Source: a virus
Virus record (IMG/VR): IMGVR_UViG_3300005607_000020
Location: 1-45,179 of that record
Direction: 5' to 3' (one strand)
Length of the DNA: 45,179 bases
Shown here: piece after piece, positions 1 through 45,179 of the stretch
Numbering within the stretch: the stretch's first letter is position 1
How the letters are laid out: each line of letters opens with the position of its first letter
The notes under the pieces: model-generated
Seen by the model: only the letters and a program-made list of their open reading frames with translations
The model's database searches: none
Told to the model about the DNA's origin: nothing
Made by a program: the position numbers and the translations under genes

Positions 1-455
1 GAGGAAAAACACGGAACGCCCCTCGTATTCTGCCCCTGAGTTCCCGGGTCAGCGAAATGCTAAATGCCCGCCGGCAAAACAGCCGCTCGTCTTATATTTT
101 TACTAATGCAGCCGGCACCGGCCCGGTGCGCGTTTGGCAGTTGGATGAGCAAAACAGTCAAGTACGAGAGAAGTTGGGGCTGAAGGATTGTGTGCTGCAC
201 AGTTTTCGGCACACCTGCGCCACACGTTTGGGCGAGGCAGGCATGGATGCTGTGGCCATTATGCATTACATGGGACACGGCTCGTTGACCATCGCGCAGA
301 GATACATTAAATCAACGGCAAAGATGGTCGCCCGGGCTGGTGCCGCCATCGAATCCGGAAACCGGAAGAGTCTCGATGCGGCGCCAGAGGTATATGCATT
401 TTCGTATGCAGTAGATAAACAAGGTAAGGACGGAGAAAATGAGGAGTATTGCTAA
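1..455 (+). CDS. int: Tyrosine recombinase (phage integrase), C-terminal part
   Basis: This is the catalytic end of a lambda-type site-specific recombinase that cuts and rejoins attP and attB. The frame is already open at base 3, and the residues before the first ATG (base 57) read as normal integrase sequence (GKTRNAPRILPLSSRV), so the gene continues upstream of the window and is not a short ORF. Visible catalytic elements are the HxxR box (HSFRHTCATRL), the next box YMGHGSLTIAQRY with its histidine, and the nucleophilic tyrosine at the end of that box. The gene ends 15 bases before a tRNA-Leu 3' fragment, the usual place for an attachment site. Its last codons contain one copy of a 21-bp repeat found again beyond the att core. 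Identity is certain; the exact family is not. Confidence 0.95.
   Translation, partial: GKTRNAPRILPLSSRVSEMLNARRQNSRSSYIFTNAAGTGPVRVWQLDEQNSQVREKLGLKDCVLHSFRHTCATRLGEAGMDAVAIMHYMGHGSLTIAQRYIKSTAKMVARAGAAIESGNRKSLDAAPEVYAFSYAVDKQGKDGENEEYC
390..410 (+). repeat. Left copy of 21-bp att-flanking direct repeat
   Basis: A 21-bp sequence (core TGCATTTTCGTATGCA, with TGCAT/ATGCA as inverted half-sites) lies inside the 3' end of the integrase gene and recurs exactly at 642-662. The two copies bracket the tRNA-like core at 471-527, as arm-type integrase or excisionase sites do. The role is inferred from position. Confidence 0.7.
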
Positions 456-470
456 GTGCTTTATTTTGTA

Positions 471-527
471 TGCGGAGGGAGGGAATCGAACCCTCACGGG
501 CCTTTCGGCCCAAGGGATTTTAAGTCC
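471..527 (-). other. attP: tRNA-Leu(UAA) 3' fragment = attachment-site core
   Basis: Read on the minus strand, this is the 3' part of a class II tRNA: an anticodon loop CTTAAAA (anticodon TAA) closed by GGA/TCC, a long variable arm GGGCC-GAAA-GGCCC, a T arm GAGGG-TTCGATT-CCCTC, then CCTCCGC and discriminator A. The 5' half of a tRNA (D arm, acceptor 5' strand) is absent: upstream sequence is AT-rich and does not fold. Integrating phages often carry exactly this part of the tRNA so that the host gene is rebuilt on insertion. The likely target is therefore the host tRNA-Leu(UAA). Confidence 0.8.
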
Positions 528-641
528 GTTATTAGCTTTTTTGCATCTATTAGAAAATAGTATACTTAGCTGAAAATAAAGAAGTTTTGAAAACAGAAAT
601 AGTAATCAATATCACAACAAAATACTCTGTAGGCGGCAGGA

Positions 642-662
642 GTATATGCATTTTCGTATGCA
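642..662 (+). repeat. Right copy of 21-bp att-flanking direct repeat
   Basis: Exact copy of 390-410, in the same orientation, on the other side of the tRNA-like core. See that entry for its proposed role as an integrase arm site. Confidence 0.7.
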
Positions 663-807
663 ATAAAAACTCTTCAAAAGGACTTTATAAAAATTTCCAA
701 AAAGGACTTATAATGTCGTTCCGCGAGGAGTTTACATTATCAAACTAGACACTAGATTTTTAAACTGAATGATTGTATGCTTTCAAGGAAAAGGAGCCTA
801 GAAAATA

Positions 808-1101
808 ATGAAATATGTGACGGTCAGTGATTTTTTAACGGAAGGGCAAATGCGGCAGGTATATTCTCTTTATACTCGACTAAAATCACAGGGAAAAAGC
901 TATTTGTTTGTTTCTCGGCTCGCAGAAGAAGTGATTCAGCCGAATCTATCTGAAATCAATCGTAAGCTCGGTCAAGACAATTCTCCTCATTATGTGGCTA
1001 AAAAGATTGAAGCCGCTCTGGTTGAGGCAATTAAAATAGTCGAAAATCGTCGGAAACAGATCGTTACTTCGCAAAAAAGCGCGGCAGCAAAAGACAAGTA
1101 A
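808..1101 (+). CDS. Hypothetical protein (97 aa)
   Basis: Not recognised. A clear Shine-Dalgarno sequence (AAGGAG) precedes the ATG by about ten bases. The product is small, mixed alpha/beta or helical, with a basic, lysine- and alanine-rich C-terminus (KSAAAKDK). There is no membrane segment, no cysteine and no clear helix-turn-helix. It is the first gene after the attP on the plus strand and is followed closely by two more small plus-strand genes. An excisionase or regulatory role would fit the position but nothing in the sequence shows it. Confidence 0.65.
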   Translation: MKYVTVSDFLTEGQMRQVYSLYTRLKSQGKSYLFVSRLAEEVIQPNLSEINRKLGQDNSPHYVAKKIEAALVEAIKIVENRRKQIVTSQKSAAAKDK

Positions 1102-1143
1102 AACAATATTGACTGACACACACAGGAGATATAAACTTGTCGT

Positions 1144-1290
1144 ATGAACAATCAGCATACTGTACTTAAGCAAATAACAATCATCTTAGATCGTCTCAAA
1201 TCTGACCTTGAAAGGGTTAAACAATTGTTGATTGAAAATTTTGAAAAACCCGATCAAGAGCGATTTTTTGACGACAGCCTTGATTCTTAG
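1144..1290 (+). CDS. Small coiled-coil-like hypothetical protein (48 aa)
   Basis: A 48-codon frame begins at ATG 1144 with AGGAG about 15 bases upstream. The product is helical with a heptad-like spread of leucine and isoleucine (LKQITIILDRLKSDLERVKQ) and an acidic end. It overlaps the start of the next gene by 59 bases in another frame, which suggests translational coupling. Function unknown. Its small size keeps confidence moderate. Confidence 0.5.
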   Translation: MNNQHTVLKQITIILDRLKSDLERVKQLLIENFEKPDQERFFDDSLDS

Positions 1291-1420
1291 TTTGTTCTGG
1301 AAAATTTTTCTGGCTTTTGGGGCGGGCTTTGTTTCTGGATATCGCCGGGGTACTCGAGAAGTTTCTAAGATGATTGAAGAATATCTTCGCCGTCTTCAAA
1401 ACCTAAATAAACTCAGTTAG
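1232..1420 (+). CDS. Small membrane protein (62 aa), possible holin-like
   Basis: Starts probably at TTG 1232; no in-frame ATG lies near the start. One strong hydrophobic segment (about residues 14-35, TALILSLFWKIFLAFGAGF) is followed by a basic, helical tail (YRRGTREVSKMIEEYLRRL), a pattern of a single-pass inner-membrane protein with a cytoplasmic tail. It overlaps the preceding 48-aa gene and converges on the giant virion gene, whose stop is 29 bases away. Size and topology would allow a holin or spanin helper, but no family was recognised. Confidence 0.55.
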   Translation: MKILKNPIKSDFLTTALILSLFWKIFLAFGAGFVSGYRRGTREVSKMIEEYLRRLQNLNKLS

Positions 1421-1460
1421 GTTGTTAGACTATTAGACTATTAGATTATTAGGTTGTTGG
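1421..1460. repeat. Short tandem repeat between convergent stops
   Basis: The whole gap between the plus-strand 62-aa gene and the minus-strand giant gene is an imperfect 8-9-bp tandem repeat. On the minus strand it reads as CTAATAGT units and begins inside the giant gene's stop (ACAACCTAA). No hairpin terminator is seen here. Confidence 0.75.
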
Positions 1461-4400
1461 ATGTACGGCAAAAAGCCGCTTTAGCCGGTTGAAGATAGGA
1501 TCGTTTGCCCGCTCTGCCGGCGTCATGTCCGTAAATGCTTTTTTGAAATATTCATTCTTTTTCTTGAGCATCAGCGGAGTCAGGGCTACTTTTTCATCGC
1601 TCGTGGCGAGGTCCCAAATCTCCATAAATTGACGCATGGGGAGACGGGAAGATTGCATGTACAGCCGGGCGACATCAGCATCCATTCCACGTGTTTGCTC
1701 GTAATCGTGTAATATTTGCTTAATTTCTTTGGGAGGCAAGACGCCGGCCACCTGCTCATACCACTTCTCCGGAGTAATTTCTCCGGATCGCAAGCGGTCT
1801 TCCCAGGCATGACGTAGTTGGAATTTACGAAGAGCCGCTTGATCCACCGGCCCTTTACTGGACATATCACTGGCAAACTGTATTGCTTTCTTTTCTGCTT
1901 CAGTAAGATTGGGTTCAGCGGTGATACCAACAGATCGCGCCACTTGCCCCACGTTACCAACGGCAGAAGGAAGCTCTCCGCTAAGAGCACGACCCACTGC
2001 CTGAATTGGAATAGGAGCAAGATTCCGTGTAAGGTCAAGCACTGTTTGCCAACCGGTTTCTTTGCGGCCGCGATAGTCTTCTTGTGTGGCTGCTTCGATC
2101 CCGCTGCGAACAAGCGGGCTTTCGCGTCCTTTCAGAAATGCCGCCGGATCGCGAACAGCATGGAGCATGTCCGTAGGCAATGTACGTAGGCTATAAACAA
2201 TTTCTTGCCCGTCTTTCTTTTTATGCACAACACCAAAAGGAGCCTCGTTGTGCATTTTACCCGTTGTGAGCATATTCAGAATACGGGCAGTGATCCACAA
2301 CCCTGCGGTAAACTTGATCAGATCACGACGTAAAATTTTACCGCCGGTGGGATCGAACACTCGTTTAATCATACGCACTTCGGTTTCAAGCCAGTCGGGA
2401 GCCAATGTCATTAAACGGAGAAAATCCTGCGCCCCTGCTGTACGACCGAGCTGCTTATAATTGAGGCCGCCCAGGCGCTCGTTAGTTTCAATAGCAGCCG
2501 CGCGTGCGGCCATATCCTGAACGCTGAGACCGGCGAATTCTCGATGCTGATCTATAAATTTGCGAACAGCAACAGGATTGTTGAATTGGGACAGGTAATC
2601 CTGATAAAGCTTCTTCCCTACCAGAACCTTAAGAGAGGGCATCAATTTCTCGAAGGTGAATTCCTGTAGCCAGCGCTGTACGTTTCGGATCGCAGGTATT
2701 TTGCCTACTAGGCCGCCATACGAAATTAATCCTTCTTGATATTCTCGAGGAGAGAACCTTGTTCCGACGGTCAACCCTTGCCGAACCAAGCGGCTCAGAA
2801 GGGGATCGTCGTGAAGATTCCAATCCACTACACGAGGTAGGACTCCCGACATCAATGCACGCAAAGCTAGCTGATTAATATGGAAAGGAGACAAAGACAA
2901 CAGGGTGTGTTTTGCAAGCGTGCTGCCTTTTAGAGCGGCTTTTAATATCGGCGTCCCTTGGATTGGGGACTTGTCGGCGCCAACCAGGCGTCGAACGAAT
3001 TCTGTCGCTTCAGGATGTATCAACAGGTCGCTTTTCATAAATATCGGTACGCCTTCGGGAGTTTTAGCGATCCAGTTCCATCCTTTTAAAGCGGGGTGGT
3101 CGATCTTGACGTAGTAATCAGGGTTCCAAATATATTTTTTATTCGGATCATACGTGTAAGACCCCTCTTCTTCTGTTCGACGAGGAGGAGCAGTAGTTTT
3201 TGAGGACAGCGGCTCTCCTTTTAACTCTGCAAGCTGTTTTTGTAGCGCCTCAATTCTTGACTGTAGTTCTTCGATGGATGGTTCTTTGGACTCAATTCCT
3301 TCTTGGAACAGAGGCTGGCCGGGTTCGCGTACTTCGATTAAATTATCTCCATCCCAAAATGGAGCATTCGGAAGGGCATATTTAGACTCACGGCTAAAGG
3401 TTGCGTCATAAGGTGTTTTCCAGGTGTCAGGGAAATGCCGATTAGCGCTTTGGTGAGCAGACTTGTCTCCGGACTCCATTGCTTTCCAATATCCCCGCAT
3501 ATCATAATCAGCGTAAGGGACATCTTTCCAAGGAATGTGGTTGTCTTTTACCCACTTCTGGAACCGAGCTTCTTCCTCAGGGGTAAGCTTAGTCACATAG
3601 GGTCCCGGCTTGGCCCATTTTTTATTGTGCTCATAATAAGCCTGATAATTCGTCCAAGCACTGTCGTCGGTTCCTACTTGGCCGCTGCGGTCATAAATAG
3701 GAGCCCCGTTGGGGCGCACAATCACCTGATGAGAGGCGGCTTCCAAAGCCTTTCGGCTGCCGCTGCTTTGATTGGCTTTTTCGACATAGGCTGGCCGAAT
3801 ATCTGGTGTCTTTGCCGCTTGAAATTGTGCCGGGGAACGACGGGCAAGCGGCCCCTGGTCTACTGTTTCTTGTCTCCCGTCGGGGTATCGTAATACAATC
3901 CGATCATACGGGCCGGGTTTTACATCTACAGCATCAACAGTGTTTGGAATGGGTGTTTCACGGCCACTTCGCGTGTCAATTCTAATTCGTTGGACTCCGC
4001 GCTGTCGCTCTGATGCGACGCGGCTAATTGCTTCTGGAGATTCTCCAATTTGTCCGTGAGCAGCATATAGGGCTTGTCCGGTTTCCGGACGGTGTAGCAG
4101 TCGTTCAACTGCTTTAATGTCTTCTTGAGCTAGGTTAATTAAACGGCTAACTCGTTCGGGATCGGAGCTTTCTCTTGCTAATTGCAAATACCCCTTGGCT
4201 GTCATCACGTTATTTATATCGTGAATTTGGATCGGGGTTAGCCGTTCTTTTTGTGCTTCAAATTCTCTTGCCAGAGAAGAAGCCTGCGATTCTAAGTCAT
4301 CAATAATTTCTTGTGTGCCTGTAACGCCGTTATTTAGGGCCGCCAACTTCTTGTTATAATAGTCAATCGTTTCTTTATAAGCTTTGGGGGCTTGGAGACC

Positions 4401-7400
4401 TCTGCGAACGATGGTGCGATAGAGATTTTTCAGGAATACAGCAATACGTTGATAAAGAGGCTTTAACTCTTCAGGCACTTGAAGTTTTTGAGCATGTACT
4501 GCTTCGATTTGTTTTGCCAGCAATTCTAGTTGATTTTGCGTCAGCACTCCGCCAGGCCTTAGAGATTCTCCGGATTCACGAACAATGGCCGCAAGCACTG
4601 GTTTGAAGTCCGGATCGCTCAAGTATTCAGAAGTCAACACGTGAGCCCATTCGTGAATAACCGTGCTGGCATCAGCATGAGGGGCAAGCTCAACCACCCA
4701 TGTGCCGTCTGCTCGCCGATACGTTGCTCCACGAGGATTCGGAACACCTTGCCGCTTGGCTTCTTCCAGATTCTTTTCTGAAAGGCCGTACTTAAATTCT
4801 ACGGGCTTTCTGGCGAGCAAGTCTTCCACCGACGTGCCCAAAGCATTTGCCAGGACTTCCGTCATGTGTAATGCAATTTTGGGCGAGTTGTTGTCCGGAG
4901 CTACTTTGCTGAGTTTGTCTAAGAATGCTTTGGCATTTTTGCCGGCAGTCAGCTTTTTGAAGTAAGCATCTTCAGGGTTTTCTGCTGGTGTCGCAGCGGT
5001 TGTTGCTTCATGCTGCGCCATTAAACCATATTTGTGAATTATCTTTGCCAGATCGAAGCTTTCATTTTGTAAATCTTCCGTGGTAAAGAAAGCACTCTTT
5101 CTGGGGTTATGTGTTTCAATAATTACCCCGCTGCTTGTGGGGTGGACTTCTCGGCCCAGCCGGCTGAGCAGGTCCGCCTCAATGACTTTTTCGGCGGTCG
5201 GTGTTAGATGGTTTAATTCGTACATTGCCTGGCTGGCGCCATTAGGCTGCGTGTGAATGCGAATCCAGCCATCAGCAATCATTGCCTCATTGGCTTTTTG
5301 TCCTTTAAGACCCGGATGCAGTGTTTCTGCAATAGTTTGGTGCATCTGGTTTTTGTCAGGATCGGCAATGATTCTCTCTTTGAGTCCAGGGTGCAGCCAG
5401 GAAATAGACAGACCCCGATATCGCCCCTGCGGAGGAGGCTCGTCAGGATTGAAGGGCTCGACTTTGAAGCCTGCTGTGCGCGCTGCTTCAATATCCTTAA
5501 GTGCCTGGGGAGCGACAACGAAGCCTCCTTTTTGATACAAGGTCTTTTTTGTTGGACGTGCTGGTCGCTCCTCTTCAGGGGTTAGCTGGAACTCCTCGGG
5601 ACCTTCGTATTTGAGGGCGAGGTGGGCTGCGATGGATTCGGCGTTGGATTGGAGACGGGAGGCAATATATCGGGTAATGCGGTTAGCAATCGGATTATTT
5701 TCTCCAGTCTCTCTCCCTGGGGTTGCTCGTTCTGCCGCGCTTTTTGCAGCCTCAACACGGCTCTTGTCAATTCCAAGCCTACTGAGCGCATTTCTAATTT
5801 CCTCCTTTTTTTCCTCTATTTCTTTCTCTTCTTTAGTGGGTTTTTTGGCTTCTCGAGCCTTGACCTCCAAGCCAGGCAGGCCGGGAGTTTTTGAAGCAAC
5901 TTCCCACGGGGCTGGTTCAAAAGCATCAACAAGAATATTAATCAATTCCTGGCTATGTACTTTAAGGTCTTCTGGCCGCATTGTTTCTAACACAGCCGTC
6001 AATGGTTTTGCAAGCTTTCCTTTTTTAGTATCTAGTCCAGCCATCTCGGCTAGTGATTTAACAAACGTCCAAATAGCTGCTTGAGTTTGAGGGACTGTCC
6101 AACCCAAATCTTTTGCCGTTTCACGAACGCGGCTTTCATAGGCCAAATATTCTGCTTTGGTAAAACCACGCGGCTTTTGCCCGGCAAAAATCTGCATCCA
6201 GGTGTCTAAAGTTGCACGATTAATGTCCCCCATCAGATTAGCTGAAAAAGCGTTTACTTTTGGTCCGTGGATTTCCTCTGAGCCTGTAAAAGCACGAACA
6301 ACGTTTGAAATATGCGCTTTTTCCATTAAGTGATATTGTTCGTTTCGTGCTAGCTCTTCAATTGTTTTTTCATCTGTAGGCCGCCCTGCCTCGATCCAAT
6401 CAGCCCATAGGTTAAGAGCATTAACAAGGTCCTTCCGCACCGGAACACGCGGTGATAAAGCGGCCAACACGTCAGTAAATTTAGGAAGGTCTTTCTCACC
6501 AATAATCTCCTTAAAAGCCGGAGCATAAGTGTCATACCAATATTTGCCAACTGCACCTGCTTTGGCCGCTGCTTTGTGCTCGGCTTTAGAAGGCAGATTT
6601 TCTATGAAATTAACAACAGCTTCACGAGTGCTTGGGCGTAATTGTCTCCATTCATTTATGGGAACGCCATACGGTTTCCGGACAGTTTTATTTCCTTCCT
6701 GAAATAGTGGCTGCCCCTGTTCTACAAGCGCCTTTCTCATTTCAGGAGTAAACATTAAGGCATGAACTTCCGGGCCTTCTTCACCCGCCCCCGTGGGTTC
6801 TCCGGTTGGAGACAAATGCGTTGTAGTGACCTTAGCGCCCCACTTTTTCGCATATTTTTCAGCGAACTGCGGGATCATTTCATCATAAAGACGTTTTGCC
6901 CAGGTACCTCCCATCTTAAGATCGAGACCAGAAAACGTCTCTTCTTTTCCGGTAGAGTCGCCAAGCTTATTTATAATTTTTTGACTAAGGTCTTTGCCTA
7001 TAACAGCAGGAAGTGCTTCGGGACTAAAAAAGCCGCCATTGGGAAGCCGCAATTTTTCACCGGCTTTGTCTGTCGCAGTAATGTGGATTGAACCATCTTC
7101 ATTCCGAAGTGCTTTAATATTTTCGATATATTTTGCTAAGTTGTATCGTTGTGTTTGTTCTTCTCCGGTTGTCCAAACTACTCCATCATAACCCTCATCG
7201 GCGGCCAAAGCCAAAAAACGTCTGAAAGCCACTTCGTGCCAGTTTTTTGCAAAAGGCAGAGGAGGGGCAGATTCAATTTTACGAGTAAGTTGCTCTGCTT
7301 TATCTACCCACTCGGGTCCGGCTGCTTTGAGCAAAAGACTTCTTACTGCTCGACGAATAGGCTCAGAAACGCTAGCGCCAAGGAAGTTTTCAGCAGCTAC

Positions 7401-10400
7401 TCTAGCCATTTCTGGGGTGCGATAAATTAAAAAACCCACTTCTTCAGGGGTCATAATGCTGAGCGCCGGGGGTTCTTTCTCATAGAGTTCGGGGTGTTCT
7501 CTGACAAAATTTGAAAGTTTAATGATGGCTTCTCTTTTTAGCTCTTTTATTTCTTTTCGTGCGTTGGTTTTCTCTTCTTTGGTTGCATATCCTTTTTGAG
7601 AGCCTTTTTCGTGTATATCACTTTGGAATTCTTGACCGATCAAAACGCGCTTGCCGTTTTCTGTTATTCCGTCAGAAACACGAAGATGAAAAACTGGATT
7701 TAGGATATTTCTCCAATGAGGCGAGTAGTATTCGCCTCGTGCTGTTTTAGGAACCGTTGCAACGAACTCTCGATAATGTGTTAAAGGAATTCCTTGTAAT
7801 GTATATTTTGGATAGAAGGGCTTATTAAATCTTTGGATGGCACGTACAAAATCTTCCGCATCTTGTCTGGTTTGAAATAATGTTTCCTCGCCTTCGGGGT
7901 TTGTTAATAACCATTTATTGTTAAGTGGATGGATTGTATAATCATTCCAGTGTAATGCTCCATTTTCATCCATTGACCAAGAAATGGGCTCTTGTAACTC
8001 ACCAAAACTTATCTCATGTAATTCAACTGAGTGACTACGGAGATAATCAAGGACTTCTTTTTTGCTGATCTTATTTTTACCTTCTTTGGTTAGAAAATCA
8101 GCAAGTCCGGTCTGAGCAAGTTCATCAGCCTTAACCCCTGGAGTGTTTTTAAGAGTATTCAGAATTTGGTCGGCAGACGCTGTATTGGGTAGTTTTTCTT
8201 CGGCAGCGCGCGTCAGAGCGGAATAATACCATTGCTCTCGGGCAGGGGCCGCCGCGCTTTCTTGGAAGAGTGTTTTTTCCATGCCTGGTTGATAACCGGT
8301 AGGAACCTCTTCAAAAGTGCGAAGATTTGTGATGGCCAGCTGCTTAGCCTTAAGCGCGTTCCGGAGAGCCTCTTCTTTATCTGGAACAACCGTAGACACA
8401 TCCAGATAGTGCTCTCCTGACGGAGATTTCCAAGTCCCCAGATTATTTTTCGGTATCCGTAGCAGGTCCCAATTATTTCTAATGTAAGTCAGGAGTTCTT
8501 CTGGCGTTGGATCATGGTCTAGTATGACTTCTCGATCTTTATAAGGAGAATAAGCCCATACATCCCGCCCAACTTGGTTCTCTCCTGTTATAACATTGAA
8601 TGTGCTCCCGCCTGTTTCATTGTGAACCGCCAGAATCTGTTCTACGAGATCAGGAAGAGGAATTCTCGTGTTCCGCATTTCTTGCAGAACCTCGCCGGGT
8701 TCGCGCAATTCTATTGGTAGAATGGTTGCTTTATTTTCTGCATAAGGCCGCTGGCTAAGAGGAACATACCCGGGTTGTCCTTTTTCAATTACTCTTCCAT
8801 TTTCATCCCGGAGATGCCGACCAAAATTGACCCAAGAATTCTGGGCTTTGGTCTCCGTAAACATGGCTGCTTGCGCTAAAGGTGAGAACATCTCTCGGTG
8901 CGATTGAAACGCGCCTTCCTCCCCTCGAGGACCAAATTGAAAGCCATGCATTGCATGACCAAAAAGGTCATGCACCGCACGAAACATGTTGTTATAACTG
9001 ACTCCTGTTCTAGGGTCGATTTCGGAAAGCGGATAACCTGCGGGTAGTTCGCCGCCTGTAAAGAAATAGAGATGGTGGTTATTAATTACGTCCTGCATCA
9101 TCTCCGCAGAATTGGCGTAAGGCTGCCCTGGTTTGGTCCACGGTTCAAATTTAAAGCCGTGCTCTATAGCCCAGTTCCATTGTTGTTCAATCTCTTTTTT
9201 GAATTGAGCATAGGCTCGTTGAACTTCCGGGTCGTTTGGATTATGCTGCGCTCTCTCATAAGTATCGGCAATTTCCATTGCCCGCTGCTGATCTATTTCA
9301 GGCACCGGTCGGTTCCGCGTAATAGGCGGCAGGCCCACAGTTTTGTTGTATTCGTCAGCCAGGTTTTGTATTTCGGGGCTGCCTCTTTCAGCACCCTCCT
9401 GGAACATGACTTCTCCACTCAGAGCCGGCTCGCCACCAAGAGGAATAATTTTTCGTTGTTTAAGAAAGCGCTCCAGTTGCCCTTCTCTTTGCAGCCGCTG
9501 CAAGTGCTCCGCCCCAATTATTCGTGATTTGACAGCCTGGGGCCATGCAAGAACTGCTGGATTGCCGGCGGCATCGGTTACTTGTGTTGCAGTACCGCCC
9601 ATAACACCCAGAGGGAGCCCGTCTGAAGCACTGATTTCTCGCAGACGGTCTAACGCGTTTCTATTGGCAATAGCTTCGCCTACTTTGGCGCGCTCATAAG
9701 CAGCCAGATCGAGAGGATCAGTAACGGCTAGTTTGAGCCCAAGGTGGATTCCGTCACCCACAGTATCCAGCACCCGGTGCCGCGCCATTGAAACGCTGGT
9801 ATGGAATTCTCCATTGGCGGCTTGATGCCGAACGACATTTGCCGGCTCATTGGGTTCTAACGGTTTATTAAGGTCTTCTCCCCATAAGCGGGTGATATAG
9901 TGGTCCACAAGCTCTGTAATAACCTGCGCCGCCTGGGCCATTCCTCCGGTCTCTTGAGAAAACCCTTGTGTATATTTCTTGAATGCCAGCATTTCCGGCG
10001 TAGGGTCTGCGGCCAAACGCAGGGCTTGAAGTACATTTTCTCGTTCTTTATCGGTATAGTTGCGGCTGTTTTTAAAGGTTCGCTTTTCTGCTAATTCCTT
10101 CCAGCGAGCAAGTGTCCGCTGCTCTTCTTCGCTTAAGGGTGGAGCATCGGGACGCTCGGGTAATTTAAGATCAGGCCGTTCTGCGCTGTCGGCCAATGTA
10201 TTCAGCAGCCTGACAATCTTATCCCGGTCGCCATCAAGATCGGTATGGAAAAGTACTGCAAATCTTTCCTGGGGTGTTAATTTTTTAAACTGCTTCTCAC
10301 CCTCGTCCCGAAAACGGACGGCATCCCGATGATGCATTGAAATATCGTGCTGCTGCTGAGCTAGAATTTCATTATTTAATTTATTGCGGATATAGCTGGG

Positions 10401-11654
10401 CCGTTGTTTAAAACCAAATTTTTCTGCATACTTGTTATAAGTTTCTCCAACGTCCCTTTTCAGGGCCTCTGCGCCTATGTGGGCAAAGGCCGTTCCTGCC
10501 AGAATATCGCCGGCTAATTCCGCTGCACGTTCATAGTCTCCGTTTTTAAGAGCATCCAGATATGCCGGTGCTTGTTGCGTTAAGGCCATTGCAAGCTGGC
10601 CCTCGAAACCGGCATCCACCAGTGTTTGTATTCCTTTAGCAACGACGTGTGCTTTTGGCGCACTCACGCCCGCCTGGCGCAACATCCAAGCGCCTAGCCC
10701 GGTGATTCCGCCTTGCTTGGACTTGAGCGCTCCAGCTACCGAAGCGTCATCGGGTGTGGAGATTAAGCCGCTGCGGGCCAGCGCTTGTGCTCCTTTTTCC
10801 CAGGCTTGCGTGTCCACGCCGGCAGAGTGGAGAGCTTCTCGAATGGGTTTTCCTGCTTTTATAGCTTCTTCGGCAACATCTCCACCTTTAATTACGTTCG
10901 CTAATTCTTCCGCACTGAGACCGGCTTCCTTTAAGGTGGCAATGGCGCCGCGTTCCCACAGAGCACCGGTACCGAAGGTCGAAAGTAGGAACGCTAATTG
11001 TAGTGGTGACGTAAAACCCGACAGAGTGTTTGCCGCAGACTTCTCTAACCCTGAAGCAATTTCGCGTCCGGTTTTTCCAGCAATGGCTTGACCAACAGCA
11101 CCGAAAAGATGTCCTTCAGGATCGATCTGTTTGAAGTCAATGATTGGCAGATTTGCAGCATCCCAGGCTTTATGGAAAAATCCTTCCCCGGGCTCACCGA
11201 TGGATTTTCCTCGAAACACATCGATCCAACTTTGTGCCTGCTCGGGAGGAGCGGTTTCAGAAAGAGAGGATATTTTTTCTTGCTTTTGTTTTTTGCCTGC
11301 AAAAATAGCAAGCAAAGGATTGGCGGGAACAGAAGGCAGACTGCTTTCTGATGTTGTTGCCGGCTCTGGCGAAGGTGCTTCTGTTTTCCTTAACTGATTA
11401 TAATTTTTAAATAAATCTACAAGAGGGTTCTTGTCTTCTTTTGGAGAAGAGTTTTGTAAAGAATTTTCTGCTTTTCTGTTTGCTATTTGGTTGTAGCTCC
11501 CAAATAAAGCAACAAGTGGGTTGCTCGAGGAGGACGGGGCAGAAGAAGGCTCCGTTTCTGAAGGAGGCGGGCTTGCAGGCTGCGACACCCCTGCTTCAGC
11601 TTCAGGAATCGTTGCATTTTGAAACAAAGAGACAAGAGGGTTAGAATCAGGCAT
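1449..11654 (-). CDS. Giant polyvalent internal virion (ejection) protein, 3401 aa
   Basis: A very large multidomain protein of the kind packaged in podovirus heads and injected ahead of the DNA. Residues 1-120 are disordered, with four NPL(V/L)xxF motifs at 5, 45, 76 and 112. About 130-740 is helical with hydrophobic stretches. From about 750 come inserted 'large polyvalent protein' domains: an HDLFGHAMHGF / GEEGAF domain (about 890-925); a QWYYSAL...GQEFQSDIHEKG...VWTTGEEQTQRYNL...KKWGAKV domain (about 1130-1640); a domain with VNAFSANLMGD...DTWM (about 1800); a zincin-like HEWAH metallopeptidase domain (about 2332); an HDINNVMTAKGYLQLA helix pair (about 2477); and a DYDMRGYWKA...HFPDTWK domain (about 2715-2760). 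LFQEG-type motifs sit at several domain borders. The C-terminal 600 residues resume a membrane-prone structural part. No good Shine-Dalgarno precedes the ATG. Domain names are from memory of the families; each enzymatic role is inference. Confidence 0.9.
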   Translation of the reverse strand: MPDSNPLVSLFQNATIPEAEAGVSQPASPPPSETEPSSAPSSSSNPLVALFGSYNQIANRKAENSLQNSSPKEDKNPLVDLFKNYNQLRKTEAPSPEPATTSESSLPSVPANPLLAIFAGKKQKQEKISSLSETAPPEQAQSWIDVFRGKSIGEPGEGFFHKAWDAANLPIIDFKQIDPEGHLFGAVGQAIAGKTGREIASGLEKSAANTLSGFTSPLQLAFLLSTFGTGALWERGAIATLKEAGLSAEELANVIKGGDVAEEAIKAGKPIREALHSAGVDTQAWEKGAQALARSGLISTPDDASVAGALKSKQGGITGLGAWMLRQAGVSAPKAHVVAKGIQTLVDAGFEGQLAMALTQQAPAYLDALKNGDYERAAELAGDILAGTAFAHIGAEALKRDVGETYNKYAEKFGFKQRPSYIRNKLNNEILAQQQHDISMHHRDAVRFRDEGEKQFKKLTPQERFAVLFHTDLDGDRDKIVRLLNTLADSAERPDLKLPERPDAPPLSEEEQRTLARWKELAEKRTFKNSRNYTDKERENVLQALRLAADPTPEMLAFKKYTQGFSQETGGMAQAAQVITELVDHYITRLWGEDLNKPLEPNEPANVVRHQAANGEFHTSVSMARHRVLDTVGDGIHLGLKLAVTDPLDLAAYERAKVGEAIANRNALDRLREISASDGLPLGVMGGTATQVTDAAGNPAVLAWPQAVKSRIIGAEHLQRLQREGQLERFLKQRKIIPLGGEPALSGEVMFQEGAERGSPEIQNLADEYNKTVGLPPITRNRPVPEIDQQRAMEIADTYERAQHNPNDPEVQRAYAQFKKEIEQQWNWAIEHGFKFEPWTKPGQPYANSAEMMQDVINNHHLYFFTGGELPAGYPLSEIDPRTGVSYNNMFRAVHDLFGHAMHGFQFGPRGEEGAFQSHREMFSPLAQAAMFTETKAQNSWVNFGRHLRDENGRVIEKGQPGYVPLSQRPYAENKATILPIELREPGEVLQEMRNTRIPLPDLVEQILAVHNETGGSTFNVITGENQVGRDVWAYSPYKDREVILDHDPTPEELLTYIRNNWDLLRIPKNNLGTWKSPSGEHYLDVSTVVPDKEEALRNALKAKQLAITNLRTFEEVPTGYQPGMEKTLFQESAAAPAREQWYYSALTRAAEEKLPNTASADQILNTLKNTPGVKADELAQTGLADFLTKEGKNKISKKEVLDYLRSHSVELHEISFGELQEPISWSMDENGALHWNDYTIHPLNNKWLLTNPEGEETLFQTRQDAEDFVRAIQRFNKPFYPKYTLQGIPLTHYREFVATVPKTARGEYYSPHWRNILNPVFHLRVSDGITENGKRVLIGQEFQSDIHEKGSQKGYATKEEKTNARKEIKELKREAIIKLSNFVREHPELYEKEPPALSIMTPEEVGFLIYRTPEMARVAAENFLGASVSEPIRRAVRSLLLKAAGPEWVDKAEQLTRKIESAPPLPFAKNWHEVAFRRFLALAADEGYDGVVWTTGEEQTQRYNLAKYIENIKALRNEDGSIHITATDKAGEKLRLPNGGFFSPEALPAVIGKDLSQKIINKLGDSTGKEETFSGLDLKMGGTWAKRLYDEMIPQFAEKYAKKWGAKVTTTHLSPTGEPTGAGEEGPEVHALMFTPEMRKALVEQGQPLFQEGNKTVRKPYGVPINEWRQLRPSTREAVVNFIENLPSKAEHKAAAKAGAVGKYWYDTYAPAFKEIIGEKDLPKFTDVLAALSPRVPVRKDLVNALNLWADWIEAGRPTDEKTIEELARNEQYHLMEKAHISNVVRAFTGSEEIHGPKVNAFSANLMGDINRATLDTWMQIFAGQKPRGFTKAEYLAYESRVRETAKDLGWTVPQTQAAIWTFVKSLAEMAGLDTKKGKLAKPLTAVLETMRPEDLKVHSQELINILVDAFEPAPWEVASKTPGLPGLEVKAREAKKPTKEEKEIEEKKEEIRNALSRLGIDKSRVEAAKSAAERATPGRETGENNPIANRITRYIASRLQSNAESIAAHLALKYEGPEEFQLTPEEERPARPTKKTLYQKGGFVVAPQALKDIEAARTAGFKVEPFNPDEPPPQGRYRGLSISWLHPGLKERIIADPDKNQMHQTIAETLHPGLKGQKANEAMIADGWIRIHTQPNGASQAMYELNHLTPTAEKVIEADLLSRLGREVHPTSSGVIIETHNPRKSAFFTTEDLQNESFDLAKIIHKYGLMAQHEATTAATPAENPEDAYFKKLTAGKNAKAFLDKLSKVAPDNNSPKIALHMTEVLANALGTSVEDLLARKPVEFKYGLSEKNLEEAKRQGVPNPRGATYRRADGTWVVELAPHADASTVIHEWAHVLTSEYLSDPDFKPVLAAIVRESGESLRPGGVLTQNQLELLAKQIEAVHAQKLQVPEELKPLYQRIAVFLKNLYRTIVRRGLQAPKAYKETIDYYNKKLAALNNGVTGTQEIIDDLESQASSLAREFEAQKERLTPIQIHDINNVMTAKGYLQLARESSDPERVSRLINLAQEDIKAVERLLHRPETGQALYAAHGQIGESPEAISRVASERQRGVQRIRIDTRSGRETPIPNTVDAVDVKPGPYDRIVLRYPDGRQETVDQGPLARRSPAQFQAAKTPDIRPAYVEKANQSSGSRKALEAASHQVIVRPNGAPIYDRSGQVGTDDSAWTNYQAYYEHNKKWAKPGPYVTKLTPEEEARFQKWVKDNHIPWKDVPYADYDMRGYWKAMESGDKSAHQSANRHFPDTWKTPYDATFSRESKYALPNAPFWDGDNLIEVREPGQPLFQEGIESKEPSIEELQSRIEALQKQLAELKGEPLSSKTTAPPRRTEEEGSYTYDPNKKYIWNPDYYVKIDHPALKGWNWIAKTPEGVPIFMKSDLLIHPEATEFVRRLVGADKSPIQGTPILKAALKGSTLAKHTLLSLSPFHINQLALRALMSGVLPRVVDWNLHDDPLLSRLVRQGLTVGTRFSPREYQEGLISYGGLVGKIPAIRNVQRWLQEFTFEKLMPSLKVLVGKKLYQDYLSQFNNPVAVRKFIDQHREFAGLSVQDMAARAAAIETNERLGGLNYKQLGRTAGAQDFLRLMTLAPDWLETEVRMIKRVFDPTGGKILRRDLIKFTAGLWITARILNMLTTGKMHNEAPFGVVHKKKDGQEIVYSLRTLPTDMLHAVRDPAAFLKGRESPLVRSGIEAATQEDYRGRKETGWQTVLDLTRNLAPIPIQAVGRALSGELPSAVGNVGQVARSVGITAEPNLTEAEKKAIQFASDMSSKGPVDQAALRKFQLRHAWEDRLRSGEITPEKWYEQVAGVLPPKEIKQILHDYEQTRGMDADVARLYMQSSRLPMRQFMEIWDLATSDEKVALTPLMLKKKNEYFKKAFTDMTPAERANDPIFNRLKRLFAVHPTT

Positions 11655-11678
11655 ATAGAATCAAATAAATAAGGGGAT

Positions 11679-11689
11679 GTAAATTTTAC
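11679..11689 (-). promoter_or_regulatory. GTAAAATTTAC palindrome
   Basis: Minus-strand GTAAAATTTAC, arms GTAAA/TTTAC around one central base, extended to TGTAAAATTTACAT. It overlaps the stop codon of the 628-aa gene and precedes the giant gene's ATG. The same core occurs at 43616, 43630 and 45134. This copy may be chance, since part of it is coding. Confidence 0.4.
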
Positions 11690-13572
11690 ATTCCTGGAAT
11701 AAAGGAAGAGCGACCAATCGCTTCGGCAGGCGTAGGAGCTCCTTGTTTTGTTGTGTTTGCCGGTGCGGGCACATTTTGATTTTGTGCTTGCGGAGGCGGC
11801 GGTGTAAGGCCGAGCCTCTTATAAATTTCTTCCCGCTGTGCTGGTGTTGATGCATTAACAAAAGCTGGGTCAGTTAAATAGGCCAGCTGTTTATCTTTGG
11901 GAAGATTCTTTAAATAATCAACAGCTTTGTTAACGGCTGCAGAAGAAGTTCCTAAATAGGAAGAAATCATTTGATTGGTGGCATTAAGCGCGTCAGTAAG
12001 CTGTTTCCCTGTTTCCTGATCAACTGGAATACCTTCGGGGTCTTTAGGAAGCGCCTTATATTCAGCGGTTAGTTTTTGTTGGGTTGCTTCAATACTTGGT
12101 AAAAGTAGTTCCTGTTGATCTGAATTCAAATCAGAAAAAGCCGCAACGCGGTCCCCGCGATGTGCAGCGATTGCCTTGTCCCAGGCTTTTTCAGCATCCT
12201 TCAATTGATCGAGCTCTTCGTTATCTTCTTTCGCCTTGGAAATTTCTAGCTGAGCTTTTCGTGCGGTAAGCTCGTCAGCAACTGTTCTGCTTATATATTC
12301 TGAAGCACGAACATTCTGTGCTTTAATAGCGGCCTTTTCTTCCTCGAGTTTTGCTTCGGCGGTTTTTGTTTTAAGATTTTCTACATATTTGGATTTAGCA
12401 AGACTGTAAAGTGTACGATATTGATCCCAATTAAGTTCTTTTCCTGGCTTTAAATTTTTTAAAATATTCGGATCAAGGCCGTCCTTTTCCCATTGCGATA
12501 TCGTCTCGGCTGAAACTGTTACTTTGTCTGGATGTGTTACTGCACTGTAAAGAGGAATTGTTGTTGGGAGTCCTGTCTTGGGATCGATATGACCCGGGGC
12601 AACTCCGGTTTGCTCTACGATTAATTTTCCAGCAAGTTGCGGGTATTTTTTACCCACAGCCATGATCTTAGTGTAAGGTACGTTGTGTAGTGTTTCATTA
12701 TCGGGCGTTATTGCATAAGTTCCGCCGCTTTCAATAATATCGTTAATGCGTGCTTGGCCCACGTCTCCATATGCTTGTTGAAGCAGAAAAGAATCCTCGG
12801 CTGTGTGTGCCGCCGCTTCTATTGTTTGAGTATTAAATTTAAGAATGTTTGCTTGATTTAATTGTTCTGCACGAGCATCTTCTTTTCGTGCCAACTCCAT
12901 CTTTTGATTTTGTTCTTTAACTGCCTGTTGCCGAGCAAAATTATCCGTAGCCTCTTTCTGTGCCTGAAGATACCGCTGACGCTCGTCTTTAATTTCTGCT
13001 CCGGCCCCGGCAACAAAACCACCGGCAAATCCGGAAAACGGATTCTGATTGTGAGCCTCTTCCCCGGCCATTCCACCCAATAGAGCGGCAGCTAGAATAT
13101 TTTTAAAAATAGCCCCGGGACCCACCTTGACCGGGACTTCTTTTATTGTCCCGTCCGGCTGCATGACCGGCTTGGTTGTGGTTCCATAAACACTACCAAG
13201 GACATTTTTTATAGCGTGAAATTTGGCCGCACTTTCGGCCATGTGAGCCAATTTTCCAACGATTCCTCGTTGTACGGCTTGCTGTTGTGTAGTTTGTTGT
13301 TGTCCTCCTGCGGGCGTTGTGCCTGCTGTTGAAGGTTTAGGCGCTGGATTTGCCCCAAGCGAACCCGTTTGGGTCTGCATAGGAAGAGTCGCCAGCGGCG
13401 TGTTACTTACCTGGGCTGCAGGGTTGCCGGCGGGAGAAGTACTAGGTTGAGTAACTTGTGTAGATTGTGCAGGTTGTGCAGGTTGCGGCGGTTGCGCCGT
13501 TTGCGCCGTTTGCGCCGTTTGCGCCGTTTGGGTTGAATCCATCGTTTGTGGTGTGTTGTTCAATTCAGGCAT
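11686..13572 (-). CDS. Internal virion protein (628 aa), coiled coil with TAQ repeats
   Basis: Residues 13-60 are a low-complexity tail with TAQ repeated four times in a row and then PAQ/TQ units, encoded by near-identical 9-bp repeats. A glycine/alanine-rich segment (about 130-190, GAIFKNILAAALLGGMAG) is hydrophobic and could insert in a membrane. About 190-280 and 390-530 are long charged helices (coiled coil). It sits immediately upstream of the giant ejection protein, whose ATG is 31 bases beyond its stop. Phages of this type place internal core or ejection proteins here (compare T7 gp14-gp16 by position only). No enzymatic motif is seen, so the role is inferred from gene order. Confidence 0.8.
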   Translation of the reverse strand: MPELNNTPQTMDSTQTAQTAQTAQTAQPPQPAQPAQSTQVTQPSTSPAGNPAAQVSNTPLATLPMQTQTGSLGANPAPKPSTAGTTPAGGQQQTTQQQAVQRGIVGKLAHMAESAAKFHAIKNVLGSVYGTTTKPVMQPDGTIKEVPVKVGPGAIFKNILAAALLGGMAGEEAHNQNPFSGFAGGFVAGAGAEIKDERQRYLQAQKEATDNFARQQAVKEQNQKMELARKEDARAEQLNQANILKFNTQTIEAAAHTAEDSFLLQQAYGDVGQARINDIIESGGTYAITPDNETLHNVPYTKIMAVGKKYPQLAGKLIVEQTGVAPGHIDPKTGLPTTIPLYSAVTHPDKVTVSAETISQWEKDGLDPNILKNLKPGKELNWDQYRTLYSLAKSKYVENLKTKTAEAKLEEEKAAIKAQNVRASEYISRTVADELTARKAQLEISKAKEDNEELDQLKDAEKAWDKAIAAHRGDRVAAFSDLNSDQQELLLPSIEATQQKLTAEYKALPKDPEGIPVDQETGKQLTDALNATNQMISSYLGTSSAAVNKAVDYLKNLPKDKQLAYLTDPAFVNASTPAQREEIYKRLGLTPPPPQAQNQNVPAPANTTKQGAPTPAEAIGRSSFIPGM

Positions 13573-13616
13573 TTGTTAATCCTCTAAAAGTTTGCTGCGA
13601 AATACAACAAGGCAGG

Positions 13617-13636
13617 CTTTACTTTAATTTTATCAT
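13617..13636 (-). promoter_or_regulatory. Weak promoter-like element before the 628-aa gene
   Basis: Minus-strand ATGATAAAATTAAAGTAAAG resembles the phage element seen at 28730 and 43229 (TGATAAAAT against TGGTAAAAT, then AAAG), including an extended -10. It lies 45 bases before the 628-aa start in one of the few gaps of this cluster. The match is partial. Confidence 0.3.
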
Positions 13637-13645
13637 GAAAAAAGC

Positions 13646-14041
13646 TTATTCCGAAAAATAAGAAAGAGAAGTTGTTCGTTTAATTTCTGTATCATTTAAA
13701 GCGCGACGAAGAAATTTAACAACTACTTCTTGAGAGGCTGGTTCGGTAATGCCATAAACACGTAAGAGATTTTCAATGGCATCCGTATTCCGAATTTTGG
13801 CACGGCTATGTCCCGACAACTTTATTTCTAGATCATAAAGGCATGCTCGATAGCCAGCCAAAAAACTTTTAAAAATTCTACGTCCTTCTTTATCAACATC
13901 GTGTCGTCCGGGCACTGAAAAGCTTCGGATTAGAAGGGGGTTGCGAAGCTTATAGGCTGGCTGATCAGGATCGTCGAAAGCGCCGTAATAGCGCCCGATG
14001 GCATTTAAAAGAGCTTCAAGTTTGACTTTGTTGAGTGTCAT
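13646..14041 (-). CDS. Hypothetical protein (131 aa)
   Basis: Not recognised. A basic, helical protein with no membrane segment or cysteine motif; it carries the phrase FKSFLAGYRACLYDLEIKL. It overlaps the upstream 258-aa gene by 26 bases in another frame, which points to coupled translation in the same operon of internal virion proteins. Position between a glycine-rich virion protein and the 628-aa coiled-coil protein suggests a structural or assembly role, but no residue pattern supports a named function. Confidence 0.75.
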   Translation of the reverse strand: MTLNKVKLEALLNAIGRYYGAFDDPDQPAYKLRNPLLIRSFSVPGRHDVDKEGRRIFKSFLAGYRACLYDLEIKLSGHSRAKIRNTDAIENLLRVYGITEPASQEVVVKFLRRALNDTEIKRTTSLSYFSE

Positions 14042-14792
14042 GGCGTTTGTCCTGATTTGTATAAATCATTTTGGTTATCGCTCCACCCGGGCCAAGAGCT
14101 GCCACGGCGCCCGCGCCCAAAATGCCGCCAATGATACCCCACGGGGAAGCGGCCTGGTTTTCTTGTACAATTTGATTTTCGGTGGTTTCGGCGTTACTTC
14201 CTGCTGTATTGGCGCCACTAATATAGCCGGTGGGGTTGTAGCCGGACGCTACGCCGCCTAATACTCCGGCTGCGGTATTAAAGAGTTTAAACCCTTGGTT
14301 ATATCCAGCTTGGGTAATTGCGTTTAATGCATTGGCTTGATTTGCTGCTGCACTGGCCTGTAGCCCTTCTTCTAATTGAGCTTCGGCCCCGCTGGGGATG
14401 AACACATTTCCTCCGCCCCGGGCGGCCAAAGCATTATTGAGGCTTTTCTGGGCATTGGCAAAAGTTGTTGCATTTGCTTCCGTTGCTTGTGTTCGGAGGG
14501 CGGCGTCTTCTGCTGGAGTAAAACCATATTGACCCGGACCAGCCTGTAAAATAGGCTCCCAAGCACTGTTTAACGCATTAAGAATATTTTGATTGTTGGC
14601 GAATGCCTGATTGGCGTGATCGATTAATGTTCGATAAAAATCGGCCTGTGTGCTCGCCAGTTGTTTTTGCTCATCCGTGGCCCCTTTACAAAGAGCCACA
14701 GGACCGGTATAATCGTAGCCTTCCCGGTGAATAATTTCACCGCTTTCCATATCAATGGTAATGTGGGTATAGATCATCATAGACTTGTCCAT
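14016..14792 (-). CDS. Internal virion protein-like (258 aa), Ala/Gly/Asn-rich
   Basis: After a short beta-like N-terminus come alternating alanine-, asparagine- and glutamine-rich helices (residues 60-180), with glycine-rich hydrophobic segments near residues 155-175 (FNTAAGVLGGVASGY) and near the end (ASPWGIIGGILGAGAVAALGPGG), the latter long enough to enter a membrane. This composition is typical of podovirus proteins that build the ejection channel (T7 gp14-like by type, not by alignment). There are alternative ATGs at codons 5 and 6; the first gives the best fit to the upstream stop. It overlaps the next gene by 26 bases. Confidence 0.75.
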   Translation of the reverse strand: MDKSMMIYTHITIDMESGEIIHREGYDYTGPVALCKGATDEQKQLASTQADFYRTLIDHANQAFANNQNILNALNSAWEPILQAGPGQYGFTPAEDAALRTQATEANATTFANAQKSLNNALAARGGGNVFIPSGAEAQLEEGLQASAAANQANALNAITQAGYNQGFKLFNTAAGVLGGVASGYNPTGYISGANTAGSNAETTENQIVQENQAASPWGIIGGILGAGAVAALGPGGAITKMIYTNQDKRHDTQQSQT

Positions 14793-14801
14793 TTTCCGGA
14801 T

Positions 14802-14990
14802 TTATTTCCGGGGTGAAATTAAGGCGTGAGCCCGCTGGATAACTTGCTTAGCTAAGGCATCAACTTCCCGTGGGCTAAGGTGCGGCTTTGCGCCCAGGAT
14901 CAATTGCGCCATTTCAGCTCGAGAAATAGAATTAATGGCAGCATGAAGATTTCGTCGTTGGCTTACTGTACGGGTGCTAATTTTATTCAT
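14802..14990 (-). CDS. Hypothetical small helical protein (62 aa)
   Basis: Basic helical protein (LHAAINSISRAEMAQLILGAK, then HLSPREVDALAKQVIQRA). The start ATG lies inside the last codons of the acetyltransferase-like gene (8-base overlap), a classic coupling arrangement. No family recognised. Gene order in the internal-protein block is the only clue to function. Confidence 0.7.
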   Translation of the reverse strand: MNKISTRTVSQRRNLHAAINSISRAEMAQLILGAKPHLSPREVDALAKQVIQRAHALISPRK

Positions 14991-15393
14991 TTTCTACGCT
15001 CTTTAAACGTAAGCGATAAACCGTGTACGGCAACTTCTCGAATCCATAACGTTCTGCAAATTGAGGAATTGTTTCTTCCGAGGCCACGAACATGATTTCT
15101 CCGGACCCTTCCCGATAGGCGTCCATCAAAGTGTCCTGCACGAGAGCTTTAAGAGCTGCAGCGACCTCTCGCTCACTCGCCTCGGGATTTCGCGCCAAGG
15201 ACTCCATGTGCAGCGGTCGTTGAATAGGAAGAAAAGCAATAATTTTCTCGCTTGTAAAAGCACACTTAAAACTAGTATTACGATAACCAAGCACAGCAGG
15301 GTCTGCTGCATTACCCGGGGTATTTGCTAACCACTTGGCAAATGTTTCAAAATCACTAGGCCTTGCCGGCCGCACAAAGACAGGCTTCATCAT
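14983..15393 (-). CDS. GNAT-like acetyltransferase-fold protein (136 aa)
   Basis: The start FVRPARPSDFETFAKWL is the usual opening of a GNAT domain, and the end (IPQFAERYGFEKLPYTVYRLRL) matches the GNAT C-terminal alpha/beta unit. The central acetyl-CoA loop (Q/RxxGxG/A) is not clear; the middle reads ASEREVAAALKALVQDTLMDA instead. The protein may therefore keep the fold without ordinary catalysis. GNAT-fold proteins of this size occur next to internal virion proteins in many podoviruses. It overlaps the following 62-aa gene and has GGAGG upstream of its ATG. Confidence 0.7.
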   Translation of the reverse strand: MMKPVFVRPARPSDFETFAKWLANTPGNAADPAVLGYRNTSFKCAFTSEKIIAFLPIQRPLHMESLARNPEASEREVAAALKALVQDTLMDAYREGSGEIMFVASEETIPQFAERYGFEKLPYTVYRLRLKSVENE

Positions 15394-15406
15394 AGCCTCC
15401 TAAATT

Positions 15407-15700
15407 TTATTTTAAAAAATGATAAAAAGATGCCAGTAAGCTGGCAATAAAACCAACTATCGCTGAAATTGCTCCTGTAATTCCTAAATAGTAAGCGCGG
15501 CTGCGTTGTAAATCAGCTACATCCATCTTTAAAGAGTCTATAATAGATTCTTGTCGTTGAATCCGCCCGGGCTGCCCATTGCCGACCAGTTCTTTCATAT
15601 GCGTTTTAACAATCGCTAAAGATTCGATAACCTTGGCTTGCTGTTGCTGTAGAGCAGCAATTGCTTCAATCACGTGTTGTTGAAAATCATGTTCCGTCAT
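15407..15700 (-). CDS. Tail-anchored membrane protein (97 aa), XhlA/holin-like
   Basis: An N-terminal coiled coil (FQQHVIEAIAALQQQQAKVI and on to DSLKMDVADLQRSRAYY) is followed by one C-terminal transmembrane helix (about 70-92, GITGAISAIVGFIASLLASF) and a very short tail. This layout is that of XhlA-type haemolysin/holin-associated proteins. The neighbouring 31-aa gene also encodes a single membrane helix, so the two may form a lysis pair. No endolysin was recognised nearby. A GAAGGAA Shine-Dalgarno sequence lies in the overlap with the preceding gene's end. Confidence 0.7.
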   Translation of the reverse strand: MTEHDFQQHVIEAIAALQQQQAKVIESLAIVKTHMKELVGNGQPGRIQRQESIIDSLKMDVADLQRSRAYYLGITGAISAIVGFIASLLASFYHFLK

Positions 15701-15705
15701 ACTAA

Positions 15706-15801
15706 TTATTCCTTCTTCTTAAGAAGTTTAAAAATCAGAAGTCCTATAGCTATAGAAAATACAGCATCCACAGCAAGCCAAAACCATGCAACATAATTCA
15801 T
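15706..15801 (-). CDS. Very small membrane protein (31 aa)
   Basis: A 31-codon frame, preceded by a good Shine-Dalgarno sequence (AAAAGGAGCGATC-ATG). The product is a single hydrophobic helix (YVAWFWLAVDAVFSIAIGLL) followed by a basic tail LKKKE, which sets a cytoplasmic C-terminus. It sits just upstream of the XhlA-like protein, with the two genes six bases apart. This is the pattern of a small holin or antiholin, though no family was recognised. Confidence 0.65.
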   Translation of the reverse strand: MNYVAWFWLAVDAVFSIAIGLLIFKLLKKKE

Positions 15802-15826
15802 GATCGCTCCTTTTATAAAACTTTTT

Positions 15827-16255
15827 TTAAGCAAACGTCGGCGGAGAATAATAATTAGGGTCCAAAGGAGAAACTTCTATACGAGCACGAGCAGGAGGCG
15901 TTGTAGTAAGAGTCCCAACACCATTATTTATTGAAACAGGATTTCCTCCAACATACACGGTAGTATTTATCGGATTAGTAGAAACAGGAATTGTAGAGTT
16001 TGTAGAAGTTGCTGGGGCTACACTTAAAGATGTTCCGCTTAGTGAAATAGACACTTGTGTTTTTTGTACAAGTTGCCCGTTTTTTACTGCCCATTGTGCT
16101 GGTCTAACGGTAGCAGGATGCGTGTCGTCAATAATCATTGGCGTAGTCCCTGCAGGCGCGTTTGCTGCAAAGAACGCTTGCGTGGCCTGATCTGGTGTTC
16201 CGCCACACACCATATGAATCGCCCCATTTGGATCATAAAAAACAGCCGATGGCAT
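15827..16255 (-). CDS. Tail-fibre-adjacent protein (142 aa)
   Basis: Begins PSAVFYDPNGAIHMVCGGTPDQA, an alpha/beta-like module, then passes into a threonine/serine/asparagine-rich beta region (SISLSGTSLSVAPATSTNST) and ends EVSPLDPNYYSPPTFA. Its ATG is 3 bases beyond the stop of the tail-fibre gene, with GAGGTG as ribosome site, so it is coupled to the fibre. Small genes at this place often encode fibre-attached or fibre-assembly proteins. No family recognised. Confidence 0.7.
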   Translation of the reverse strand: MPSAVFYDPNGAIHMVCGGTPDQATQAFFAANAPAGTTPMIIDDTHPATVRPAQWAVKNGQLVQKTQVSISLSGTSLSVAPATSTNSTIPVSTNPINTTVYVGGNPVSINNGVGTLTTTPPARARIEVSPLDPNYYSPPTFA

Positions 16256-16258
16256 GTT

Positions 16259-19200
16259 TCACCTCTTGTTTAATTCCACGGTCATATAAACCGGAATTAG
16301 GGAAAGCGTTCCTCCCGAATTTGTGCTAACAAAAAAGCTATAGGCGGAGCTTCCGGTTAAGTCGTCAAAGGAAACCTCAGTAAGGTCATATTTACTCCCT
16401 CCGGGAGAATCAAATGACTGGTAGCCCCACTCCATGATCGTTGTTCCAGCTGCGTTTTTCAGTTGTATCCCATAACCAAGAGCCGTTGAATTTGTGCTGG
16501 CAATGGCGAAGTTGACTGAAACCTTGGCATAAGAAAAGTTGGATGGAAGGTTAATACTGCTTATGCTTGCAATCGTCCCCGATGTGGTGATGTTTACGTA
16601 TGATGTTACCTTTGTGTATAGAGAACCTGTAATGGCATGAGTTTGAACGCTACCCGTTTGCACCAAATTCCCGGACACACCAGCGACCTTTTGCCAAGTG
16701 GGGTCATCCTGAATACTTCCCAGTGTATGCCACGATCCAGCGCCAGCAGAGTATATCGCCAGCACCTGCGGGCTTGACAGGTAAACACCCTCAAAAATAA
16801 ACACGTCTTGAAGGTTAATTCCATTGTTGTTGGTGTTCCATCCGTTCTGTAATGGCGCCGGCCATCCGGCGGAATAGGCCGTCCCCAGGGTCCAATAGCT
16901 TTCGGATGTAATTATTTCGTTTGGAGCAGAAATGCTGTTATTCCACTGCCCGTCAATATAAAGATTTAGGGTTGAATTATTGTACGTTGCTGCCACATGA
17001 TGAGGAAAACTCCAATTAAGAGCATAAGTGGATTTAACTATAGATGGGCTGCCCGTCCATGCTGCCGCATAAACATATCCGGAAGTATCTACAAACAAAT
17101 GCGGCTCATAATTTGTCGGTGTTCCAAATGGTGCTGCGCTCGTTCTTCCGATTATCCCTGTCGTATTATTCCAAGCGGAACTCCCCGGAACTACCCATCC
17201 GCCAATTGACCAAGTGGTTGTTCCGCTGCCATTGGAAACATAAAACGCAGAACTGCCGTTAAAGGCCGCTGTGCCAGCGATTGCATCGCCGGGGGCAAGC
17301 ACCGACCAGCCCGATACTCCCGTTGAGCCAACCGCTGTCAGTGTTGATCCCGAGCGGGTTCCAAGACTGCCCATGCTGCCGTTGTCAAGCGGCCAATAAT
17401 AGGTTGGAGAAAGCGACTGAATCACTCCGTAAGACGGTCTTGCCGATAGATACGCGTTTGTTATGGTGCCGGTATTCAAGCCACCAAGGCCGCCGCCATT
17501 AACAACAGCATACCTTCCTCCGCCATCGGGCCAATTGCCAAGGGTGTGATAACCAATGAGTCCCAGGCTTCGTAGTGTTCCGTTGGGATCAAACTGGTTC
17601 ACCCCATTTACAAGATGGGTAGCGATATGCCCATTGGCGTCGTGCAAGAGGGTTCCACCGGAGGGAGAAAAGCTACCCGAAGGAGGATTTCCACTAGCCA
17701 TCGACCACTGCCAAGTTGTTCCCTGTGGAACAAAGGCCTCTACGAATCCATTGCCAGGAAAAGCGGGAAGTTGGACATAAAAATCCCACGCCAGCGCAGT
17801 TGCTGGGTTACCTCCCTGCGGATAAATCTGAATGGCTGAGATTGCCGCATTATCTCCCTGAGCTATCCAGTAAGCGAGAAGGTTCTGGCTCGGATTTCCT
17901 CCGCTCGCGTAATTTTGCTGTGTGGTGCTTAATGTAGAAATACCAGTGTAAGAGCCGCCTGCATAGCCGTTACTCGTCATGAATTCAAGGCGGAGGTGAG
18001 ACCCAGCTTGGCTTGCCGCGCTATACCAAGAACCAATTTTGTACCATGTAGCACTCGATGGATTTGGAAGGGCCTGAATGTTGCGCGCAACGCGCGTTTG
18101 CCCGTCCATTGTCATGGTGTCCATGTTGCGGACGAGAACCGCCTTAACGCCCCAAATGTAAGCCCAATCAGACGTTGATGCGGCGTTGGTAAAAATGGCT
18201 TGGCCTTGTAACTCTGTTGAGTTTGAAGGAACTGTGTACGTTCCACTGAACTTTGTCCATGAAGTAGGAGCGCCCATGGCTATCAATTGACCATCACCAT
18301 AATTACCACGATAAAACAGCCAATTGCCTGCGCCCCCAGTCTCGATCCAAAACTCAAAGTAATAAGATTCTCCAGGGATCATCTGGAAAATGTTGGACAT
18401 AGAATCTCCTCCGTAATTCGCGGAGGATACGTTGTAAATCACGCTGCCCGTCTGACCGCCGGGGAGAGTTACGCCAGTTTTTATCTGAGAATTTTCAGAC
18501 CACCCCGGCGCCGTCTGGCCATTTGAACCCACCATTGCTGAACCGTTGTAAATCAGGTTCTCATGATTGTTCATGGCGGGGGTTTTGTTGTAGTTTGAGC
18601 TGTCGCCAATATTATCCAAAATTTTATTGAGATGCCCGCCCTGAGCAAAATCAATTAGAGCACGATTGGCAGCATCGACGGCCGCCACGGCATTCATACC
18701 GCCGCCGTTAATCACAGCATATCTGCCGCCTCCATCAGGCCAGTGCTGAAGAGTATGATAACCAATAAGCCCAAGTGTTCTTGCGGTTCCATTGGGATCA
18801 TATTGATTTACTGAGTTATTTAAATTGGTGGATATATTCCCGTTGGCATCATGCAGAAGGGTTCCTCCCGCAGGAGCAAAGCTTCCTGTCGGTGGAGTAG
18901 CCGCCTCCATTGCCCAATTCCAATTAGTGCCGTCCGGAACATGCGCCTCCACAATTCCGTTTCCCGGATTTGCCGGAAATTTCATGTAGAAATCCCATGA
19001 GGTCGCTGTTGCGGAATTTCCTGTATTAGGATAAATATTGATCGAAGAAAGAGCTTGGTTATCGCCTTGTGCAATCCAATAAGCCGAAAGATTATTTGAT
19101 GGGTTGCCGCCCGCTCCGTAGTTTTGCTGCCCTGCCAGTAATGTGGAAAGCCCTGTTACTGCGCTTCCCCCGTAACCATTAGAGCTTGTGAGCTTCAACT

Positions 19201-19768
19201 GTAGATGCGAGCCCGCTTTCGTAGAATTGCTCGACCAGGTACCAACTTTATACCAAGTTGAGGCAGAAGGATTCGGCGTCTTTTTATAATAAATTGTCGC
19301 TGGTTTTGCCTCGGGTCCGGGCGCCGATGATATCACATGAAAAGAAGTCATCGGCGGTGACGGTGTCTGAGACGGTGTTGTTGTCGTTGATGCCGGTGGC
19401 GGAGACGTAGCCGGCGAAGAAGCCATCGGAGAATTGGGAGTTACTGGTGGAGGGGGCGCTGTGGCTACAGCCTGACTTTCTACTGTAAGAACTTTTCCTA
19501 TGGCCTGTCCCGCTGTTGCTTGAATTTGTGATGGAATTGTTGGAAGTGCGCGTGAAAAAGTGGGTGTATCCGGAAAAAATCGTGTAGTATAAATATCCGC
19601 GTTTGGATCAACTGGGGGATTGGCACGATTAGGAGAGGGGTTCCCGGGAACCGAAAGTTGTGTGCCTGGGTCTTGAGGCGGCGCCTGAGGCACACTTATG
19701 TTGATAGGCGTGAGGCCGGCCTTCTCTTTTAATTCCGGTGTTGAGATTCTTTGCTCTATTCTCGGCAT
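16259..19768 (-). CDS. Tail fibre / receptor-binding protein with duplicated module and LamG domain (1169 aa)
   Basis: The N-terminal 150 residues are proline-rich linkers. A module of about 180 residues (STWYKVGTWSS ... WPDGGGRYAVINGGG) at about 172-356 is repeated at about 573-753 (SATWYKIGSWYS ... GGGRYAVVNGGG). Between them (about 400-545) is a galactose-binding-like jelly roll (NLIYNGSA ... SYYFEFWIETGG). About 786-1000 is a LamG/concanavalin-like lectin domain (YYWPLDNGS ... WSIGGWV ... LYIDGQW). A beta-rich C-terminal cap follows. Carbohydrate-binding folds on a long multi-domain protein, next to the tail nozzle gene, indicate host-surface recognition. It is separated from the nozzle gene by one base and from the small accessory gene by three. 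Confidence 0.88.
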   Translation of the reverse strand: MPRIEQRISTPELKEKAGLTPINISVPQAPPQDPGTQLSVPGNPSPNRANPPVDPNADIYTTRFFPDTPTFSRALPTIPSQIQATAGQAIGKVLTVESQAVATAPPPPVTPNSPMASSPATSPPPASTTTTPSQTPSPPMTSFHVISSAPGPEAKPATIYYKKTPNPSASTWYKVGTWSSNSTKAGSHLQLKLTSSNGYGGSAVTGLSTLLAGQQNYGAGGNPSNNLSAYWIAQGDNQALSSINIYPNTGNSATATSWDFYMKFPANPGNGIVEAHVPDGTNWNWAMEAATPPTGSFAPAGGTLLHDANGNISTNLNNSVNQYDPNGTARTLGLIGYHTLQHWPDGGGRYAVINGGGMNAVAAVDAANRALIDFAQGGHLNKILDNIGDSSNYNKTPAMNNHENLIYNGSAMVGSNGQTAPGWSENSQIKTGVTLPGGQTGSVIYNVSSANYGGDSMSNIFQMIPGESYYFEFWIETGGAGNWLFYRGNYGDGQLIAMGAPTSWTKFSGTYTVPSNSTELQGQAIFTNAASTSDWAYIWGVKAVLVRNMDTMTMDGQTRVARNIQALPNPSSATWYKIGSWYSAASQAGSHLRLEFMTSNGYAGGSYTGISTLSTTQQNYASGGNPSQNLLAYWIAQGDNAAISAIQIYPQGGNPATALAWDFYVQLPAFPGNGFVEAFVPQGTTWQWSMASGNPPSGSFSPSGGTLLHDANGHIATHLVNGVNQFDPNGTLRSLGLIGYHTLGNWPDGGGRYAVVNGGGLGGLNTGTITNAYLSARPSYGVIQSLSPTYYWPLDNGSMGSLGTRSGSTLTAVGSTGVSGWSVLAPGDAIAGTAAFNGSSAFYVSNGSGTTTWSIGGWVVPGSSAWNNTTGIIGRTSAAPFGTPTNYEPHLFVDTSGYVYAAAWTGSPSIVKSTYALNWSFPHHVAATYNNSTLNLYIDGQWNNSISAPNEIITSESYWTLGTAYSAGWPAPLQNGWNTNNNGINLQDVFIFEGVYLSSPQVLAIYSAGAGSWHTLGSIQDDPTWQKVAGVSGNLVQTGSVQTHAITGSLYTKVTSYVNITTSGTIASISSINLPSNFSYAKVSVNFAIASTNSTALGYGIQLKNAAGTTIMEWGYQSFDSPGGSKYDLTEVSFDDLTGSSAYSFFVSTNSGGTLSLIPVYMTVELNKR

Positions 19769-19769
19769 A

Positions 19770-22670
19770 TTACTCTTGCGCTAGCAAAGCTCCCCAGATG
19801 GAAAGCGTTAACAATTCATTTCTGGCTGCTTCAGCCGGAAAAGATAATTTAATTTGCAGGTGTCGACAAACAACAGCGTCGTTGCCTTGCAGCAAATAAA
19901 AACGATTGCTCATTATAGATTGACTTGGTGTCAATACTGGGGGGTCTGCAACATAATTATTAAGGGTTTCAAAATTACCATTTATCTCATCGAGAAGTAC
20001 GCTGACAGTCGGAATGCTTCCAACCTGCTGCAATTCAGCTGTGATAGACGATATCTCTGCAAGTTGACCGGGCTGTGCCAAAACAACGCTTCCAACTGTC
20101 ATGTAGGCCGAATAAGTGTTACCCAAATCTGTAAAAGTGGTCATTGATCTGGCGGCAATTTGTCCATTGCTCATGCCTAACAATAGTTGGTGCTGCCCGG
20201 GCGATGTCTCAACGGATTGCATTGCAGTAAATCCGGCTGAAATAGTCGCTTTAGGACTCCACGCCGGACCGCCTTCAGGAGGCTGATTCCAATTGCAGCG
20301 AAACCAATTCTGAACTCCGTCCGCAATATAAACAGCCTTTTCACTAGTTCCTGCAATAATTGCTGCCACATAAACTTTTGTAGGATCAAAGCTAGATTCT
20401 AATAAGTTACCGATAACAAAACCTGCTTCGTTAATTCCTGCACTGGACCATTGAATAAATTGACGATCAGCAGTATACAGAAAAATATTTGATCCTTGAA
20501 TATCCAAAGCATTGTAAGAAAGCAGTCCCAGGCCAGGTGTATACGGCATAACGTAAAAGGTTGGAATGTTGGTACCAACAATTATATAAAGATCGCTTTG
20601 AGTAAAGACCAGTAATCCGTTGGCCGTGGGAACCAAGCGATTAACTTGTGTTGGAAAAACAAAATAATTGGCTGGAGGAAACGCTTCCGCGCCGTTGCCT
20701 AAGAGCGTGTCGGGTCCTCCTGAAAAATACACAATGTTTCCTACAACACCCCAAACCCGGCCAGCATGATAAGCGAATTTAGTTAGTCCGCTCGGAGGGG
20801 GATCATTTGCATGAGCAAGGGGTGCCTGCTGTGTAATATTCAGAGAAGTATCGTTTGCACTATCTGTGATAACCTGGCTCGTATTCGGATATGGCGAAGT
20901 AGGAAGATTGAAAAAAGTGGAGCCGCCGTCTGTTGTACGAAAAACCCAAATTTGATTGACCTGTGGATCGGTGCTCGCTGTTAAAGTAACATTGACTCCA
21001 GCCGAATTATTAAACGGGCCTGTTCCCGCGCTTGGTGGAGTTGCTGTACTTACGTGCCCACTGTTACTGTTACCATAAGCTACCACATATTGATAGCCGG
21101 ACGTGGCACTAAAAGAACCGGAATTCGAGCTAACAGATACTGGGGGTCCGCCCGTGGCCCAGATCGTAACTTTAACTACATCAATGTACCAAGTAGCGAC
21201 GGAATTGCTTGCTGTATTAAGCCCTTGAATTCTTACACCGAAATTACTTGTACTTAAAGATGTAGCACTCCAATTTGCGCCCCAAAAATCGCCCTGTCCC
21301 CCTAAAGTGACATAACCATTGGAGCTCGGCAGTTGAATACCAATTCTTGTATTCCCTACTGGCACGCCTCCTTGAAGTAACTGTACATTAAGATAAGAAC
21401 CGTTTGGGTTTGATGGTTGATAACCCTTAATTTGAACCTGAATACCTTGAATTGTAGTTTGTGTGGATAGGTTAAAATTAAAGCCGGTTGCTTGCAGGTA
21501 GTCAGTTTGATTGGCAGCGGGTACCTGGTAATAAACTGTTAACGTAAAACCGTTTACTGCCGCCGATGCTCCATTGCCGGGCGCTCCCGTACAATCACAG
21601 GAGAAGGACAAACCAAAAGCCGAAGAATTTACTACGGCAGGGGTCAGGCTCGTACCGAGCCCCCAAAGATCGTTTGAACCACCATACGTTTGTGCGGTCA
21701 AAGTAGAGGGCCACGGCGAAGCATTATATCTGTTTGCTGAGCCATTTACACCAACAAGCTGCACGACAGAATCATAAACCGCGCTGGTTCCGCCAGTCTG
21801 TTCACGGCTAACTGATGCCGCGACTCCTAATATTATCGCGTTGGCAGGAATGCTAAAACCAAAATTTGTAACAACGATGGAGGTCGAACTACCGCCCGCC
21901 GGCAAAGAAGTTGTAGCCGTGCTGGTTGTTCCTTCGACTGCCGTGACGTTGCCCCAAGAAGAGCCGCCGCCAATTTGTGTAGCTGATTTTGGTGCGTTTG
22001 GGCCAGTAGATGTTGAAGCAATGGAGCCTGCATTAGCAGAAGCATAAGTACCGTCTTCAGCTGTTATATTCCCGGGGCTAGACCATGCGGCGCCTCCTGT
22101 AACTGGAACATCGCTACCAGAAGAACAAATATTTGGACCGGAAGCTCCAGAAAAATCACCAATAGAAATGCCCCATTTCCGAGTTGATCCTCCGTCAGTC
22201 CAAGCAACAAGATCGACGCCATCGCCCATATAAAGGGTGTTGCCGACTCCTTGAAAGAAGCACTTCCCGGCGCCGTTTGCTTTATTTAAAATTACTGTGG
22301 CGGCTGTTGGGGTTACATTATAAACGGCACTTGCAGTATCGACGATAACATCTATTGGGTTTGGAACATTTTTAATTTGTCGAAAAGAATAAAACCCTAA
22401 AATAGGTGTGGCTACCGTAGCCGTCGAAAAAAGGATCAATCCCGGTCGGCGGATCATGGTGCCATAATTAGTGAGCTCCATGTTTAGCCCATCGATCAAC
22501 ATATCCGTGCGGGAGCCCAAGAACCTTGCTTCGTATCGGCTAGTAGGCCCATTAAACGGACTGCGCTGTGTCCGCAAACCGGAAAAGAAAGTTTGCGTTG
22601 TGATGGGATAATAGTGCGTGGGCTTCTTGGGAGGAGCACCAACAACTTGTAGAATTCCAAGATCAGGCAT
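19770..22670 (-). CDS. Tail nozzle / tubular protein B-like (966 aa)
   Basis: The N-terminus (RYEARFLGSRTDMLIDGLNM ... GTMIRRPGLILFS) matches the opening of podovirus tail tubular protein B (T7 gp12 type), where the RRPG turn is common. A beta-propeller follows (GVGNTLYMGDGVDLVAW ... FAYHAGRVWGVVGNIVYFSG). The usual protein is about 800 residues; the extra length is two jelly-roll-like inserts (about 190-330, VTAVEGTTSTATTS..., and 340-460, QTDYLQATGFNFNL...) that both have the form of small lectin-like beta sandwiches. It would form the tube tip to which the fibres attach. Confidence 0.82.
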   Translation of the reverse strand: MPDLGILQVVGAPPKKPTHYYPITTQTFFSGLRTQRSPFNGPTSRYEARFLGSRTDMLIDGLNMELTNYGTMIRRPGLILFSTATVATPILGFYSFRQIKNVPNPIDVIVDTASAVYNVTPTAATVILNKANGAGKCFFQGVGNTLYMGDGVDLVAWTDGGSTRKWGISIGDFSGASGPNICSSGSDVPVTGGAAWSSPGNITAEDGTYASANAGSIASTSTGPNAPKSATQIGGGSSWGNVTAVEGTTSTATTSLPAGGSSTSIVVTNFGFSIPANAIILGVAASVSREQTGGTSAVYDSVVQLVGVNGSANRYNASPWPSTLTAQTYGGSNDLWGLGTSLTPAVVNSSAFGLSFSCDCTGAPGNGASAAVNGFTLTVYYQVPAANQTDYLQATGFNFNLSTQTTIQGIQVQIKGYQPSNPNGSYLNVQLLQGGVPVGNTRIGIQLPSSNGYVTLGGQGDFWGANWSATSLSTSNFGVRIQGLNTASNSVATWYIDVVKVTIWATGGPPVSVSSNSGSFSATSGYQYVVAYGNSNSGHVSTATPPSAGTGPFNNSAGVNVTLTASTDPQVNQIWVFRTTDGGSTFFNLPTSPYPNTSQVITDSANDTSLNITQQAPLAHANDPPPSGLTKFAYHAGRVWGVVGNIVYFSGGPDTLLGNGAEAFPPANYFVFPTQVNRLVPTANGLLVFTQSDLYIIVGTNIPTFYVMPYTPGLGLLSYNALDIQGSNIFLYTADRQFIQWSSAGINEAGFVIGNLLESSFDPTKVYVAAIIAGTSEKAVYIADGVQNWFRCNWNQPPEGGPAWSPKATISAGFTAMQSVETSPGQHQLLLGMSNGQIAARSMTTFTDLGNTYSAYMTVGSVVLAQPGQLAEISSITAELQQVGSIPTVSVLLDEINGNFETLNNYVADPPVLTPSQSIMSNRFYLLQGNDAVVCRHLQIKLSFPAEAARNELLTLSIWGALLAQE

Positions 22671-22682
22671 AAATCGTTGTTT

Positions 22683-23720
22683 TTACCACGGGTAGCCGTA
22701 GTTGTAAGGATTGGAAGGCCCTAAAGGAAGCACCGTGCCAACGCCCGTGCCCACGACCGGGTTACTGGGATAGAATCCGTAATCTTCCCTCTCGCGGTCG
22801 CCAGAGCGAACGGCAGTTTGAAGGGCGGCCTGCCACATCTGAATGGCGGTCATGGACTCTCTGGAACCCGGAGCATTATGATCTTTACAAAGAGCCAGAA
22901 AGCCCTGACGGAAAAGATAAGCATAAGAATCAGGGATCGGTGCAATTGTACTTTGCAAAGATGTGATTACCGGCGGTTTCATCTGATAGACAGGACAAAT
23001 TTGCCAAGTAATTCCGGAAAGCGGAGGCATGGGATAAAGACGAATCGCGATGCCGCGAGGATCGGCCACTGTCCACGTGACCGTTCCATCAGTAACCGTA
23101 GTACCGGGAGTTGCATTGGGGCCGGCATCGGGTCCACTTCCTGTGGAAGCAGATGTACCGTATCCCGACACATAAAGATAGTTCCCGTGGGGATCAATAA
23201 TTTGCTGAATAGGAGAATTAGAGGGGAATTGTTGCTGTGCGCCGGTAGGTCCTACCCCGCTCATATAAACCTGGTTGGGGAGCCAGGTTCCGTAGCGGGC
23301 GAGAGGAATAGGAATCCAAGAAAGTTGAAAAGGAGTGGCTTGGATAAAAGTCGGGTCTAATTCACGAACAGCCTCGAGCGGAAACTCTGGCTTCGGAATT
23401 GCTGTATTATTAATGTCGATGCGCGTTCCTTTTTCCAGCCAACCAAGATCGAGTACCGGTGTATTGGGCGGCCCTGATAAAGGAGAAACGCCGATATAAT
23501 CCTGCTGAAAAGGAACCGTTGTAAAAGGCCTAATATAAGCACGGTTAAATTTCCAGGCAAGACTTTCTGCTAGGAACAGCTGCAAGACATCATTAGCAAT
23601 TGAAACAGCCGGTTCTTGGGAAAAGCCAGAAGCGCCCAAGACAGGAACTAATTCAGCAAACGATCTTGCATAACGTACAGCATCTTGAATAGTGTAAGTT
23701 GAATTGGATAAAGTGGCCAT
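22683..23720 (-). CDS. Tail tubular protein A-like / head-tail adaptor, paralogue 1 (345 aa)
   Basis: Pattern of the podovirus gatekeeper (T7 gp11 type): a helical start (YTIQDAVRYARSFAELVPVL), a segment with LFLAESLAWKFNRA, and a C-terminal helical pair after IAPIPDSYAYLFRQGFLALC. It carries an extra beta insertion (about 165-225, VYMSGVGPTGAQQQF ... TVTWTVADP) not present in its paralogue. The next gene upstream (23729-24457) has the same frame of motifs (PPFAWRWNRS, APIPDYMNSIYNQGFLAKAY), so the pair arose by duplication. Both sit between the metallopeptidase gene and the nozzle gene. Confidence 0.8.
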   Translation of the reverse strand: MATLSNSTYTIQDAVRYARSFAELVPVLGASGFSQEPAVSIANDVLQLFLAESLAWKFNRAYIRPFTTVPFQQDYIGVSPLSGPPNTPVLDLGWLEKGTRIDINNTAIPKPEFPLEAVRELDPTFIQATPFQLSWIPIPLARYGTWLPNQVYMSGVGPTGAQQQFPSNSPIQQIIDPHGNYLYVSGYGTSASTGSGPDAGPNATPGTTVTDGTVTWTVADPRGIAIRLYPMPPLSGITWQICPVYQMKPPVITSLQSTIAPIPDSYAYLFRQGFLALCKDHNAPGSRESMTAIQMWQAALQTAVRSGDREREDYGFYPSNPVVGTGVGTVLPLGPSNPYNYGYPW

Positions 23721-23728
23721 GATAGATT

Positions 23729-24457
23729 TTATTTCTGATTAATTATTCCGGCAGGATTAATGGGGCCGCCGACAGAGCGAAGTTGTCGTTGAGTGATAAT
23801 TTGCCGCTCAAGGAAAATATTCTTTTCATCTTCTGTTAATCCTTCAGAAACCGCAATGAGCTGACGGAAGAATAAATCAATAGCAAAAGCAAATTTTTCA
23901 TCTCCTCTTTGTTCATAAGCCTTGGCCAGAAAACCCTGATTATAAATTGAATTCATATAATCTGGGATTGGTGCCCAAGTATCTGTCACTTGAGAAAAAA
24001 CCGGAGGCGCATTTTGATAAACTAAATTGAGCGTATAAGTGGTATCGGGATTGGGAAACACACGGAAAGTGATGTTGCCGTTGCCATCGTCATTTTGAAC
24101 GGCTATGTAAACAGGCTCATTTTGTGTCGAATCTAAAGTAAGCGTCCCGCGAATTTCCAATTCTTTATTAAACCCGGTACTGGTATTGTTAATCGTAGCT
24201 GTTTCTAGCCAGCCAAACGTAGGGAGCGCTATACTATAATCCTGCGCGGTACTATTGATTGATGTGGAAGCAGTAGAACGATTCCATCTCCAAGCAAAGG
24301 GTGGCGACAAAATCGCCTGCCTTACCCAGTCACCGATACTTAATGCCGGCTCATTGGGATAAGAACTATTTGCTCCAACGCCAGTTAATGGGCGAAGCTG
24401 ATTGAAGGCTTGGGCAAAAGCAATGGAACGTGCGAGTTGAATAGTTGAATTAGACAT
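23729..24457 (-). CDS. Tail tubular protein A-like / head-tail adaptor, paralogue 2 (242 aa)
   Basis: Shares with the 345-aa neighbour the motifs FAWRWNRS, NLVYQNAPPVF and APIPDYMNSIYNQGFLAKAY, followed by a long C-terminal helical pair (AFAIDLFFRQLIAVSEGLTE). At 242 residues it is the more compact copy. It is the first gene after an intrinsic terminator at 24461-24521. One copy may be the adaptor and the other a tube or stopper ring; which does which cannot be told from sequence. Confidence 0.8.
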   Translation of the reverse strand: MSNSTIQLARSIAFAQAFNQLRPLTGVGANSSYPNEPALSIGDWVRQAILSPPFAWRWNRSTASTSINSTAQDYSIALPTFGWLETATINNTSTGFNKELEIRGTLTLDSTQNEPVYIAVQNDDGNGNITFRVFPNPDTTYTLNLVYQNAPPVFSQVTDTWAPIPDYMNSIYNQGFLAKAYEQRGDEKFAFAIDLFFRQLIAVSEGLTEDEKNIFLERQIITQRQLRSVGGPINPAGIINQK

Positions 24458-24460
24458 AAA

Positions 24461-24521
24461 AATAAAAAAGAGGTCTTACAAATGGGATGAAATCAAACTT
24501 CAAACCACCTGCGAAGACCTC
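24461..24521 (-). terminator. Intrinsic terminator after the metallopeptidase gene
   Basis: On the minus strand GAGGTCTT (24521-24514) pairs with AAGACCTC (24477-24470) and is followed at once by TTTTTTATTTTT. The loop is long (36 bases). It lies in a 105-bp gap, the largest in this part of the cluster. Confidence 0.65.
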
Positions 24522-24562
24522 AATCCGGAGTTCTCGCAAACTTTAAAGCAAATATTTAAACT

Positions 24563-25429
24563 TCAAAGTCCCAGCGCGCTCAAATTATTGGAAAAGAAAT
24601 GCCACACCTGAGTCCAGAAATTTGCATGGTAACTAAAAATGCTGGCACTAAGAGAATAAGCCGGGAGCGGCGAAGGATTTTCACTTTGGCAATAAGGCTG
24701 CCCCTGCTCGTCGTGGCGTTTGGAATACGTTTTTTGCACATTCCATGTTCGCCCGTTGACTTGTAAAGAAGCATTCCCGCCATTGCACAAATCTCCGTTC
24801 TCGCCAAATCCCGGGATTGTCCAGGCATCAAGCCGTGGATCGGTGAGCATTTCTGCCAATTCGTGAGAAATAACTTGGGTGATTCTATCTAGCTGCTTTT
24901 GAGCAAGATGCAAGGAGCAAGCTAAATCAGAAGGACAACTTTCTTTCAAACAATCGTCCGTTAGAGCAGGAACAACAGCATAATCAAAACGATGGAACAA
25001 ATGATAAAAGTAATCGTGAAAACCAAAAGCATTTGCCCCATTCTTTTCACAAACAACGGTGCTGCCGTCCTGCGTTCCAATCCCGGGAGCCAAGAGCAGC
25101 AAAAAGCAATTTGCTTCGGTGTCTGTTTTTGCTGCATCACGAACCGTATTCCAAATATCTTTTATTGTTAAATTTCCCGGCTGAGCATTAACCTGTTTTG
25201 TTGAAGCCACAACAAGGCTTTTTACACCATATTGAGAAAGGATGTTCATGAATTTGCTCTGACCGAGATCAGAAACAAATTGTGTAATTTCCTTCTCAAA
25301 TGGATGCTGCCCAACAAAAATGAGCCCCACTTTAGCGTTTGCTATAATCGGACCCCCGTGATATTTAAATTCTGGGGAAAACACAGGGCTCGCCTTTGCA
25401 GCAGGAACACCCCTTTGCTTGCTCGCCAT
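24563..25429 (-). CDS. Exordium-like zinc metallopeptidase-type protein (288 aa)
   Basis: The segment QVISHELAEMLTDPRLDAW followed by GFGENGDLCN and a tryptophan-containing NGRTWNVQKTYSK is the core of a family related to plant EXORDIUM/phosphate-induced protein, with an HELAE zinc-binding-like helix and the GE.GDLC turn. The front half (GGPIIANAKVGLIFVGQ...) fits the same family (usual opening YHGGP). Cysteines are paired in the middle (CLKESCPSDLAC). No signal peptide is visible, so it is either carried in the virion or released by lysis. Its place among tail and head genes, ahead of a terminator, suggests a virion-associated or host-surface role. Catalysis is not shown. Confidence 0.72.
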   Translation of the reverse strand: MASKQRGVPAAKASPVFSPEFKYHGGPIIANAKVGLIFVGQHPFEKEITQFVSDLGQSKFMNILSQYGVKSLVVASTKQVNAQPGNLTIKDIWNTVRDAAKTDTEANCFLLLLAPGIGTQDGSTVVCEKNGANAFGFHDYFYHLFHRFDYAVVPALTDDCLKESCPSDLACSLHLAQKQLDRITQVISHELAEMLTDPRLDAWTIPGFGENGDLCNGGNASLQVNGRTWNVQKTYSKRHDEQGQPYCQSENPSPLPAYSLSASIFSYHANFWTQVWHFFSNNLSALGL

Positions 25430-25452
25430 ATTTCGCTCCTTTTAGAATTTAT

Positions 25453-25965
25453 TTAGGAACGGCCTGCTTCGATTGCGGCCACAGGATCACGGAAGAATCT
25501 TCGACCGGCAGCGGATATCCGGTTTCCGGATTTCTTCGACATCCATTCCATATAATCTGGGTCGTTACTACGCCAGATACGTCCACAATTAGTGCAGATT
25601 CCAATTTGTTCGCCCGTATCTAGATAATGATGAACAATCGATGTGAGGCCGTGCGGACTGGGGAAATCAGAAAGTTCGTGAGAGCCTTGCAGGTGCTGAC
25701 ACCGAGCCTGGTCTCGTTTAAGGCTTTCCTCGAGACGCCTGCGCTGTTCGCGCATTTGCTCGCGCATCAATTCTTCATTTTTTACTTTATTGGGATCGAC
25801 ATACGGCTTGCGCGATTCGATAATGGCGTCGGCCAGCATCTTAAACGTCTCGATGTTGCCCTGAGCAGCCGCTTCCGTGGCTTTGGTAACAGCAGCCGTA
25901 ACTGCTGAATTAATCAAAGCCTGTAAGTCTTTTGCACTTAAGGTAAGATTTTTTTCTTCTGCCAT
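25453..25965 (-). CDS. Coiled-coil protein with zinc-ribbon-like C-terminus (170 aa)
   Basis: Start chosen at ATG 25965 because AAGGAGAACAAT precedes it; an in-frame ATG 36 bases further upstream has no such site. An N-terminal helix (LSAKDLQALINSAVTAAVTK) and a charged coiled coil (EELMREQMREQRRRLEESLK) lead to CQHLQG ... HHYLDTGEQIGICTNCGRIW, where C/H and CTNC could bind zinc. The end is arginine-rich. Function unknown. The leader CAAGGAGAACAATATG is identical to that of the scaffold gene. Confidence 0.75.
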   Translation of the reverse strand: MAEEKNLTLSAKDLQALINSAVTAAVTKATEAAAQGNIETFKMLADAIIESRKPYVDPNKVKNEELMREQMREQRRRLEESLKRDQARCQHLQGSHELSDFPSPHGLTSIVHHYLDTGEQIGICTNCGRIWRSNDPDYMEWMSKKSGNRISAAGRRFFRDPVAAIEAGRS

Positions 25966-26013
25966 ATTGTTCTCCTTGCCTCTGAATCCACAGAAGGCCA
26001 ATGGTATTTGATT

Positions 26014-26724
26014 TTATTCGTGCCCGTTTCTAAAAACAAACAGGCTTCGACGATAAACAACCGAACCGGGCCCATCAGTGACCCGGCCAAAATATTTATT
26101 CACTTTCTCTTCGGTGGTGATCCGAGCTTTAATTAATCTTAGCAGCGGCGTCCGCCACCCCCTAACGCGCTCTTTTATTGGAATATCTCGAATCGGATCG
26201 AATTCATAAACACTGAATTCCGGCATATAACCGGTAGGAATGTACCACAAATATTCAAAAGTTTTGCCATCAAGCCGAGGTTGCGGCTGCCCATATACAC
26301 GGTAAACTGCTAAGTCGCCAATAATTCGTCCATCCGTAATATATAACTCGGATGGCAGCATCTTCTTGAGGCGATAAAGAAATTCAGAGTGGTGTAGATG
26401 ATTGACCCAGCGGGGACCATCGTCCATATAATCAAGCTGGTGCTTCCATCGCTGAGCCTTTGTTCGTTCGTCGTAATAATTCAATTCGGTCAGGCGGGCG
26501 ATGTGCTCTGAAGTTGAAAGGCGAGGAACCATCTCACACTCATAGCACTGATCGCGTACGCCTTCGCGATAAGAAGAGTCGCGGCGAAACTGACCATATG
26601 GCTTAATTTTCCCGCAGCTCAGGCACTCTTTCCAAACGACCTTAGTATTCGTTTGGTCGAGTACTTCTGCTGTAACGGGCGCTCCGCCGTGTCTAAGAAT
26701 TTCATCAACACCAGGAAAGTGCAT
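26014..26724 (-). CDS. Zinc-finger virion-cluster protein (236 aa)
   Basis: Near the N-terminus, ECLSCGKIKPYGQFRRD followed by DQCYECE gives a four-cysteine zinc finger (CxxC-x21-CxxC), the type often seen before HNH or in recognition proteins. The rest is a compact alpha/beta domain (FEYLWYIPTGYMPEFSVYEF) with a basic C-terminus. No nuclease motif is visible. It lies between the zinc-ribbon coiled-coil gene and a decoration-like gene. Proteins of this form recur in podovirus head/tail clusters but I cannot name the family. Confidence 0.72.
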   Translation of the reverse strand: MHFPGVDEILRHGGAPVTAEVLDQTNTKVVWKECLSCGKIKPYGQFRRDSSYREGVRDQCYECEMVPRLSTSEHIARLTELNYYDERTKAQRWKHQLDYMDDGPRWVNHLHHSEFLYRLKKMLPSELYITDGRIIGDLAVYRVYGQPQPRLDGKTFEYLWYIPTGYMPEFSVYEFDPIRDIPIKERVRGWRTPLLRLIKARITTEEKVNKYFGRVTDGPGSVVYRRSLFVFRNGHE

Positions 26725-26783
26725 ACTCTACTATTCTCCGGAGTATCACAGATTATTTATTACTTCTCTCAGATAAGGCGGAA

Positions 26784-27212
26784 TTACATAGCCTCGAGAC
26801 GAACATGCGCGGAATAGTTCATTGCTGAAGTGCCCGATGAGGCGTAACCTGTAGTCGAAACATTGACGTTCGTACCCGGCTTAGCGTTGATTGCAGCCGA
26901 AGAAGAAGCCAGCGTTGTTAGGCTGTTTCCAGTACTGGTCGGCGTTAAAGTCAGTGACATGGCGTTACCAGTATCGGCATCTGTATAACTAATAACAATT
27001 GAGGGCAGCGTCGAGGAAGTTGTAGCCGCCTGTGTTACTGTAGCAATTCCGCTAACACAGTAGAGATTTCCTGGCGCATTGGCCGGCACGGCATAGAGAA
27101 GCGTGGAAGCAATATTAGCAGCCTGCCCCGTTGCATCGAACGTTGCCAGGGTTAAAAAATTAGCATCTGCCACTTTATCGTTGGCAGAAAAGAGGCTTCG
27201 TAAAAAACCCAT
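26784..27212 (-). CDS. Decoration-like beta-rich protein (142 aa)
   Basis: After a short N-terminal helix (MGFLRSLFSANDKVADANF) the protein is a run of short beta strands rich in threonine, serine and alanine (SGIATVTQAATTSSTLPSIV, GTNVNVSTTGYASSGTSAMN). This is the composition of a small immunoglobulin- or jelly-roll-like capsid decoration or head-fibre protein. A strong ribosome site (CAGGAGAAAATATT-ATG) and its nearness to the capsid gene suggest high expression. Function inferred only. Confidence 0.65.
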   Translation of the reverse strand: MGFLRSLFSANDKVADANFLTLATFDATGQAANIASTLLYAVPANAPGNLYCVSGIATVTQAATTSSTLPSIVISYTDADTGNAMSLTLTPTSTGNSLTTLASSSAAINAKPGTNVNVSTTGYASSGTSAMNYSAHVRLEAM

Positions 27213-27306
27213 AATATTTTCTCCTGTTACTTATTTGTCGTTCTTATATAGAACAACGGTTGTTGTCAAGCAGTGCCTCTACATGCAGGCACGTCCATTT
27301 TCCGGA

Positions 27307-27942
27307 TCACGAAACAACAAAAGCTTTGTCCTCATTATTTATATCTGGCTTAAAAATTGGTCTTGCATCAAGCTTGCCATTCTCAATAAAAATACCAATA
27401 ATACCGCCGGGTTTTACTAATACTTTTTCTGGCTGTTCTGGATGGAGCACGAACCCGACTTCTCGTATAATGCTTGAGTGTGCTTCTAATAGAGGAGGGC
27501 GACCGGTCGTTATGCCTAATTTAATGGCGTCTCGAAGGAGAGGACGAACACGGTTACGAAAATTATTCAACGACTCTCCTCCCGGAAAAGGTACATCTGG
27601 ATTTTCAACGTGTTCCAAAACGATACGCCCGGTTTCAGGTGTTTTCTTTTTACCGCCCAGATCACCAACATTTAAAGGCGCCAAGGCATCATTATAGACA
27701 ACATGATACTTTGGCGTTGTTTCTTGAATGATTTTGGCTGTATGCCGTGCTCGCTTTTTAGGCGAGCAAAAAATAACCGGATACAGATCATAATCTGTTA
27801 AAAAAGCAGCCTGCTGGTGGGCAACATGGATTCCTGCTTGATCTAAATCAACGTCCAATGGACCGCGAAAGCAACCAGCTTGATTGAGGGTCGTTGTACC
27901 GTGGCGTCCAACAAGACAAACAAGTTGTGAATTAGTAGACAT
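27307..27942 (-). CDS. Histidine phosphatase superfamily protein (211 aa)
   Basis: The phosphatase signature is clear: VGRHGTTTLN at the start (catalytic RHG), GPLDVDLDQAG, FCSPKKRARHTAKII (second arginine/histidine region), PGGESLNNFRNRV, and EAHSSIIREV, where the second conserved histidine lies. All expected catalytic residues are present. Family members remove phosphate from small metabolites or phosphoproteins. Within a virion gene block it may be an internal or accessory enzyme. Its ATG is five bases from the stop of the 109-aa gene. The substrate cannot be judged. Confidence 0.85.
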   Translation of the reverse strand: MSTNSQLVCLVGRHGTTTLNQAGCFRGPLDVDLDQAGIHVAHQQAAFLTDYDLYPVIFCSPKKRARHTAKIIQETTPKYHVVYNDALAPLNVGDLGGKKKTPETGRIVLEHVENPDVPFPGGESLNNFRNRVRPLLRDAIKLGITTGRPPLLEAHSSIIREVGFVLHPEQPEKVLVKPGGIIGIFIENGKLDARPIFKPDINNEDKAFVVS

Positions 27943-27947
27943 TAAGT

Positions 27948-28277
27948 TTATAGGAGTTCCGTAGTTATGGCTGCTTTTAGAGGGTTGCTTTCTATTACAG
28001 GAGAGACTTCTTCTGCTTCTACCGTCGCTTGTGTCGGCGTTGCCGTTTCGCCTTCGCCGGCGGGTGCGGCTTCTGCTGCTGCTGCTGCTGCTGCAGATTC
28101 TTCGGGCAGTTCGTGTTCTAATTGTGCTTCTTCAAGCAAAGCAGCTTTTATCTTGAGAAGATCAGGATGATCGACACGAAGATCGCCCGCCGCCATTAGA
28201 TTCTTTAGCGCTTCCAGGCGAGTAGTTTTAGGAGCGGATTCATTACGTGCTAAGCTAAACCAAACATCATTAGTCAT
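27948..28277 (-). CDS. Hypothetical protein with Ala-rich linker (109 aa)
   Basis: A helical N-terminus (TRLEALKNLMAAGDLRVDHP DLLKIKAALLEEA) is followed by a poly-alanine/glutamate stretch encoded by GCA/GCC repeats (28075-28095) and an acidic C-terminus ending NPLKAAITTELL. The phosphatase gene follows after five bases. Upstream, two alternative short frames end at or next to its ATG. Function unknown. Confidence 0.7.
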   Translation of the reverse strand: MTNDVWFSLARNESAPKTTRLEALKNLMAAGDLRVDHPDLLKIKAALLEEAQLEHELPEESAAAAAAAEAAPAGEGETATPTQATVEAEEVSPVIESNPLKAAITTELL

Positions 28278-28280
28278 AAT

Positions 28281-28565
28281 TTACCATTTCCAGCCGCAAA
28301 CACAGATAAGGACTTCCCATAAGTGACGTTTATATAGTGCACGAGCACATTGCGGGCAAAATCGGCGCCACGACACAGGAAGTCCCCTTCGATAAAATAC
28401 GACAAGCACGCCAGGTGGCAGCCAGGTGGCTTGAAGGTGGATGGTCCGCCTGCCAACGGGTCCACGGGCGTCCGCTACTTTCAACCTCCAAAAACAGTTC
28501 CAGAGGCCCTGGCCGAGGTTCTGGGCACCATTTTGTAAGTCGAAATAACGGACAGGCAGGAGCAA
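28281..28565 (-). CDS. Possible zinc-ribbon protein (up to 94 aa)
   Basis: The C-terminal part SWRRFCPQCARALYKRHLWE VLICVCGW has a CxxC and a CxC separated by 14 residues, as in a small zinc ribbon. The start is unclear; the longest frame uses TTG and no good ribosome site is seen. Another frame (28274-28465, GTG start) overlaps the next gene by ATGA and cannot be excluded. Only one of the two is likely to be real. The region lies downstream of promoter-like element 28730-28750. Confidence 0.4.
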   Translation of the reverse strand: MLLPVRYFDLQNGAQNLGQGLWNCFWRLKVADARGPVGRRTIHLQATWLPPGVLVVFYRRGLPVSWRRFCPQCARALYKRHLWEVLICVCGWKW

Positions 28566-28576
28566 TCAAACATCGC

Positions 28577-28610
28577 TTAAATATTTAGTCCAATCCGGCT
28601 AAATATTTAA
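28577..28610. repeat. Inverted repeat, 12-bp perfect arms
   Basis: TTAAATATTTAG and CTAAATATTTAA flank a 10-base spacer (TCCAATCCGG). Each arm is itself nearly palindromic. It lies just before the possible zinc-ribbon gene, after the promoter-like element. It could be an operator or an RNA hairpin; on the plus strand it is followed by TTTTG. Confidence 0.65.
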
Positions 28611-28663
28611 TTTTGTTTGATTTTTCCTACTTAAACTTGTTCAGAAACCGGATTCGGCCGATG

Positions 28664-28708
28664 TTTACTTGTGGCGAGGATGGTCGCTCCTCGTACCTAC
28701 AAGTAAAA
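28664..28708. repeat. Long hairpin in the gap after the capsid gene
   Basis: TTTACTTGT pairs with ACAAGTAAA (9 bp) and, inside it, CGAGGA with TCCTCG (6 bp). In the minus-strand transcript this lies just downstream of the promoter-like element at 28730-28750, so it would form in the 5' leader of the next transcript. Confidence 0.6.
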
Positions 28709-28729
28709 AGATAAAATACCCAGTAAAGG

Positions 28730-28750
28730 CCCCTCTTTAATTTTACCACA
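28730..28750 (-). promoter_or_regulatory. Phage promoter-like element, copy B
   Basis: Minus-strand GTGGTAAAATTAAAGAGGGG preceded by T. It differs by one base from the 21-bp element at 43229-43249. It holds an extended -10 (TGGTAAAAT). It lies directly downstream of the capsid terminator, so it would restart transcription for the following genes. Confidence 0.6.
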
Positions 28751-28794
28751 TATTTTACCTTTTTAGAGAGAGGGCCCGATAAAAATAATTTAAA

Positions 28795-28836
28795 AATTAA
28801 GAAAAAGATCGAGAGGGCGGCACCAAAACCGCCCTC
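28795..28836 (-). terminator. Intrinsic terminator after the major capsid gene
   Basis: On the minus strand GAGGGCGG (28836-28829) pairs with CCGCCCTC (28820-28813) around an 8-base loop, followed by TCGATCTTTTTC and a T-rich run. It is 43 bases after the capsid stop. On the plus strand the same stem is followed by CCTTTTTAT, so it may act in both directions. Confidence 0.75.
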
Positions 28837-28878
28837 CCTTTTTATAGTTAAGTTGTTATTTATCAACAACTTATTAGT

Positions 28879-29702
28879 TTACGAGCTGCTGGTCATAGAC
28901 TGCAGCCGTCGCAGCGTCATTACGGAACCGGGACGTAGGGTGTTCGTGTACTTTACGTTATAGCTCACCCAGCCCCCGATCTGCCTTGCCGGATCAGCCA
29001 CAGACCCCTGAGCAGGAGCCTCCTGGATCATGAGCCGGTAGTTCTTCTCACCAGTCTTGGGGTTCTTCCCAAGGAAGACAGAGAAGATGGCGTCATCAGC
29101 AAACAGATACGTATTGTAATACGTATTGCTGTTGATCGTAACCGTCGGCGTAGTCGTGGTTTGCTTGAAACGGGCACCACCAAACACAATCGTTTCCTCG
29201 TTGCTAACGGGAGCAAAGAGTTTATCGACCGTGCTTTCGTTCCGCTTCAGGATATCCGTCAGACCGTTGTTGCTCGTATCATTGAGCACATCATGCACAA
29301 CGAACGGGTGGATGATTCCGCCCATATAGCCATCCGGGGTTAGCGGCCGGGCATTGACGCCGGCAAGCTGCTGAATAGCCGTGCGGATGTTGTTGGCCGA
29401 CAGGAAGCTTCCCGGAGCCAGAGTGATCGTAACAGAGCTATCGACGCCTTGGGCGCTGTCTGCGGTAATCTGAACCAAGGAGTTCAGAGTTAGAGCCAAC
29501 CGGTAGTTCAATTCCACCGACAGGTTCTGAAGCAACCCGGGGTCGTCAATTGCCACGTCCATTGCCAGGTCGGAGCTGTTGATAAAATCAGCATACTGGC
29601 CGATGGTTGCCGTGATTTTCGTGGATGATTCAGCGATGGGCGAACCCACCGTACCTTCTGCCGCCTGGGTAGTATTGCCAGAGAGCAGAGCATAAGTATA
29701 GA
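28879..29702 (-). CDS. Major capsid protein, exon 2 (N4-gp56 family)
   Basis: Encodes residues 56-328 of the spliced capsid protein plus the last two bases of codon 55. Family features are in order: FYTYALLSGNTTQAAEG (the GKTIRFRRY...TTPLxEG region of the family), KITATIGQYADFINSSDLA (the TVxQYGxYVxxTD strand), and GYMGGIIHPFVVHDVL (the GxIHP motif), with a beta-rich end. The protein forms the icosahedral shell. This frame can be read upstream to a TTG inside the intron (29718), but that start lacks the essential N-terminal arm found in exon 1. A terminator follows the stop. Confidence 0.9.
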
Positions 29703-30658
29703 CGACGTGTTTAGGCAACTAACGTTCCCGTTAGTGCGCGCTCATGATCGCTCATGAGTCCAGACTGTATCTTTGCTCTTTTGTCTTTAGCCGCCTTCAT
29801 CTGTTGGTAAAAATCTTCTCTTATTTCGGGCGTTGGTTTATTGTGCCTTACATAATTTAGAAGTATTTTACCTTCGTCTCGTTTAACGATTAAATATGGC
29901 AAGAGAGCAAGCAGGTATTTTTCAATGTCCTGCTTTTTGCTAATATACCAGACAAAAGCGGGCTTGCCTTTTTTATTTTTTAAAGGCGATATTGAGCCGC
30001 CAAACTTATTTTTTGCCAATTCTAGCAATGGCATAAAAGTATTAGTAATTCCGATCCGAACGTTGTAGGCCGGTCCTCGACTTATTACTAAATAACCCTC
30101 GCCATCTAAAATTGCCGCCAAATATGCTTGTAACGGCTTACCAACAAGAGCACCCGGCGTTTCAGTCGTTACGCAGCTGGATTTCTTCGCTTCTCTTAAC
30201 TTGACGAAAAGTTCGTCTCTCTTAACAGGATTTATTTGTCCGTCAAGATTTAAATATTCTAAAAGAATATTTGCTTGTTGACGCTTTTCAATTAAGTATG
30301 GCGAAATCGAAGTCAAGAAAAAACCGACACTTTTTCTACCATATAGTCGCCAATGGTATAGTGGCTTACTTAAATAGCCTCCATTCATGGCTGCCTTTTG
30401 GTAATTTATTGTGCCCCCGAAATGGTTAACAGCCCATTGCATTAGAGCCTTTGATCCATTTGTAAAGCCTACAAACGGCCGATAATTCACATAATTGGAT
30501 TTAAACGTCTTGAAGATGGAAAAGCACCCTTCACCATCCATTAGTCCGGCCATGTAAGCTTTGGTTTTTTCTCTCATCCAGTTTGCTCGGTGTTGTCTGT
30601 TCTTGTGATAGAACAGAGTTCCACCGATTTAGTCGGGTTTTAATTCAGCACTATATTT
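29703..30658 (-). mobile_element. Group I self-splicing intron in the major capsid gene (956 bp)
   Basis: Elements read on the minus strand: the exon end ATTCAGT pairs with intron GCTGAAT (P1, with the required U.G at the cut); TATAG just before it pairs with exon-2 CTATA (P10); CCGA-CTAAA-TCGG is a P2-like hairpin; AATCGGTGGAACTCT (30629-30615) and GACAACACCGAGCAAACTGG (30597-30578) fit the conserved P and Q elements of T4 td-type introns, with P5 CTGTTCT/AGAACAG between them; AAGATACAGTCTGGACT near 29773-29757 fits element S (P7 3' strand). Two 3' hairpins carry GNRA loops: CTCATGA-GCGA-TCATGAG (29758-29741) and CTAACG-GGAA-CGTTAG (29734-29719). The intron ends in G at 29703. Element R/P3 was not placed with certainty. 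Confidence 0.9.
29711..30577 (-). CDS. Intron-encoded LAGLIDADG homing endonuclease (288 aa)
   Basis: Two LAGLIDADG helices are plain: AYMAGLMDGEGCFSIF near residue 8 and AYLAAILDGEGYLVIS near residue 150, each with its catalytic acidic residue and each starting a beta-sheet saddle (VGFTNGSKALMQWAV; IGITNTFMPLLELAK). This is the single-chain, two-domain form. Such enzymes cut the intronless capsid allele so that repair copies the intron in. The frame starts just after the Q element and runs through element S and both GNRA hairpins, ending 8 bases before the 3' splice site, so its last 25 codons also encode ribozyme structure. No strong ribosome site precedes the ATG, in keeping with low expression from the late transcript. 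Confidence 0.93.
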   Translation of the reverse strand: MREKTKAYMAGLMDGEGCFSIFKTFKSNYVNYRPFVGFTNGSKALMQWAVNHFGGTINYQKAAMNGGYLSKPLYHWRLYGRKSVGFFLTSISPYLIEKRQQANILLEYLNLDGQINPVKRDELFVKLREAKKSSCVTTETPGALVGKPLQAYLAAILDGEGYLVISRGPAYNVRIGITNTFMPLLELAKNKFGGSISPLKNKKGKPAFVWYISKKQDIEKYLLALLPYLIVKRDEGKILLNYVRHNKPTPEIREDFYQQMKAAKDKRAKIQSGLMSDHERALTGTLVA

Positions 30659-30821
30659 ACTGAATCTGATTACCACTGCGGAGAGGCAGCGGCTTCTGTT
30701 TGGTCATCGAAAGGAAGGGCGTTTGCGCCTTCAAGTTCGGGACCGCCTGGCGCTCGTAGTAGATAGCCACGAGGTTCGGCAAGGCTCCCGATGTGAGAAT
30801 ACTAGCAGGAGAATAGGCCAT
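30659..30821 (-). CDS. Major capsid protein, exon 1 (N-terminal arm)
   Basis: Fifty-four codons from ATG 30821 (Shine-Dalgarno AAGGAGG, nine bases upstream) encode the N-terminal arm, with NLVAIYYERQAVPNLKAQTP and KPLPLRSGNQIQ, then one base T of the split codon 55. Without splicing the frame meets TAA at once. Joined to exon 2 as T+TC it gives GNQIQF-YTYALL, aligning without gap to the family's GKTIRFRRYTPL. The 5' splice site is fixed by the P1 helix of the intron. Lies 35 bases downstream of the scaffold gene. Confidence 0.9.
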
Positions 30822-30856
30822 TAGTGGCCTCCTTGTTGATTGGGATTAGATATTTA

Positions 30857-32092
30857 TTAGCGCCGATACTGGCGAGCCCGTTCCATCAACACGCCTTCCA
30901 TCAGCTTGTTGATTTCCTCGTTGCTCATTGCTTCCAGTTCTTCGTCGGAGGGCACCGGATTGCTATTTGTGGGCTGAACAGAGGCAGTGGTCGCCTTCTG
31001 TCGCAATCCAAAATTAGCGGCGGTCGCTCTCGGCCTCACTGTTGTCCGAATCCCAGACGTAGAGGAGGCTGGTTTTGAAGCAGCTACTGGAGTTGCCGGC
31101 TTACGCGCAGCAACTTTTGCCGCTGGCTTCACGGGTTTTAGCTTTTCAGGTTCCTTCAATTCCAGCAATCCTGCTGCACTAAGTTCCTCAAAAGCCTCGC
31201 CCAATGTATCTCGATTGAATTTTCCAATCTTGGTTAGTGCATCAAGCGTTGGTTCAAGATTGTCATCAGTCAATTCCTTATGTAAATATTGCTGTGAAAG
31301 ATAAGCAACCAACGCACGATAATTATCATCTGTGCTTAGGTAGGTAGGATGCTCGGCCACAAAAGCACGCGCTTCGGTTTCAACAAACAAAGCTTCTTCG
31401 ACGCTGCGTCCGGCTTTGCTCATTTCCACAAGTTGTTCCAAGCTCAACCCCGTTTTCTTCTGAAACCATTTCTCTAAAGCTAGATCGGGGTTGTCTGCAA
31501 GAGCCGTTTTAATTTCAAAAATTTCGTCTGCCGTAAGCTGTCTAACAACAGGCTCGCTTGACGCCTGGGTTTCAGAATTATCCGTTTTCCGAACACCGAG
31601 CTTTAGTTGGCGATTCTGCTCTCGAATTTTCTTGGTAGCATTTACTTGTGCAGCAAGCAGCTCACGCATCAATTCATTTTCTGTATTTGCATGAAATACT
31701 TGCTTGCCGCCGCCATCATAAAGCTCCAATGTGGCTTTAAGGCCGGTGCTCGTTCTCTCAATGATGGCTCGACCGGTGTCAAATTCTAACACTTCGGGCT
31801 CGGCATAAACTTCTGATCCATCTTCGCTTAATACGCTATCGTCTGCATTTTCAGAAGCAACGGACTGTTCTTCTGTCTGTGCAGTCTGTGCAGTCTGTGC
31901 AGTTTGTGCAGCCTCTGCGGCCTCTGCGGTTTGTGCTGCCTCTGCAGCTTCGATAGCTGCTTTTTCTTCTGGAGAAGCAAACTGCTCCACAAGATGATTA
32001 ACAAAATCTCGCTCTCCTTCTCGTGTATCAAGAGGTGCGAATAAAGGGTCCTCAAACGAATAAGGATCGCTTTGAATAGAGGTTTTACTCAT
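30857..32092 (-). CDS. Capsid scaffolding protein (411 aa)
   Basis: Long, acidic, mostly helical and disordered protein directly upstream of the capsid gene, the standard place for the scaffold that shapes the procapsid. Residues 40-75 are an A/E/Q/T tract with TAQ repeated, as in the 628-aa internal protein. The middle holds FEIKTALADNPDLALEKWFQ and AEHPTYLSTDDNYRALVAYL helical units. The C-terminus is a proline/alanine-rich linker and a basic helical tail (SNEEINKLMEGVLMERARQY), the usual coat-binding end. Strong ribosome site AAGGAGAACAAT-ATG. Confidence 0.82.
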   Translation of the reverse strand: MSKTSIQSDPYSFEDPLFAPLDTREGERDFVNHLVEQFASPEEKAAIEAAEAAQTAEAAEAAQTAQTAQTAQTEEQSVASENADDSVLSEDGSEVYAEPEVLEFDTGRAIIERTSTGLKATLELYDGGGKQVFHANTENELMRELLAAQVNATKKIREQNRQLKLGVRKTDNSETQASSEPVVRQLTADEIFEIKTALADNPDLALEKWFQKKTGLSLEQLVEMSKAGRSVEEALFVETEARAFVAEHPTYLSTDDNYRALVAYLSQQYLHKELTDDNLEPTLDALTKIGKFNRDTLGEAFEELSAAGLLELKEPEKLKPVKPAAKVAARKPATPVAASKPASSTSGIRTTVRPRATAANFGLRQKATTASVQPTNSNPVPSDEELEAMSNEEINKLMEGVLMERARQYRR

Positions 32093-32174
32093 ATTGTTCT
32101 CCTTGGCTTCCCATCAATCCTGGTGGGACAGGTGAATTTGTCACAAACCAAAAGATATTGTGACTAAAATTTGA
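32093..32174. repeat. Inverted repeats in the gap before the scaffold gene
   Basis: The 82-base gap holds two imperfect hairpins: TCCCATCAATCCTGGTGGGA (32109-32128) and GTCACAA ... TTGTGAC (32139-32163). They may act as weak terminators or leader structures; no T-run of the usual kind follows. Confidence 0.4.
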
Positions 32175-32549
32175 TCACATGAGCTCGACAAGCGGAGCAG
32201 GCGTCGGTTTCTTTAATGCTTGTGTAATGGTTTCGGGCGGCCGCCGTGACGCATCAATGGCAATGTCTACATCTTGAATAAATCTGTTGTAAAGAGCACT
32301 TAAAGCGAAAACAACAGCATGCTGCGCTTTTACTTTGGCTTCGTCGGCCGGACTAATATTTGCAAGTTCTTCAAGAGCGCCTTTAACGTATTTTTGTAAC
32401 ATCTCAAGGACAACCGGCCAACCCGGTTGTGCAACTAAATGCTGAAGAAGTCTCCCTTTATTGAAAAGCTCCGTTTCATACGCCTCTTCTTCGGTAAGAG
32501 GCCGATCAAGAATCCGCTCGATTTTAGCTGTGTCAATTTGGACGCTCAC
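32175..32549 (-). CDS. Portal-scaffold interval protein (124 aa)
   Basis: Starts at GTG 32549, chosen because CAGGAGGAATC precedes it by a normal distance. The protein is helical: RILDRPLTEEEAYETELFNK, GRLLQHLVAQPGWPVVLEML, then a helix that ends PPETITQALKKPTPAPLVEL. A small helical protein between portal and scaffold is common in podoviruses of this type. The PGWPVVLEMLQ segment followed by an Ala/Lys helix is typical of these proteins, but no function is known to me. Confidence 0.75.
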   Translation of the reverse strand: MSVQIDTAKIERILDRPLTEEEAYETELFNKGRLLQHLVAQPGWPVVLEMLQKYVKGALEELANISPADEAKVKAQHAVVFALSALYNRFIQDVDIAIDASRRPPETITQALKKPTPAPLVELM

Positions 32550-32567
32550 GATTCCTCCTGTGAGTTA

Positions 32568-34661
32568 TTATGCATTGGACCCAAAGCCTGGCCCGGTAGG
32601 TTCCCCGAGGACAGCCTCTTGTTTTCCGCTCTGCTCAATCGTCTGCCGGAAAATATCATTGGCCGCACGGGCAATGTTCCTGTCATTCAGAGTTTCAAGC
32701 TCATTCTGGTGCTTTTGTGCCTGAAGAGCTAATTTAGACTGCAGGTCTGCTTGTCCTTTGACCTGCGCTACAGCAGCAGGCTGCATCATCTCCCATCGCT
32801 TTTTGTCTTCGTCCGTCATCGGAATAATGACGTCATTGACATTGCGCCAATCGCTGACCTCGAAGATCATTCGGATCAATTCTTCTGTATTAATCTTCAT
32901 GCCGACCAGCGCAAGTCCTTGCTGAACCGGGGTGCTCTGCAAGTACTGCAGCATGATGGGAAGGGCCTGAGCCATGTTTCGTCGAGCCATCAGTTTGGCG
33001 CCGGCTAATGTACTGAACTTAACTCGGGCATTCAAAAATTCAAGAATGTCGCCTTCCTGTTTCAGGAATTCATGTTCCAGCTCATCATTAAGGATTGTTT
33101 TAAGAACCTTGATTGGCATTAAAGCACAATTCAATTGATGCATCTGATCCAGAAAAGGTATAAATACTTGGTCACAAAACTTATCCAAAAAGTCTTCGAT
33201 TTGCGAACCTGCCCCGGCGGCCAGCATATTGGCCCCCGCTGCTGTACGCGCCAGGTTTGAATGGCCGGTGGGACCAGCAATACCTTGCATCGCCGCACTG
33301 GTTGCTCCTGAAATTTCTTCCGCACGTTGCTGCGACAGAGCCAGATGCTGTCCGGCTTCCGGAACTGCATCGAGGCGCCGTAAAGGAGTCAGATCGTCTT
33401 TATTATCTACTGTGATAATTTTGCCGGGGGAAATTCGAATATTTTGCGAAGGCACCGATTTACCACGAACCTGAACATAAACACCGTTCAAATTCAAAGA
33501 AAGATTATCAAGCCAGGTATTAATAATGCCCGCTTGTAATCGCTGCTCTCCACCAATAGTTTTAGCGAGGCCCATCCCGTAGAATGCTTCCGGAACATCC
33601 CACCAATTAACTGAGAAGAATGGGATCACGCCATAAGGATTGCCAGCATTTAGAATAACCAGCTTTTGTTGCAGAACCATTATGTTGGTTTTGTTGTCCC
33701 ATCGTTCCAGAACTTCCAAAGGCATGGTTAAGGGATCAGCGCTTGGTGTGTGAAATCGTGGCTCGCCTTTCAAATCTTGAAGCGGACTATTGGGGCTTAC
33801 TTCAGCAGTATCCGCAATAGGTTCTTCTCGAGGGGGGAATAAAATTCGCAATAATTCTTCTTTGGAAGGAAGATTGATACCTGGTCTCTCACGAAGCTCT
33901 TCTAATTGATCCCAATCAAGGTACATACGATGAATGACGTATTTGGCACGCCGAATATCTGGTACATTTAACGTGGGATCAACCAGCACGTGTCGTAAAT
34001 TTACAATGTTCTCGAAATAAGGACCGGCAACCTGCTCCTCAATTTCATGCATTTCAATATTATCTTCGTCGTCAGGATCAATTGTAACAGGAGGAGCACC
34101 AAGAATGCCTGTTTCTAATTTAATTGGTTCTACTTTTCGTCGGTAAACCCGTCGAGTCCTGGTATAAGATTCAAAACCCCATTTCCAAATATTGGTGCCC
34201 ATTAAAACTGCATTCTGAATGCCTCGGCGGACTTCAAGTTTAAAGCCCATCTCCTCTAATTGATAAGCCAAAACAGCCTGCACTGCGCGTGCAGCCTGAA
34301 CGGATGTCCCCGGACGCGGCTGAATCATAAAAGGTGGATTTTCATAAAACAGCCCTTTCATAATTTGAGGCACTAAAGAATTGACTGCTTTTGCCACAAT
34401 GAATAAAGGAATATTCGCCCTTTGTGCCTGGCTCCCTTCCCAAAAAACCGGCAACGTTGGCGACTGATATACCATCGTGGCTTGCGGCCAATGAGCAACC
34501 CACTGCTTAGTGGCCTCAAATACTTCCGCACGATTAGCGTCTTGTATTACTAGTTTTAGTGCTGCTTCGTCACTCCATTGTCCTGTTGAAATAACTTCCT
34601 TTACTTCTTCAGGAGTGATCGGTGCACCTGGGCTAACATCGGGAGAAGGAAGTAGTGCCAT
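32568..34661 (-). CDS. Portal (head-tail connector) protein (697 aa)
   Basis: Length and motifs fit the large podovirus portal: early VAKAVNSLVPQIMKGLFYEN PPF (clip-wing helices), a GTNIWKWGFES strand, VNLRHVLVDPTLNVPDIRRA, PYGVIPFFSVNWWDVPEAFY GMG (the core 'PF...W...GhG' segment), EQRLQAGIINTWLDNLSLNL, and a long C-terminal helical crown/barrel with glutamine-rich end (AQKHQNELETLNDRNIARAA). Twelve copies would form the vertex ring for DNA entry. It lies between the terminase side of the operon and the scaffold, as usual. Confidence 0.92.
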   Translation of the reverse strand: MALLPSPDVSPGAPITPEEVKEVISTGQWSDEAALKLVIQDANRAEVFEATKQWVAHWPQATMVYQSPTLPVFWEGSQAQRANIPLFIVAKAVNSLVPQIMKGLFYENPPFMIQPRPGTSVQAARAVQAVLAYQLEEMGFKLEVRRGIQNAVLMGTNIWKWGFESYTRTRRVYRRKVEPIKLETGILGAPPVTIDPDDEDNIEMHEIEEQVAGPYFENIVNLRHVLVDPTLNVPDIRRAKYVIHRMYLDWDQLEELRERPGINLPSKEELLRILFPPREEPIADTAEVSPNSPLQDLKGEPRFHTPSADPLTMPLEVLERWDNKTNIMVLQQKLVILNAGNPYGVIPFFSVNWWDVPEAFYGMGLAKTIGGEQRLQAGIINTWLDNLSLNLNGVYVQVRGKSVPSQNIRISPGKIITVDNKDDLTPLRRLDAVPEAGQHLALSQQRAEEISGATSAAMQGIAGPTGHSNLARTAAGANMLAAGAGSQIEDFLDKFCDQVFIPFLDQMHQLNCALMPIKVLKTILNDELEHEFLKQEGDILEFLNARVKFSTLAGAKLMARRNMAQALPIMLQYLQSTPVQQGLALVGMKINTEELIRMIFEVSDWRNVNDVIIPMTDEDKKRWEMMQPAAVAQVKGQADLQSKLALQAQKHQNELETLNDRNIARAANDIFRQTIEQSGKQEAVLGEPTGPGFGSNA

Positions 34662-34666
34662 AAATT

Positions 34667-34713
34667 TCCGTACTATAACTATTACTATTGCTAATTACTA
34701 TTGTTTACTGTTC
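34667..34713. repeat. Low-complexity repeat after the 61-aa gene
   Basis: On the minus strand, imperfect AATAGTAAT-type units fill the gap between the 61-aa stop (TAG at 34716-34714) and the portal start. Each unit carries TAG or TAA in shifting frames. Confidence 0.6.
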
Positions 34714-34899
34714 CTATCTGTTAAAACGAAGCGGAACACGCGATACCGCTGGCTGATAGGTAATTGCAAATAAATTATAAGTGCCGTCTGATAGTGGTTC
34801 ATCGGCCGGAAGCTTTACCTGAGTAGGATGCATCGCATCGGCGCGATGTTGAAGTCGAACCTGCCTATCAGCATCACGAATTATAATCTCCACTTCCAT
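34714..34899 (-). CDS. Hypothetical small beta protein (61 aa)
   Basis: A short protein with alternating strands (VEIIIRDADRQVRLQHRADA, then TYNLFAITYQPAVSRVPLRF). Its ATG lies at the end of a 10-bp repeat array that starts in the stop of the preceding gene, and no strong ribosome site is seen, only GGCAG. It is followed by another repeat before the portal gene. Likely real because it fills the operon in frame and reads as ordinary protein; function unknown. Confidence 0.55.
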   Translation of the reverse strand: MEVEIIIRDADRQVRLQHRADAMHPTQVKLPADEPLSDGTYNLFAITYQPAVSRVPLRFNR

Positions 34900-34938
34900 T
34901 ATTACTGCCGATTACTTCCAATTACTTCCGATTACTTC
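34899..34938. repeat. Four 10-bp repeats starting at a stop codon
   Basis: Minus-strand units GAAGTAATCG, GAAGTAATTG, GAAGTAATCG, GCAGTAATAA. The first unit contains the last Lys codon and TAA stop of the 621-aa gene; the last touches the ATG of the 61-aa gene. Confidence 0.85.
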
Positions 34939-36797
34939 AATTCCACAATGAACACATCTGTACGGCAATATCCGCTCGTTGGACAGCCTGTTGAGCCGGG
35001 TTCGTTCCCAAGACCGCCCTCCCAGTCAGACGTAAAAATATAGAAGTGACCATCCTGGGAAACATTTCCTCTAGGGGTGGCCCAGAAGTTTGATGGCGCC
35101 CCAGGACCCTGGTTCCAAAGGCCCGTTGCCCGGTGATGAGCGAATCTCCAGACACGAGTTGGCCCCACTGTAGAGACGCAATCAATTTCACCGGAATAAG
35201 CCCTCACGATGCTGCTGCCGGCATAGTCGATTGATCCACACACCGGCATCACGTCATTAGGATCAACATCATTCCAAGACCAATGGCTGTCAGTAAATTG
35301 ATGAGGGGTCGGAAGAGGACTAACTAGCCTTGTGTAATGGTGCAGGTCCCAGACAGGACGAAGCAAGACATCAGCCATATCATAATCATTGGGATCATTG
35401 ACCAGACGGCTTGAACCCAGAGTCTGATGGCCGCCGCAATCATCCAGCTGCAAGGTACAATAGCCGACCTGATTGGTCTCGGCATTCCAGAAGAAGAGTG
35501 TATAGCCTTCCTGGGCATCCACCCTTACCGTGTTCCCATCTTTAGTAAGTCGGGCATTATGAACATTATACCCGGCAGTGCTCACGGTCGGAAGCGGAGC
35601 TGATGTAGTGTTCAGAGGGGCAGACTGAACATATGTTCCTCCCACTGGACTGGTGTTCTGCAGAGTCTCGGCTCCGGAAGCAGTCCCAATGTAAACATTG
35701 AAAGGCTTGAGACCGCTTGTGCTGCCGTTGCTGCCGGGCACGCCGCCCCAGCTTCCATTCGGAATTTCAAGCTCATAGGGGTCGGAAAGCGTAGTGGGCA
35801 GCGACACCACCAAACTACCGGGAGAGGACAACGTAATGGGTCCGACTTCTTTCGACGGCAGTGTTTCCCCGTTCTTGGGGTTCATCAACGTAACAGCGGT
35901 AATTTCAACATAATAGCTTCCGGCCGGCAGCGTCCCATTGCCGGGTTGTACAGTAACTGACGGAGATGAAGGAGTGGGAAGTTGTCCTACTCCGCTAGCA
36001 ACCGGAGTTGGCGATAAATTCGTGCCGCCGATTGTTCCCGTCGTTGAATCATACCAGTAACAAGAACCCGATACACGATCATAAGTTGCAACAATCGCCG
36101 TTGCACCCTGGGCACTGCCTCCGAAGTAGTAACTGAATCGATTATCATCAGCACTATTGGTCAGGCCGCCACTATAGCTACCTGCGGCGTCCGATGGTAG
36201 ATTTGAGCAGGAATTAAAGTTATAAATAGGGGTGACCGCTCCTGTACCCAAATTCAAGGCCGACAGCTGTCTGCTCTGCATGAAATAGAATGTCTTGGGA
36301 TCGACAAAGCTGAATGTGCCTCCGACGTACATGACACCATCTGTAGTGATGACATTGCTTACACTAAGGCCCGTCAGCCTGCTCACTTGCATCGTAGCGG
36401 CATCCAGCTTCATCATCACATACCAACCGGTGCGCGTGCCAATAAGGAAATAATAACCACCTCGAGTTCCCAGAGTGGGATCAAAGGCACTCCAGATGTT
36501 CGCCTCAGACGAGGCGTCAGTCAGGAAGCTAACATTTAAGAAGTGGTTGTTCCAGACACCGGCCAACGTATTGCCGTCAGTAGCCCGCACCATTCGTGAT
36601 CCGAAATCGGGATCAACGAACGGAGTATTTGAGGCCGGAGCGGCCAGCGGAGTTTCCTGAACGATATTTTGTGTGGAGTTGGCTAGATACTGTAAAGGAG
36701 CGATCTCGCAAGATGGCGTATTTGATCCCAATAATCCAAGGGTAAGTAACCCTGCAATAAAAATACTCCAAAAAACAAGATAAGCGGCCTTTTTCAT
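34932..36797 (-). CDS. Secreted beta-rich protein, likely moron (621 aa)
   Basis: An N-terminal signal peptide is clear: basic MKKAAYLVFW, hydrophobic core FIAGLLTLGLLG, then SNTPSC, where the cysteine could also be a lipidation site. The mature part is a chain of beta strands with propeller-like repeats (WSAFDPTLGTRGGYYFLIG, FSFVDPKTFYFMQS, FSYYFGGSAQG) and a fibronectin-type middle (GSYYVEITAVTLMNPKNGET). The end has TDSHWSWNDVDPNDVM and WRFAHHRATG. Proteins of this look occur in soil bacteria, especially Acidobacteriota (from memory, weak). Export, and its position between portal and terminase without structural need, suggest a lysogenic-conversion or host-surface function. Strong ribosome site TTGGAGATTG. 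Confidence 0.7.
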   Translation of the reverse strand: MKKAAYLVFWSIFIAGLLTLGLLGSNTPSCEIAPLQYLANSTQNIVQETPLAAPASNTPFVDPDFGSRMVRATDGNTLAGVWNNHFLNVSFLTDASSEANIWSAFDPTLGTRGGYYFLIGTRTGWYVMMKLDAATMQVSRLTGLSVSNVITTDGVMYVGGTFSFVDPKTFYFMQSRQLSALNLGTGAVTPIYNFNSCSNLPSDAAGSYSGGLTNSADDNRFSYYFGGSAQGATAIVATYDRVSGSCYWYDSTTGTIGGTNLSPTPVASGVGQLPTPSSPSVTVQPGNGTLPAGSYYVEITAVTLMNPKNGETLPSKEVGPITLSSPGSLVVSLPTTLSDPYELEIPNGSWGGVPGSNGSTSGLKPFNVYIGTASGAETLQNTSPVGGTYVQSAPLNTTSAPLPTVSTAGYNVHNARLTKDGNTVRVDAQEGYTLFFWNAETNQVGYCTLQLDDCGGHQTLGSSRLVNDPNDYDMADVLLRPVWDLHHYTRLVSPLPTPHQFTDSHWSWNDVDPNDVMPVCGSIDYAGSSIVRAYSGEIDCVSTVGPTRVWRFAHHRATGLWNQGPGAPSNFWATPRGNVSQDGHFYIFTSDWEGGLGNEPGSTGCPTSGYCRTDVFIVELK

Positions 36798-36820
36798 CTA
36801 TTCAATCTCCAAAAATAAGT

Positions 36821-36845
36821 ATTGTTATTGTTATTGTTATTGTGG
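36821..36845. repeat. Hexanucleotide repeat AATAAC
   Basis: Four units of AATAAC on the minus strand in the gap between the stop of the 69-aa gene and the ribosome site of the secreted protein gene. It begins nine bases after the stop. Confidence 0.75.
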
Positions 36846-36850
36846 TTTAA

Positions 36851-37060
36851 CTATTCATCCTGTTTTTTATCCGGCCCCCAATTTACTTTGCCCGTTTCCA
36901 GGTCAAGGGAGTCATCGGTTTTAACTGCCGTACTTCCTTCGTTGGCTTTCCCAACCGAAAAACATCTAGACACCGCCGCGCTTCGATCCTCACACGGCTT
37001 TCCCGGGCCGCTGTCCTCACAGTGCCGGGGACTTTCGAGCATACAATCATTCTTTGCCAT
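36851..37060 (-). CDS. Small cysteine-containing hydrophilic protein (69 aa)
   Basis: An excellent ribosome site (TTAGGAGGATATAAAA-ATG) argues that this is a gene. The product is very hydrophilic: three cysteines in the first 35 residues (NDCMLESPRHCEDSGPGKPC) plus one more (SRCFSVGK), and an acidic, lysine-rich tail. The spaced cysteines could bind a metal, but the spacing is not that of a known zinc finger. It follows the terminase stop by 19 bases. Function unknown. Confidence 0.7.
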   Translation of the reverse strand: MAKNDCMLESPRHCEDSGPGKPCEDRSAAVSRCFSVGKANEGSTAVKTDDSLDLETGKVNWGPDKKQDE

Positions 37061-37079
37061 TTTTATATCCTCCTAATTT

Positions 37080-39053
37080 TTACCCAATTAACCCGCTGCC
37101 TAAAATTGGGTCCATACCATTACTCATGGGTTGCGGGGGTTCTTCATCTTTTAAAGGTTCTGTTAAATCAGTGGCTGGTCCGTAATAAGGCTGACCCCAG
37201 GCATCACTGGGTATCGGGCCATCATCTCCATAATGTCCAAAGATGATGTTATTTGCTGCATCTTCTTTTGACACGCCCATCGGGACTTCATTTTTTGCAA
37301 TCATAATTTGCACACGCGGCGCATAGCGCATTTGCTGTGAAATCACATCAGGAATGTCGTCGCGCTTGTGTGAGGACAAACAGCGCTCAAACTCATCGTA
37401 AAGAGTTTCAAGATGCGGCAAATGTGACGCAAAAAATAAACGGTCATTTACAAGCCACGGGTGCATAGACGCCATACGCTGCCGTTTGGCGTCTTTATTG
37501 TTTTCTGGAGTAAACCAATCAATGCCGGCAACAATCTTAAGGATTTCCGGATTCCCCCGCCGATGTGCTTCAGCAAGAATTGTGGGCTCCAGGAATTTTG
37601 ACCCCGACGCATTTTCAATTGCATAAATGTGTGGGCGCCATTTTTGAGCCAAATCCACAACGGCCTGAGCCAAGGATGTGTGATTAAACCGCTGCCGGAT
37701 TAAATCAATGATAAAAAGCTGTCCTTTGTCGTTATATATCCCGACAGCAGCCGTACTATAATCACGCTTCTTTTTTTCGCTAAAAGCGAAATCCCACGTA
37801 ACAACAATCGGCCCGCACAAGGGGAGTTGATTATAAGGCACAGTATGTCTTAATAACAGCGGCCGATCAAAAGCTACGCGCGTTCGTGGCCGAGGATTCT
37901 GATTAATCTGAGCTTCAAAAACTCGTTCGTTGTGCCGCTGTTGCCGGCGCAATTCGGAAAACGGAAGATTTTCAGGAAATAAAATATAGTAATGCTCTTC
38001 CCCGAGCTTTTCTTCAGTTAGTATTCCTTTAAGGAGCTGTTCTTCTGCTTCAGGCTTTAATTTCCAACCAGTACCCAACAGCAACTTGCTTTTGTTTTCT
38101 CGATTGATTGTGATCGTCCAAGGACGCTTTTCCGGCCGATCCAAACCCGAAATTATTTCAACCGGGCCGACGTTGTTTTTTTCAATCCAGACGCCATAAT
38201 AATCGTCGTCACTGTACCGCGTCCCCAGAAAATCAATAAATCCATAAGGCATCACCATTTTCAAGTTGGTGTCTACCGCATGGATAATTTTGTTGCACAT
38301 CAACTCTGAGGCCGAATTTTCCTCATTAACCACGTCATCCACTTTGGCAACTTCAAAGTGGAGTCCAGCCATCGCTGAACCAATGCCCCGTGCCATAATG
38401 GTAGGTTCTTTACGTTTAACTTGCTTCTTAGCCCACAATGGGCAGGTAAATTCTCCTGAAGCCCCCAGCTTCTTTTCATCCAGACAAAACTCTGGAAAGA
38501 AAATATTCATCGGGCTGGGGTCATCGTGTCGAATAACAAAATGGCCTTTGGTTTCATCCACAAAGCCTTCTGCCATTGGGTCCGTGGCAGTTAAGTAAAG
38601 AATCCGAATATCCGGAAAATTCAAAATCCACTGAACACAGTCAGAGACATCAGTAGTGCTTTTAAAGCTGCCCCGAGGATAAAGAACCATGCGAGTTTTA
38701 AACTCATTATCCTGTTCATCGAAAGGGCGACTATCATCTTTTTTGACAAAAAAATCGCACAAGACACGATGTGTTTCTTCAGTGACCTTGCTGTGCTCAA
38801 TAGGCTTTCCAACACCCGAAAACGAGCTGGGCCACAAAAAATACTTGTGCAACCAGAATAAATTTTGCTTTGAACGCCGGCGAACATCTTGGACAAGAGC
38901 TGTCTCATAAAACTTGGTTGGGTTTTCACTATATCGCTTGAGTAAATCTTTTTTTATAATCGGATCAGTGATATAGCGATATAATTCTAAATCAGGAATT
39001 CTTTCGGCGCTCCCATATTGTTCCACTAATTCACGATAAGGAATTGGGGCCAT
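37080..39053 (-). CDS. terL: Terminase large subunit (657 aa)
   Basis: DNA-packaging motor and nuclease. The ATPase part has a Walker A-like YPRGSFKSTTD, a strand RILYLTATDPMAEGFV, and a Walker B region FEVAKVDDVVNEEN. The C-terminal RNase-H-like nuclease has VVTWDFAFSEKKKRDYSTAA, with the first acidic residue, and VVDLAQKWRPHIYAIENAS, with the second; later DEFERCLSSHKRDDIPDVI offers further acidic residues. The length and the order terminase-portal-scaffold-capsid are normal for podoviruses with an N4-type coat. Start ATG is three bases from the upstream stop, implying coupling. Confidence 0.93.
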   Translation of the reverse strand: MAPIPYRELVEQYGSAERIPDLELYRYITDPIIKKDLLKRYSENPTKFYETALVQDVRRRSKQNLFWLHKYFLWPSSFSGVGKPIEHSKVTEETHRVLCDFFVKKDDSRPFDEQDNEFKTRMVLYPRGSFKSTTDVSDCVQWILNFPDIRILYLTATDPMAEGFVDETKGHFVIRHDDPSPMNIFFPEFCLDEKKLGASGEFTCPLWAKKQVKRKEPTIMARGIGSAMAGLHFEVAKVDDVVNEENSASELMCNKIIHAVDTNLKMVMPYGFIDFLGTRYSDDDYYGVWIEKNNVGPVEIISGLDRPEKRPWTITINRENKSKLLLGTGWKLKPEAEEQLLKGILTEEKLGEEHYYILFPENLPFSELRRQQRHNERVFEAQINQNPRPRTRVAFDRPLLLRHTVPYNQLPLCGPIVVTWDFAFSEKKKRDYSTAAVGIYNDKGQLFIIDLIRQRFNHTSLAQAVVDLAQKWRPHIYAIENASGSKFLEPTILAEAHRRGNPEILKIVAGIDWFTPENNKDAKRQRMASMHPWLVNDRLFFASHLPHLETLYDEFERCLSSHKRDDIPDVISQQMRYAPRVQIMIAKNEVPMGVSKEDAANNIIFGHYGDDGPIPSDAWGQPYYGPATDLTEPLKDEEPPQPMSNGMDPILGSGLIG

Positions 39054-39055
39054 AT

Positions 39056-39283
39056 TTAGTATTTTTTATTGGCGCGCACATATACGCCGCCGGGACGCAG
39101 CCGGTGGGCTTTCTCCATTGAGATGCTCATGGCGATAGCCTGCTTCGGAGGAACTCCTTCGCCACGCAGAACTTTGATCTTTTCTGAAATTAGTTTATTG
39201 GCCCTACGTTTGGCCGGACTGACTTTACGCCGCTTACGCCCAAGCACGGCCCGACCCAACGAAGAGCGAATACTATGTGCCAT
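39056..39283 (-). CDS. Small basic protein, DUF6496-like (75 aa)
   Basis: The start is placed at ATG 39283 (MAHSIRSSLGRAVLG). A longer in-frame reading overlaps the next gene and is less likely. The C-terminal half KISEKIKVLRGEGVPPKQAIAMSISMEKAHRL has the common phage pattern 'I..l..EG.p..QAiA', with charged flanks. The protein is strongly basic and may bind nucleic acid. It directly precedes the terminase gene (gap of two bases), so a packaging-related role is possible. Family assignment is from memory of that motif. Confidence 0.65.
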   Translation of the reverse strand: MAHSIRSSLGRAVLGRKRRKVSPAKRRANKLISEKIKVLRGEGVPPKQAIAMSISMEKAHRLRPGGVYVRANKKY

Positions 39284-39290
39284 TTTATCT

Positions 39291-39548
39291 TTACTTTTTC
39301 TTTCCGCCCAAGACGAACTTCGCCGCATGGGATTTCTTTTCTTTATCGCCCGGCCAAGGCCAGCCTTTACGACGATAAAGGGCACGCAGCTTCCTTTTTA
39401 GCGCTTCTTTGTCCGGCCCTTGATAGGAGTTGCCGCGATAATTTTTGAAAAGAGCTGCATACGCCGCTCCGGCATGACGGCGGTCAGAAACGTTCAGATG
39501 CCCGGTTGTTTTCGTGCCGGGCTTTGGAGGAATGAGAAATTTAGCCAT
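39291..39548 (-). CDS. Small basic hypothetical protein (85 aa)
   Basis: Lysine/arginine-rich protein (FLIPPKPGTKTTGHLNVSDR, then EALKRKLRALYRRKGWPWPG). Its ATG overlaps the stop of the upstream 122-aa gene (TAATG), so translation is coupled. The C-terminus is poly-basic (VLGGKKK). It probably acts near DNA or in head assembly, judging by charge and neighbours. No family recognised. Confidence 0.7.
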   Translation of the reverse strand: MAKFLIPPKPGTKTTGHLNVSDRRHAGAAYAALFKNYRGNSYQGPDKEALKRKLRALYRRKGWPWPGDKEKKSHAAKFVLGGKKK

Positions 39549-39916
39549 TAGACTGCCTCTCCTGCTGGACTTCCGGCTCCTGCCTCTGCTCCCGGAGTAA
39601 CGGGGCCTGCGCTTTCCTCTTCAGGGGCTTGCTGTTCCTGCTGTTCCTGTCCTTCTTGTCCTTGTTCGGTTTCCTGCGGCAAATGCTCTTCAAGGTGCTG
39701 TTGTACACCAGCAAGATCAGGATAGGTGTGCTCTTCCATCGGAGGCGCTGGCGAGAGCGGATTGTCCGCTTCATGGTGATTTTCCACAATGTATCCGCCA
39801 TTTGAGGAACGGCGGATATGCACATGATGAACTTTATGTCCAGATTTCTTGGACTTCTTGGCTTCATGTTTTGCAGCAAGATGCTTGGCTGCGCGAGAGT
39901 GTTTGTGGGTTGCCAT
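39548..39916 (-). CDS. Hypothetical His/Lys-rich then Glu/Gln-rich protein (122 aa)
   Basis: The first 35 residues are basic and histidine-rich (HSRAAKHLAAKHEAKKSKKS). A conserved-looking strand pair follows (VHHVHIRRSSNGGYIVENHH), which is a recurrent motif in phage small proteins. The last half is acidic and glutamine-rich (EQGQEGQEQQEQQAPEEESA), likely disordered. Good ribosome site AAAGAGGC. Function unknown; position is just before the terminase leader genes. Confidence 0.72.
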   Translation of the reverse strand: MATHKHSRAAKHLAAKHEAKKSKKSGHKVHHVHIRRSSNGGYIVENHHEADNPLSPAPPMEEHTYPDLAGVQQHLEEHLPQETEQGQEGQEQQEQQAPEEESAGPVTPGAEAGAGSPAGEAV

Positions 39917-39922
39917 GTTTTG

Positions 39923-39958
39923 CCTCTTTTAATTTTTTAATTTTTTAATGTTTTAATG
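39923..39958. repeat. CATTAAAA repeats starting at a stop codon
   Basis: Imperfect 8-10-bp units on the minus strand (CATTAAAA, CATTAAAAAA, TTAAAAAA, TTAAAAGAGG). The first contains the last His codon and TAA stop of the 106-aa gene; the last merges with the next ribosome site. Confidence 0.8.
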
Positions 39959-40273
39959 TTTATACCAGATTTTAAGCTCGGTCGTCGTTGCAGTTACACC
40001 AGTAACTTGGAAATCTCGCCATCCCACGCCCGCGGTTTGAAAATCAAATTGAATTGGGGACATACTAGATGTCACAGGAAGGGCTAATAGAACAGTGCCG
40101 TCTTTTGGATCAGTAATGGTTATACTACCTGCCGCAGCTGTCGGATTTCCGGTAAGGAGAATTTTAACTACTCTAATCCCCATCGGTGTGCCGCTTAGGG
40201 TTTGAAGCGACCGCCAACCAGCGGTCATGTCTACGTCAATATGAATCGGATTAGTGTTGTAAATATTTGCCAT
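39953..40273 (-). CDS. Small beta-sandwich structural-like protein (106 aa)
   Basis: Nearly all beta strands: HIDVDMTAGWRSLQTLSG, RVVKILLTGNPTAAAGSITI, DPKDGTVLLALPVTSS, then PIQFDFQTAGVGWRDFQVTG and a final LKIWYKH. It resembles small phage proteins that lie near the head genes and may decorate the capsid or fibre. No membrane segment or cysteine. Preceded by a short gap with no strong ribosome site; followed by a tandem repeat arising at its stop. Function inferred only. Confidence 0.7.
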   Translation of the reverse strand: MANIYNTNPIHIDVDMTAGWRSLQTLSGTPMGIRVVKILLTGNPTAAAGSITITDPKDGTVLLALPVTSSMSPIQFDFQTAGVGWRDFQVTGVTATTTELKIWYKH

Positions 40274-40329
40274 AAAATACCTTCAAAAACAATGAAAGAT
40301 AGCTACGTTACTCCTCAACAATAGTCAAG

Positions 40330-41151
40330 TCAAATTGCAGGAGGAAGCGGGCAGAACACAAGATTAGTCGTGCCCCCGATGCGGCCGCTAAGGACGGCAA
40401 TGATAGCGTGCTGATCAAGATCAATCAAAGCCGAGCCGCTTGCCCCGGGTCCTCCGCCAATGCCCACCAGCATGCTATGTTCCCAATTAATGTGATCTTC
40501 GGGATAAATGAGTGGGAACTCTGAAGTACTGAATCCGGGCATTCTCGAAATGGTTCCCTCAAACCATTGGATGCTGAGGGCTGCCGGCCAACCAGCATAA
40601 ACAACCCGACTGCCTACATGGCTCTTGCGAATGTCGCCCAGAGGAATTGTCGGGCGTTTCTCTGAGGTCGCCAGAAAAAGCAGGGCATAATCCTGGCCTT
40701 CATCCTCACTGCCCTGCCAGATGAGGGTTAGCGGGAAAGGCCCCCGCTGGCCTTGCTCAAACTCGATAGAAAACGAGCCGGGAACACCGGCCGAAATACA
40801 ATGTGAAGCAGTTAGAACCAAGTAGCCCTTCCAAGGGAAGGGACTCTTACCATTAATCAGGGTCGCAGTGCACAAGCCCATCTCTTTAGTTATCGTTGTA
40901 TGCTGCTGACCCTTTTTATGCGAGCGAAGGAAATCGTCGTTGGAAGAAGGCTCAATCTGAACTCGCGCGCGCAACACACCAACGGCTGCTAAACTTCGCT
41001 GACGAAAAGCGGCATCTGCATCGGTAGCATGATTAGCTGGTTGAAACTGTATTAAACTATAGAACCAAACGAGCAGGATGATCAAAAAGACAAGAAAGAT
41101 ACTGTTAACTATTGTTGATGTTTTGGTTGTAGTTATATTTTTAGTCGGCAC
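40330..41151 (-). CDS. Membrane-anchored trypsin-like serine protease (273 aa)
   Basis: Catalytic triad visible: His in YLVLTASHCIS, Asp in GQDYALLFLATS, Ser in GIGGGPGASGSALIDLD. This is the S1/V8-type trypsin fold. A single transmembrane helix near the N-terminus (about 14-36, NSIFLVFLIILLVWFYSLIQ) would anchor it with the protease outside the cytoplasm. Start taken as GTG 41151; no strong ribosome site. Two cysteines (GLCTATL and ASHC) could form the usual disulphide. A surface or periplasmic protease carried by a phage late operon is unusual; it could act in lysogens, in lysis, or in exclusion. Confidence 0.85.
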   Translation of the reverse strand: MPTKNITTTKTSTIVNSIFLVFLIILLVWFYSLIQFQPANHATDADAAFRQRSLAAVGVLRARVQIEPSSNDDFLRSHKKGQQHTTITKEMGLCTATLINGKSPFPWKGYLVLTASHCISAGVPGSFSIEFEQGQRGPFPLTLIWQGSEDEGQDYALLFLATSEKRPTIPLGDIRKSHVGSRVVYAGWPAALSIQWFEGTISRMPGFSTSEFPLIYPEDHINWEHSMLVGIGGGPGASGSALIDLDQHAIIAVLSGRIGGTTNLVFCPLPPAI

Positions 41152-41182
41152 AGATTGGGTTCATCGCTTTATTTAAATTAGC

Positions 41183-41205
41183 TTTTTACTTTTTACTTTT
41201 TACTT
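41183..41205. repeat. AAGTAAA repeats starting at a stop codon
   Basis: Three 7-bp AAGTAAA units on the minus strand plus a partial one. The first comprises the last Lys codon (AAG) and the TAA stop of the 65-aa gene. Confidence 0.85.
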
Positions 41206-41397
41206 CTTGCCCTTTGCTTTACCAGACAGCAGGTTCAAAAGATGTGCGTGCACCGTATTCAGGTCATCAATCACATCCTGGTGAACCTGGTCAAGCTCTT
41301 TCTTGATCTCAGCAACGACTTTAGCTCCGAATAACTTCTCAACAATAACGCCGGCAACAAAGGCGACGAAGGGAAGAAAAACACTGACTGAGAACAT
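41200..41397 (-). CDS. Small membrane protein with coiled-coil tail (65 aa)
   Basis: An N-terminal hydrophobic helix (FSVSVFLPFVAFVAGVIVEK) is followed by an amphipathic helix (KVVAEIKKELDQVHQDVIDD LNTVHAHLLNLL) and a basic end (GKAKGKK). A strong ribosome site (AAAAGGAGATTTTC-ATG) marks the start. The layout resembles small phage membrane proteins such as holin-like or Rz-like partners, but no family was recognised. It precedes the serine protease gene, so the two could work together at the membrane. Confidence 0.68.
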   Translation of the reverse strand: MFSVSVFLPFVAFVAGVIVEKLFGAKVVAEIKKELDQVHQDVIDDLNTVHAHLLNLLSGKAKGKK

Positions 41398-41415
41398 GAA
41401 AATCTCCTTTTCCTT

Positions 41416-41631
41416 TTAATCTAAAAGTTTAGAAACTGAAGTTCTGTGCCGCCGGGGTTCGTTTGGCGATTTGGGAGATCGTGGGGGCGAGACATACAGC
41501 GGCATTTGATTGAGCCCCATTGCTAATTTGACAGCTTCCAGCCTCTGCTCCGGAGTAGCATTTTTATCCTCTGCTACCTGGCGGCAGCAAGCAATCATAG
41601 CTGAACGACCAAATTTCCGAGGAGTTGCCAC
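41416..41631 (-). CDS. Hypothetical protein (71 aa), possible terminase small subunit-like
   Basis: Starts at GTG 41631 with GAGG upstream. A helical core (FGRSAMIACCRQVAEDKNAT, PEQRLEAVKLAMGLNQMPLY) is followed by a basic, proline-rich tail (PPRSPKSPNEPRRHRTSVSK). Helical, DNA-binding-like small proteins upstream of terL are often the small terminase, but this one is short and five genes away, so the assignment is weak. Confidence 0.6.
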   Translation of the reverse strand: MATPRKFGRSAMIACCRQVAEDKNATPEQRLEAVKLAMGLNQMPLYVSPPRSPKSPNEPRRHRTSVSKLLD

Positions 41632-41640
41632 AGGCCAACC

Positions 41641-41901
41641 TCAACACACAACTGTTCCTGGTACCAACACCCAACTCAATATCGTGGGATAAACCCAAGG
41701 AGAATACCATATCACTGGCGAGAATGGCCAATAGGGACTTGTCGTATGCGTTGGAATATCTGGGTACGATGGCACAAAAGTTGGGATTGGCGTTGGTACG
41801 TCGCCTGGATTTGGGATAGAGACTACAACCGGAGCGAGGCTCCCAAGCGGGGTTCCAGTTACATTTTCGTTCATATTCACCCTTGCGGCGCTATCGTTCA
41901 T
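41641..41901 (-). CDS. Proline-rich hypothetical protein (86 aa)
   Basis: Start set at ATG 41901, whose ribosome site GGAGG lies six bases upstream within a perfect 10-bp hairpin; a longer frame would read through that hairpin. The protein is rich in proline, tryptophan and tyrosine (IPNPGDVPTPIPTFVPSYPD, then YWPFSPVIWYSPWVYPTILS), extended and partly hydrophobic near the end. Function unknown. It ends nine bases before the next gene's start codon. Confidence 0.6.
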   Translation of the reverse strand: MNDSAARVNMNENVTGTPLGSLAPVVVSIPNPGDVPTPIPTFVPSYPDIPTHTTSPYWPFSPVIWYSPWVYPTILSWVLVPGTVVC

Positions 41902-41903
41902 GG

Positions 41904-41931
41904 CTGTCCTCCGATTAGGAGCGGAGGACAG
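41904..41931 (-). promoter_or_regulatory. Hairpin that buries a Shine-Dalgarno site
   Basis: Minus-strand CTGTCCTCCG and CGGAGGACAG form a perfect 10-bp stem with an 8-base loop (CTCCTAAT). The GGAGG of the 3' arm is the ribosome site of the 86-aa gene, with its ATG six bases on. In this fold translation would be off. The leader also contains an upstream hairpin (41942-41990) whose loop holds CCTCCTCC and could also bind GGAGG. Confidence 0.7.
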
Positions 41932-41941
41932 AGTAACAAGC

Positions 41942-41990
41942 ATCGGTCGCTTTAGAGGAGGAGGAATAATTTTTTAAAGCGATGACCGAT
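41942..41990 (-). repeat. Upstream leader hairpin with pyrimidine loop
   Basis: ATCGGTC/GACCGAT (7 bp) and GCTTTA/TAAAGC (6 bp) form a stem with a three-base bulge; the loop contains TTCCTCCTCCTC. It lies just before the Shine-Dalgarno hairpin in the same transcript. Confidence 0.6.
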
Positions 41991-42002
41991 CAGGCGGGAT
42001 AC

Positions 42003-42206
42003 TTACTCTGCCTCCGCGTGTCGAGATGTTTCAAACAATCTCGACTGCTCCGTTGCATAAAGGTCCGCTAACGGCGGCCGACCTTTAGCCAAATTTTCTA
42101 ATTCCTGGCTACTGCCAGAATAAATGAGCTTTAGTCCTTTTGGCGGGCGCCCCCGATCCATTGAAAGACCCAATTGTCGAAGAATTTGCGCCCAATAGTT
42201 GTACAT
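42003..42206 (-). CDS. Hypothetical protein (67 aa)
   Basis: Basic N-terminal half (YWAQILRQLGLSMDRGRPPK GLKLIYSG), then acidic helix (ELENLAKGRPPLADLYATEQ) and a charged end. The twin 'GRPP' phrases are notable. No ribosome site of good strength precedes the ATG. It lies about 100 bases downstream of promoter-like element 42300-42319 and would be its first gene. Function unknown. Confidence 0.55.
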   Translation of the reverse strand: MYNYWAQILRQLGLSMDRGRPPKGLKLIYSGSSQELENLAKGRPPLADLYATEQSRLFETSRHAEAE

Positions 42207-42299
42207 GGCTCTATGCAGTATCCTACAGATACCCTGCCTATTTTGTTTTGCTCGTTACCCGTTATCCATTAACTGCTACATCAGATTTAAAAAGACCCG

Positions 42300-42319
42300 C
42301 CCCTCTTCATATTATACCA
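42300..42319 (-). promoter_or_regulatory. Promoter with extended -10, variant of the phage element
   Basis: Minus-strand TGGTATAATATGAAGAGGGG: a perfect extended -10 (TGG-TATAAT) followed by GAAGAGGGG as in the elements at 28730 and 43229. A TGTCAA hexamer lies 19 bases upstream. It would drive the run of genes that begins at 42206 and leads to the terminase. Confidence 0.65.
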
Positions 42320-42373
42320 TTAAAAAATTAAATTTTGACAGCCAGATAAAATTTTATTTAAAAGGGAGGATAT

Positions 42374-42388
42374 GGCCTCGAAGAGGCC
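42374..42388 (-). terminator. Hairpin after the Panacea gene, probable terminator
   Basis: GGCCTC-TTC-GAGGCC, a perfect 6-bp stem with a 3-base loop on the minus strand, followed by ATATCCTCCCTTTTAAAT. The T-run is weak, but it lies between a gene end and a promoter, where a terminator is expected. Confidence 0.55.
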
Positions 42389-42399
42389 AATAAATCAAC

Positions 42400-42459
42400 G
42401 GGTTAAGACAAATTAAGGCAAGTCAAGACAAACCAAGACAAATTAAGACAAATTAAGAC
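42400..42459. repeat. Six 10-bp repeats starting at a stop codon
   Basis: Minus-strand units GTCTTAATTT (twice), GTCTTGGTTT, GTCTTGACTT, GCCTTAATTT, GTCTTAACCC. The first holds the final Ser codon (TCT) and TAA stop of the Panacea-type gene. Confidence 0.9.
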
Positions 42460-43040
42460 TTGCTGCCAAAGAAAGAATCGAAGGCCGCTATTTCGGCAAG
42501 CTCGGCATCGATTGCCGAAATCTCTTCTGAAGACTTGCCTCCGGCTATTAAAATATTCCTATAATCCATGTTTGAAGACGAATAAGGCAGGGCAAAGCAT
42601 TCGGGGAGTTTCCGCGAAAAAGCAACTAATTCTTCCTGGCTCTTGTCTCCGTGCTCGTAAACAATTTTCTGAATTAATTGCTCTTCGGCCATAGAAAGCT
42701 CCCCCCGGCCCGGGAGCCCAATCAGCCACACCGCGTCTTCGTTGGAAAGAATAAATTTCTTCCAAAACACTCCAAGTACTTCTTTTTCAAGTACTTCTTT
42801 TTCAGGTGCTTCTTTTTCATCGGAGCACAGGTTCAATAAAGCAGAAATGTGCCTTACGGCAGGCCCGCTGCTGGTCAGGATATAGCTATCCGTCGTAATG
42901 GGGCGGCCCCATCGTAAAAGGGCTTCTCGATCTATCAGATAGAGCAGCTTAACCAGCTTCTGGGGGCGGGTATCCTCGCCCAGAAGTCGGAGTACGGCGC
43001 TAGCGGTTTGGGTTGCTTTAATCTCGTTAAATCTTAACAT
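42453..43040 (-). CDS. Panacea-domain (SocA/DUF4065-like) protein (195 aa)
   Basis: The segment QKLVKLLYLIDREALLRWGR followed by PITTDSYILTSSGPAVRHIS is the signature of the Panacea domain: a helix with KLxKLxYxxD, then a short sheet and a 'GP' turn. Panacea proteins act as antitoxins for diverse toxins or as adaptors that feed proteins to a protease (SocA with ClpXP). An insertion with EKEVLEKEVL repeats (about residues 75-92) follows. Start set at ATG 43040, nine bases after GGAG. No toxin-like partner sits next to it; its upstream neighbour is a zinc-ribbon protein. It could neutralise a host toxin or defence system. Confidence 0.82.
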   Translation of the reverse strand: MLRFNEIKATQTASAVLRLLGEDTRPQKLVKLLYLIDREALLRWGRPITTDSYILTSSGPAVRHISALLNLCSDEKEAPEKEVLEKEVLGVFWKKFILSNEDAVWLIGLPGRGELSMAEEQLIQKIVYEHGDKSQEELVAFSRKLPECFALPYSSSNMDYRNILIAGGKSSEEISAIDAELAEIAAFDSFFGSKS

Positions 43041-43047
43041 GTGTTGT

Positions 43048-43224
43048 TCACTCCAATGATTTTTTACCACAATGATGGCAGACGGTTTTATCGGCTGTAC
43101 AACCCACCCACTTCTTGCAGGTTGAGCACCACTTGCGGACCGACGGTGGTTTAGTCGAAGGCAACTCTGACCCCAGGGCAGCGCCGGGATTTTGATTTCG
43201 TTTCTTAGGCTTTGATGATCGCAT
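43048..43224 (-). CDS. Small zinc-ribbon protein (58 aa)
   Basis: The start is placed at ATG 43224 (MRSSKPKKRNQNPG), directly after GAGGGG; a longer reading would run into the promoter-like element. The C-terminal half RKWCSTCKKWVGCTADKTVC HHCGKKS has CxxC ... CxxC, a zinc ribbon. The N-terminus is basic. Its stop is seven bases from the start of the Panacea gene. It may bind nucleic acid or RNA polymerase, as many small phage zinc ribbons do, but no specific role is shown. Confidence 0.72.
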   Translation of the reverse strand: MRSSKPKKRNQNPGAALGSELPSTKPPSVRKWCSTCKKWVGCTADKTVCHHCGKKSLE

Positions 43225-43228
43225 CGGA

Positions 43229-43249
43229 CCCCTCTTCAATTTTACCACA
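43229..43249 (-). promoter_or_regulatory. Phage promoter-like element, copy A
   Basis: Minus-strand GTGGTAAAATTGAAGAGGGG preceded by T; 20 of 21 bases match the element at 28730-28750. The GAGGGG also forms the ribosome site of the zinc-ribbon gene. Extended -10 TGGTAAAAT is present; no clear -35. Confidence 0.6.
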
Positions 43250-43605
43250 GAAACAACGGCTAAAAGGCAGAAAAGAAAGAAAAAGGGGGTGCTAGGTGAC
43301 CTGTCGCCAACCGCCGGATAGGCAAGGGGGTTGGTCCACCCCCCTAGACAGGCAAAACTAAAAGATACTATAAGTAACGTAAGGCTAAGTCCAGCATCAT
43401 CAAGAAGATAACGATGTAACAGGTTCTGAAACTGTTACAGATAATAACTAACAACGCCCTATTAGACACGCCAGCGCGCTTTCAATCAGTCTCGAAACGT
43501 TGCGCATACGGGCACATACTCGCACTGAAAAGAAGTGTTAAGTCCTTTGTTTTCAATCCGTCTCATTCTGTAGAGTTATGTACTCTATCGAAAAACGCCC
43601 GCCTT
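43250..43605. other. Non-coding control region, left part
   Basis: No gene seen. It holds a nested hairpin (CCTGTC 43300-43305 with GACAGG 43347-43352, enclosing GGGGGT/ACCCCC at 43326-43343) and a dyad at 43415-43439 (TGTAACAG, 9-base spacer, CTGTTACA) of the size of a repressor operator. The rest is without clear structure. It separates minus-strand genes from the plus-strand gene at 44575, so it is a likely divergent control region. Confidence 0.55.
43415..43439. promoter_or_regulatory. Operator-like dyad TGTAACAG-N9-CTGTTACA
   Basis: Perfect 8-bp inverted arms around a 9-base spacer, total 25 bp, in a gap between divergently oriented genes. Size and symmetry fit a helix-turn-helix repressor site. 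No repressor gene is in the window. Confidence 0.55.
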
Positions 43606-43615
43606 TTGCCGGTGT

Positions 43616-43640
43616 GTAAAATTTACCGTGTAAAATTTAC
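43616..43640. promoter_or_regulatory. Two tandem GTAAAATTTAC palindromes
   Basis: GTAAAATTTAC at 43616-43626 and 43630-43640, centres 14 bases apart, the second extended to GTAAAATTTACATA. The same core lies at 45134-45144 and, on the minus strand, at 11679-11689. Likely protein-binding sites. Confidence 0.6.
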
Positions 43641-43708
43641 ATACCGAGCAAATTTTAATCGCATATGTGTCTACTTACCTGTACGCGAGCCTATGTGCGC
43701 GTCCGCCC

Positions 43709-43744
43709 GTGTACGCGTGCGCGTGCGCGCGTATGCGCGTATAT
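43709..43744. repeat. 36-nt alternating purine/pyrimidine tract
   Basis: Unbroken purine-pyrimidine alternation (GTGTACGCGTGCGCGTGC and on to GCGCGTATAT). Such GC-rich tracts readily adopt Z-DNA under negative supercoiling. It directly precedes the octamer array. Confidence 0.85.
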
Positions 43745-43758
43745 CCCGCCGTCACACC

Positions 43759-43934
43759 CGCTCCGACGTACCGGCGCCTCGCCCTACTGACGCACCGGCG
43801 CACCGGAGCATCGGCACGTCGGCACGTCGGCACGTCGGCACGCCAACGCAGCAACACATCGACGCACCGGCGCACCGGCGCACCGGAGCACCGGAGCACC
43901 GGAGCACCGGAGCACCGGAGCATCGACATACCGG
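43759..43934. repeat. Array of 22 in-phase 8-bp repeats
   Basis: Units of eight bases with consensus CGCACCGG or AGCACCGG run in strict phase from 43759 to 43934; diverged units include CACGTCGG (three in a row), CACATCGA, AGCATCGA and CATACCGG. All frames are open on both strands because 24 bases give an 8-residue cycle, so apparent proteins here are artefacts. Iterated sites next to AT-rich inverted repeats suggest an origin or a protein-binding array. Confidence 0.9.
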
Positions 43935-43953
43935 TGTCCCAATACGTTCCCGT

Positions 43954-43975
43954 TTTGGGAATTTTGATTCCCAAA
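43954..43975. repeat. Inverted repeat TTTGGGAA / TTCCCAAA
   Basis: Perfect 8-bp arms with a 6-base spacer (TTTTGA), directly after the octamer array. Confidence 0.7.
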
Positions 43976-44002
43976 GTGGAACTGTTTTTCCACTTCCCCC
44001 TT

Positions 44003-44045
44003 TTTTTCGCGCACGCGCGCGATTAAAAAAAGAACGCGCGAAAAA
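44003..44045. repeat. Inverted repeat TTTTTCGCGC / GCGCGAAAAA
   Basis: Perfect 10-bp arms with a 23-base spacer that includes a further CGCGCG run and an A-rich tract. AAAAATTTTT follows. It is an AT-rich unwinding-type element beside Z-prone sequence. Confidence 0.7.
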
Positions 44046-44129
44046 TTTTTATTTCGCGTGTTTTCAATCACTTACGCGCCGAGCGCAACACAATTTGGCG
44101 ACCAAAGGGACTTTTTGGCACGCATACTG

Positions 44130-44560
44130 CAACAGGTGTTTGCGTCATTCGGAGGTTGGTGAGTTTCCCAGCCGGGTGACAAGGATGGTCGAAGCCAAAA
44201 TCCGCCGAGAGACAACGGGTTCGGAGAATAGGCAGCAACTCCGCAAGGCCATGCGGGGTTTTCGACGTGTCCCCGCCCATAGGGGGCGAAGGTGGGCTCG
44301 GAGCGCGGAGACTGAAAGCCAATAGGCAACTAACCGCGCGGGACTGGTGGAGCCTGTTACTGACCGGAACAAGCTGCTAATATGACGCCAAGCTTGAAGT
44401 TGCATGGCGTAAGGCAGAAGGGAAGGCAGGTGCAAACAGGCGACGATATCAGGGCAGGGCCACAAGATAACTCCCCTTTTTTCTGCTCCTTTGCTGTCCT
44501 CCTGCTCCAGCGCCGCACTTTCATGTGCGGTGTTGAATCTAGGGGACAGCATCCCCACTT
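44130..44560 (+). ncRNA. Candidate large structured RNA upstream of the 96-aa gene
   Basis: No protein-like frame fits this stretch, but it is dense in stable stems on the plus strand: ACTCCGCA/TGCGGGGT (44238-44245 with 44252-44259), CGCCC/GGGCG (44274-44288), GCGCGG/CCGCGC (44303-44308 with 44334-44339), GCCTGTT/AACAGGC (44352-44358 with 44435-44441) enclosing ACGCC/GGCGT (44385-44389 with 44406-44410), and TGCTGTCC/GGACAGCA (44492-44499 with 44544-44551) enclosing CCGCAC/GTGCGG (44513-44518 with 44525-44530). The last hairpin has an AGC...GTT base like group II domain V but is too short for it. Class unknown; strand assumed from the gene that follows. Could be a free ncRNA or a long leader. 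Confidence 0.5.
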
Positions 44561-44574
44561 TATGGAGATTAGAA

Positions 44575-44865
44575 ATGACGAACAATCAACCTTCAAACAT
44601 TATGGCGCAGCTTCAGGCTGCGATGCAAAGAATCAAAGAGCTTGAAGCACAAGTTGCTCGCCGGTCAACGATCACGTTCAAGGTCAGTGATAAGGGCGCG
44701 GTGAGCGCATACGGGCTTGGCAGATATCCGGTGACACTCTATGCCGAGCAATGGGAGCGCTTGCTCGGCAAAGCGGACGAGTTGCGGGCGTTCATTGAAG
44801 CGCACCGTAGTGAACTAAAAACTAAGGCTCAGGCACAAGCCGAAGCCGAAGCAAAGGCACAGTAG
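44575..44865 (+). CDS. Small conserved phage/plasmid-type protein (96 aa)
   Basis: Start at ATG 44575, ten bases after GGAG (TTATGGAGATTAGAA-ATG); upstream in-frame codons belong to the structured RNA segment. An N-terminal coiled coil (IMAQLQAAMQRIKELEAQVA) leads to a compact domain STITFKVSDKGAVSAYGLGR with YPVTLYAEQWERLLGKADEL, ending in an Ala/Glu/Gln-rich helix. The segment 'ITFKVSxKGAVSxYGLGRxPVTLYxEQW' is one I recognise as a widespread small protein of unknown function in phages and mobile elements, often in early regions. It is the only clear gene on the plus strand at this end. Confidence 0.8.
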   Translation: MTNNQPSNIMAQLQAAMQRIKELEAQVARRSTITFKVSDKGAVSAYGLGRYPVTLYAEQWERLLGKADELRAFIEAHRSELKTKAQAQAEAEAKAQ

Positions 44866-45179
44866 CTCCGTTCGGCATCAGCGGGGCGCCCGCTGATGTC
44901 CGCCTCGTGGTACGGGGCGGGCATGAGGGGGCGCCTTTATGCCCTTCTTGTGCGGGGCGCAGCAGTGTGTCCCGCCAAGACGAATAATCAATCTCCCGCG
45001 CCCGTGCGGTTTCTTGGAGCCGTGCGGACGCGGCAGTGTCTCCATTTGCTAGACTTGCGCTGCGTTGCATTGCGCTGCGTTGCATTGCGCGGCGCTAGTC
45101 TGCAGGAGCACTGCGTCCGGAAACCGGACGTTGGTAAAATTTACATAGTGCCCTGTGTTTCGAGGATACCCTGCCAACT
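44866..45179. other. Non-coding right edge
   Basis: After the 96-aa gene comes a 10-bp hairpin with a 3-base loop (CATCAGCGGG/CCCGCTGATG, 44876-44898) without a T-run, a 15-bp unit repeated 2.4 times (45055-45090, TTGCGCTGCGTTGCA), a short hairpin GTCCGG-AAA-CCGGAC (45115-45129), and the operator-like GTAAAATTTAC at 45134. A frame from ATG 44923 is open to the window edge, but it is repeat-rich and not convincing. Confidence 0.5.
45134..45144. promoter_or_regulatory. GTAAAATTTAC palindrome, right copy
   Basis: Same 11-bp palindrome as at 43616 and 43630, extended to GTAAAATTTACATA as in the 43630 copy. It lies just after the GTCCGG-AAA-CCGGAC hairpin. Confidence 0.55.

Follow-up and report, generated by a model that had tools for sequence, protein, structure and literature searches.

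The window analysed here, which is the whole 45,179-nucleotide stretch of the virus record IMGVR_UViG_3300005607_000020, carries on its minus strand (positions 1449–11654) the gene for a polyvalent protein of 3,401 residues, identified from the open reading frame listing and from the fold relatives of residues 1095–1880. Five short motifs divide this protein into six stretches, which we refer to as modules A to F; all coordinates given for them below are on the minus strand. A fold search with a model of residues 1095–1880 matched polyvalent proteins containing LPD and ART-PolyVal domains, and a PDB fold search with the model of the end of B, C and D returned no match. The sole Pfam match of the protein is DUF7178 (PF23802), at residues 1694–1866, between the third and fourth motifs.

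Module A (residues 1–749; 9408–11654) represents the N-terminal framework and is followed by the motif MFQEG (residues 750–754; 9393–9407). Module B (residues 755–1128; 8271–9392) is composed of a core with the pattern NMFRAVHD..GH..GEE..H..MFS and a second domain, has a confidently modeled fold and is followed by LFQES (residues 1129–1133; 8256–8270). Module C (residues 1134–1649; 6708–8255) features a YYSALTRAAE head, a WHE..GYDGV.WTTGEEQ core and an ITPEMR..GQPLF end, which runs into the first LFQEG (residues 1650–1654; 6693–6707). Module D (residues 1655–2038; 5541–6692) holds DUF7178 and leads to LYQKG (residues 2039–2043; 5526–5540). Module E (residues 2044–2781; 3312–5525) contains a zincin-like HEWAH sequence (residues 2334–2338; 4641–4655), recognised from its motif, and a C-terminal domain that also closes gp25 of Tunturiibacter phage Tunturi_3; the second LFQEG (residues 2782–2786; 3297–3311) is appended past this domain. 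Module F (residues 2787–3401; 1452–3296) represents the C-terminal framework.

The original prediction had placed MFQEG, LFQES, LFQEG (twice) and LYQKG at about residues 750, 1128, 1650, 2036 and 2783, and all five are present, starting at residues 750, 1129, 1650, 2039 and 2782, which is at most three residues away. The pattern [LM][FY]Q[EK][GS] was observed five times, against a mean of 0.02 in 5,000 shuffles of the protein, none of which reached five, and a chance origin of the five motifs is excluded. Its first part, [LM][FY]Q, is absent from the other proteins of this phage (30 open reading frames, 9,346 residues). A DNA pattern for GQPLFQE matched viral contigs 28 times; three of these matches lie in polyvalent proteins and the others are due to chance or unrelated.

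AlphaFold2 models based on shallow alignments (29 and 41 sequences) covered the motifs at residues 750, 1129 and 1650, and we used a pLDDT below 50 as a proxy for disorder. The first of these motifs lies within such a segment (residues 737–755), as does the second (about residues 1112–1140). Order in module C ends with the motif at residue 1650, which is followed by a linker with pLDDT below 50 at residues 1655–1661. Module B consists of a core (about residues 760–985) and a further part (about residues 985–1120) with no motif between them, and none separates the several sub-domains of module E. The proposed placement at borders is confirmed with this qualification, the motifs bounding multi-domain modules rather than each domain. 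In the relative L136, Pfam domains alternate with tags: MuF_C ends at residue 1126 with a tag at 1168, LPD37 ends at 1569 with a tag at 1582, and a tag at 3881 precedes an ART domain starting at 3906.

The only full relative found was L001 (IMGVR_UViG_3300033977_000049), a protein of 3,340 residues that has A (25–29% identity), the second part of B, D (31%) and F (49%) in common with the window protein and lacks C. Scanning with the F framework sequence recovered L001 again and nothing further, and scans with the whole protein or module C, with the window sequence alone as query, yielded no relatives. L001 carries LFQES and LFQRM, at other joints than those of the window protein. The original prediction read the parts before residue 740 and after residue 2800 as a framework with inserts between them, and called for a comparison of domain order across relatives. 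The framework reading is partly right: A and F are indeed common to the two proteins, but L001 also has D and part of B, which must therefore be counted among the shared modules as well.

Several modules occur elsewhere as single genes or in other contexts. Module B corresponds to Mycobacterium phage Colt gp97, in which there is no tag, and module C to Pelagibacter phage HTVC028P gp34, the end of which reads QPLFEIF. The homologue of the end of E in Tunturi_3 finishes at WKGNKLVTKDGRLVTDETPR without a tag, whereas the window protein runs on to EPGQPLFQEG. In Microcystis phage Mel-JY33, VLFQSE also precedes the FYS module, and its protein has LFQ or LYQ tags at 819, 1028, 1603 and 2725. The cultivated bacterium Draconibacterium mangrovi GM2-18 (L130) likewise encodes a polyvalent protein that includes C. 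The known polyvalent repertoire is represented as well: in addition to the fold matches to LPD and ART-PolyVal proteins, one relative that shares module C has PF18760, PF18857, PF18853 and PF18819. Overall, the 3,401-residue protein combines several distinct domains in one phage polypeptide, with B, C, D and E each having independent relatives.

To keep the motif from biasing the sample, relatives of module C were gathered with an alignment truncated ahead of it, which gave 80 viral loci and 41 from genomes. Module C ends in ITPEMRESVM.GQPLF almost everywhere, and GQPLF is found in about 100 relatives, including single-module ones. An aromatic F or Y is present in all 99 extracted C ends, as the extraction pattern requires, and is nearly invariant in the alignment. 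The residue after this aromatic varies: serine in 33 of the 99 ends, glutamine in 29 and alanine in 11, then arginine, lysine, glutamate and others. Because GQPLF is near-universal at C ends while the next residue varies, GQPLF belongs to the fold, unlike QEG. As a border motif, the site at residue 1650 is accordingly reduced to QEG, which is the tag; GQPLF, with its LF, is how the C domain normally ends, including in single-module proteins without a following border.

With the aromatic residue of the C end as anchor, we compared the residues that follow it with the remainder of that protein. For [FY] and the three residues after it there were 27 own matches, compared with 5.0 ± 2.5 when other proteins served as control, and for [FY] and two residues this search-based count was 118 compared with 66 ± 8.6. 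Using A/G, D/E, S/T, P, K or V in place of the aromatic gave no agreement, and L gave a weak one. A positional test, which involves no searching, paired the C-end aromatic with the aromatic nearest upstream of the FYS.L.RA.E head, leaving out one artefact pair with a negative offset (L149). Both residues following the aromatic are identical in 18 of 61 proteins (1.3 ± 1.1 expected), and these matches comprise 14 different tags; given the same residue at +1, the residue at +2 agrees in 18 of 32 (5.2 expected). A two-residue match at the two tested borders is thus confined to about 30% of relatives. The main relative sample is conditioned on module C, and kinship was controlled for by discarding near-duplicates and through the diversity of tags rather than by a tree.

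Agreement extends to the ends of unrelated domains. At the end of ART-PolyVal (NPDIRF-xyz), the three-residue tag agrees with that of the C end in five of 19 proteins, where 0.37 were expected. In a set of 33 non-redundant proteins selected by a DNA pattern in ART, own matches numbered 31 compared with 13.2 (p 2e-4), with null controls, and a B-selected set showed weak agreement (p 0.04 at two residues and 0.004 at three). Aromatics within the B domain, which served as the negative control, showed no agreement (35 compared with 39.6). Relative to the aromatic, agreement covers positions from about −2 to about +5, with no homology beyond. Shared linker composition was considered as its cause and ruled out, as agreement stops at +5. 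When repeats of [FY]xyz were sought de novo with no fixed position as anchor, background diluted the signal.

Tags repeated within single relatives include [FY]SAR (six copies in L136), [FY]SPK (four in L132), FSNR (three in L139) and MFQQ (three in L100), and FSARD, FSPK, FSNR, MFQQD and FSLN are among those of other phages and prophages that are alike within each protein. The tag differs between proteins and agrees within a protein, at the ends of unrelated domains. Among relatives in general, LFQ is enriched by only 1.6-fold and LFS by 2.2-fold, which shows that LFQ as such is no universal signal.

The original prediction offered two readings of the motifs, as processing sites at which a protease frees single effector domains after ejection or as recombination seams. 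At the DNA level, the longest sequence common to any two motif neighbourhoods in the window is 9 nt. The two copies of GQPLFQEG agree in eight of eight residues and in only three of eight codons, which amounts to five synonymous changes and no other. As codons differ and no shared DNA exceeds 9 nt, DNA seams fail to explain the window, and the second reading is unsupported in the form of DNA-homology seams there, although a moderate codon excess in relatives, described below, leaves room for old copying. It is selection on the protein sequence that keeps the window motifs alike.

We favour the view that the tags are recognition sites. A recogniser that co-evolves with the tag best fits a tag that is constant within a protein, variable between proteins, located at joints and kept at the protein level. 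In the one polyvalent protein of the window phage, the border tag at each joint would follow the pattern hydrophobic-[FY]-Q-E-G, and one recogniser would read all tags of a given protein and drift together with them. This recogniser would most likely be a protease acting in trans, of phage or host origin, that severs the modules of the chain from one another, either as the virion matures or once the protein has been ejected. Cleavage is probably the likeliest use of the tags, because cutting at joints would free modules that are separate genes elsewhere. If cut at its tags, the window protein would yield six pieces of approximately 750, 380, 520, 390, 740 and 620 residues. Taken together, we tentatively put forward, as a plausible rather than a probable explanation, that the motifs are border tags selected at the protein level and placed at module joints, with one putative recogniser, most likely a trans-acting protease. 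The processing-site reading of the original prediction is compatible with motifs that are confined to borders, keep their peptide with changed codons and agree within the protein; the two proteases considered, the zincin-like domain and the trypsin-like gene discussed below, show no link to the motif.

The tags might instead be recognised without being cut, serving as docking, unfolding or feeding signals for a portal, tail or packaging partner during loading or threading. The protein-level evidence is the same as for cleavage, and the lack of a protease suits this alternative. However, no partner was identified for it either, and a threading signal needs no exact position at the ends of modules; we consider it unlikely.

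Slightly less likely again, in our view, is that the tags are module-joining scars, in which insertion or exchange by recombination at short tags left copies at the joints. Across relatives, shared tag residues have identical codons in 124 of 208 cases against 94.5 expected from the codon usage of the genes, and the serine codon class agrees in 40 of 54 cases against 28.4, the pairs in both counts not being independent. The occurrence of A, D and F without C in L001 also indicates that modules are exchangeable. Nevertheless, at the borders flanking C, codons are near expectation (36 of 65 identical compared with 31.3, a count that includes the artefact pair L149, which inflates agreement), and the serine codon class is switched at a conserved serine in L057, L068, L132 and L150. 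A neutral scar would be expected to lose its residues as fast as its codons, which is at odds with the purely synonymous divergence of the GQPLFQEG copies and with the short DNA shared in the window. Some tags read as having an old origin by copying, with selection on the peptide in addition.

It is improbable that the motifs are simply an ordinary fold end, with the final strand or helix closed off by the aromatic and the residues beside it, and any further resemblance coincidental. GQPLF does close module C in its many relatives, including proteins that terminate a few residues later, and the AlphaFold2 model places the GQ of the motif at residue 1650 in a bridge beside the fold body. Still, this accounts for that motif alone and only up to its phenylalanine. 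Single-gene homologues lack QEG as well as the tags that follow B and E, and agreement within proteins resides in the residues after the aromatic.

Two candidate proteases were considered. Iyer et al, 2017 (PMC5512222) proposed zincin peptidases as the processing enzymes of polyvalent proteins, and P1 DdrB is processed and carries a zincin-like domain (PMC5512222). The HEWAH sequence at residue 2334 of module E, a region with no Pfam peptidase match, could by analogy indicate autoprocessing by a domain within the protein. However, proteins that contain HExxH are no richer in tags than those that do not (0.38 compared with 0.40 tags per 1,000 residues, no association), and we consider this alternative as improbable as the fold-end one. 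Cleavage by the phage's own trypsin-like protease (40330–41151; PF13365, E 4.7e-9, with H, D and S motifs) is very improbable, since this protein has an N-terminal membrane anchor and a serine nucleophile (GASGSA), shows no Gln-pocket GxH motif by eye, and has no counterpart in the records of 44 tagged relatives, some of which are fragments.

Ever since the giant polyvalent proteins of phages were described, it has been a standing question if they undergo cleavage and in what way. Border tags of this kind give exact predicted cut sites and allow module borders to be located with nothing but the sequence, in proteins that for the most part lack annotation. Through their variation between phages, they also offer a means of tracing the recogniser by co-variation. 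More broadly, DNA phages may make true polyproteins, with a lineage-specific cleavage "dialect" at the joints, a co-evolving cognate protease and effectors freed from a packaged chain; we regard this wider proposal as possible but more doubtful than the border-tag explanation itself. Within the part of the literature covered by our search, we found no description of the tag rule.

Among known systems, the repeated LFQ-type joints between modules resemble those of RNA-virus polyproteins cut by 3C and 3C-like proteases, and this is a resemblance only. The sites of those enzymes have glutamine at P1 followed by a small residue, whereas in the window protein glutamine is followed by glutamate at four sites and lysine at one. 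The tags of relatives are altogether different, a cysteine 3C-like protease was looked for and not found, and the nucleophile of the nearby trypsin-like gene is a serine. Processing by prohead proteases is similar in that one short phage-specific motif occurs at many sites of head or ejected proteins, as with the A-X-E motif of phage SPN3US, found in several head proteins, including gp245 (PMC10052503); the window tag differs in being confined to one protein and repeated at its joints, with no [LM][FY]Q in the other 30 open reading frames examined. In comparison with the polyvalent proteins of PMC5512222, where no border motif is mentioned, the window protein and its relatives differ in the tags and in showing no zincin association. 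In other respects there are similarities: the window protein is a multi-domain phage protein of great length, is encoded in a late-gene context, has a zincin-like motif, and belongs to a class in which processing is suspected, and its relatives carry ART-PolyVal, LPD37, LPD38, MuF_C and InPase domains.

The trypsin-like serine protease gene of the window (40330-41151, minus strand; PF13365) encodes a membrane anchor at the N-terminal end of its product and lies near the terminase gene. Two HNH/homing-endonuclease-like genes (29711-30577 and 26014-26724, both on the minus strand) sit within the late genes, and the former is immediately adjoined by the major head protein gene. The 1169-residue protein encoded at 16259-19768 on the minus strand gave a weak laminin-G/concanavalin-like lectin match and is perhaps a tail or receptor-binding protein. 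Because the C-terminal part of a tyrosine recombinase, identified by eye, is located at the window edge (3-455, plus strand), on the strand opposite the late genes, the sequence suggests a temperate phage.

Among the records with related polyvalent proteins, the 3180-residue protein of L029 (1-9542) contains three domains resembling module C of the window protein, each ending in PLFQ[DE]. The polyvalent proteins of another phage group (L108:7997-12145, L110:4779-7844, L191:6583-10236, L208:4225-7758 and L220:1165-5013) carry a border tag of glycine type, [YFM]A[DEK]GGxV or DITKAxGGxV. In some phages of this group (L110, L099, L208 and L189), GG motifs resembling this tag are also present in adjacent proteins.
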